A stretch of DNA of 39,081 bases. Source: an uncultured Methylibium sp. GTDB taxonomy: Bacteria; Pseudomonadota; Gammaproteobacteria; Burkholderiales; Burkholderiaceae_C. Below the pieces are notes generated by a model, which ran no database searches, was not told the DNA's origin, and saw only the letters and a list, made by a program, of their open reading frames with translations. Position 1 is the stretch's first letter, and each line of letters starts with the position of its first letter. Positions 1 to 39,081 of the stretch are shown here, in pieces. Location of the stretch: assembly GCF_902826655.1 (NCBI RefSeq), contig NZ_CADEFR010000034.1:1-39081 (forward strand), in the 5' to 3' direction. The position numbers and the translations under genes were made by a program.

Positions 1-230
1 TCACGACCGACCTGCGCCTGAACGAGCCGCGCTACGTCACGCTGCCCAACATCATGAAGGCGAAGAAGAAGCCGCTCGAGGTGCTGAAGCCTGCGGATCT
101 CGGAGTCGACGTCGCGCCGCGCATCAAGACCCTCAAGGTCAGCGAGCCACCGAAGCGCGGCGCCGGCGTAAAGGTGCCCGATGTCGCCACGCTGGTGGCC
201 AAGCTCAAGAACGAAGCAAAGGTGATCTGA
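1..230 (+). CDS. etfB: Electron transfer flavoprotein beta subunit, 3' end only
   Basis: This is the C-terminal fragment (about 75 residues, first full codon at base 3) of the beta subunit of electron transfer flavoprotein. The visible part reads [20 protein letters not shown] and then [16 protein letters not shown]. This is the conserved stretch of EtfB containing the 'PRY...[10 protein letters not shown]' recognition-loop region that docks onto acyl-CoA dehydrogenases. The gene stops with TGA at 228-230 and the etfA ATG follows at 232, so the two are translationally close and form one operon. EtfB carries AMP and, with EtfA, shuttles electrons from flavin dehydrogenases to ETF-ubiquinone oxidoreductase. 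The start lies outside the window. The identification is firm despite the truncation because the loop and the etfA neighbour agree. Confidence 0.95.
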
Positions 231-231
231 C

Positions 232-1164
232 ATGGCCGCACTCGTCATTGCCGAACACGACAACAACTCGATCAAGGGCGCCACGCTCAACACCGTGACC
301 GCCGCGCTGGCCTGCGGCGGCGACGTGCACGTGCTGGTGGCCGGCCACGGCGCGGCTGCGGCCGCGCAGGCGGCCGCGCAGATCGCCGGTGTGGCCAAGG
401 TGCTGCATGCCGATGCCCCGGGCTTCGAGCATGGTCTCGCCGAGAACGTCGCCTCGCAGGTCCTGGCGGTCGCGTCCGGCTACAGCCACCTGCTGTTCCC
501 GGCCACGGCTTCGGGCAAGAACGTCGCGCCGCGGCTGGCCGCGTTGCTCGACGTGGCTCAGATCTCCGACGCCAGCAAGGTCCTCGGCGCCGACACCTTC
601 GAGCGCCCGATCTACGCCGGCAACGCCATCGCCACCGTGCAGAGCCTGGACGCCACCAAGGTCATCACCGTGCGCACCACCGGCTTCGATCCGGCGGCCG
701 CGAGCGGCGGCTCGGCGGCGGTCGAGAGCATCGCTCCGGTCGCCGATGCCGGCGCGTCGAAGTTCCTCGGCAACGAGATCGCCAAGAACGACCGGCCCGA
801 GCTCACCGCGGCGAAGATCATCGTCTCCGGCGGTCGCGCACTCGGCAGCAGCGACAAGTTCGCCGAGGTCCTGACGCCGCTGGCCGACAAGCTGGGCGCT
901 GCGCTGGGCGCGAGCCGGGCCGCGGTCGACGCGGGCTACGCGCCCAACGACTGGCAGGTCGGCCAGACCGGCAAGATCGTCGCGCCGCAGCTCTACATCG
1001 CGGCCGGCATCAGCGGCGCGATCCAGCACCTCGCCGGCATGAAGGACAGCAAGGTCATCGTCGCGATCAACAAGGACGCGGAAGCGCCGATCTTCAGCGT
1101 CGCCGACTACGGCCTCGAGGCCGATCTGTTCGAGGCGGTGCCGGAGCTGGTCAAGCAGCTCTGA
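232..1164 (+). CDS. etfA: Electron transfer flavoprotein alpha subunit
   Basis: EtfA is the FAD-binding subunit of the ETF heterodimer. It accepts electrons from acyl-CoA and related flavin dehydrogenases in the cytoplasm and passes them to the membrane quinone pool. The protein is 310 residues, the usual length of short proteobacterial EtfA. The N-terminal half is the alpha/beta domain (ALVIAEHDN start). The C-terminal FAD domain shows [20 protein letters not shown] (about 244-263) followed by [19 protein letters not shown] and [10 protein letters not shown], the EtfA signature around the flavin. ATG at 232 comes two bases after the etfB stop. The gene is followed by a terminator-like hairpin (1189-1220) and then by an acyl-CoA dehydrogenase, a likely physiological partner. 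Confidence 0.97.
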
Positions 1165-1188
1165 TCGCATCAGCGAACCGACTTCCCC

Positions 1189-1226
1189 AAGCGCCTCGAC
1201 GTCACCGCGTCCAGGCGCTTTCTTTC
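1189..1226 (+). terminator. Terminator-like hairpin after etfBA
   Basis: AAGCGCCT at 1189-1196 pairs perfectly with AGGCGCTT at 1213-1220 (8 bp, 16-nt loop), followed by a pyrimidine/T-rich tail (TCTTTC). It lies 25 bp after the etfA stop and before the next gene's ribosome binding site. The long loop makes it a weak intrinsic terminator, so partial read-through into the acyl-CoA dehydrogenase gene is likely. Confidence 0.45.
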
Positions 1227-1258
1227 GCGCAGAACAAGAGACAAGCAGGAGACCCACC

Positions 1259-3049
1259 ATGAGCTACCAGGCCCCCGTGAAAGACATGCTGTTCTGCATG
1301 CAGGCGCTCGCCGGCCTCGACGAGGTCGCGACGCTGCCCGGCTTCGAGGACGCCGGTCTGGAGACCGCACAGGCGGTGCTCGAGGAGTGCGCCAAGTTCA
1401 ACGAAGGCGTCGTGTCGCCGCTCAACTGGGCGGGTGACCAGCAGCCGTCGTCCTTCAAGGACGGCCGGGTCACGACCACGCCGGGCTTCAAGGAGGCCTT
1501 CCGCGCCTTCGCCGACGGCGGCTGGCAGGGGCTGCAGCACCCGGTGGACTTCGGCGGCCAGGGCTTGCCCAAGACCATCGGCGCGGCCTGCATCGAGATG
1601 ATCAACAGTGCGAACCTCAGCTTCGCGCTGTGCCCGCTGCTGACCGACGGCGCGATCGAGGCGCTGCTGACGGCCGGCACGAACGAGCAGCAGCAGACCT
1701 GGATCCCGAAGATGATCTCCGGCGAGTGGACCGGCACGATGAACCTGACCGAGCCGCAGGCCGGCAGCGACCTCGCGCTGGTGCGCACGCGCGCCGAGCC
1801 GCAGGCCGACGGCAGCTACAAGATCTTCGGCACCAAGATCTTCATCACCTACGGCGAGCACGACATGGCCGACAACATCGTGCACATGGTGCTGGCGCGC
1901 GTGGCCGGTGCGCCCGAGGGCGTGAAGGGCATCTCGCTGTTCATCGTGCCGAAGTTCATGGTGAACGGCGACGGCAGCCTCGGCGCGCGCAACGACGTGC
2001 ACTGCGTCAGCATCGAGCACAAGCTCGGCATCAAGGCCAGCCCGACCGCCGTCTTGCAATACGGCGACCACGGCGGAGCGGTCGGCTACCTCGTGGGCCA
2101 GGAAAACCGCGGCCTCGAGTACATGTTCATCATGATGAATGCCGCGCGCTACGCGGTCGGCGTGCAGGGCATCGCGGTCGCCGAGCGCGCCTACCAGCAG
2201 GCCGTGGCCTACGCGAAGGACCGCGTGCAGAGCCGCCCGGTCGATGGCTCCTTGCCCGGCAGCGCGGCGATCATCCACCACCCCGACGTGAAGCGCATGC
2301 TGATGACGATGCGCGCGCAGACCGAAGGCTGTCGCGCGATGGCGATCGTCGCCGCTGCGGCCTTCGACGCCGCGCACGCCCACCCGGACGCCGAGCAGCG
2401 CAGGCAGCACCAGGCCTTCTACGAGTTCATGGTGCCGCTGGTCAAGGGCTACAGCACCGAGATGAGCCTGGACGCCACCTCGCTGGGCGTGCAGGTGCAT
2501 GGCGGCATGGGCTTCATCGAGGAGACCGGCGCCGCCCAGCACTACCGCGACGCCAAGATCCTGACCATCTACGAGGGCACGACCGCAATCCAGGCCAACG
2601 ACCTGGTCGGCCGCAAGACCGCGCGCGACGGCGGCAGCACCGCCAAGGCGATCGCGAAGCAGATCGCGGCCACGGAGGCCCAGTTGTCCGATCGCCCGAG
2701 CGTCGCGGCCCGCGCGATGCTGAGGCGCCTGAAGGCCGCGCGCGAGGCCTTCGAGCAGGTCGTCGACTTCGTCGCCGGCCAGACCAAGGCCAGCCCCAAC
2801 GCCGTGTTCGCCGGCTCGGTGCCCTATCTGATGCTGGCCGGCAACGTGATGGCCGGCTGGCAGATGGCGCGCGCGCTGATGGCCGCCGAGGATCGGGTCG
2901 CCGCCGGCGAGGATGCCGCCTTCATGAACGCGAAGATCACCACGGCGCGCTTCTACGCCGAACACATCCTGGCGCGCGTGCCCGGCCTGCGTGACAGCAT
3001 TCTCGAGGGCGGCGAGTCCGTGACCGCCCTCGCCCTGGAGGCCTTCTGA
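1259..3049 (+). CDS. Acyl-CoA dehydrogenase, 596-residue class with C-terminal extension
   Basis: This FAD-dependent acyl-CoA dehydrogenase should oxidise an acyl-CoA to the 2,3-enoyl-CoA and pass electrons to ETF, whose genes lie immediately upstream. The order is an N-terminal helical domain, a middle beta domain with the FAD signature [20 protein letters not shown] (about 161-180), a C-terminal helical domain with [13 protein letters not shown], and the catalytic-base motif IYEGT with Glu at residue 439. A helical extension of roughly 130 residues follows. This size class includes DmdC-like and other broad acyl-CoA dehydrogenases, so the substrate cannot be read from sequence. AGGAG precedes the ATG. 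The stop TGA overlaps the next gene's start region (stop ends at 3049, next ATG at 3049), indicating translational coupling to the nitronate monooxygenase gene. Confidence 0.93.
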
Positions 3050-4002
3050 TGCCGCTGCCCCGTGTCCTGCAGAACCTGCCGCTGCCGATCATCGGCTCGC
3101 CGCTGTTCATCATCAGCAACCCCAAGCTGGTGATCGAGCAGTGCAAGGCCGGCGTCGTCGGCGCGATGCCCTCGCTCAACGCCCGACCGGCCGAGCAACT
3201 GGACGAGTGGCTGGCCGAGATCACCGAGACGCTCGCGGCCTACGACAAGGCCCATCCGGAGCGGCCGTCCGCGCCGTTCGCGATCAACCAGATCGTCCAC
3301 AAGAGCAACGACCGGCTCGAGCACGACATGCAGGTCTGCGCCAAGTACAAGGTGCCGATCATCATCACCTCGCTCGGCGCGCGCACCGACGTCAACGATG
3401 CAGTGCATGCCTGGGGCGGCGTCGTGCTGCACGACATCATCAACAACGCCTTCGCGAAGAAGGCGATCGAGAAGGGCGCCGACGGCCTGATCGCCGTGGC
3501 CGCGGGCGCCGGCGGCCACGCGGGCGTGAAGAGTCCGTTCGCGTTGATCCAGGAGATCCGCGAATGGTTCGACGGACCCGTGGCGCTCAGCGGTGCGATC
3601 GCCCACGGCGGCGCCGTGCTGGCGGCGCAGGCGATGGGGGCCGACTTCGCGTACATCGGTTCGGCCTTCATCGCCACCGACGAGGCGCGCGCCGCCGATG
3701 CCTACAAGCAGGCCATCGTCGAGAGCAGCAGCGATGACATCGTGTACTCCAACCTCTTCACCGGCGTGCACGGCAACTACCTCAAGCCGTCGATCCGCAA
3801 CGCCGGACTCGACCCGGACAACCTGCCCGAGAGCGATCCGAGCAAGATGAACTTCGGCGGCGACGGCGCCAAGAAGGCCTGGAAGGACATCTGGGGCTGC
3901 GGCCAGGGCATTGGCGCGGTCAAGCAGATCGTGCCGGCGCGCGAGCTGATCGAGCGGCTGCGCCGCGAATATCAGTCGGCCCGATCGCGCGTCGCGGCTT
4001 GA
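3049..4002 (+). CDS. Nitronate monooxygenase / 2-nitropropane dioxygenase family protein
   Basis: This is an FMN-dependent TIM-barrel enzyme of 317 residues. Family members oxidise alkyl nitronates (for example propionate 3-nitronate), though many paralogues have unknown substrates. Visible motifs are PIIGSPLFIISNP at the N-terminus, AFAINQIVHKS, the glycine-rich phosphate loop GADGLIAVAAGAGGHAG with the candidate catalytic His157, and ALSGAIAHGGAVLAAQAMGA followed by DFAYIGSAFIATDEA, which contribute to FMN binding. The ATG shares a base with the TGA of the upstream acyl-CoA dehydrogenase, so the two are coupled. Genes of this family often accompany acyl-CoA dehydrogenases, where the role may be electron transfer or detoxification rather than nitronate oxidation. 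The family is certain, the substrate is not. Confidence 0.92.
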   Translation: MPLPRVLQNLPLPIIGSPLFIISNPKLVIEQCKAGVVGAMPSLNARPAEQLDEWLAEITETLAAYDKAHPERPSAPFAINQIVHKSNDRLEHDMQVCAKYKVPIIITSLGARTDVNDAVHAWGGVVLHDIINNAFAKKAIEKGADGLIAVAAGAGGHAGVKSPFALIQEIREWFDGPVALSGAIAHGGAVLAAQAMGADFAYIGSAFIATDEARAADAYKQAIVESSSDDIVYSNLFTGVHGNYLKPSIRNAGLDPDNLPESDPSKMNFGGDGAKKAWKDIWGCGQGIGAVKQIVPARELIERLRREYQSARSRVAA

Positions 4003-4021
4003 GTCGACCGACGCGCCGTCG

Positions 4022-4345
4022 CTAGCCGGGCGCTGCCGCTTCGACCTCGAGGTGGGCGTCGCAGCCGCTGCCGGCCGCGATCCAGCGGCTGGCGCGCCGC
4101 TGCAGCCAGCGGGCCCAGATCGCCGGCCCGCCCGGGCGCCGCGCACCGGTCAGCAGTCCGCAGCGATAGCGTCGCTGCGCGTCGCTCCACTCGAGCAGGC
4201 GGCAGGCGCCGCGTCGCCGCAGCGTCAGCAGCATGGCCGCCGGGCAGGGCTCGGCGAGGCAGCACACGCCGCAGCCGTTGCAGGCCGCACCCGGCGCCGG
4301 CTTGGCCGGCGCGTCGGGGCGAATGACGATGACGTGGCGCTGCAT
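4022..4345 (-). CDS. Small Cys-rich protein with CxxCxxCC cluster, function unknown
   Basis: A 107-residue protein beginning MQRHVIVIRPDAPAKPAPG. The recognisable part is CNGCGVCCLAEPCP near residues 22-35, a CxxCxxCC-x4-C arrangement like the metal-binding motif of YkgJ-type proteins or a partial ferredoxin cluster. Further cysteines follow (CRLLEW, CGLLTG, a late CDAH). The C-terminal half contains RWLQRRASRWIAAGSGC, with no membrane segment. An upstream GTG (4369) would add eight residues; the ATG at 4345 was preferred, but neither has a strong ribosome binding site. It lies downstream of the H-NS gene on the same strand and converges on the nitronate monooxygenase gene 19 bp away. Metal or Fe-S binding is inferred from the cysteines only. 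Confidence 0.7.
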   Translation of the reverse strand: MQRHVIVIRPDAPAKPAPGAACNGCGVCCLAEPCPAAMLLTLRRRGACRLLEWSDAQRRYRCGLLTGARRPGGPAIWARWLQRRASRWIAAGSGCDAHLEVEAAAPG

Positions 4346-4374
4346 GCGCCCAGTGTCGGGCGCAATCACGCCCG

Positions 4375-4401
4375 ACGATCGCCGGAAATGCTGGCGATCG
4401 T
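4375..4401. repeat. Perfect 9-bp inverted repeat after the H-NS gene
   Basis: ACGATCGCC (4375-4383) and GGCGATCGT (4393-4401) form a perfect 9-bp stem with a 9-nt loop, placed directly after the H-NS stop (4408) and before the start of the Cys-rich gene. There is no T-run on either strand, so it is not a standard intrinsic terminator. It may stabilise the 3' end of the H-NS mRNA. Confidence 0.55.
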
Positions 4402-4407
4402 GCCGTC

Positions 4408-4752
4408 TCAGACCGCGAAGTCGTCGAGCTTGCGGCCGCTGGCCAGGGCCGCCTTGAGCCAGTTGGGCTGAAGGCCTCGACCGCTCCAGCTGTCGCCGGT
4501 GGCGGCATTGCGGTACTTGGCAGCGACCTTGCGGCCGGCCGTCGTGCCCTTGCTCTTCTTCGTGCCGGGGCGCCCGGTCGCCTTGTTGCCCAGTTCGGCC
4601 AGCGTCACGCCGTGTTCGGCCATCAAGGCCTTGATCTTGGCGACGGCGGCCGTGTGTTCACTGCGGCGCGCGGTCTCGATCTGCTGGGTCAGCGCGGCGG
4701 CCTGCTTCTCGAGCGCCGCCTTCTGTGCCATCAGGTCCTGGTAGCTGGCCAT
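4408..4752 (-). CDS. H-NS family nucleoid-associated protein
   Basis: A 114-residue DNA-binding protein of the short beta-proteobacterial H-NS (Bv3F-like) type. Residues 1-45 form an N-terminal coiled coil for oligomerisation (DLMAQKAALEKQAAALTQQI). A basic linker follows (GRPGTKKSKGTTAGRK). The C-terminal DNA-binding domain has KYRN at 79-82, GDSWSGRGLQPNWLKAAL at 86-103, including the SGRGLQP minor-groove loop that corresponds to the Q/RGR core of H-NS. These proteins silence AT-rich or foreign DNA and shape the nucleoid. The start is well supported by GGAGGAG upstream of the ATG. A TAGAAT -10-like hexamer lies at 4801-4806 on the minus strand, so the gene probably has its own promoter after the terminator of the iron-binding-protein gene. 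Confidence 0.93.
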   Translation of the reverse strand: MASYQDLMAQKAALEKQAAALTQQIETARRSEHTAAVAKIKALMAEHGVTLAELGNKATGRPGTKKSKGTTAGRKVAAKYRNAATGDSWSGRGLQPNWLKAALASGRKLDDFAV

Positions 4753-4846
4753 CCTGGGATCTCCTCCGGTTATCGATCGGGTGGTCGAAGTGCCGAAGAG
4801 ATTCTAGGTCGCCCCGCCGAATATCCAGATGCGACAGCCCAAGAGA

Positions 4847-4868
4847 AAACCCGGCCGTGGCCGGGTTT
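4847..4868 (-). terminator. Rho-independent terminator of the ferric-iron binding protein gene
   Basis: AAACCCGGCC (4847-4856) and GGCCGGGTTT (4859-4868) form a perfect 10-bp inverted repeat. On the minus strand it ends in a T-rich tract (TTTTCTCTT). It lies 19 bp beyond the stop codon of the gene ending at 4888, as expected for its terminator. Confidence 0.85.
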
Positions 4869-4887
4869 CGTGCGAGCCCTGCAAATA

Positions 4888-5934
4888 TTACTTGTAGCCG
4901 ACGCGGTCCAGTATCTGCTGGACTGCCACCGAGTTGGCGCCGACCACCGAGATCGGAATCAACTCGGCCTTGAACGGTCCCATCGCGTCGAGCGCCGGAT
5001 TGGCAAGCTTCACGCTCGGCACCGCAGGGTATTCGTTGTTGCCGTTCGCGAAATAGGCCTGGGCGGGATCGCTGGCCAGATACTCGAGGAACTTGACGGC
5101 GGCATCCCGGTTCTTCGCGTTCCTGGCGATGGCGCCGCCGGCGATGTTCACGTGGGTGCCCCAGCTGTTCTGGTTGGGGAACACGACGGCGACCTTTTCC
5201 ACGACGGCACGGTCCTCGGGTTTGTCCGAGCGCAGCATGCGGGCGAGGTAATAGGTATTGGTCAGGCCGATGCCGCATTCGCCGCTGGCCACGGCCTTGA
5301 TCTGGTCGGTGTCGCCACCCTTGGGTTCGCGCGCCATGTTGGCGACCACGCCCTTGAGCCAGGTTTCGGCGCCGGCCGCACCGAGGTGCTCGTACATCGC
5401 GCCGAACAGGGACAGGTTGTAAGGGTGCGAGCCGGAACGGGTGCAGACCTTGCCCTTGTTCTTCGGGTCGGCCAGTTCCTCGTAGGTGTCGACGTCCTCG
5501 CGCTTGACCGACATCTTGTTGTAGACGACGACCCGCGCGCGCGTCGAATAGCCGAACCACTGCGAGCCCGACCCGCTGTCCTTGCCGCGCAGCTTGGCGG
5601 GGATGCGCGCTTCCAGGGTGGCGGACTTCAAGGGCTGGAACAGCCCCTCGGCCTCGGCGCGCCACAGGCGCGCGGCGTCGACCAGCAGGATCACGTCGGC
5701 CGGGCTGGAAGCGCCTTCGCTGCGCAGGCGCGCCAGGATGCCGGCGTCGTCGGCATCGACGCGATTGATCCTGATGCCGGTCGCCTTGGTGAAGTCGGCG
5801 TACAGCGCCTCGTCGGTCTGGTAGTGGCGGGCCGAGTAGAGGTTGAGCACCTGCTCCTGGGCGAGGGCGCTGAAGCCGGCCAGCAGGCCGACGGCGGCCA
5901 CGGTGGCGCGCCGGATCGAACGAAGGGAAAGCAT
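4888..5934 (-). CDS. Fe(3+) ABC transporter periplasmic substrate-binding protein
   Basis: A 348-residue periplasmic ferric-iron binding protein of the FbpA/FutA class, delivering Fe3+ to an inner-membrane ABC importer. The signal peptide is residues 1-25 (LSLRSIRRATVAAVGLLAG, cleavage after SALA). The mature start QEQVLNLYSARHYQTDEALY matches the family, and the iron-ligating tyrosine pair appears as TNTYYLAR (Tyr228-Tyr229). The start at 5934 was chosen because AAGGAG lies 6 bp upstream. An in-frame ATG at 5949 has no ribosome binding site and would place that AAGGAG inside the coding region. A Fur-box palindrome and a TATACT -10 lie upstream, so iron-repressed expression is expected. No permease or ATPase gene is adjacent, which makes it an orphan binding protein. 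Confidence 0.93.
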   Translation of the reverse strand: MLSLRSIRRATVAAVGLLAGFSALAQEQVLNLYSARHYQTDEALYADFTKATGIRINRVDADDAGILARLRSEGASSPADVILLVDAARLWRAEAEGLFQPLKSATLEARIPAKLRGKDSGSGSQWFGYSTRARVVVYNKMSVKREDVDTYEELADPKNKGKVCTRSGSHPYNLSLFGAMYEHLGAAGAETWLKGVVANMAREPKGGDTDQIKAVASGECGIGLTNTYYLARMLRSDKPEDRAVVEKVAVVFPNQNSWGTHVNIAGGAIARNAKNRDAAVKFLEYLASDPAQAYFANGNNEYPAVPSVKLANPALDAMGPFKAELIPISVVGANSVAVQQILDRVGYK

Positions 5935-5962
5935 GCGGACTCCTTGCATCGAAGACGCGCGG

Positions 5963-5990
5963 AGTATAGGCGGAACGAGAATGATTCTCG
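5963..5990 (-). promoter_or_regulatory. Fur box and -10 element of the ferric-iron binding protein gene
   Basis: CGAGAATGATTCTCG at 5976-5990 is a 7-1-7 palindrome (CGAGAAT-G-ATTCTCG) matching the Fur consensus layout GATAATNATTATC. On the minus strand a TATACT -10 hexamer lies at 5963-5968, seven bases downstream. Fur bound here would cover the -35/spacer region and repress the gene when iron is plentiful. Confidence 0.85.
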
Positions 5991-6024
5991 TCCGCTTTGC
6001 CGAGAACCAGCGCCAGACGGCCGG

Positions 6025-7437
6025 TCAAGGCCGTCGAGGGCCGGTGAGGTCGACCAGGAAGACGATGACGTACAGCCACGGCATCACCGCGGCGATCGCT
6101 GCGATCAGGAGTGCCGCGCGCCACGCCCACAGGGTCCAGGTCGACAGGAGGACGCGGTCGAGCCGGGACGCTACCTCGGCGTCGAAGCGGCGCCCGAGCC
6201 GGAAACGGGCCCAGAGTTCGGCGCCGGCCACGCCAACGCAAGCCGCGGCGAGTCCTGCCAAGGGGGCGGCGTGTTTGAGCATGTCCACCAAGCTCGCGAT
6301 CAGCAGCACGCAGCACGGCACGAGCACGATCAAGGTCGTCGCCAGCGGCAGCAGCACGGCGCTCTGGTAGACCCTGGATGCCGCCGCCCTCACTGCCCTG
6401 GCTGCGCGGACGGCGTAGTCGACCGATGCCGCGCCACGCAAGCGGTTCCGCGCATAGGCTTCGACGGCCGCGGTCTTCCTCGGGTCGATCTGGCCGATCG
6501 ACTCGTTCACGCCGGAACTCAGGAACGCGCCCAGCGCGGCGTCGAGCGCGGCCAGCGCTCTCGACGGCCAGCGCGGGGCGGTCTTCAGCGCCTGCTCGAG
6601 TCGCTCGAGATCGCCTTGCAGCAGCTTGCCGACGATGTTCTCGAAGTCGAACACCCGGCCCTGCACGCCGGCGCCGTGCACCACGAAGCGCTCGCCGGCA
6701 GCGACGACGTCGACCTGGATCACCGGCAGCGTGGCGCGAAACTCGCGCTCCACGCGCGCGGCGCCGAACGAGACTTCGCGCAAGCCGACCGGGGCCAGGT
6801 CGGAGAGCTGCTGCAGCTTGGCGACCGCCTGCAGGCCGCGGCGGACGCTGTCGGCCGTCTCCGGCAGTTCGAGGCGGAACTTCGATTCCACGGTGCAGCG
6901 CAGTCTGGCGAGCCGGTGGCGGTAGCCGGTCTTGCCGCAAGGGTCGCAGCCCGAGTCGCCGACCCCCATGCAGTAGTTGCACATCCCGTCGTCGCGACGG
7001 CCGCGTCCGCGGCACCAGTGGCATTCGATCTTGCCGGTGCCTGCGCACTTGTCGCAGCGCGTCTGTGATCCGTACGTGCCGGGTGGGCGGTAGCAGTGGA
7101 GCGCGAGGAGCGGCGAACCCGATGCCGAGGCCTGATCCTCGTGCCACGCCCGCAGGCGCTGCGGCAACTCCTCCTCGGCGGTCGCGAGGCAGTCCTCCAT
7201 GTGGCTGCGCACCGCTTCGTCGCTGGATAGCGCCTTGGCGTCGGACGGGAGCTTGCCGTTGGCGGCCTCGAACTCCAGCCGGAACGCCACGTCATGCCGC
7301 TCATGCGCCACGACGGCGAGCGCCGCGGTCTGCGAACTCTCGATCCGGAACGACGAGCGATCGAACCGGGTCATCGGCTCGACCTTGGCCACGATCTGCC
7401 GGTGGACCGAATCGACCAGCATCTCGGTGGCGTTCAT
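6025..7437 (-). CDS. Membrane protein with DnaJ-type CxxCxGxG zinc finger but no J domain
   Basis: I do not recognise a named gene. The 470-residue protein has an N-terminal soluble region (1-125), then four DnaJ-like zinc-finger repeats: CDKCAGTG (128-135), CHWCRGRG (139-146), CNYCMGVG (153-160) and the degenerate CDPCGKTG (164-171). In DnaJ such a set binds two zinc ions. A soluble region follows (about 175-355). The C-terminus has about three hydrophobic segments, near 360-383, 392-410 and 438-462, so it should be anchored in the inner membrane by its C-terminus. No J domain with an HPD motif is present, so this is not a DnaJ co-chaperone in the usual sense. The ATG is preceded by GGAGCAGGGA. 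It lies 35 bp downstream of yggX on the same strand and may be the third gene of an argA-yggX operon. Confidence 0.85.
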   Translation of the reverse strand: MNATEMLVDSVHRQIVAKVEPMTRFDRSSFRIESSQTAALAVVAHERHDVAFRLEFEAANGKLPSDAKALSSDEAVRSHMEDCLATAEEELPQRLRAWHEDQASASGSPLLALHCYRPPGTYGSQTRCDKCAGTGKIECHWCRGRGRRDDGMCNYCMGVGDSGCDPCGKTGYRHRLARLRCTVESKFRLELPETADSVRRGLQAVAKLQQLSDLAPVGLREVSFGAARVEREFRATLPVIQVDVVAAGERFVVHGAGVQGRVFDFENIVGKLLQGDLERLEQALKTAPRWPSRALAALDAALGAFLSSGVNESIGQIDPRKTAAVEAYARNRLRGAASVDYAVRAARAVRAAASRVYQSAVLLPLATTLIVLVPCCVLLIASLVDMLKHAAPLAGLAAACVGVAGAELWARFRLGRRFDAEVASRLDRVLLSTWTLWAWRAALLIAAIAAVMPWLYVIVFLVDLTGPRRP

Positions 7438-7472
7438 CGGTCCCTGCTCCGTCGTCGGCGCTTCCCCTGCGC

Positions 7473-7745
7473 TCAGGCCGCCGGCGGTACGTAGCCCGCC
7501 GGCTTCTCGGCGCCGTCGCCGAAGAAGTAGTTCTCCATCTGGCGGGCGAGGTACTGCCGCGCGCGGGCATCGGCCAGGTTGAGCCGGTTCTCGTTGACCA
7601 GCATGGTCTGGTGCTTCAGCCAGGCGGCCCAGGCCTCCTTGCTGACGTTGTCCCAGATGCGCTGGCCCAGCGGGCCCGGGTAGACCGGCCGGTCGAGGCC
7701 CTCGGCCTCCTTCTTCAGCATCACGCAGTTCACGGTACGGCTCAT
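7473..7745 (-). CDS. yggX: Probable Fe(2+)-trafficking protein YggX
   Basis: A 90-residue cytoplasmic protein of the YggX family, linked to iron trafficking and protection of Fe-S clusters against oxidative damage. The sequence begins [20 protein letters not shown], with the conserved Cys7. It continues with [20 protein letters not shown] and [15 protein letters not shown], which are diagnostic, and ends with [12 protein letters not shown]. The length equals that of E. coli YggX. A longer in-frame reading exists upstream, but ATG 7745 was chosen because homology begins exactly there and GGAG precedes it. It lies 31 bp after argA on the same strand. Its neighbourhood with a Fur-boxed iron gene about 1.5 kb further on is suggestive, but they are separate transcripts. 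Confidence 0.96.
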
Positions 7746-7776
7746 CGCTGTCTCTCCAGGATCGTCGGGATGAAGC

Positions 7777-9117
7777 TCAACCGAGCTTCTTGACCAGCAC
7801 CTGCGAGCGCCGGTCCCAGTTGTACTTCCGCTTGCGCGCTTCGGGCAGCCAGTCGGCATCGACCTGCTGGAAGCCCCGCTTGATGAACCAGTGCATCGTG
7901 CGCGTCGTCAGCACGAAGATGCTGTCGAGCCCTTGCGCCTTGGCCCGCTGCTCGATGCGCTTGAGGATGCGTTCGCCGTCGCCCTGGCCCTGCACGTTCT
8001 GGCTCACCGTCAGCGCCGCCATCTCGCCGGTGCGCGCCTCGGGGTAGGGGTAGAGCGCGGCGCAACCGAAGATGACGCCGTCGTGCTCGATCACCGTGTA
8101 GTGGCCGATGTCGCGTTCGATCTCGGTGCGGTCGCGCTTGACCAGCGTGCCGTCGCGCTCGAAGGGCTCGATCAGCTGCAGGATGCCGCCGATGTCGTCG
8201 GCGGTGGCCTCGCGCAAGCTCTCGAGCTTTTCGTCGACGACCATCGTGCCGATGCCGTCGTGGGTGTAGACCTCGGTCAGCAGCGCGCCGTCCACCGCGA
8301 ACGGCAGGATGTGCGAGCGCTCGACGCCACCCTCGCAGGCCTTGATGCAATGGCGCAGGTAGAACGCGGTATCCGTGGGCTGCGTCGGGCCCGGCAGGGC
8401 GGCGAGCAGGCGCTTCGCGTCCGCCAGCGCGAGCTCGGTGTCGATCGGGCTTTCGGGGTCGCCGGGGGTTTCGCGGATGCCCGGCACCTCGGTCAGGAAC
8501 AGCAGCTTGTCGGCCTGCAGCGCGATCGCGGTGCTGGTCGCCACGTCTTCCATCGTCAGGTTGAAGGCCTCGCCGGTCGGCGAGAAGCCGAAGGGCGACA
8601 GCAGCACCACCGCGCCGATGTCGATCGCCTTGCGGATGGCCGCGGCGTCGACCTTGCGCACCAGGCCGCTCTGCATGAAGTCGACGCCGTCGACGATGCC
8701 CACCGGCCGCGCGGTCAGGAAATTGCCCGACACGACGCGCACCGTCGCATTGGCCATCGGCGTGTTCGGCAGGCCCTGCGAGAACGCGGCCTCGATCTCG
8801 AAGCGCAGCTGGCCGGCGGCCTCCTGGGCGCAATCCAGCGCCACCGCGTCGGTGATGCGCAGGCCGTGGCTGAATCGCTCGGGGTGGCCCTTGGCGCGCA
8901 GCTGTTCGCTCACCTGGGGCCGGAAGCCGTGCACCAGCACCAGCTTGATGCCCATCGCATGCAGGATCGCCATGTCCTGCACGAACTGGCTCAGCTTGCC
9001 GGCCGCGATCAGCTCGCCGGCGATCGCCACCACGAAGGTCTTGCCGCGGTAGGCGTGAATGTACGGCGCGACCGAGCGGAACCAGGGGACGAAGGTGTGG
9101 GGGAAGACGAAGTCCAT
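7777..9117 (-). CDS. argA: Amino-acid N-acetyltransferase (N-acetylglutamate synthase)
   Basis: ArgA makes N-acetyl-L-glutamate from acetyl-CoA and glutamate, the first step of arginine biosynthesis. The 446-residue protein has the classical two-domain plan. Residues about 15-285 are an amino-acid-kinase-like domain ([21 protein letters not shown], and [19 protein letters not shown] in the middle), which carries the arginine feedback site in the family. Residues about 300-446 are a GNAT acetyltransferase domain with the acetyl-CoA loop [20 protein letters not shown] and the late [16 protein letters not shown] motif. The length matches classical proteobacterial ArgA. It is divergent from hrpA with only 26 bp between starts, and is followed by yggX on the same strand. 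Confidence 0.96.
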
Positions 9118-9143
9118 GGGGGCTCGGCGATGCGGGAGAGATT

Positions 9144-12100
9144 GTGCCGCAGGGTCCGCCGGATAATGCGCGCCTCGTGAACGCGCCCCCTGCCGCGACC
9201 GCCGCGCGGCCGCTGCCTCCCATCACCTTCCCAGAATCGCTGCCGGTCTCGGCCCGGCGCGACGAGATCGCGCGGGCGGTGCAGGCACACCAGGTGGTCA
9301 TCGTCTGCGGCGAGACCGGCTCGGGCAAGACCACCCAGCTGCCGAAGCTGATGCTGGCGCTCGGCCGCGGCAGGGCCAACGCCCGGCCCGGCGAGCGCGG
9401 GCGGCTGATCGGTCACACGCAGCCGCGCCGCATCGCCGCCAGCTCGGTCGCCAAGCGCATCGCGGAAGAGCTGAACACCCCGCTCGGCGAGGTGGTCGGC
9501 TACAAGGTCCGCTTCCAGGACCGGCTGACGCCGAGTGCCTCGGTCAAGCTGATGACCGACGGCATCCTGCTCGCCGAGACGCAGACCGACCCGCTGCTGA
9601 AGGCCTACGACACGATCATCGTCGACGAGGCGCACGAGCGCAGCCTGAACATCGACTTCCTGCTGGGCCACCTGAAGCAGATCCTGCCGCGGCGGCCGGA
9701 CCTGAAGATCGTCGTGACCTCGGCGACGATCGATGCGGACCGCTTTGCGAAGCACTTCGAAGGCAAGCTCGGGCCGGCGCCGGTGATCCAGGTCAGCGGG
9801 CGCTTGTTCCCGGTCGAGCAGCGCTGGCGCGCGTTCGAGGAGTCGCGTGAGCATGACCTGAACGACGCCATCGCCGACGCCGTCGACGAACTCTGGCGCG
9901 AAGGCTCCGGCGACATCCTCGTCTTCCTGCCGGGCGAGCGCGAGATCCGCGAGGCCGCCGACCACCTGCGCAAGCACCTCCTCCAGCAACACCGCGGCGG
10001 TCCGCAGCCCGACATCCTGCCGCTGTTCGCGCGGCTGTCGCAGGAGGAGCAGGATCGTGTGTTCCAGACTGGCAACGGCCGCCGCATCGTGCTCGCGACC
10101 AATGTCGCCGAGACCTCGCTGACGGTGCCGGGCATCCGCTACGTCGTCGACGCCGGCACCGCGCGCGTCAAGCGCTACAGCTACCGCAACAAGGTCGAGC
10201 AGCTGCAGGTCGAGCCCGTCAGCCAGGCGGCCGCCAACCAGCGCGCCGGGCGCTGCGGCCGCGTCGCCGACGGCATCTGCATCCGGCTCTACGACGAGAA
10301 GGACTTCGCTGCTCGTCCGCGCTTCACCGACCCCGAGATCCTGCGCAGCTCGCTGGCCGGCGTGATCCTGCGCATGAAGGCGCTGGGCTTGGGCACGGTC
10401 GAGCAGTTCCCGTTTCTCGAGCCGCCGCCCAACAAGGCCATCGCCGACGGCTACGCGCTGCTGAACGAGCTGGGCGCGACCGACGACGACAACGAGCTCA
10501 CGGCCATCGGCATCGAGCTGGCCAAGCTGCCGCTCGACCCGCGCGTCGGCCGCATGATCCTCGCGGCGCGCGACCGCCAGGCGCTCGCCGAGGTGCTGGT
10601 GATCGCCAGCGCCTTGAGCGTGCAGGACGTGCGCGACCGCCCGCTCGAGCAGCAGCAGGCCGCCGACCAGAAGCACAAGCTCTTCGACGACGAGAAGTCG
10701 GAGTTCATGGGCTATCTGAAGCTGTGGAAGTGGCTCGAGGAAGGCCGAGGCGTCCACGGCCACGCCGGCGCCAGGACCGATACGCCGCGCCTCAGCAACA
10801 GGCAGCAGGAACAACGCCTGCGCGATCACTTCGTCAGCCCGCGCCGCGTGCGCGAGTGGCGCGACATCCACTCGCAGCTGCACACCGTCGTCGCCGAGCA
10901 TGGCTGGCGCCTGAACGGCAGCCCGGCCACCTACGAGCAGGTGCACCTGGCGATGCTGGCCGGCCTGCTGGGCAATGTCGGCTGCAAGAGCGACGACGAG
11001 GACTGGTACCTCGGCGCGCGCGGCATCAAGTTCTGGCGCCACCCGGGGGCGCACCTCAGCAAGAAGCCTGGCCGCTGGCTGATCGCCGCCGAGCTGGTCG
11101 AGACCACGCGGCTGTTCGGCCGTGCGCTGGCGGCGATCGAGCCTCAGTGGATCCCCGGCGTGGCCGGGCACCTGCTCAAGAAGCAGCTGCTCGAGCCGCA
11201 CTGGGAGAAGAAGGCCGCCGAGGTCGTCGCGCTGGAGCGCGCCACGCTGTACGGCATCGTCGTCTACAACAACAGACGCGTGAACTTCGGCAACGTCGAC
11301 CCGGCCGCAGCACGCGAGATCTTCATCCGCGAGGCGCTGGTGAACGGCGAGTGGGAGACGAAGCTGGCTTTCGTCGCTCACAACGCGAAGCTGATCGCAC
11401 AGGTCGAGGAGCTGGAGCACAAGTCGCGTCGCCAGGACGTGCTGGTGGACGACGAACTGATCTACGCCTTCTACGACCAGCAGTTGCCGAAGGACGTGCA
11501 CTCCGGCGCGAGTCTCGAGCGCTGGGTCCGCGACGAGATCAAGCGCCAGCCGAAGCTGCTGATGCTCAGCAAGGACGAGCTGATGCGCCACGAGGCCGCG
11601 GGCATCACGACCGCGGCCTTCCCGAAGACCATCCGCCTCGGCGGCATCGACTGTGCGGTGACCTACCTGCACGAGCCCGGCGATGCGAAGGACGGCCTCA
11701 CCGTCACCGTGCCGATCTATGCGCTGAACCAGGTGAACGAGGAACGCTGCGAATGGCTGGTGCCCGGCCTCCTGCGCGACAAGGTGCTGGCCCTGGTGAA
11801 GAGCCTGCACCAGCGCCCGCGCTCGCGGCTGGTGCCGCTGCCCGATTACGCGGCCGAGTTCTGCGAGCTGACGCCGTTCGCGCAGGGCGCGCTGATGGAC
11901 GCGCTGCTGAAGGCCGTGCGCGAGCGCACCCAGATCGCCGTGCAGCGCAACGACTTCAAGCTCGAGACGCTGCCGCCGCACCTGTTCATGAACTTTCGCG
12001 TCGTCGGCGACGATGGCCGCCAGCTCGGCATGGGCCGGCACCTGCCGACCTTGAAGGCCGAGCTCGGCGGCCAGGCGCGATCGGCCTTCCAGGCGCTGGC

Positions 12101-13040
12101 CGCGCTGAAGCTGGCGCCGGCCCCGGCCGCCCCCGAAGCGAAGCCCGGGCGCGTGCCCGGCGTTGCCGTCGCGGCGCCGACGATGCCGGCCCAGGGCTAC
12201 ACCGCCTGGACCTTCGGCGAGCTGCCCGAGCTGATGGAGATCCAGCGTGGCGCGCAGAGTCTGGTGGGCTTTCCGGCCCTGATCGACAAGGGCACGCAGG
12301 TCGAGATCGAGGTCTTCGACGAGCCCGCGGTCGCCGCCCTCAAACACCGCGCCGGCCTGCGGCGCCTGGTCGCGCTGCAGCTGAAGGAACCGCTGAAGTA
12401 CCTGGAGAAGAACGTCCCCGACCTGACGCGCATGGCCGTGGCCTACATGGCGATGGGCGGATCGACCGAGGAACTGCGCCAGCAGATCGTCGACGTGGCG
12501 CTGGATCGCGCCTTCCTCGCCGAGCCGCTGCCGACCGACGCGGCGGCCTTCGCGAAGCGCCTCGACGAAGGCCGCGCACGCCTCAACCTGATCGCGCAGG
12601 AGGTGGCCCGCCAGGCCGCCGCCGTGCTGGCCGAACAAGCCATCGCTGCGCGCAAGCTCAAGGACAGCCGGCCTGCGAAAGAGGTGGCCGACGACGTGAC
12701 GGCCCAGCTCGCGCGGCTCGTGCCGCGGCGCTTCCTGATCGACACGCCCTGGGCGGCGCTGCAGCACCTGCCGCGCTACCTGAAGGCCGTCACGCTGCGG
12801 CTGGACAAGTGGCGTGCCGACCCGGCCCGCGACGCTGCGCGCCTGACCGAACTGCGGCCGCTGGAGCAGCGCTTCCTGCGGCGCGTGGCCGACCTGAAGG
12901 GCGCCGGCGACACGCGCCTCGACGAGTTCCGCTGGCTGCTGGAGGAGTTGCGCGTCAGCCTGTTCGCCCAGGAACTGCGCACGCCGCAGCCGGTGAGCGT
13001 CAAGCGCCTGCAGAAAGCGTGGGAGCAGCTGGAGCGCTGA
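9144..13040 (+). CDS. hrpA: ATP-dependent RNA helicase HrpA (DEAH box)
   Basis: HrpA is a large cytoplasmic DEAH-box RNA helicase, linked in E. coli to mRNA processing and rescue of stalled ribosomes. The 1298-residue product has Walker A GETGSGKTTQ (56-65), the DEAH box at 161-164 in IIVDEAHERS, motif III VVTSAT and motif VI QRAGRCGR (366-373). A winged-helix/ratchet and OB-fold region follows, then the long C-terminal domain (DUF3418) typical of bacterial HrpA. The start is GTG at 9144 with GGGAG five bases upstream; a second in-frame GTG at 9177 lacks a ribosome binding site. The 26-bp divergent spacing from argA means each promoter overlaps the other gene's 5' end. tRNA-Pro follows 18 bp after its stop. 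Confidence 0.96.
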   Translation: MPQGPPDNARLVNAPPAATAARPLPPITFPESLPVSARRDEIARAVQAHQVVIVCGETGSGKTTQLPKLMLALGRGRANARPGERGRLIGHTQPRRIAASSVAKRIAEELNTPLGEVVGYKVRFQDRLTPSASVKLMTDGILLAETQTDPLLKAYDTIIVDEAHERSLNIDFLLGHLKQILPRRPDLKIVVTSATIDADRFAKHFEGKLGPAPVIQVSGRLFPVEQRWRAFEESREHDLNDAIADAVDELWREGSGDILVFLPGEREIREAADHLRKHLLQQHRGGPQPDILPLFARLSQEEQDRVFQTGNGRRIVLATNVAETSLTVPGIRYVVDAGTARVKRYSYRNKVEQLQVEPVSQAAANQRAGRCGRVADGICIRLYDEKDFAARPRFTDPEILRSSLAGVILRMKALGLGTVEQFPFLEPPPNKAIADGYALLNELGATDDDNELTAIGIELAKLPLDPRVGRMILAARDRQALAEVLVIASALSVQDVRDRPLEQQQAADQKHKLFDDEKSEFMGYLKLWKWLEEGRGVHGHAGARTDTPRLSNRQQEQRLRDHFVSPRRVREWRDIHSQLHTVVAEHGWRLNGSPATYEQVHLAMLAGLLGNVGCKSDDEDWYLGARGIKFWRHPGAHLSKKPGRWLIAAELVETTRLFGRALAAIEPQWIPGVAGHLLKKQLLEPHWEKKAAEVVALERATLYGIVVYNNRRVNFGNVDPAAAREIFIREALVNGEWETKLAFVAHNAKLIAQVEELEHKSRRQDVLVDDELIYAFYDQQLPKDVHSGASLERWVRDEIKRQPKLLMLSKDELMRHEAAGITTAAFPKTIRLGGIDCAVTYLHEPGDAKDGLTVTVPIYALNQVNEERCEWLVPGLLRDKVLALVKSLHQRPRSRLVPLPDYAAEFCELTPFAQGALMDALLKAVRERTQIAVQRNDFKLETLPPHLFMNFRVVGDDGRQLGMGRHLPTLKAELGGQARSAFQALAALKLAPAPAAPEAKPGRVPGVAVAAPTMPAQGYTAWTFGELPELMEIQRGAQSLVGFPALIDKGTQVEIEVFDEPAVAALKHRAGLRRLVALQLKEPLKYLEKNVPDLTRMAVAYMAMGGSTEELRQQIVDVALDRAFLAEPLPTDAAAFAKRLDEGRARLNLIAQEVARQAAAVLAEQAIAARKLKDSRPAKEVADDVTAQLARLVPRRFLIDTPWAALQHLPRYLKAVTLRLDKWRADPARDAARLTELRPLEQRFLRRVADLKGAGDTRLDEFRWLLEELRVSLFAQELRTPQPVSVKRLQKAWEQLER

Positions 13041-13041
13041 C

Positions 13042-13047
13042 TACAAT
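13042..13047 (+). promoter_or_regulatory. Probable -10 element for tRNA-Pro
   Basis: TACAAT at 13042-13047 lies 12 bases before the tRNA 5' end, right after the hrpA stop codon. This is the expected place for a dedicated tRNA promoter. No good -35 hexamer is seen at 16-18 bp upstream, so the call rests on the -10 alone. Confidence 0.4.
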
Positions 13048-13058
13048 CGCGGCTCAGT

Positions 13059-13135
13059 CGGGGCGTAGCGCAGCCTGGTAGCGCATCTGCTTTGGGAGCA
13101 GGAGGTCGCGAGTTCGAATCCCGCCGCCCCGACCA
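13059..13135 (+). tRNA. tRNA-Pro (anticodon TGG)
   Basis: A complete 77-nt cloverleaf. The acceptor arms are CGGGGCG (13059-13065) and CGCCCCG (13125-13131), followed by A and an encoded CCA (13133-13135). The anticodon stem TCTGC/GCAGG encloses the loop TTTGGGA, giving anticodon TGG at 13093-13095. The T arm contains GTTCGAATC. The TGG anticodon reads CCA and, with wobble, other proline codons. Confidence 0.97.
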
Positions 13136-13261
13136 TCGATGGCGACGCCGTCCACGTGACGCGCGACCGCGCAATCGATCACTGCTCGAGCCGTATCGCC
13201 GCGCCATGCCGGTCCTTCCCGCGCCGGTCGACCGATGATCGAGCCAGTCCGCTTCCCCGCC

Positions 13262-13918
13262 ATGTATCCACGTCCTGCCCTGCCGTCCTGGCATCGCCTT
13301 GCGTCAGCGATCGTGCTGGGGCTGGCGTTCGCCGGCGCAAGCTGGGCCGACTCGCGTCCGGCCTGCAAGCTCGACCCCTTCGCGATGCAGGCGCCGGCCG
13401 ACCGCGAGCTGGTGCTGCACAAGTCCTGCGGCAAGGAGCATCTGGGCTGGCGGGTCGAGGCGCCGCGCCCTGCGCCCAACCACATCGGGCCCAGCCTGGT
13501 GCGGGCGCAGGTGGAGTCGGTGGCTTCGCGCTCGCTGCTGTCGGACGTGCTGGGCAGCGTCAAGTTCGGCTGGACCGGGCGCGGCGACGACCTGCGCCAG
13601 GGCGTGCGCACCGAGCGCGCGCTGCTGGCCGCCGGCGCGATGCTGCGCACCACCGAAGCCTGGTCGCTGCAGGTCGATGTCGGCCGCGAGATCACGCCGG
13701 CGGTGCAGCAACGCGCCACGCTGGTCGGGCAATGGCATCCGACGCGCATGGCACTGCTGTTCGCCGAGTGGACCGGGTCGGACCAGGGCGCGGAGTACCA
13801 GCGCGTCGGTGCGCGCTGGTGGGTCGTGTCGCGGCGGCTCGCGGTCGACCTGAGTGCACGCTACGACCCGCAAGGCTGGGACGGCCACTTCTTCGGCCTG
13901 ACCCTGCATCTGCCCTGA
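13262..13918 (+). CDS. Exported protein of unknown function, possible small outer-membrane barrel
   Basis: Not recognised. From ATG 13262 the product is 218 residues with a clear Sec signal peptide (about residues 1-28, hydrophobic core LASAIVLGLAFAGASW, cleavage after SWA). The mature part contains two cysteines (RPACKLDP and KSCGKEH), which could form a disulfide. It continues with alternating polar/hydrophobic stretches such as WSLQVDVGREITPAV, MALLFAEWTG and LAVDLSARYDP, and ends in FFGLTLHLP. An amphipathic C-terminal strand of this kind suggests a small outer-membrane beta barrel, but this is inference. An in-frame ATG at 13235 would add nine residues before the signal peptide. Neither start has a strong ribosome binding site. 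It lies between tRNA-Pro and the substrate-binding-protein operon. Confidence 0.75.
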   Translation: MYPRPALPSWHRLASAIVLGLAFAGASWADSRPACKLDPFAMQAPADRELVLHKSCGKEHLGWRVEAPRPAPNHIGPSLVRAQVESVASRSLLSDVLGSVKFGWTGRGDDLRQGVRTERALLAAGAMLRTTEAWSLQVDVGREITPAVQQRATLVGQWHPTRMALLFAEWTGSDQGAEYQRVGARWWVVSRRLAVDLSARYDPQGWDGHFFGLTLHLP

Positions 13919-13982
13919 GCCCGGGCCTACGGAAAGTCCCCAGGCCCCGCGTCGCGGGCGCGCCGCTAGACTGCGGCAGCCC

Positions 13983-13998
13983 CTGACCGATCGGTCAG
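13983..13998. promoter_or_regulatory. TetR-type operator palindrome upstream of the substrate-binding protein gene
   Basis: CTGACCGATCGGTCAG is a perfect 16-bp palindrome, 31 bp upstream of the ATG at 14030. The TGACCG/CGGTCA half-sites resemble those of the paaA operator at 17726-17743, but the centre is four bases shorter. It could bind PaaR less well or a different TetR-family repressor. Confidence 0.65.
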
Positions 13999-14029
13999 TC
14001 ATCGAACGACGCCGAAGGAGACTTCCCCG

Positions 14030-15172
14030 ATGAAACGCACCCTGCTTGCCGCCCTCGTGCTGCTGGGCCTGTCCGCTGCCGCCCGCGCCGACATCAACGT
14101 CGGCGTCACGGTGTCGGCCACCGGGCCGGCGGCGTCGCTCGGCATTCCCGAGCGCAACACCTTCGCGCTGCTGCCGACCACGATCGCCGGCCAGAAGGTC
14201 AACTACATCGTGCTCGACGACGCGTCCGACACGACGGCCGCGGTGCGCAACGCGCGCAAGTTCGTCACCGAGGACAAGGTCGACGTCGTCATCGGCTCGA
14301 CCATCACGCCCAACTCGCTGGCGATGATCGACGTGGTGGCCGAGAGCGAGACGCCGATGATCTCGATGGCGGCCAGCAAGGCCATCGTCGAGCCGGTCGA
14401 GGGCAAGCGCCGCTGGGTCTTCAAGACGCCGCAGAACGATGCGCAGATGTCGACCGCGATCGTCGAGCACATGATCGACAACAAGGTCCAGACGGTCGCC
14501 TACATCGGCTTCGCCGACGCCTACGGCGAAGGCTGGGCGCGCGAGTTCACCGGCATCGCCGAAGTGCGCAAGCTCAGGGTCGTGGCGAGCGAGCGCTTCG
14601 CCCGCAACGACATCGCCGTCACCGGCCAGATCCTCAAGATCATGGCGGCCAACCCCGACGCGGTGCTGATCGGCGGCTCGGGCACGCCGGCCGCGCTGCC
14701 GCAGAAGGCGCTCAAGGAGCGCGGCTACAAGGGCCAGATCTACCAGACCCACGGCGTGGCCAACGCCGACTTCCTGCGCGTCTGCGGCAAGGACTGCGAA
14801 GGCACCTTCCTGCCGGCCGGCCCGATGCTGGTCGCCGACCAGCTGCCGGCCGACAACCCGGTGAAGAAGTCCGCCACGGCCTACGTGCGCGCCTACGAGG
14901 CGGCGCACGGCAAGGGCAGCGCATCGACCTTCGGCGGTCATGCCTGGGATGCCTTCCGGCTGCTCGAGGCGGCGGTCCCGGCCGCGCTGAAGGCCGGCCA
15001 GCCCGGCAGCAAGGCCTTCCGCGCGAGCCTGCGCGATGCGCTGGAGAAGACTGCCAACCTGCCCGGTGCGCACGGCATCTTCAACATGAGCGCGACCGAC
15101 CACCTCGGCCTGGACCAGCGCTCGCGCGTGATGGTCAAGATCGACAACGGCGCCTGGAAGTACGTCAAGTGA
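14030..15172 (+). CDS. ABC transporter substrate-binding protein, branched-chain amino acid (Liv) type
   Basis: A 380-residue periplasmic binding protein of the LivJ/LivK class (type 1 periplasmic fold). The signal peptide is residues 1-20 (LLAALVLLGLSAAARA). The mature protein starts DINVGVTVSATGPAASLGIP, the usual first strand and ligand loop, and continues with VDVVIGSTITPNS, AYIGFADAYGEGWAREF, DAVLIGGSGTPAA and STFGGHAWDAFRLLEAA, all conserved in the class. Ligands of such proteins include branched-chain amino acids, amides and aromatic acids, so the substrate cannot be fixed. No permease or ATPase genes are adjacent. The gene overlaps the next (an exported oligopeptidase) by one base, and a palindromic operator lies upstream. 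The closeness to the paa operon raises the possibility of an aromatic-acid ligand. Confidence 0.93.
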   Translation: MKRTLLAALVLLGLSAAARADINVGVTVSATGPAASLGIPERNTFALLPTTIAGQKVNYIVLDDASDTTAAVRNARKFVTEDKVDVVIGSTITPNSLAMIDVVAESETPMISMAASKAIVEPVEGKRRWVFKTPQNDAQMSTAIVEHMIDNKVQTVAYIGFADAYGEGWAREFTGIAEVRKLRVVASERFARNDIAVTGQILKIMAANPDAVLIGGSGTPAALPQKALKERGYKGQIYQTHGVANADFLRVCGKDCEGTFLPAGPMLVADQLPADNPVKKSATAYVRAYEAAHGKGSASTFGGHAWDAFRLLEAAVPAALKAGQPGSKAFRASLRDALEKTANLPGAHGIFNMSATDHLGLDQRSRVMVKIDNGAWKYVK

Positions 15173-17040
15173 TGGCGCGCCGGCCTTCGCTGCGGCGGTG
15201 CGCGGCGCTGGTCCTCGCCCTGCTGGCCGGCTCGGGGGCCTCGGCGCAGGAGACCGAGGCCGATCGCTGGAACCTCGCCGACCTCTACCCCAGCGCGGCG
15301 GCGTGGGACGCCGATGCCGGTACGCTGGACCGGCAGCTCGCCGACTTCGCGCGCTGCAAGGGGCAGCTCGGCACAGGCGCGTCGCGGCTGCGGCAGTGCC
15401 TGGACCTGCAGGCCGACATCGCCAAGCGCTACGGCCGGCTCTACGTCTACGCGTCCGAGCAGCTGGCCGGTGACACCGGCGTGGCCGCGAGCCTGGCGCT
15501 GGTGCAGAAGGCCGACGTGATCGGCGCGAAGATCGGCGAGGCCTTCGCCTTCGTCGGCCCCGAGGTGCTGCGCGTCGGCAAGACCCGGGTCGAGCGCTTC
15601 CTCAAGCAGGACCCGAAGCTGGCGATCCATCGCTACCCGCTCGACCGCATCCTGCGCGCCGCCCCGCACACGCTGGACGACGCCGGCGAGAAGCTGGTCG
15701 CGCAGTTCGCGCTGATGAATGGGGCGGGGCAGGGCTCGTACCAGATCCTCGCCAACGCCGACCTGCCGTGGCCGACGATCAGGCTGTCGACCGGCGAGTC
15801 GGTGCGGCTCGACGCCTCGGCCTACACGAAGTACCGCGCCGCGCCCGATGCCGACGACCGCAAGCGCGTGATGGACGCCTTCTTCGGCGCCTTCAAGGCC
15901 TACGAGCGCACGATGGGCGTGACCCTCTACAGCCAGCTGAAGGAGGACGCGGTCTACGCCAAGGTGCGCAGGTATCCCGACTCGCTGGCCCGCGCGCTCG
16001 ACGTCGATCGCCTGCCGGTCGGCATCATGGAGGCGCTGATCGCCGAGAGCAACCGCAGCCTGCCGACGCTGCATCGCTACTTCCGCCTGCGCGCCAAGAT
16101 GCTGGGCGTGGCGCCGATGCGCTACTCCGACATCTACCCGCCGCTGGTGAAGGGCGAGAAGCCGTTCTCGCTGGCCACGGCCAAGCAGCTGACGCTGGAG
16201 GCGAGCGTGCCGCTCGGCACGGCCTACGTCGAGGCGATGCGCAAGGGCTTCGACGGCCGGTGGATGGACGCCTACCCGCGGCCGAACAAGCAGTCCGGCG
16301 CGCACATGGCGGGCTACGCCTACGACGTTCATCCCTACGTGCTGATGAACTTCAACGGCGACTACGAGTCGGTGTCGACGCTGGCGCACGAGTGGGGCCA
16401 CGCGATGCACAGCCACCTGGCCAACCGCAAGCAGCCCTTCGTCACCGCCGACTACGCGACCTTCATCGCCGAGATCGCCTCGACCGTCAACGAGGAGCTG
16501 CTGCTCGACCGCATGCTGGCCGCGGCCCAGGGCGACGACGAGCGCCTGCTCTACCTCGGCTCGGCGCTCGAGAACCTGCGCGGCACCTTCTTCCGCCAGG
16601 CCATGTTCGCCGAGTTCGAGCGCGCGATCCATGCGCGCGTCGACGCCGGCGAGCCGATGACCGGCGAGCAGTTCACCAGGACCTACTGCGACATCCTCAA
16701 CCGCTACCACGGCACGGCGCAGGGCGTGATGTCGATCGAGCCGAGCTACTGCGTGGAGTGGGCCTACATCCCGCACTTCTACCGTGCCTTCTACGTGTAT
16801 CAGTACGCCACGTCGATCTCGGCGGGCTCGCTGTTCGCGCGCCGCATCGCGGCCAGGGAGCCGGGCGCCGTGGAGCGCTACCTCGGCCTGCTGGAGGCCG
16901 GCGGCTCCGACTACCCGTACGAGCTGGTGAAGCGGGCCGGCGTCGACCTCGCCACGCCCGCGCCCTACCAGGCGCTGGTGGCGCGCATGAACTCGATCAT
17001 GGACGAGATCGAGGGCATCCTGAAGCGGCGCGGCAAGTAG
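15172..17040 (+). CDS. Exported M3-family oligoendopeptidase (PepF-like)
   Basis: A zinc metallopeptidase of family M3 (oligoendopeptidase F group) that cleaves short peptides. The active site HEWGH is at 406-410 within LAHEWGHAMHSHL, and the third zinc ligand is probably Glu434 in FIAEIASTVNEE. The fold-typical C-terminal segments SYCVEWAYIPHFYRAFYVYQ and YATSISAGSLFARRI are present. The length of 622 residues is normal. Unusually for PepF, the N-terminus is a Sec signal peptide (about residues 1-26, core AALVLALLAGSGASA), so the enzyme should act in the periplasm. The ATG at 15172 shares its A with the TGA of the binding-protein gene (a GTG one codon upstream is possible). This implies co-translation and a shared role, perhaps in peptide scavenging. 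Confidence 0.92.
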   Translation: MARRPSLRRCAALVLALLAGSGASAQETEADRWNLADLYPSAAAWDADAGTLDRQLADFARCKGQLGTGASRLRQCLDLQADIAKRYGRLYVYASEQLAGDTGVAASLALVQKADVIGAKIGEAFAFVGPEVLRVGKTRVERFLKQDPKLAIHRYPLDRILRAAPHTLDDAGEKLVAQFALMNGAGQGSYQILANADLPWPTIRLSTGESVRLDASAYTKYRAAPDADDRKRVMDAFFGAFKAYERTMGVTLYSQLKEDAVYAKVRRYPDSLARALDVDRLPVGIMEALIAESNRSLPTLHRYFRLRAKMLGVAPMRYSDIYPPLVKGEKPFSLATAKQLTLEASVPLGTAYVEAMRKGFDGRWMDAYPRPNKQSGAHMAGYAYDVHPYVLMNFNGDYESVSTLAHEWGHAMHSHLANRKQPFVTADYATFIAEIASTVNEELLLDRMLAAAQGDDERLLYLGSALENLRGTFFRQAMFAEFERAIHARVDAGEPMTGEQFTRTYCDILNRYHGTAQGVMSIEPSYCVEWAYIPHFYRAFYVYQYATSISAGSLFARRIAAREPGAVERYLGLLEAGGSDYPYELVKRAGVDLATPAPYQALVARMNSIMDEIEGILKRRGK

Positions 17041-17052
17041 GCGCGCCGCGGC

Positions 17053-17673
17053 TCAGCCCGCGCCGGCCTTTGCGCGCCGTCGCGGCGCCGGCTTCAGCGC
17101 CCCGAGCCCGCCGCGGCAGGCGACCAGCACCGCATCGGCGAACTGCTCGTAGCTGAGCGGTCCGTGCGGGTCGAGCCAGGTGAAGGTCCAGTTGATCATG
17201 CCCATCAGCATCATCGTGGCGGCGGTCAGCTCGGTCCCGTCCAGACGCGGCGCGAGCGCCGCGTGGACCGCGGCCCGGAAGGCCTCGATCACCGCGCGCT
17301 GCTGGGCCTTGACCTCGCGGGCACGCGCCTCGGGCAGGTGGTCGACGTCCTGCAGCAGCAGCTTGTGCACGGCCTGCGAGGTCTGGTACTCCGCCAGGAA
17401 CTCGCGCACCAGGGCGTCGAGGTGGGCGTCGGGCGGCAGGCGCCGCGCCCCGACGTTCTGGCACAGCGCCAGCAGGCGCTCGGTGTAGCCGTCGAACAGC
17501 GCGAAGAGGATCGCCTCCTTGCTGTCGAAGTAGTGGTACAGCAGCGACTTCGACACGCCGCAGCGTCCCGCCAGGTCGCTCATCGACGCCGCCGCATAGC
17601 CCAGTTCGGCGAAGGCCTCGGCCGCCTCGGCCAGGATCAGGTCGCGCTGCGAGGGCGGGGCGGCATCGTTCAT
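17053..17673 (-). CDS. paaR: TetR/AcrR-family regulator of the paa operon (PaaR-like)
   Basis: A 206-residue repressor with the TetR N-terminal helix-turn-helix at about 10-57: [37 protein letters not shown] and [14 protein letters not shown]. The rest is the helical ligand-binding and dimerisation domain, ending in a basic tail. It is transcribed divergently from paaA, and the 125-bp gap holds an 18-bp palindrome over the paaA promoter. This matches the PaaR arrangement in beta-proteobacteria, where phenylacetyl-CoA relieves repression. The ligand is inferred from context, not visible in the sequence. Its stop lies 12 bp from that of the convergent peptidase gene. It could also act on the similar palindrome at 13983-13998. 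Confidence 0.88.
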
Positions 17674-17724
17674 CTCGGGTCGATTGTGCCGGCCGCTGCC
17701 GGCGCCGACAGCGGGAAATCGCCC

Positions 17725-17753
17725 TTGACCGACCGGTCGGTCAGGGCTATAAA
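17725..17753 (+). promoter_or_regulatory. paaA promoter with embedded TetR/PaaR operator
   Basis: TTGACC (17725-17730) and TATAAA (17748-17753) form a near-consensus sigma-70 promoter with a 17-bp spacer. The perfect 18-bp palindrome TGACCGACCGGTCGGTCA (17726-17743) covers five bases of the -35 box and 13 bases of the spacer. A bound repressor would block RNA polymerase directly. Similar ACCGACCGGTCGGT inverted repeats are known at paa promoters of Burkholderia. Confidence 0.87.
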
Positions 17754-17798
17754 CGCGATCTGTGCAGTCCGGCCGTTCGCGCCGGCGAGGAGACCGCG

Positions 17799-18800
17799 AT
17801 GTATGCCCAGCTGGTCGATACCGGCGTGAAGAGCGTGCGCACCGACGCCGACCTGTCGCCCGAGGAGCGGGCCTTCCAGGCGCGCATCGACGACGGCATC
17901 AAGATCGAGCCGCGCGACTGGATGCCCGATCCCTACCGCCGCACGCTGGTGCGCCAGATCGCCCAGCACGCGCACTCCGAGCTGGTCGGCATGCTGCCCG
18001 AGGGCAACTGGATCACCCGTGCGCCCAGCCTCAAGCGCAAGTGCGTGCTGCTGGCCAAGGTGCAGGACGAGGCGGGGCATGCGCAGTACCTCTACAGCGC
18101 GGTCGAGACGCTCGGCGCCTCGCGCGATGCCGTCTACGAGGACATGCTGGCCGGCCGCATGAAGTACTCGTCGATCTTCAACTACCCGACGCTGACCTGG
18201 GCCGACGTCGGCACCATCGGCTGGCTGGTCGACGGCGCGGCGATCATCAACCAGATCCCGCTGTGCCGCTGCTCCTACGGGCCGTATGCGCGCGCGATGG
18301 TGCGCGTGTGCAAGGAAGAGAGCTTCCATCAGCGCCAGGGTTTCGACGCGATCGCGACGCTGTGCGCCGGCACGCCCGAGCAGAAGGCGATGGCGCAGGA
18401 TGCGCTGAACCGCTGGTGGTGGCCCGCGGTGATGATGTTCGGTCCGCCGGACGGCGAGTCGGTGCATTCGGCGCAGTCGGCGGCCTGGCGCATCAAGCTC
18501 TTCAGCAACGACGAGCTGCGCCAGAAGTTCATCGACCAGACCGTGCCGCAGGCCGAGCACCTGGGCCTCACCATCCCCGACCCGGATCTGAAGTTCAACC
18601 CCGCCAGCGGCCACTGGGACATCGGCGCGATCGACTGGAGCGAGTTCTACCGCGTCATCAAGGGCGACGGCCCCTGCAACCGCGACCGCCTGGCCACGCG
18701 CAACAAGGCCTGGGACGAGGGCGCCTGGGTGCGCGAAGCGGCGGTCGCCCATGCCGACAAGCGCCGAGCGCGCGAGGCCGCGCGCCGGCAGGCCGCCTGA
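17799..18800 (+). CDS. paaA: 1,2-phenylacetyl-CoA epoxidase subunit PaaA
   Basis: PaaA is the catalytic di-iron subunit of the PaaABC(D)E multicomponent oxygenase, which epoxidises the ring of phenylacetyl-CoA in the cytoplasm using O2 and NADPH. The 333-residue protein has ferritin-like helices with the iron-ligand motifs EAGHAQYL (Glu91, His94) and [11 protein letters not shown] (Glu173/Glu174, His177). The family blocks [20 protein letters not shown] and [20 protein letters not shown] are also present. The length is slightly above E. coli PaaA because of an Ala/Arg-rich C-terminal tail ([10 protein letters not shown]-like). It is the first gene of the operon, 45 bp downstream of the -10 box, preceded by GAGGAGA. 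Confidence 0.98.
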
Positions 18801-18809
18801 GGAGACGAC

Positions 18810-19091
18810 ATGCGCGAATGGGATCTCTGGGAAGTCTTCGTGCGCAGCCAGCACGGCCTGTCGCACAAGCACGTGGGCAGCGTGCGCGCGGCCGATGCGG
18901 CGATGGCGCTCGAGAACGCACGCGACGTCTACACCCGCCGCAACGAGGGCGTGAGCCTGTGGGTCGTGCCGTCGAAGGCCATCACCGCCAGCGAGCCCGA
19001 GCAGCGCGCCCCGCTGTTCGAGCCGGCCGCCGACAAGGTCTATCGGCACCCGACCTTCTATCCGGTGCCGGAAGGCGTCGACAACCTATGA
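18810..19091 (+). CDS. paaB: 1,2-phenylacetyl-CoA epoxidase subunit PaaB
   Basis: A 93-residue small subunit needed for function of the phenylacetyl-CoA epoxidase; it is structural and bridges PaaAC units. The family sequence is clear: WDLWEVFVRSQHGLSHKHVG, SVRAADAAMALENARDVYTR, and RNEGVSLWVVPSKAITASEP. The length equals that of known PaaB proteins. It starts nine bases after the paaA stop with GGAGACG upstream. Its TGA overlaps the paaC start in an ATGA four-base overlap, indicating translational coupling and matched stoichiometry. Confidence 0.98.
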   Translation: MREWDLWEVFVRSQHGLSHKHVGSVRAADAAMALENARDVYTRRNEGVSLWVVPSKAITASEPEQRAPLFEPAADKVYRHPTFYPVPEGVDNL

Positions 19092-19855
19092 CGGCGGCCG
19101 TCACGCGCGACGACGCGGTCGTCGAACTCGCCCTGCGCCTGGGCGACAGCGCACTGATCCTGTCGCAGCGCCTGGGCGCCTGGTGCGGCCACGGCCCGGC
19201 GCTGGAAGAGGACATCGCGCTGGCCAACACCGCGCTCGACCTGCTGGGTCAGGCGCGGATGTGGCTCACGCTGGCCGGCGAGGTCGACGGCCGCGGCCGC
19301 GACGAGGACGCACTGGCCTACCGGCGCGATGCGCCCGAGTTCCGCAACCTCCTGCTGACCGAGCAGCCCAACGGCGACTACGCGCAGACGATGACGCGGC
19401 AGTTCTTCTTCGACGCCTGGCACCGTCTGGTGCTGGACCGGCTCACACGCTCGCACGACGAGCGCGTCGCGGCCATCGCGGCCAAGGCGCTGAAGGAAGC
19501 CGACTACCACCTGCGCCGCAGCGCCGACTGGGTGATCCGCCTCGGCGACGGCACGGACGAGAGCCGCCGCCGCATGCAGCAGGCTGTCGAGACGCTGTGG
19601 GAGTACGTCGGCGAGCTGTTCACGATGGACGCGGTCGACGAACTGCTGGCGCGCGGCATCGGCTGCGACTACGCGGCGCTGCGCGGCGACTGGGACGCAC
19701 AGGTCGACGCGGTGCTGGCCGACGCGACGCTCGTGCGCCCGGCACGCGACTGGGCCCAGGTCGGCAGCAAGCGCGGCGTGCACACCGAGCAGCTGAGCCG
19801 CATCCTGGCCGAGATGCAGGCTGTGCATCGCGCCCATCCGGGAGCGCGCTGGTGA
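19088..19855 (+). CDS. paaC: 1,2-phenylacetyl-CoA epoxidase subunit PaaC
   Basis: PaaC is the non-catalytic ferritin-like subunit that pairs with PaaA in the epoxidase. The 255-residue product shows EEDIALANTALDLLGQARMW (about 39-58), LAYRRDAPEFRNLLLTEQPN, GDYAQTMTRQFFFDAWHRLV and KEADYHLRRSADWVIRLGDG, all conserved PaaC blocks. The start was set at ATG 19088 because homology begins there and it overlaps the paaB stop by four bases; the longer open frame upstream is the shadow of paaA and paaB. Its stop overlaps the paaD GTG start (GTGA). The di-iron site is degenerate in this subunit across the family. Confidence 0.97.
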   Translation: MTAAVTRDDAVVELALRLGDSALILSQRLGAWCGHGPALEEDIALANTALDLLGQARMWLTLAGEVDGRGRDEDALAYRRDAPEFRNLLLTEQPNGDYAQTMTRQFFFDAWHRLVLDRLTRSHDERVAAIAAKALKEADYHLRRSADWVIRLGDGTDESRRRMQQAVETLWEYVGELFTMDAVDELLARGIGCDYAALRGDWDAQVDAVLADATLVRPARDWAQVGSKRGVHTEQLSRILAEMQAVHRAHPGARW

Positions 19856-20382
19856 CGGCCCTTGTCGCCACGGAGCGCCCGTCGCTCGCGCAGCTGTGGG
19901 CCTGGCTCGGCGAGGTACCCGACCCGGAGATCCCGGTCATCTCCGTCGTCGAGCTGGGCATCGTGCGCGACCTGGCCTGGGCCGGCGAGGCGCTGCGGGT
20001 GACGGTCACGCCGACCTACAGCGGCTGCCCGGCGACCGAGGTGATCGAGGCTGACATCGTGGCGGCGCTGCAGGCGCGCGGGGTCGCCGATGTGAAGGTC
20101 GCGCTGCAGCTCGCGCCTGCCTGGACCACCGACTGGCTGGCCGAACCGGCGCGCGAGAAGCTGCGTGCCTGGGGCATCGCGCCGCCGCTGCCGCGCACCG
20201 GGCCGTCGGGCGGCAAGGTGATCGAGATCGTCGGCCTGCAGGTCGCGGCGCCCGCCGTGCCTTGCCCGCGCTGCGGTTCCGTCCACACCCGGCTGACCAG
20301 CGCCTTCGGTTCCACGCCCTGCAAGTCGCTGCACGTCTGCAACGACTGCCTCGAGCCCTTCGACCACTTCAAATGCCATTGA
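19852..20382 (+). CDS. paaD: Phenylacetate degradation protein PaaD (MIP18/DUF59 family)
   Basis: PaaD is an iron-sulfur or metal-assembly-type accessory protein of the epoxidase, required in vivo although not part of the active complex. The 176-residue protein has an N-terminal DUF59 fold with VPDPEIPVISVVELGIVRDL (22-41) and the conserved Cys59 in TYSGCPATEV. The C-terminus holds a metal-binding set: CPRC (138-141), Cys157, CNDC (163-166) and Cys175. The start is GTG at 19852, overlapping the paaC stop as GTGA. That choice is forced by the overlap and by homology starting just after it. The long open frame extending further upstream is not coding. Confidence 0.96.
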   Translation: MTALVATERPSLAQLWAWLGEVPDPEIPVISVVELGIVRDLAWAGEALRVTVTPTYSGCPATEVIEADIVAALQARGVADVKVALQLAPAWTTDWLAEPAREKLRAWGIAPPLPRTGPSGGKVIEIVGLQVAAPAVPCPRCGSVHTRLTSAFGSTPCKSLHVCNDCLEPFDHFKCH

Positions 20383-20395
20383 GCGAAGCGGCGCC

Positions 20396-21469
20396 ATGAA
20401 CCACTTCCACCCGCTGCGCATCGCCCGCCTGGAACACGACACGCGCGAGGCCGTCGTGCTGCAGTTCGACGTGCCCCCCGAGCTGGGCGCGGCTTTCCGC
20501 TACGAGCCCGGCCAGCACCTGACGCTCAAGCACCGCGTCGACGGCGAGGAGCTGCGGCGCTCGTATTCGATCTGCAGCGCGCAGCAGGAAGGCGCCCTGC
20601 GCGTGGCGATCAAGCGCGTGCCGGGCGGCGCCTTCTCCGAGTGGGCGCACCGCTCGCTGAAGGCCGGCGAGACGATCGAGGTGCTGCCGCCCGAGGGCCG
20701 CTTCTTCCGCGGCCTGCCGGCGCAAGGTGCCAGCCACCAGCTCGCCTTCGCCGCCGGCAGCGGCATCACGCCCATCCTGTCCATCGTCAAGACGACGCTG
20801 CAGTCCGACCCCCAGGCGCGCTTCACGCTGGTCTACGGCAACCGGGCCTCGTCGACGGTGATGTTCCGCGAGGAACTGGCGGCGCTGAAGGACCGCTACC
20901 TGGAGCGCTTCAATCTGGTCCACGTGCTGAGCCGCGAGCACCAGGACGTCGAGCTCTTCAACGGCCGCATCGACGGCGCGAAGGTCCGGGCCCTGCTGGC
21001 GCACTGGCTGTCCATCGACGACGTCGACCAGGCCTACATCTGCGGGCCGGAGGCGATGATGCTCGAGGTGCGCGAGGCGCTGCAGGCCTGCGGCCTGGCC
21101 CGCGAGCGCATCCACGTCGAGCTGTTCGGCACCGCCGCGCCGGTCGTGCACCGCAAGCGCAGCGTCGCTCCGACGGACGCCGGCTGCGAGGTGACGCTGG
21201 TGATGGACGGTGCGCGGCGTCTCTTCACGATGCCGCGCGACGGCAGCGTCTCGGTGCTCGACGCCGCGCTTGCGGCCGGCCTGGACGTGCGCCACTCCTG
21301 CAAGGGCGGCGTCTGCGCCACCTGCCGCTGCAAGCTGGTGGACGGCGAGGTCGACATGGACGCCAACTACGCGCTCGAGGACTACGAGATCGCGCGCGGC
21401 TTTCGCCTCAGCTGCCAGAGCTTCCCGGCCAGCGACAAGCTGCTCGTCGATTTCGACACCGATCACTGA
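20396..21469 (+). CDS. paaE: 1,2-phenylacetyl-CoA epoxidase reductase subunit PaaE
   Basis: PaaE supplies electrons from NADPH to the PaaAC di-iron centre. The 357-residue protein has an FAD domain (about 1-100, with [11 protein letters not shown] and [10 protein letters not shown]) and an NAD(P) domain (about 105-235, with [18 protein letters not shown] and [13 protein letters not shown]). It ends in a plant-type 2Fe-2S ferredoxin domain whose ligands are Cys302, Cys307, Cys310 and Cys340 ([10 protein letters not shown]...SCQS). The order reductase-then-ferredoxin is typical of PaaE. It starts 13 bp after paaD. Its stop codon lies inside a tandem heptamer repeat (21461-21488) that continues up to paaY. 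Confidence 0.98.
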
Positions 21470-21488
21470 TCACCGATCACGGATCACG
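21461..21488 (+). repeat. Four tandem copies of heptamer GATCACN between paaE and paaY
   Basis: GATCACT, GATCACC, GATCACG and GATCACG follow each other without interruption. The first copy contains the last codons of paaE (Asp-His) and the stop TGA overlaps the junction of copies 1 and 2. The array fills the short paaE-paaY gap and leaves no clear ribosome binding site for paaY. Confidence 0.9.
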
Positions 21489-21494
21489 ACCCAC

Positions 21495-22097
21495 ATGCCC
21501 TGCTACGCCATCGACGGCCTCGTGCCGGTCGTCCACCCCAGCGCCTTCGTCCACCCGAGCGCCGAGCTGATCGGCGACGTGTGGGTGGGCGAGGGCGTCT
21601 ACGTCGGGCCCTGCGCCTCGCTGCGCGGCGACTTCGGGCGCCTGGTGCTGGAGGCCGGCAGCAACCTCCAGGACCACTGCACGATGCACGGCTTCCCCGG
21701 CGCCGACACGGTGGTGGGCGAGGACGGCCACATCGGCCACGGCGCGGTGCTGCACGGCTGCCGCATCGGCCGCAATGCGCTGGTCGGCATGAACGCGGTG
21801 GTGATGGACAACGCGGTGGTCGGCGAGCACGCCTTCGTCGCCGCGATGTGCTTCGTGCGCGCCGGCTTCGAGGTGCCGGCGCGGCATCTGATCGCCGGCA
21901 TCCCGGGCAAGCTGGTGCGCGAGCTGAGCGAGGCCGAGCTGGCCTGGAAGATCGAGGGCACGCAGACCTATCAGCGGCTGACACTGCGCTGCCGCGAGAC
22001 GCTGCGCGAGGTCGTGCCGCTGGCGAGCGACGACCCCCGGCGTCCGCGCATCGCCAGCGAGGATCTCGCACCGCTGCATCAACGCAAGAACGGCTAG
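21495..22097 (+). CDS. paaY: Phenylacetate-pathway thioesterase PaaY (gamma-carbonic-anhydrase fold)
   Basis: A 200-residue left-handed beta-helix protein of the gamma-class carbonic anhydrase superfamily. PaaY of E. coli is a thioesterase that helps release CoA from dead-end ring-epoxide derivatives. Hexapeptide repeats run from [17 protein letters not shown] to about residue 150. Probable zinc ligands are His65 (TMHGF), His82 (GHGA) and His87 (LHGC). The C-terminus has the family tail [19 protein letters not shown]. The start at 21495 is set by homology ([20 protein letters not shown]); the open frame extends upstream, but that overlaps paaE. No good ribosome binding site is seen, so translation may depend on coupling with paaE. 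Confidence 0.95.
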
Positions 22098-22109
22098 CCG
22101 GAGATCGCG

Positions 22110-22898
22110 ATGACCTACGAGAACATCCGCTACGAGGAGCTGGACGGCATCGCCCGGCTCACGCTGAACCGGCCCGACAAGCTCAACAGCTTCAACGTCG
22201 CGATGCACCTGGAAGTGCGCGAGGCGATCGCCGCCGCCGCGCGGCCCGCGATCCGCGTGCTGGTGCTGACCGGCGCCGGCAAGGGCTTCTGCGCCGGGCA
22301 GGACCTGAGCGACCGCCAGACGGCGCCGGGCGCCGCGCCGCCGGACCTCGGTGAAACGATCGGCACCTACTACGCGCCGCTGGTGCGCAGCCTGCACGCG
22401 CTGGACAAGCCGGTGATCGCGGCCGTCAACGGCGTGGCCGCAGGTGCCGGCTGCAACCTGGCGTTGGCCTGCGACCTGGTGATCGCCACCCGCTCGGCCA
22501 GCTTCATCCAGCCCTTCTGCAAGCTCGGCCTGGTGCCCGACGCCGGCGGGACCTGGATGCTGCCGCGGCTGGTCGGCCACGCGCGCGCGGCCGGCCTGGC
22601 GATGCTGGGCGACAAGCTCAGCGCCCAGGAGGCGGCCGACTGGGGTCTGATCTGGAAGTGCGTCGACGATGCCGGCTTCGCGGCCGAGGTCGACGCGCTG
22701 GCCGCCCGGCTGGCGACCGCGCCGACGCGCGGCCTGGCGCGCACCAAGCAGGCGCTGCGGGCGAGCTGGGATCACACGCTGGACCAGCAGCTCGATCTGG
22801 AGCGCGACCTGCAGCAGGAGCTGGGTCGCAGCGCCGACTACGCCGAGGGCGTCGCCGCCTTCATGAACAAGCGCACGCCGCGCTTCACCGGACAGTGA
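22110..22898 (+). CDS. paaG: 2-(1,2-epoxy-1,2-dihydrophenyl)acetyl-CoA isomerase PaaG
   Basis: PaaG isomerises the ring epoxide to the seven-membered oxepin-CoA, the step before hydrolytic ring opening. The 262-residue protein is a crotonase-fold enzyme: oxyanion-hole motifs TGAGKGFCAGQDLSDRQ (54-70) and NGVAAGAGCNLALACDLVIA (107-126), then the PaaG-type KLGLVPDAGGTWMLPRLVG with probable catalytic Asp144. This Asp arrangement separates PaaG from ordinary enoyl-CoA hydratases, which use two Glu residues. GGAGA precedes the ATG, 12 bp after paaY. The protein ends AAFMNKRTPRFTG, the classical PaaG/crotonase tail. Confidence 0.95.
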   Translation: MTYENIRYEELDGIARLTLNRPDKLNSFNVAMHLEVREAIAAAARPAIRVLVLTGAGKGFCAGQDLSDRQTAPGAAPPDLGETIGTYYAPLVRSLHALDKPVIAAVNGVAAGAGCNLALACDLVIATRSASFIQPFCKLGLVPDAGGTWMLPRLVGHARAAGLAMLGDKLSAQEAADWGLIWKCVDDAGFAAEVDALAARLATAPTRGLARTKQALRASWDHTLDQQLDLERDLQQELGRSADYAEGVAAFMNKRTPRFTGQ

Positions 22899-22902
22899 CC
22901 GC

Positions 22903-23394
22903 ATGAGCATCGATCCCCGCAGCTTGGACCCGCGCGCCTTCGGTGCCGTGGAGACGGTCGTCGACGACGACAAGGCCCAGACCCTGGCCGAGGATTGCGC
23001 CCGCGCGATGTGGAAGGGCGATGCCGCCTCGCAGGCCCTGGGCATGCGCATCGACGAGGTCGGCCCCGGCCGCGCGGTGCTGGTGATGACGGTGCGGCCC
23101 GACATGCTCAACGGCCACCAGACCTGCCACGGCGGCTTCATCTTCGCGCTGGCCGACAGCGCCTTCGCCTTCGCCTGCAACAGCTACGACCGCGCGACCG
23201 TGGCGGCCGGCTGCAGCATCGAGTACCTGGCGCCGGCGCGCGCCGGCGAGCTGCTGCGCGCCGAGGCGGTCGAGCGTTCGCGCAGCGGCCGCACCGGCGT
23301 CTACGACATCACCGTGAGCGGCGAGGACGGGCGCAGCGTCGCGCTGTTCCGCGGCAAGAGCCACGAGATCAAGGGCCCCGTGATCGGCGCCTGA
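22903..23394 (+). CDS. paaI: Hydroxyphenylacetyl-CoA thioesterase PaaI
   Basis: PaaI is a hotdog-fold acyl-CoA thioesterase that rescues CoA from non-productive hydroxyphenylacetyl-CoA products of the Paa pathway. The 163-residue protein contains the family core MLNGHQTCHGGFIFALADSA (69-87, with catalytic-region Asp85), then FACNSYDRATVAAGCSIEYL and the final VSGEDGRSVALFRGKSHEI. A roughly 20-residue N-terminal extension precedes the fold compared with E. coli PaaI. The ATG at 22903 is four bases after the paaG stop with only a weak ribosome binding site, so it is probably translationally linked to paaG. Confidence 0.95.
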   Translation: MSIDPRSLDPRAFGAVETVVDDDKAQTLAEDCARAMWKGDAASQALGMRIDEVGPGRAVLVMTVRPDMLNGHQTCHGGFIFALADSAFAFACNSYDRATVAAGCSIEYLAPARAGELLRAEAVERSRSGRTGVYDITVSGEDGRSVALFRGKSHEIKGPVIGA

Positions 23395-23406
23395 AGGAGA
23401 CGAGCC

Positions 23407-24729
23407 ATGCATCCCCGCCCAGCGCCGCGCGTGCCCGCGGAAGGCGAGCTCGAGGCCATCGAGACCGCCAGCCGCGACGAGATCGCCGCGACGCAGCTGC
23501 AGCGCCTGCGCACGACGCTGGCGCGCGTCTACGAGCACGTGCCGCACTATCGCCAGGCCTTCGACGCGAAGGGCGTGCATCCCTCGGACCTGAAGTCGCT
23601 GGCCGACCTGGCGAAGTTCCCGTTCACCACCAAGGCCGACCTGCGGGCCCACTATCCCTTCGGCATGTTCGCGGTGCCGCGCCAGCAGGTGGTGCGCGTG
23701 CATGCCTCCTCGGGCACGACCGGCAAGCCGACGGTGGTGGGCTACACCCAGGGCGACATCGACCGCTGGGCCGCCCTGATGGCGCGCTCGATCCGCGCGT
23801 CGGGCGGGCGGGCCGGCGACATGGTGCACATCGCCTACGGCTACGGCCTCTTCACCGGCGGCCTGGGCGCGCACTACGGCGCCGAGCGTCTGGGCTGCAC
23901 CGTGGTGCCGATGTCGGGCGGGCAGACCGAGAAGCAGGTGCAGCTGATCCTCGACTTCAAGCCCGACATCATCATGGTCACGCCGAGCTACATGCAGGTG
24001 CTGATCGAGGCGATGCAGAAGCAAGGTGTCGACCCGCGCGGCACCTCGCTGCGCACCGGCATCTTCGGCGCCGAGCCCTGGACCGAGGCGATGCGCGCCG
24101 AGATCGAGACCCAGGCCGGCATCGATGCGGTCGACATCTACGGCCTGTCCGAGGTGATGGGCCCCGGCGTGGCCAACGAGTGCATCGAGTCCAAGGACGG
24201 CCCGGTGATCTGGGAGGACCATTTCTATCCCGAGATCATCGACCCGCTGACCGGCGAGGTGCTGCGCGATGGTGAAGAAGGCGAACTCGTCTTCACGACG
24301 CTGACCAAGGAAGCCTTCCCGGTCATCCGCTACCGCACGCGCGACCTGACGCGGCTCTTGCCGCCCACCGCGCGCAGCATGCGCCGCATGGGCAAGATCG
24401 TCGGTCGCAGCGACGACATGCTGATCATCCGCGGCGTCAACGTCTTCCCGACGCAGATCGAGGAGCTGATCCTGAAGGACGGCCGCCTGGGCGGGCAGTA
24501 CCAGCTGGTCGTCGGCAAGGAAGGGCCGCTCGACACGCTGGAGGTGCGCTGCGAGCGCCAGCCGCAGCGACCCGAGTCCGAGGCCGCCGAGGCGGGCCGC
24601 GCGCTGCAGGAGCGCATCAAGACGCTAATCGGCGTCAGCGCGAGCGTCAGCGTGCTGGCCCCCGACGCGATCGAGCGCACGCTCGTCGGCAAGGCACGAC
24701 GGGTGATCGATCAGCGCCCCAAGGGCTGA
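23407..24729 (+). CDS. paaK: Phenylacetate-CoA ligase PaaK
   Basis: PaaK activates phenylacetate to phenylacetyl-CoA with ATP, the entry step of the pathway. The 440-residue protein has the ATP/AMP loop HASSGTTGKPTVVGYT (99-114), the substrate-pocket stretch VHIAYGYGLFTGGLGAHYGA, IFGAEPWTEAMRAEIE, and IYGLSEVMGPGVANECIES with the adenylate-binding motif. The C-terminal hinge RSDDMLIIRGVNVFPTQIEE is followed by the small lid domain ending AIERTLVGKARRVIDQR. GGAGACG precedes the ATG, 12 bp after paaI. It is the last paa gene here and is followed by tRNA-Arg. The PaaK product also makes the probable inducer of the TetR repressor encoded at the other end. Confidence 0.98.
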   Translation: MHPRPAPRVPAEGELEAIETASRDEIAATQLQRLRTTLARVYEHVPHYRQAFDAKGVHPSDLKSLADLAKFPFTTKADLRAHYPFGMFAVPRQQVVRVHASSGTTGKPTVVGYTQGDIDRWAALMARSIRASGGRAGDMVHIAYGYGLFTGGLGAHYGAERLGCTVVPMSGGQTEKQVQLILDFKPDIIMVTPSYMQVLIEAMQKQGVDPRGTSLRTGIFGAEPWTEAMRAEIETQAGIDAVDIYGLSEVMGPGVANECIESKDGPVIWEDHFYPEIIDPLTGEVLRDGEEGELVFTTLTKEAFPVIRYRTRDLTRLLPPTARSMRRMGKIVGRSDDMLIIRGVNVFPTQIEELILKDGRLGGQYQLVVGKEGPLDTLEVRCERQPQRPESEAAEAGRALQERIKTLIGVSASVSVLAPDAIERTLVGKARRVIDQRPKG

Positions 24730-24773
24730 GCGACCAGCGACCGAAAGCCCGAGTCGCCGGGCGAGGCCAGCCG

Positions 24774-24779
24774 TACACT
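24774..24779 (+). promoter_or_regulatory. Probable -10 element for tRNA-Arg
   Basis: TACACT at 24774-24779 lies 12 bases before the tRNA 5' end, the same distance as the -10 element of tRNA-Pro in this window. No convincing -35 hexamer was found. The stretch 24730-24773 between paaK and this box shows nothing else. Confidence 0.35.
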
Positions 24780-24790
24780 TCGCCGGCCCT

Positions 24791-24867
24791 CTGCCCGTAG
24801 CTCAACTGGATAGAGCACCAGCCTTCTAAGCTGGGGGTTACAGGTTCGATTCCTGTCGGGCAGGCCA
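24791..24867 (+). tRNA. tRNA-Arg (anticodon TCT)
   Basis: A complete 77-nt cloverleaf. The acceptor arms are CTGCCCG (24791-24797) and CGGGCAG (24857-24863), then G and an encoded CCA (24865-24867). The D arm is GCTCAACTGGATAGAGC. The anticodon stem CCAGC/GCTGG surrounds the loop CTTCTAA, giving TCT at 24825-24827. The T arm is ACAGG-TTCGATT-CCTGT. It reads AGA/AGG codons, which are rare in this GC-rich genome. Confidence 0.97.
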
Positions 24868-24946
24868 GCTTCGGCCGCGCAGATGACCGCCAGATAACCG
24901 CCGGATTGCCCCGAACTGACGGTCGGGGCCTGCGCGTAAGTTGCAC

Positions 24947-25007
24947 CGTTCCTTGTCGAGTTAGTGGTGTCGCGGCACGTCGCCTGCGATCACAACGACA
25001 AGGAACG
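24947..25007 (+). promoter_or_regulatory. Inverted repeat in the porin leader, overlapping the Shine-Dalgarno
   Basis: CGTTCCTTGTCG (24947-24958) and CGACAAGGAACG (24996-25007) are perfect 12-bp complements separated by 37 nt. The downstream arm contains the AAGGA ribosome binding site (25000-25004) of the porin ATG at 25012. If folded in the mRNA, the hairpin would hide the ribosome binding site, so it may be a translational switch. Confidence 0.6.
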
Positions 25008-25011
25008 AGAC

Positions 25012-26340
25012 ATGCATCACCGACCCGCCGCCCCGCTGCGTGGAACGCTCGCGACCCTCCTGGCCCTGGCCTTCAGTGCCGGTCCCGCGCTGGCGCAGTC
25101 CGACAAGCTGTCGGACCTCGAGGCCAAGATCGATGCGCTCGACTCGCAGCTGAAGGACTTGAAGCGGCAACAGGAGCAGGTCAAGGCAGCCGCGCCCGCC
25201 GAGGGGCAGGCCGTCACCGGCGGAGCGACCCCGGGTTCGTTCAGGCTGCCCGGCTCGCGCACCTCGGTCACGCTCGGGGGCTATGCCAAGCTCGATGCCA
25301 TCTACAGCTCGCGCAGCGCCGGCGTGGCGCAACAGGGCGACCAGTTCCTCTTTCCCAGCCAGATCCCTGTCGGAGCGGCCGCCGGTGCCAACGAGCGCGA
25401 GCAGGTCACGCTGCACGCGCGGCAGAGTCGCTTCTTCTTCCGCACGAGCACGCCTTCGGCCTGGGGCGAGGTCACGAGCCTGGTCGAAGGCGACTTCTTC
25501 GGCGCCGACGGCAACGAGAGCGTCAGCAACAGCCACGCGCTGCGGCTGCGCCATGCCTACGGCTCGGTCGGCAACTTGTCGGGCGGCCAGTTCTGGACCA
25601 ACTTCCTGAACGAGGCCGCCTATGCCGAGACGCTGGACTTCGGTGGTCCGGTGGGGCAGATCTTCGTGCGCCAGGCGCAGGTGCGCTGGACGCAGCCCTT
25701 CGCCGGCGGCGACTGGTCGGTGTCGGCCGAGAACCCCGAGTCCGTGGTGGCGCTGCCGGGTTCGGCGACGCTGTTCAGGGCCGACGACGACAAGCTGCCG
25801 GACTTCACCGCCCGCGTGCGCTTCAACACCGGCGTCGGCCGCTACTCGCTGCAGGCGCTGATCCGCAACATTCGCGCCGATTCCGCCGCTGCACCGGCCG
25901 TCGCGGCGCAGAAGTCGGGCGGTGCGATCGGCATCGCCGGCATCGTGCCGACCTTCGGCCAGGACGACTTCCGCTTCAACGTGAATGCGGGCAATGTGAT
26001 CGGCCGCTACCAGGAGCTGGGCTTCTTCGCGGACGGCATCGTCAACACGGCCGGCGAGATCGAGCTGGCCGACGTCGTCAGCGGCTACGCCGCCTACCGG
26101 CACTTCTGGGCGCCGGGGCTGCGTTCGTCGCTGGTGGTGTCGGCGGCGCGCGCGAAGAACCCGACGGGCAGCTTCGGCGGCCTCAACCGGCGTTCCGAGT
26201 CGGCGCACCTGAATCTGATCTGGAGCCCCGATCCCAAGGTCAATCTCGGCGCGGAGTACATCCACGCCAAGCGCGTGGTCGAGGACGACCGCTCGGGCAG
26301 CCTGAACCGCTTGCAGCTCTCGGCGCAGTACTCGTTCTGA
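25012..26340 (+). CDS. DcaP-like outer-membrane porin
   Basis: A 442-residue trimeric-porin-type protein. The signal peptide is residues 1-28 (core LATLLALAFSAGPALA). A short coiled coil follows (about 30-63, SDLEAKIDALDSQLKDLKRQ), typical of DcaP-like porins, before the beta barrel. Barrel segments include TSVTLGGYAKLDAIYSS, LHARQSRFFFRTST, VEGDFFGADGNE and LRLRHAYGSVGNLSGGQFWT, and the protein ends in LNRLQLSAQYSF with the C-terminal Phe recognised by the BAM machinery. DcaP-type porins take up dicarboxylates or other anionic solutes. ATG 25012 was chosen because AAGGAACGAG precedes it and the signal peptide starts there; an in-frame GTG at 24964 would disrupt both. A terminator follows at 26388. 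Confidence 0.93.
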   Translation: MHHRPAAPLRGTLATLLALAFSAGPALAQSDKLSDLEAKIDALDSQLKDLKRQQEQVKAAAPAEGQAVTGGATPGSFRLPGSRTSVTLGGYAKLDAIYSSRSAGVAQQGDQFLFPSQIPVGAAAGANEREQVTLHARQSRFFFRTSTPSAWGEVTSLVEGDFFGADGNESVSNSHALRLRHAYGSVGNLSGGQFWTNFLNEAAYAETLDFGGPVGQIFVRQAQVRWTQPFAGGDWSVSAENPESVVALPGSATLFRADDDKLPDFTARVRFNTGVGRYSLQALIRNIRADSAAAPAVAAQKSGGAIGIAGIVPTFGQDDFRFNVNAGNVIGRYQELGFFADGIVNTAGEIELADVVSGYAAYRHFWAPGLRSSLVVSAARAKNPTGSFGGLNRRSESAHLNLIWSPDPKVNLGAEYIHAKRVVEDDRSGSLNRLQLSAQYSF

Positions 26341-26387
26341 ACCATCGAGCCGGAAGCGACGCCCGCCAACGGCGCCGCCTTCCTTTC

Positions 26388-26427
26388 GAGGCTCGCGCCG
26401 ACGGCGCGGGCCTCGCCTTTCTTCCTT
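26388..26427 (+). terminator. Rho-independent terminator after the porin gene
   Basis: GAGGCTCGCGCC (26388-26399) pairs with GGCGCGGGCCTC (26403-26414) as a 12-bp stem with one G-T pair and a 3-nt loop, followed by the T-rich tail CCTTTCTTCCTTT. It lies 47 bp after the porin stop. The opposite strand lacks a T-run, so it serves the porin only. Confidence 0.85.
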
Positions 26428-26455
26428 TCGGTCCGGGCCGCAGCGCGGTACGAGC

Positions 26456-28477
26456 CTAGTCGAGCGCGACGCGCGGCGCGACGCCGCGCATCAGGCGCTC
26501 GGCATCCTCGTCGAAGCGGAAGGCCTTCAGGAAGTCGTCGACGCCGTAGCCGGGCCGCTGGCGCCGTACCGACGCCGTCAGCGTCCGGGCCTCGGCGACG
26601 CGCCCGGCCAGCGCCAGGCTGTGGGCCGCGAAGCTGACGACGTGCACGTGGGCATTGGGCCGGGCCGCGGCCTTCATGGCCCAGTCGGCCGCTTCCTCGT
26701 GGCGGCCCAGGCGCATCAGGGCCATCGCGCGCGAGGCCAGCATCGCGAACAGCATCGGGTCGAAGGGGCTGAGGTCGCGCGAATGGTCCGAGGCGCGGAT
26801 CGCGGTGCGCGGATCGCCCGACTGCGCGTGCACGAAGGCCAGCGTGTAGTGGCCGAGCGCGAAGTTGGGGCTCAGCGCGACGGCGGTGTCCAGCTCGGCC
26901 AGCGACTCGCCGATGCGGCCGCGCAGCCATTGCGCGCGGCCCAGCGCCCAGTGGCTGGCCGGGTCCAGGTCGTCGGCCAGCAGGCCCTGGGACGCGCTGC
27001 GGTAGGCGGCCTCGACGGCCGGCTCGCGGTCGGACCAGCCGAGGAAGGCGTCCTGGAAGTGCGTGAACGACAGCCCGGCATAGGGCCGCGCGAAGCCCGG
27101 GTCCAGGCGCACGGCCTGCTCGAAGTAATGGCGCGCCTGCACGTTGTCGTCGCCGTTGAAGCGCACCATGTGCCACAGCCCGCGGTGGTAGGCCTCCCAG
27201 GCGTCGAGCGAGTTCGGCGCCTTCAGGATCGCGCGATTGCGCTCGGCGACCTCGATCTGGCTGGCGATGGAGCCGACGATGCGGTTGCCGATCTCGTCGA
27301 GTACCTCGAAGGGATCGCCGAGCCGGGTCGCGAAGACCTCGGCCCAGACGATGCGGCCGCTGCGCGTGTCGGCGAGCTGCACGTTCACGCTGACCTGGCC
27401 GGCGTCGCGCCGCAGCGAGCCGCTGGCGACGTAGTCGACGTCCAGCGCGCGGCCGGCGTCCTCGGCACCGACGTTGCGCGCATCGAGCGCGAACACCGTG
27501 CCCTGGGCGATCACGAACACGCTGCGCAGCTTGGCCAGCCGCGTGATGACGTCGTGCACCAGGCCGTCGGCCAGCCCGCCGCGCGCCGCGACGCCGCGCG
27601 CCTGCTCGGCGAAGGGCATGACCGCGATCGAGGCGCGGCGCTGCAGCGCGGGCGCGACGGCCTCCGCGATGGCGATCGCCGGGACCGGGTCGGGCACCTG
27701 CAACACCTGCGCCGTCAGGCCCGGCGCATGCCGCAGGCGCGCGGCCCGCCAGGCGTGCCCGAGCGGCGCCCAGTCCTGGCCCTCGGCTTCGAACTGGCGC
27801 GCGGTGGCGGCCAGGTGCTCGTCGCCCTCGCGCAGGCGGCCGCGTCGCGCCAGCGCGTCGAGCATGGCCTCGTGGGCGCGGCGCTCGAACGGGGCGAGCT
27901 GCAGCCACTGCTCCAGCACGGCGAGGGTCTCGTCGTCGGTCGGATCGAGCATGCGCGTCAGCTGCTCGAGGATCGCGATGCGCGCCGCGCGGTAGTGCCG
28001 CCGGCGCCCGATCAGCCAGGCGCTCCAGGGCGTGCTGCGCTCGATGTCGACGCCTTCGAGGAAGTCGCCGCCGAAGCCGGCCGCCAGGGTTCGCAAGCTC
28101 CCCGCGTCGAGCGTCGCCGGCCCGGCGTGCAGCGCGGCGTCGATCGCCAGCACGTCGACGGCCAGACCCTCGCGGTCCAGCCGCAGCGCGTCGCCTTCGG
28201 CCAGCAGGCGCGGCCGGCCGGGGGCGTCGAGCAGCGCGCGCGCCTTGCTCAGGGCCCAGCGCAGCTCGCCGCGCGGGTCGTTCGGCAGGTCCCACAGCAG
28301 CTCGCACAGCTGGCGGCGCGCCACGGCCTGGGGGGTCAGCGCCAGGTAGGCGATCAGCGCCCGCACCTTGCGCGACGGCGGCAGCGCCACCGGCCGCCGG
28401 CCGCGCGACAGGGTCAGAGGGCCCAGCAGATTCAGCTGCAGGTCGGATTCAACGGGCATTTCCACGATGGCTTCCAT
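26456..28477 (-). CDS. Large regulator: winged helix, BTAD-like, TolB-like and TPR regions
   Basis: A 673-residue protein, no named gene. Residues about 10-100 are an OmpR/SARP-type winged helix (LQLNLLGPLTLSRGRRPVAL, RKVRALIAYLALTPQAVARR, LCELLWDLPNDPRGELRWAL). Residues about 105-250 resemble a bacterial transcriptional activation (BTAD) region. A TolB-like domain follows at about 285-410 (RRASIAVMPFAEQARG, GLVHDVITRLAKLRSVFVIA, YVASGSLRRDAGQVSVNVQL). The C-terminus is TPR repeats (ARHYFEQAVRLDPGFARPYA, ASHWALGRAQWLRGRIGESL). The architecture matches regulators annotated as SARP/CadC-like or 'TolB-like/TPR' signalling proteins. The start was placed at ATG 28477; ATG 28459 is an alternative. 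It is divergent from a methyltransferase gene 90 bp away and probably controls the methyltransferase-haloperoxidase-hydrolase genes. Confidence 0.85.
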   Translation of the reverse strand: MEAIVEMPVESDLQLNLLGPLTLSRGRRPVALPPSRKVRALIAYLALTPQAVARRQLCELLWDLPNDPRGELRWALSKARALLDAPGRPRLLAEGDALRLDREGLAVDVLAIDAALHAGPATLDAGSLRTLAAGFGGDFLEGVDIERSTPWSAWLIGRRRHYRAARIAILEQLTRMLDPTDDETLAVLEQWLQLAPFERRAHEAMLDALARRGRLREGDEHLAATARQFEAEGQDWAPLGHAWRAARLRHAPGLTAQVLQVPDPVPAIAIAEAVAPALQRRASIAVMPFAEQARGVAARGGLADGLVHDVITRLAKLRSVFVIAQGTVFALDARNVGAEDAGRALDVDYVASGSLRRDAGQVSVNVQLADTRSGRIVWAEVFATRLGDPFEVLDEIGNRIVGSIASQIEVAERNRAILKAPNSLDAWEAYHRGLWHMVRFNGDDNVQARHYFEQAVRLDPGFARPYAGLSFTHFQDAFLGWSDREPAVEAAYRSASQGLLADDLDPASHWALGRAQWLRGRIGESLAELDTAVALSPNFALGHYTLAFVHAQSGDPRTAIRASDHSRDLSPFDPMLFAMLASRAMALMRLGRHEEAADWAMKAAARPNAHVHVVSFAAHSLALAGRVAEARTLTASVRRQRPGYGVDDFLKAFRFDEDAERLMRGVAPRVALD

Positions 28478-28567
28478 GCCAGGTACCACGCAAGGCACCG
28501 ACAGTTTCGGACAGCGGCCGACCGCCCCGGCGCATCGCCGCCCCCCTAGAACCCAAGGAGCTTCAGC

Positions 28568-29416
28568 ATGAATGCATTGTCCGCCACCCAGGCGCCCGCC
28601 AAGCCGGCCGCCGCCCCTGATTTCGCCGCGATCAAGACCCGCCAGCAGGCGGCCTGGTCGTCCGGCGACTACGCCATCGTCGGCACCACGCTGCAGATCG
28701 TCGGCGAGACGCTGTGCGAGTCGCTCGACCTGCGCGCCGGCGAGCACGTGCTCGACGTCGCCGCCGGCAACGGCAACGTCTCGCTGGCGGCCGCACGCCG
28801 CTGGTGCGAGGTCGTGTCCACCGACTACGTGCCGGCGCTGCTGGCCCGCGGCCGCGAGCGTGCCGCCGCCGAGCACCTGGAGATCGAGTTCCGCGAGGCC
28901 GACGCCGAGGCGCTGCCCTTCGCCGACGCCGGCTTCGACGCCGTCGTCTCGACCTTCGGCGTGATGTTCACCCCCGAGCCGAAGCGCGCCGCCGCCGAGC
29001 TGCTGCGCGTGTGCCGTCCCGGCGGCCGCATCGGCCTGGCCAACTGGACGCCCGAGGGCTTCATCGGCCAGCTGTTCAAGACCATCGGCAAGCACGTGCC
29101 GCCGCCGGCCGGCGTCGAGTCGCCCGCGCTGTGGGGCACGCGCGACCGCATCGAGCAGCTGTTCGGCACGCAGTCGGTCGCGATCCGCACCGAGACGCGG
29201 CAGTTCTGCTTCCGCTACCGCTCGCCGCAGCACATGCTGGACATCTTCCGCGGCTACTACGGCCCGGTACTCAAGGCCTTCGCGGCGCTCGACGCGGCCG
29301 GGCAGGAAGCCCTGGCCGACGACATCCTGGCCCTGATCGCGCGCTTCAACCGTGCCAAGCACGGCGCGATGGTCGTCGCCAGCGACTACCTCGAAATCAT
29401 CGTCACCAAGCGCTGA
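28568..29416 (+). CDS. Class I SAM-dependent methyltransferase
   Basis: A 282-residue cytoplasmic methyltransferase of the UbiE/Methyltransf_11 type. Motif I is VLDVAAGNGNVSLAAARRW (61-79) and motif II region STDYVPALLARGRERAA. The acidic ligand-contact stretch IEFREADAEALPFADAGFDAV and post-motif FGVMFTPEPKRAAAELLRVC are present, followed by RPGGRIGLANWTPEGFIGQL. The substrate is unknown; small-molecule methylation is likely from the family. AAGGAG lies 8 bp upstream of the ATG. It is the first of three co-directional genes (methyltransferase, haloperoxidase-like protein, hydrolase) with gaps of 18 and 17 bp, consistent with an operon divergent from the large regulator. Confidence 0.92.
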   Translation: MNALSATQAPAKPAAAPDFAAIKTRQQAAWSSGDYAIVGTTLQIVGETLCESLDLRAGEHVLDVAAGNGNVSLAAARRWCEVVSTDYVPALLARGRERAAAEHLEIEFREADAEALPFADAGFDAVVSTFGVMFTPEPKRAAAELLRVCRPGGRIGLANWTPEGFIGQLFKTIGKHVPPPAGVESPALWGTRDRIEQLFGTQSVAIRTETRQFCFRYRSPQHMLDIFRGYYGPVLKAFAALDAAGQEALADDILALIARFNRAKHGAMVVASDYLEIIVTKR

Positions 29417-29434
29417 AGCGCCAAGGAGCAGAGC

Positions 29435-31078
29435 ATGATGATCCACTTCCAGAGAATCCGCTGGCTGGCCCCCGTGCTGGCCCTCTTCGCGGCGCAGGCC
29501 CAGGCCGACGCCATCACCGACTGGAACCAGAAGGCCGGCGAGCTGATCGCCGACGCCAAGCTGGGCACGCCGCCGGCCGTGCGCGTGATGGCGGTCGTGC
29601 AGACCGCCGCGCACGATGCGGTGCAGGGCGCGCAGCGGCGCAAGCCGTCCGATCCGGCGGCCGTCGACGCCGCGATCGCCGCAGCCAACCGCGCGACGCT
29701 GGTCAAGCTGCTGCCGGCCCAGGAGGCCGGGATCGCCGCGGCCTACCAGGCCGCGCTGGCGAAGATCGCCGACGGTCCCGCGCGGGCGGCCGGCATCGCC
29801 GCCGGCGAGGAAGCCGCCGCCGCGGTGCTGGCGGCACGTGCCGGCGACAGCGTCAGTGCGCCCGACAGCTTCCGGCCGCGCGCCGTGCCGGGCGGCTACG
29901 TGCCGACCGCCGCGGTCGCGGCCTCGCAGTGGCCACAGCGCAAGCCCTGGCTGATGTCCGGTGCCGCGCAGTTCCGGCCGATCGCCCCGCCGGCCCTGAC
30001 CAGCGCCCGCTGGGCCCGCGACTACAACGAGATCAAGGCCCTGGGCGGCAAGGACGGCTCGCAGCGCAATGCCGAGCAGACCGACATCGCGCGCTTCTGG
30101 GAGTACTCGCTGCCGGCGATCTACCACGGCGTGGTGCGCTCGGTGGCCCTGGCGCCGGGACGCGACGTGGCGCGCAACGCACGCCTCTACGCCGCGGTGG
30201 CCCAGGCGATGGACGACGCGATGATCGCGGTGTTCGACGCCAAGTACCACTACAACTTCTGGCGTCCGGTGACGGCGATCCGCAACGGCGATGCCGACGG
30301 CAACCCGGCCACCGCACCCGAGGCCACGTGGGCGTCGTTCATCGATACGCCGATGCACCCCGAGTACCCCAGCGCGCACAGCATCCTGGCCAGCTCGGTC
30401 GGCACGCTGCTGCAGGCCGAGGTCGGCGCGGCGGTGATGCCCGAGCTGTCGACGGCCAGCCCGACCGCCAAGGGCGCGACGCGGCGCTGGAAGAAGGTCG
30501 AGGACTTCATCCAGGAAGTCGGCGACGCGCGCATCTACGACGGCGTGCACTTCCGCTTCTCGACCGAGGTCGGCACGGCGATGGGCCGGCAGATCGGTGA
30601 ACTGGCGGCCGCGCGGCACCAGCTCGCGGTCGTGCCGGTGCAGGTCGAGCTGCAGCCGAAGGAGACGCCGCGCTTCGTCGAGCGCGTCTCGGCGCGCGGG
30701 GTGCAGGTCTACGAGTGCCGCAGCGGTGGCGCCGCGGCGCCCGGCTGGGTCTTCGTCGCGCCCGAGGCGCTGCTCTACGACGCGCGCGGCGACGAGGTCG
30801 GCAAGCACGATGCCGGCCCGCACTGGGCGGCGGCCGACGGCAGCCGCATCGTCGGGCAGGTCCAGGCGCGCGCCGAGGCGCCGGTCGGCGGGGCGATCCC
30901 CTGGCTGCTGCTGCAGGCCCGCTCGGTCGGGACCGAGGGGCGATTCGCCGACGTGACCAGCGTGCAGCGCGTCAACACGCTGGGCGGCACCGCGCCGGCG
31001 CGCGGTTGCGACACCGCGAGCCTGGGCGCGACGGCCCGCGTGCCGTACACGGCCGACTACGTGCTGTTCGCGTCCTGA
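29435..31078 (+). CDS. Vanadium-dependent haloperoxidase-like protein fused to DUF3455
   Basis: A 547-residue exported protein. The signal peptide is about residues 1-24 (core WLAPVLALFAAQAQA). Residues about 25-390 are a vanadium haloperoxidase/PAP2-type helical domain with all the expected vanadate-pocket residues: Lys270 and Arg277 in KYHYNFWRPVTAIR, Ser313-Ala314-His315 in HPEYPSAHS, and Arg366 and His372 in RIYDGVHFRFS. Residues about 400-547 are a separate DUF3455 domain (GVQVYECRSGGAA, PGWVFVAPEALLYDARGDEV, GKHDAGPHWAAADGSRIVGQ, ending CDTASLGATARVPYTADYV). The two are usually independent proteins, so this fusion is notable. The enzyme may oxidise halides in the periplasm or act as a phosphatase; the sequence alone cannot decide. 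AAGGAG precedes the ATG. Confidence 0.9.
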   Translation: MMIHFQRIRWLAPVLALFAAQAQADAITDWNQKAGELIADAKLGTPPAVRVMAVVQTAAHDAVQGAQRRKPSDPAAVDAAIAAANRATLVKLLPAQEAGIAAAYQAALAKIADGPARAAGIAAGEEAAAAVLAARAGDSVSAPDSFRPRAVPGGYVPTAAVAASQWPQRKPWLMSGAAQFRPIAPPALTSARWARDYNEIKALGGKDGSQRNAEQTDIARFWEYSLPAIYHGVVRSVALAPGRDVARNARLYAAVAQAMDDAMIAVFDAKYHYNFWRPVTAIRNGDADGNPATAPEATWASFIDTPMHPEYPSAHSILASSVGTLLQAEVGAAVMPELSTASPTAKGATRRWKKVEDFIQEVGDARIYDGVHFRFSTEVGTAMGRQIGELAAARHQLAVVPVQVELQPKETPRFVERVSARGVQVYECRSGGAAAPGWVFVAPEALLYDARGDEVGKHDAGPHWAAADGSRIVGQVQARAEAPVGGAIPWLLLQARSVGTEGRFADVTSVQRVNTLGGTAPARGCDTASLGATARVPYTADYVLFAS

Positions 31079-31095
31079 GCCGCCGGGAGCCCGCG

Positions 31096-31932
31096 ATGCC
31101 GCTCTTCCAGCACGGCGAACTGCAGGTCGACTGCGAGGTGGCGGGCGACGGCCCGCCGGTGATCCTGGTCCACAGCTCGGCCGGCAGCAATCGGCAGTGG
31201 CGCAAGCTGTCGGCGCTGCTGGCCGGCCGCTGCCGGGTGCTGGCGCCCAACCTGCGCGGCTGCGGCGGCAGCACGCCGTGGACCGCGGCGCGGCGCCAGA
31301 CGCTGGCCGATGCGGCCCAGGTCGTGATGGCGCTGTGCGCCTCGCTCGACGGGCCCATCCGCCTGGTCGGGCACTCCTGGGGCGGGGCGGTGGCCTTGTG
31401 GGCGGCGCGCGCGCTCGGCCCGCGGGTCTCGCACCTGGCGCTGCACGAACCGATGCTGGCCGGCCTGCTGCACGCGCACGAGGACCCGACGGCCGGCGAC
31501 GTCGTGGCGCTGCACGCCGACGTGCGGCGCCACGGCGCGGCCGGCGACTGGCTCGCGCTCGGCCGGCGCTTCACCGACTACTTCAACGGCGACGGCAGCT
31601 GGGACGCCAGCACCCCCGAGCGCCGCGAGGCGATCGCCGCGGCGCTGCCGCCCAACGTGCACGAATGGCAAGCCTGCGCGCAGCCGATGCGTGCGGACAG
31701 CTTCGACGGCATCGCGGCGCGCTGCCTGTTGCTGCGCGGGCCGCAATCGCCGAGGGCGCTGCGCGCGATGACCGAGCTGCTGCGGCAGCACTTCGCGCAC
31801 TGGCGGCTGGAGGATCTGCCCGAAGGCGGGCACATGGCGCCGCTGACGCATGCGGAGGTCTTCAACCGGCGCGTCGTCGACTTCCTGGAGTTGCCGGTGC
31901 CGACGAGGGTGCCCGTGCCGATGAACGCGTAA
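31096..31932 (+). CDS. Alpha/beta-fold hydrolase
   Basis: A 278-residue alpha/beta hydrolase. The oxyanion strand is PPVILVHSSAGSNRQWRKLS (20-39), the nucleophile elbow is GHSWGGAVALW (Ser94 in GHSWG), and the late His is in LPEGGHMAPLTH (about 251). An acid residue would lie near ARCLLLRGPQSPRAL. The fold covers esterases, haloperoxidase-like perhydrolases and C-C hydrolases, and the substrate is not readable. Interestingly, some cofactor-free 'haloperoxidases' are alpha/beta hydrolases of this kind. ATG 31096 has GGGAG upstream. It is the third gene after the methyltransferase and the vanadium-haloperoxidase-like gene and ends at 31932, followed by a hairpin at 31954-31973. Confidence 0.9.
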   Translation: MPLFQHGELQVDCEVAGDGPPVILVHSSAGSNRQWRKLSALLAGRCRVLAPNLRGCGGSTPWTAARRQTLADAAQVVMALCASLDGPIRLVGHSWGGAVALWAARALGPRVSHLALHEPMLAGLLHAHEDPTAGDVVALHADVRRHGAAGDWLALGRRFTDYFNGDGSWDASTPERREAIAAALPPNVHEWQACAQPMRADSFDGIAARCLLLRGPQSPRALRAMTELLRQHFAHWRLEDLPEGGHMAPLTHAEVFNRRVVDFLELPVPTRVPVPMNA

Positions 31933-31953
31933 GGTCTTGCCTGCGCCAGCGAC

Positions 31954-31973
31954 CGACCGGCTGACGCCGGTCG
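31954..31973. repeat. Perfect 8-bp hairpin between the hydrolase gene and egtB
   Basis: CGACCGGC-TGAC-GCCGGTCG is a perfect 8-bp stem with a TGAC tetraloop, 22 bp after the hydrolase stop. There is no T-run, so it is a poor intrinsic terminator; it may protect the mRNA 3' end or be an operator. The rest of 31933-32054 holds only the egtB ribosome binding site (GGAGG at 32045-32049). Confidence 0.6.
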
Positions 31974-32054
31974 CGGACCGGACATCCCGCAGCGGGAGCC
32001 TCGGGCTTGCCGCGAGGGCCACAATGCCGGTCCACCCGGGCCGCGGAGGCGCAC

Positions 32055-33311
32055 TTGAAGATCGTTCAGGCACTCAGGACCGAGGGCGATCCCGTGATCG
32101 CCGATGCGCGCGACGCGCTGCGTCGTCGCATCGCGGCCGTGCGGGCGCGCTCGCTGGCGATCGCCGCGCCGCTGGGCGCCGAGGACCAGTGCGTGCAGTC
32201 GATGCCCGACGCGAGCCCGACCAAGTGGCATCTCGCGCACACCAGCTGGTTCTTCGAGACGGTCGTGCTGCAGCCGCACGAGCCCGGCTATCGCGTGCAC
32301 GACGCGCGCTACGCCTTCCTCTTCAATTCGTACTACGAGTCGCTCGGTCCGCGCCATCCGCGGCCGCAGCGCGGACTGCTGACGCGGCCGACGCACGACG
32401 AGGTGCAGGCCTACCGCCGGCACGTCGATGCAGCGCTCCTGGCCTTCGTCGTGCGCGCCGACGCGGCGACCTGGGCCGCGGCCGCGCCGCTGATCGAGCT
32501 GGGCTTGCAGCACGAGCAGCAGCACCAGGAGTTGATGCTGACCGACGTCAAGCACCTGCTGTCGCTCAACCCGCTGAGGCCGGCCTATGCGGCGACGGCG
32601 CCGGACGGCATTGCGCTGCATCCGGCCGCGATCGCCGACGGGCCGATGCGCTGGGTCGATCGCGCCGACGGCATCGTGCAGATCGGTGCGGCCGATGGCC
32701 CGGCCTTCGCCTTCGACAACGAGCGGCCGCGGCACCGCGTGCTGCTGCCGGCGCATCGCATCGCCGAGCGCCCGGTGAGCTGCGCCGACTACCTGGAGTT
32801 CATGGCCGACGGCGGCTACCGCCGGCCCGAGTTGTGGCTCAGCGACGGCTGGGCCGCCGTGCAGTCCGAGGCCTGGCGTGCGCCGCTCTACTGGAGCGAG
32901 GCCGAGCCGGCCGGCTGGCAGGTCCACGGCCTGCAGGGCCTGCGGCCGCTGCGCCTCCACGAGCCGGTGTGTCACCTGAGCTTCTACGAGGCCGCGGCCT
33001 ATGCCGCCTGGGCCGGTGCGCGCCTGCCGACCGAGGCCGAGTGGGAGTCGGCCGCGGCGCAGGGCCTGCTGACGGCCACCGGCGAGGTCTGGGAGTGGAC
33101 GCGCTCGTCCTACGACCCCTATCCGGGCTTCGAGCCGCTGTCCGGCGCGGTGGCCGAGTACAACGGCAAGTTCATGATCGGCCAGCTGGTGCTGCGCGGC
33201 GGCAGCTGCGCCACGCCGCGGGGCCATGCGCGACCGAGCTATCGCAACTTCTTCCCGCCCGGCGCGCGCTGGCAGTTCTCGGGCCTGCGGCTGGCGAGGG
33301 ATGCAGGATGA
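32055..33311 (+). CDS. egtB: Ergothioneine biosynthesis protein EgtB (iron-dependent sulfoxide synthase)
   Basis: EgtB joins hercynine (trimethyl-histidine) to a cysteine-type thiol with O2 and non-heme iron, the key C-S bond step of ergothioneine synthesis. The 418-residue product has an N-terminal DinB-like domain with HLAHTSWFFE (His59, His62) and the iron motif HEQQHQE (His153, His157, Glu159). The C-terminal FGE-sulfatase domain has NERPRHRVLLPAHRIAERPV, LSFYEAAAYAAWAGARLPTE and VLRGGSCATPRGHARPSYRN. The start TTG 32055 was chosen for the GGAGG five bases upstream; an upstream TTG at 32007 would extend it 16 residues without a ribosome binding site. The stop overlaps the egtD start in an ATGA overlap. 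Whether gamma-glutamylcysteine or cysteine is the co-substrate cannot be told. Confidence 0.93.
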   Translation: MKIVQALRTEGDPVIADARDALRRRIAAVRARSLAIAAPLGAEDQCVQSMPDASPTKWHLAHTSWFFETVVLQPHEPGYRVHDARYAFLFNSYYESLGPRHPRPQRGLLTRPTHDEVQAYRRHVDAALLAFVVRADAATWAAAAPLIELGLQHEQQHQELMLTDVKHLLSLNPLRPAYAATAPDGIALHPAAIADGPMRWVDRADGIVQIGAADGPAFAFDNERPRHRVLLPAHRIAERPVSCADYLEFMADGGYRRPELWLSDGWAAVQSEAWRAPLYWSEAEPAGWQVHGLQGLRPLRLHEPVCHLSFYEAAAYAAWAGARLPTEAEWESAAAQGLLTATGEVWEWTRSSYDPYPGFEPLSGAVAEYNGKFMIGQLVLRGGSCATPRGHARPSYRNFFPPGARWQFSGLRLARDAG

Positions 33312-34282
33312 CGGGGCCGCAGCGGCTCGTCCATCCCGCAGCGGCCGCCAGTGCGTCCGTGGTCAGCAGCGACTTCGCTCGCGAGCTGCTCGCCGGCCTG
33401 GCGCGGCGGCCGCGCAGCGTGGCGCCGAAGTTCTTCTACGACGCGGCCGGCTCGGCGCTGTTCGACCGCATCTGTGCGCTGCCCGAGTACTACCCGACGC
33501 GCACCGAGCTGGCCCTGCTGGCCGCGAAGGCCGGCGAGATCGCGGCCTGCATGGGCGCGGACGCCGAGATCGTCGAGTTCGGCGCCGGCTCCAGCCGCAA
33601 GATCCGCGTGCTGCTCGAGGCGCTGAAGCGCCCGCAGCGTTTCGTGCCGATCGACATCTCGGCGGACCACCTGCAGGGCGCCGCGTCCGCGCTGCGGCGC
33701 GACTTCCCCGGCCTCGAGGTGCTGCCGATCGGCGGCGACTTCACGCGGCCGCTGGCACTGCCGGCGCCGCTGGGCCGGCCGCGCGTCGGCTTCTTCCCGG
33801 GCTCGTCGATCGGCAACTTCACGCCCGACGAGGCGGTGGCCTTCCTGCGCCAGGTGTCGGAGCTGCTGCGCGGCGGCGGGCTGCTGGTCGGCGTCGACCT
33901 GGTCAAGGACCCGGCGCTGCTGCACGCCGCCTACAACGATGCGGCCGGCGTCACCGCGGACTTCAACCTCAATCTGCTGGCGCGCGCGAATCGCGAGCTG
34001 GGCGCCGACTTCGACCTGGCCGCCTTCGCGCACTACGCGTTCTACGCGCCGCAGCGGCAGCGCATCGAGATGCACCTCGTCAGCCGGCGCGAGCAGCGCG
34101 TGCACTGCTGCGGCCACGACTTCGACTTCGCCGAGGGCGACGCGATCCACACCGAGAACTCGTACAAGTACAGTGTCGACGGCTTCCGCGCGCTGGCTTC
34201 GCAGGCCGGCTACGAGCCGGGGCCGGCGTGGATCGACGCGCAGCGGCTGTTCAGCATCCACTGGCTGGCGCTGCCCGCCTGA
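33308..34282 (+). CDS. egtD: L-histidine N-alpha-methyltransferase EgtD
   Basis: EgtD trimethylates the alpha-amino group of histidine with three SAM to make hercynine, the precursor used by EgtB. The 324-residue protein has the family blocks PKFFYDAAGSALFDRICALP and YYPTRTE (about 40-66), the SAM loop AEIVEFGAGSSRKIRVLLEA (87-105), PIDISADHLQGAASALRRDF, FFPGSSIGNFTPDEAVAFLR, GGLLVGVDLVKDPALLHAAY and the C-terminal HTENSYKYSVDGF. The start is ATG 33308, overlapping the egtB TGA by four bases; the much longer open frame running upstream from about 31937 is antisense-like noise over egtB. No egtC, egtE or egtA is adjacent. Confidence 0.96.
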   Translation: MTGPQRLVHPAAAASASVVSSDFARELLAGLARRPRSVAPKFFYDAAGSALFDRICALPEYYPTRTELALLAAKAGEIAACMGADAEIVEFGAGSSRKIRVLLEALKRPQRFVPIDISADHLQGAASALRRDFPGLEVLPIGGDFTRPLALPAPLGRPRVGFFPGSSIGNFTPDEAVAFLRQVSELLRGGGLLVGVDLVKDPALLHAAYNDAAGVTADFNLNLLARANRELGADFDLAAFAHYAFYAPQRQRIEMHLVSRREQRVHCCGHDFDFAEGDAIHTENSYKYSVDGFRALASQAGYEPGPAWIDAQRLFSIHWLALPA

Positions 34283-34308
34283 CGCAACCCGATGGAAGGC
34301 AGCAAGGC

Positions 34309-34587
34309 ATGAAGGCAGTCTGGAACGGCGTCGTGATCGCCGAGAGCGACGACACCGTCGTGATCGAAGGCAACCACTACTTCCCCGAGAGCGCGCTGAA
34401 GCGCGAGTACGTCGTCGGCAGCAACCACCGCACGATGTGCTCGTGGAAGGGCCAGGCGAACTACTACTCGCTGCTGGTCGACGGCGAGCTGAACCCGGAC
34501 GCGGTCTGGTACTACGCCGATCCGAAGGAAGCCGCTGCCGAGATCAAGGGCCGCGTCGCCTTCTGGAAGGGCGTGAAGGTGTCGTGA
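34309..34587 (+). CDS. DUF427 domain-containing protein
   Basis: A 92-residue DUF427 protein, start ATG 34309 with GGCAGCAAGG upstream. The sequence is clearly this family: MKAVWNGVVIAESDDTVVIE, GNHYFPESALKREYVVGSNH, RTMCSWKGQANYYSLLVDGE, and PDAVWYYADPKEAAAEIKGR with VAFWKGVKV at the end. The domain is a small beta-rich fold of unproven biochemical function, found widely in bacteria and fungi. It is 26 bp after egtD on the same strand and so may be co-transcribed with the ergothioneine genes. Whether it takes part in that pathway is unknown. It converges on the fumarase gene with 12 bp between stops. Confidence 0.93.
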   Translation: MKAVWNGVVIAESDDTVVIEGNHYFPESALKREYVVGSNHRTMCSWKGQANYYSLLVDGELNPDAVWYYADPKEAAAEIKGRVAFWKGVKVS

Positions 34588-34599
34588 CCCGGGTCTCGT

Positions 34600-36123
34600 T
34601 CAGGCGACCGCCACCGGGATCTTGCCGATCTTCGCCTGCCATTCCGCGGGGCCGGTCTGGTGCACCGAGCTGCCGGTCGAGTCGACCGCCACCGTCACCG
34701 GCATGTCGGTGACCGAGAACTCGTAGATGGCTTCCATGCCGAGATCGGCAAAGCCGACGACCCGCGCCGACTTGATCGCCTTGGCCACGAGGTAGGCCGC
34801 GCCGCCGACGGCCATCAGGTAGGCCGACCTGTGCCTGCGGATCGCCTCGATGCCGGCCGGGCCGCGCTCGGCCTTGCCGATCATGCCGATCAGGCCGGTC
34901 TGGGCCAGCATCATCTCGGTGAACTTGTCCATGCGCGTGGCGGTGGTCGGGCCGGCGGGGCCGACCACCTCGTCGCGCACCGGGTCGACCGGGCCGACGT
35001 AGTAGATGACGCGGTTGCTGAAGTCCACCGGCAGCGTCTCGCCCCTGGCCAGCATGTCCTGGATGCGCTTGTGCGCGGCGTCGCGGCCGGTCAGCATCCT
35101 GCCGTTGAGCAGCAGCGTGTCGCCGGGCTTCCAGCTCGCGACTTCCTCGCGCGTCAGGGTGTCGAGGTTGACCGACTTGCTCTTGTTGTAGTCCGGGGCC
35201 CACTTCACGTCGGGCCACAGGTCCAGCGAGGGCGGATCGAGGTAGGCCGGACCCGACCCGTCGAGCACGAAGTGCGCGTGGCGCGTCGCCGCGCAGTTGG
35301 GGATCATCGCGACCGGCTTGCTGGCGGCATGCGTCGGGTACATCGCGATCTTGACGTCGAGCACCGTCGTCAGGCCGCCCAGGCCCTGGGCGCCGATGCC
35401 CAGCGCGTTGATCTTGTCGCACAGCTCGATGCGCAGTTCCTCGGTCTTGTTCTGCGGGCCGCGTGCCTTCAGTTCGTGCATGTCGATGTCGCCCATCAGC
35501 GACTCCTTGGCCATCAGCATCGCCTTCTCGGCGCTGCCGCCGATGCCGATGCCCAGCATGCCCGGCGGGCACCAGCCGGCGCCCATGGTCGGCACGGTCT
35601 TGAGCACCCAGTCGACCAGCGAGTCGCTCGGGTTGAGCATCACGAACTTGCTCTTGTTCTCGGAGCCGCCGCCCTTGGCCGCGACCTGCACATCGACGGT
35701 GTTGCCGGGCACCACCGTCATGTGCACGACGGCCGGCGTGTTGTCCTTGGTGTTCCTGCGCTCGAAGTGCGGGTCGGCCACGATCGAGGCGCGCAGCTTG
35801 TTCTCGGGGTCGAGGTAGCCGCGGCGCACGCCTTCGTTCACGGCGTCCTCGATCGATCCGGCAAAGCCCTCGAAGCGCACGTCCATGCCGATCTTCAGGA
35901 AGACGTTGACGATGCCGGTGTCCTGGCAGATCGGACGCCGGCCCTCGGCGCACATCTTCGAGTTGGTGAGGATCTGCGCGATCGCGTCCTTGGCCGCGAC
36001 GCTCTGCTCGGTCTCGTAGGCGCGCGCGAGGTGGGCGATGTAGTCGGCCGGGTGGTAATAGCTGATGTACTGCAGCGCGGCAGCGATGCTCTCGACGAAG
36101 TCGGCGTGGCGGATCGTGGTCAT
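34600..36123 (-). CDS. fumA: Fumarate hydratase, class I (iron-sulfur)
   Basis: This is the oxygen-sensitive [4Fe-4S] fumarase that interconverts fumarate and malate in the TCA cycle. The 507-residue protein is the fused form: alpha-type domain (1-280) with the cluster-ligand regions PICQDTGIVNVF (Cys66), GAGWCPPGMLGIGIGGSAEK (Cys185) and IPNCAATRHAHF (Cys277), then the beta-type domain with LLLNGRMLTGRDAAHKRI, IYYVGPVDPVRDEVVGPAGP and TTATRMDKFTEMMLAQTGLI. The homologous L(+)-tartrate dehydratases share this fold, but the single fused chain and length favour fumarase. The start ATG 36123 is preceded by a 116-bp gap shared with nhaA. An AT-rich patch (36214-36225) in that gap is the only promoter-like feature seen. 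Confidence 0.95.
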   Translation of the reverse strand: MTTIRHADFVESIAAALQYISYYHPADYIAHLARAYETEQSVAAKDAIAQILTNSKMCAEGRRPICQDTGIVNVFLKIGMDVRFEGFAGSIEDAVNEGVRRGYLDPENKLRASIVADPHFERRNTKDNTPAVVHMTVVPGNTVDVQVAAKGGGSENKSKFVMLNPSDSLVDWVLKTVPTMGAGWCPPGMLGIGIGGSAEKAMLMAKESLMGDIDMHELKARGPQNKTEELRIELCDKINALGIGAQGLGGLTTVLDVKIAMYPTHAASKPVAMIPNCAATRHAHFVLDGSGPAYLDPPSLDLWPDVKWAPDYNKSKSVNLDTLTREEVASWKPGDTLLLNGRMLTGRDAAHKRIQDMLARGETLPVDFSNRVIYYVGPVDPVRDEVVGPAGPTTATRMDKFTEMMLAQTGLIGMIGKAERGPAGIEAIRRHRSAYLMAVGGAAYLVAKAIKSARVVGFADLGMEAIYEFSVTDMPVTVAVDSTGSSVHQTGPAEWQAKIGKIPVAVA

Positions 36124-36239
36124 GGCGGTTCCGGGAGGCTGGAGGCGGCGCGGGAACCTTCGGGGCCTCGCGCGGGTCTGGCAACAGGGCCTGGCGGCAC
36201 GGCCCCAAGCGCGAATTTTAATGAACCGGGAGGCTCCTC

Positions 36240-37406
36240 TTGATCGGCAGCATCCGTCGCTTCATCGCCTCCGAGTCCGCCGGCGGCGTCGTCCTGGCCC
36301 TGGCGGCGATCGCCGCGCTGGGGGTCAGCAACTCGGGCCTCGGCGAGACCTACCAGCGCTTCGTGCAGATGCCGGGCGAGCTGCGCATCGGCGATGCGCT
36401 GCTGCTGTCCAAGCCGCTGCTGCTCTGGGTCAACGACCTGTGGATGGCGGTGTTCTTCTTCCTGGTCGGGCTGGAGGTCAAGCGCGAGCTGCTGGCCGGC
36501 GAGCTGGCGTCGCTGCGGCAGGCCCTGCTGCCGGCCGGCGCGGCGCTGGGCGGCATGCTCGTGCCGGCGCTGATCTACGCGGCCTTCAATGCCGGAGATC
36601 CGGTCGCGCTGCGCGGCTGGGCCATTCCCGCCGCGACCGACATCGCCTTCGCACTGGGCATCCTGATGCTGCTGGGCTCGCGGGTGCCGGCCTCGCTCAA
36701 GGTGTTTCTCACTGCCGTCGCGATCATCGACGACCTCGGTGCGATCCTCGTGATCGCGCTCTTCTACACCGCAGACCTGTCGCTGGCCATGCTGGGCGGT
36801 GCCGTGGTCGGCGGGGCGCTGCTCGTCGCCTTGAATCGCGCGCGGGTGATGCAGGTGGGGCCCTACGTCGCCGTCGGCCTGCTGATCTGGGTCTTCGTGC
36901 TCAAGTCGGGCGTGCACGCGACCCTGGCCGGCGTGCTGACGGCCCTGGCGATCCCGCTGCGCGGCGCCGACGGACGTTCGCCTCTGGAGACGGCCGAGCA
37001 CGCGCTGCATCCCTGGGTGGCCTTCCTGGTGCTGCCGATGTTCGCCTTCGTCAATGCCGGGGTGGTGCTGGACGGCGTCGGCCTCGACACGCTGGGCCAG
37101 TCGGTGCCGCTGGGCATCGCCGCCGGCCTCGTGCTCGGCAAGGCGATCGGCGTCTTCGGCAGCTCGATGCTGCTGATCCGCTACGCCGGCGCCGAGCTGC
37201 CGGCCGGCGCGAGCCGCTGGCAGTTCTTCGGCGTGTGCCTGCTGTGCGGCGTCGGCTTCACGATGAGCCTGTTCATCGGCGCGCTGGCCTTCGACGGCCA
37301 GGGGCCGGACTACGACACCCAGGTCAAGCTCGGCGTGCTGGGCGGCTCGCTGGTCGCCGGGGTGCTGGGCACCCTGGTGCTGCTGCGCGCGCCCCGGGCT
37401 CAGTGA
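36240..37406 (+). CDS. nhaA: Na+/H+ antiporter NhaA
   Basis: NhaA exchanges two protons for one sodium ion across the inner membrane, giving pH and salt homeostasis. The 388-residue protein has about 12 membrane segments and the signature residues Asp134 in ATDIAFALGIL and the ion-binding pair Asp164-Asp165 in AIIDDLGAILVIALFY. The early LLLWVNDLWMAVFFFLVGLE and VKREL motif, and FVLKSGVHATLAGVLTALAI, are also typical. The start is TTG 36240 with a strong GGGAGG (36228-36233). It is divergent from the fumarase gene. Its last seven bases overlap, tail to tail, the UPF0114 gene on the other strand. Confidence 0.97.
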   Translation: MIGSIRRFIASESAGGVVLALAAIAALGVSNSGLGETYQRFVQMPGELRIGDALLLSKPLLLWVNDLWMAVFFFLVGLEVKRELLAGELASLRQALLPAGAALGGMLVPALIYAAFNAGDPVALRGWAIPAATDIAFALGILMLLGSRVPASLKVFLTAVAIIDDLGAILVIALFYTADLSLAMLGGAVVGGALLVALNRARVMQVGPYVAVGLLIWVFVLKSGVHATLAGVLTALAIPLRGADGRSPLETAEHALHPWVAFLVLPMFAFVNAGVVLDGVGLDTLGQSVPLGIAAGLVLGKAIGVFGSSMLLIRYAGAELPAGASRWQFFGVCLLCGVGFTMSLFIGALAFDGQGPDYDTQVKLGVLGGSLVAGVLGTLVLLRAPRAQ

Positions 37407-38008
37407 GCCTGGCTGCCGGCCGGCGCCGACCCGGACATCAGCCGGTCGGTGTAGGCGATGGCCATCGCCGACAGCAGGAAGGTGATGTGGATCGCGGTCT
37501 GCGCGATCAGCACCTTGTCGGTGTAGTTGGCCGCATTGATGAAGGTCTTGAGCAGGTGGATCGAGCTGATGCCGATGATGGCGGTGGCCAGCTTGACCTT
37601 CAGCACCGAGGCGTTGACATGGCTCAGCCACTCCGGCTGGTCGGGGTGGCCTTCGAGGTTCATGCGAGAGACGAAGGTCTCGTAGCCGCCGACGATCACC
37701 ATGATCAGCAGGTTGCTGATCATCACCACGTCGATCAGCGCCAGCACCACCAGCATGATGATGGTCTCGTTGAGCGCAGTGGTCTCCACGCCCGTGTAGC
37801 CGATGCTCTTGATCAGCGCGGTGACGGCGGTCTGGCTGCCGAAGGCGGCCTCGATCAGGTGCCACAGCTCCAGCAGGAAGTGCCAGACGTAGACGCCCTG
37901 GGCCGCGATCAGGCCGACGTAGAGCGGCAGCTGCAGCCAGCGGCTGGCGAAGATCAGGTTGGGCAGGGGGCGGAGCTTGGCGGTGCTGGGATCGGGGATC
38001 TGGGCCAT
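37400..38008 (-). CDS. yqhA: UPF0114 / YqhA family membrane protein
   Basis: A 202-residue inner-membrane protein of the TIGR00645/UPF0114 (YqhA) family. It starts MAQIPDPSTAKLRPLPNLIF, followed by four hydrophobic segments: about 20-46 (WLQLPLYVGLIAAQGVYVWHF), about 83-105 (IIMLVVLALIDVVMISNLLI), about 137-152 (LKVKLATAIIGISSIHLL) and about 168-185 (LIAQTAIHITFLLSAMAI). VETTALNETIIMLVV and GGYETFVSRMNLEGHPDQPE are family-typical. The function is unproven; some relatives are studied as stress-related channels or transporters. The stop lies within the last codons of the convergent nhaA (7-bp overlap). Its start faces the acs promoter region. Confidence 0.94.
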   Translation of the reverse strand: MAQIPDPSTAKLRPLPNLIFASRWLQLPLYVGLIAAQGVYVWHFLLELWHLIEAAFGSQTAVTALIKSIGYTGVETTALNETIIMLVVLALIDVVMISNLLIMVIVGGYETFVSRMNLEGHPDQPEWLSHVNASVLKVKLATAIIGISSIHLLKTFINAANYTDKVLIAQTAIHITFLLSAMAIAYTDRLMSGSAPAGSQAH

Positions 38009-38257
38009 GGCGGGGTACCGGTCGGGGAGGGCGGATTCTAGTGAAGCGCTCCGCGGCCAGCGGCGAACCTGCCGGGCGAACAGCGGGAGCGTGTCGTTGT
38101 GGCGCAGCGTGGGACGACCCGGCTAGTGACTGTCCGCAATGGTCGCGGCGCGGCGGCTCGCGCTACATTGCGCCGAGTCGTTGGCGTGCCGTCTGCAGTA
38201 AGGGCTTCGTAAGAGCGCCTGCTTATGGTGCACCGCACAACAATCGAGGAGACGAGC
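38009..38257. other. Intergenic region between yqhA and acs, candidate regulatory leader
   Basis: This 249-bp gap is the largest in the window. A reading frame at 38041-38265 lacks coding character and overlaps the acs start. A sigma-54-like element, TGGCGTGCCGTCTGCA (38182-38197), has the essential GG and GC at correct -24/-12 spacing and would start transcription about 50 nt before the acs ATG. GGAGACGAG is the acs ribosome binding site. No terminator or repeat was found. Confidence 0.4.

Positions 38258-39081
<824 letters not shown>

Follow-up and report, generated by a model that had tools for sequence, protein, structure and literature searches.

What does DUF3455, a domain for which we know of no function, contribute when it is joined to a probable oxidative enzyme? 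This question is raised by a gene in the window, the 39,081-nucleotide stretch of DNA analyzed here from an uncultured Methylibium sp., in which a vanadium haloperoxidase (VHPO)-like domain is followed by DUF3455. The gene is a single open reading frame with an ATG start (Table 1). The Pfam search proposed by an earlier, sequence-only reading of this locus placed both domains above their cut-offs in the same protein. Specifically, DUF3455 (PF11937) matched at 104 bits against a cut-off of 25, over positions 9-156 of its 157-position profile, and VCPO_2nd (PF22778), the second helical-bundle domain, matched residues 247-394 at 33 bits against a cut-off of 27. The claim of a complete DUF3455 domain thus held, and the objection that residues 400-547 might not match DUF3455 does not apply because Pfam places the domain at 416-545. 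PAP2 scored 26.5 bits, narrowly under its gathering cut-off of 27.2, and no NCBIfam family matched the protein. By inspection, the N-terminus resembles a Sec signal peptide ending in AQA followed by D, as the same reading had proposed; the N-termini of relatives are similarly hydrophobic, and the fused protein is probably exported. In the predicted model, pLDDT fell below 50 at residues 399-408 of the linker. Promoter and terminator scans at the locus gave no signal exceeding that of shuffled sequences.

Table 1. Features of the fused gene and its neighbors, with positions in the window.
Feature	Positions	Strand	Basis or remark
Fused, probably exported protein: VHPO-like domain + DUF3455	29435..31078	+	547 aa; ORF, Pfam, model
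Probable Sec signal peptide, residues 1-24	29435..29506	+	Inspection only
VHPO-like domain, residues 27-394 (K270, R277, S313, H315, R366, H372)	29513..30616	+	
Variable linker, residues 395-415	30617..30679	+	Length and dN in fused relatives; low pLDDT
DUF3455 domain, residues 416-545	30680..31069	+	Pfam
Class I SAM methyltransferase (MT), conserved neighbor	28568..29416	+	Ends 18 bases before fused gene
Alpha/beta hydrolase (ABH), recurrent, not constant	31096..31932	+	Starts 17 bases after fused gene
Divergent regulator-like gene (REG)	26456..28477	-	TPR repeats by Pfam

The six pocket residues of the VHPO family (Lys, Arg, Ser, His, Arg and His) are all present at the positions previously assigned to them, with A314 between the serine and the first histidine. 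Together with the predicted model, which has the VHPO fold across both helical bundles, this complete set identifies the first domain as VHPO-type. In an alignment of 37 family members, K270, R277, R366 and H372 were invariant and H315 nearly so, while the serine position was occupied by Cys in 13 members and by Ala in one. The serine was kept in all 12 fused or DUF3455-linked members of this alignment versus 11 of the 25 others. It was also kept in seven of eight further fused or linked genes, the exception (L230) having Cys; retention is therefore 19/20 overall, which is not absolute and is a count that ignores relatedness. In a set of VHPO relatives that includes L041, L044, L053, L138 and L230, the replacement of the vanadate-binding Ser by Cys is accompanied by a second Cys, giving PCAHC for PSAHS; L230 is a relative of this type that is linked to DUF3455.

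Of the solved structures among the matches listed, the one closest to the first domain along its entire length, by both sequence and model, was the vanadium-dependent iodoperoxidase of Zobellia galactanivorans (PDB 4cit, 4usz). Its pocket Lys, Arg, Ser, His, Arg and His align with those of the fused protein, which has Ala314 where 4cit has Gly. Unlike the fused protein, the 4cit chain had no DUF3455 match among the matches listed. By tblastn, annotated vanadium-dependent haloperoxidases on plasmids of Streptomyces, Phaeobacter and others belong to the same family as the first domain. In the 30 rows listed, identity was 31-40%, and 25 rows carry that name. None of the 124 plasmid records had one place covering 80% of the query, and hence none showed the fusion. 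The first domain might instead be a phosphatase-like or NapH3-like VHPO homolog that catalyzes another reaction, with DUF3455 serving that chemistry. Comparison with the solved relatives slightly lowers the odds of this reading, which we consider unlikely.

We evaluated how often the two domains are joined using a genome scan that yielded 27 relatives of the fused protein. The fusion was found in six of them (L033-L038), and a separate DUF3455 gene lay within the fetched flanks in four (L043, L051, L056 and L058); some flanks were short, so linked DUF3455 genes can be missed. Across 399 genomes belonging to the same family as the window, scanned with flanks of 1.5 kb, the enzyme clade was present at E ≤ 1e-60 in 30 genomes and fused in seven, the window's genome included. 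One of these seven, L180, duplicates the L036 locus, and one fused gene (L149) comes from another family. The distinct fused genes number 13 (the window's, L033-L038, L149 and L223-L227), and none has an internal stop codon, so sequencing error or chance read-through was rejected as their source. Three additional separate genes (L228, L229 and L230) bring the linked total to seven; in L228 and L229, the VHPO and DUF3455 genes overlap by 4 bases. In two members of the family of fused G057, the VHPO and DUF3455 genes are separate: 16 kb lies between them in G284, and in G187 they are far from each other. In L175, the fused gene is followed after approximately 0.9 kb by a second, partial DUF3455 match (4023-4268; 66% identity). 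Literature searches, in which the name DUF3455 turned up in only nine papers, found no report of the VHPO-DUF3455 architecture.

At the order level, DUF3455 occurred in 52 of 399 genomes, VHPO (E ≤ 1e-20) in 20, and both in nine. With phylogeny ignored, the Fisher p for this co-occurrence was 3e-4, rising to 1e-3 when the window's genome was left out. A draw across the phylum detected DUF3455 in 32 of 398 genomes, at 34 places. At the 20 of these that were mapped, our own gene calls showed no VHPO gene, and a phylum-wide link was accordingly rejected.

A tree built on the VHPO part grouped seven of the eight fused rows then included with the unfused L039 and L050 (support 91/93, not starred), and fused L149 sat apart. 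By eye, L039 has a C-terminal tail like the fusion linker, as if DUF3455 had been lost. The DUF3455 tree, whose bootstrap was unsettled, placed every one of the 13 fused domains in a single starred 16-row group together with the stand-alone L043, L165 and L169. The DUF3455 parts of fused relatives were 61-68% identical to the window's, and dN was lower than dS in both domains in all six pairs tested; for L225-L226, the dN and dS values were 0.062 and 0.281 in one domain and 0.065 and 0.427 in the other. The linker varied in length among fused relatives, with dN mostly raised over residues 395-412. Based on counts of only 8-20 codons, linker dN exceeded that of either domain in five of the six pairs; in L034-L038, it did not exceed that of the DUF3455 part.

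These data bear on whether the fusion is a functionally meaningless product of chance loss of a stop codon between adjacent genes. Separate genes that overlap by 4 bases make fusion a small step, and the two members of the fused group without a DUF3455 part would also fit such an origin. However, chance is excluded by recurrence, in 6/27 relatives and 7/30 enzyme-clade genomes. The number of distinct fused genes, the conservation and dN < dS of their DUF3455 parts, and the presence of linked genes in several orders all argue against this explanation, which recurrence largely refutes and which we regard as highly improbable.

The neighboring genes recurred as well. Using gene calls in the relatives from our own script, and not from a published gene finder, a homolog of the methyltransferase was found in 20 of the 27 relatives (at only 31% identity in L049), the regulator-like gene in nine (L051 adding a weak match), and the hydrolase in seven. 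The methyltransferase lay upstream of all 13 fused genes (in L038 it was found by tblastn, the gene caller having missed it) and the regulator-like gene was present at 12 of these loci. A hydrolase match followed two fused genes, those of the window and L034, the L034 match forming the downstream portion of a longer gene call. Where the genes are separate, their order was methyltransferase-VHPO-DUF3455-hydrolase in L043, hydrolase-methyltransferase-DUF3455-VHPO in L051 and L229, and methyltransferase-DUF3455-hydrolase-VHPO in L056. Thus, VHPO and DUF3455 recur fused or as neighboring genes, usually with the same methyltransferase. The N-terminal part of the window's regulator is BTAD/SARP-like by eye only, with no Pfam BTAD match; at other loci, the adjacent regulators are AraC/Cupin_6-type or BTAD/NB-ARC/TPR proteins.

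Other genes were noted at these loci. In the window, the ergothioneine genes egtB and egtD (32094-34282), above their NCBIfam cut-offs, begin 161 bases after the hydrolase; they were rejected as part of the system because an egtB-like match occurred in only one of the 27 relatives (L051). An OsmC-like gene adjoins the VHPO gene in L056 (8494-9030), and another is divergent from the methyltransferase gene in L165 (5476-6000). In L058, a 379-residue protein encoded between DUF3455 and the hydrolase (3911-5050) has a weak, below-cut-off match to AurF, a diiron N-oxygenase, and homologs in L052 and L149.

We tentatively favor, at slightly less than an even chance, an exported two-domain enzyme in which the VHPO domain oxidizes and the DUF3455 barrel holds the substrate or the reactive product nearby. 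In the periplasm, the first domain would bind vanadate and, with hydrogen peroxide, oxidize halide or activate a substrate directly. The barrel would keep an organic substrate or reactive product near the oxidizing site, and this holding would direct the oxidative step or capture the product. The methyltransferase and, where present, the hydrolase may work on the same small molecule, either preceding or following this step. We infer the vanadate/peroxide chemistry, the holding role and this joint action alike. The sequence-only reading had suggested that DUF3455 supplies substrate or localization and so gives a functional lead. The recurrent fusion and neighborhood support this suggestion in part; localization was rejected as the chief purpose of the fusion because most unfused relatives themselves look exported.

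A second setting of DUF3455 offers another reading. The DUF3455 tree comprises two groups with 100/100 support: one of 33 rows, holding the VHPO/methyltransferase setting, and one of 24 rows, holding all 14 rows with sigma-factor neighbors. We fetched 41 DUF3455 loci (40 of the 57 places from the order scan and one other). Of these, 15 contain an ECF sigma gene, SigK-like by family, and 14 contain an anti-sigma gene of the RskA type (family RskA_C); L162 has several genes between DUF3455 and the pair. In the phylum draw, both genes lay beside DUF3455 in 10 of 20 loci, all of the same class, and the pair was absent from the 10 loci from outside that class. A lipobox-like motif, assigned by pattern only, was found near the start of 20 of the 41 stand-alone proteins. 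Within the DUF3455 loci L115-L174 and L234-L253, the many stand-alone genes with such neighbors look like envelope-stress modules, and their proximity to ECF sigma and anti-sigma factors suggests that DUF3455 generally serves to bind a small molecule, reactive or hydrophobic, within the envelope. In a study of Delftia on soybean roots, two DUF3455 genes stood at day 7 about 20-fold above their day-2 level (PMC7725335).

Accordingly, DUF3455 might be a protective or sensing envelope module that binds or scavenges a reactive product and does not guide the reaction; in the fusion, it would shield the cell from the oxidant made by the enzyme. The sigma and anti-sigma counts, the lipobox-like starts and the OsmC-like genes beside VHPO and methyltransferase genes speak for this. 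However, the sigma-linked proteins branch off in a clade of their own with full support, so what they do may not apply to the fused domains; SigK/RskA-type modules adjoin many stand-alone DUF3455 genes but, in the mapped flanks, were seen beside no fused gene (0 of 13). We judge the protective role somewhat unlikely.

The holding role that we favor is assigned to a barrel. DUF3455 is predicted to be one, with eight strands and putatively of the allene oxide cyclase/dirigent type. Two cysteines, residues 428 and 525 of the fused protein, are invariant across 42 aligned DUF3455 proteins. None of these 42 matched dirigent or allene oxide cyclase family profiles at E ≤ 1, and the sole match in a PDB profile search was an aldehyde dehydrogenase (E 0.17). 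Foldseek support was weak for resemblance to PloI4/AbyU (cyclases/Diels-Alderases), pyocyanin demethylase, dirigent proteins and allene oxide cyclase, none of which has a sequence-profile match to DUF3455. Unlike in these systems, the partner of DUF3455 here is a covalently joined VHPO.

Plant dirigent proteins steer radicals made by separate oxidases. By analogy, drawn from the fold resemblance and the fusion, the protein could be a bacterial oxidase-dirigent fusion: in the periplasm, the vanadium enzyme would generate an activated halogen or a radical, and the covalently attached barrel would steer it to one defined product. The appeal of this reading is that in plants, too, a dirigent protein acts together with an oxidase (PMC8136895), yet we consider it quite unlikely. 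If true, DUF3455 would be an unrecognized bacterial family of dirigent/cyclase-type barrels, and perhaps a fungal one, as the name DUF3455 also occurs for fungi in paper titles.

Through the recurrent fusion and neighborhood, one of the two DUF3455 lineages becomes associated with a methyltransferase and with an oxidative enzyme family that is well understood, and the predicted barrel points to a cavity that can be tested for. The fusion thereby turns a family without a function into concrete experimental questions. Should the barrel direct the reaction, the protein would also offer a compact model of how oxidation or halogenation is made selective.
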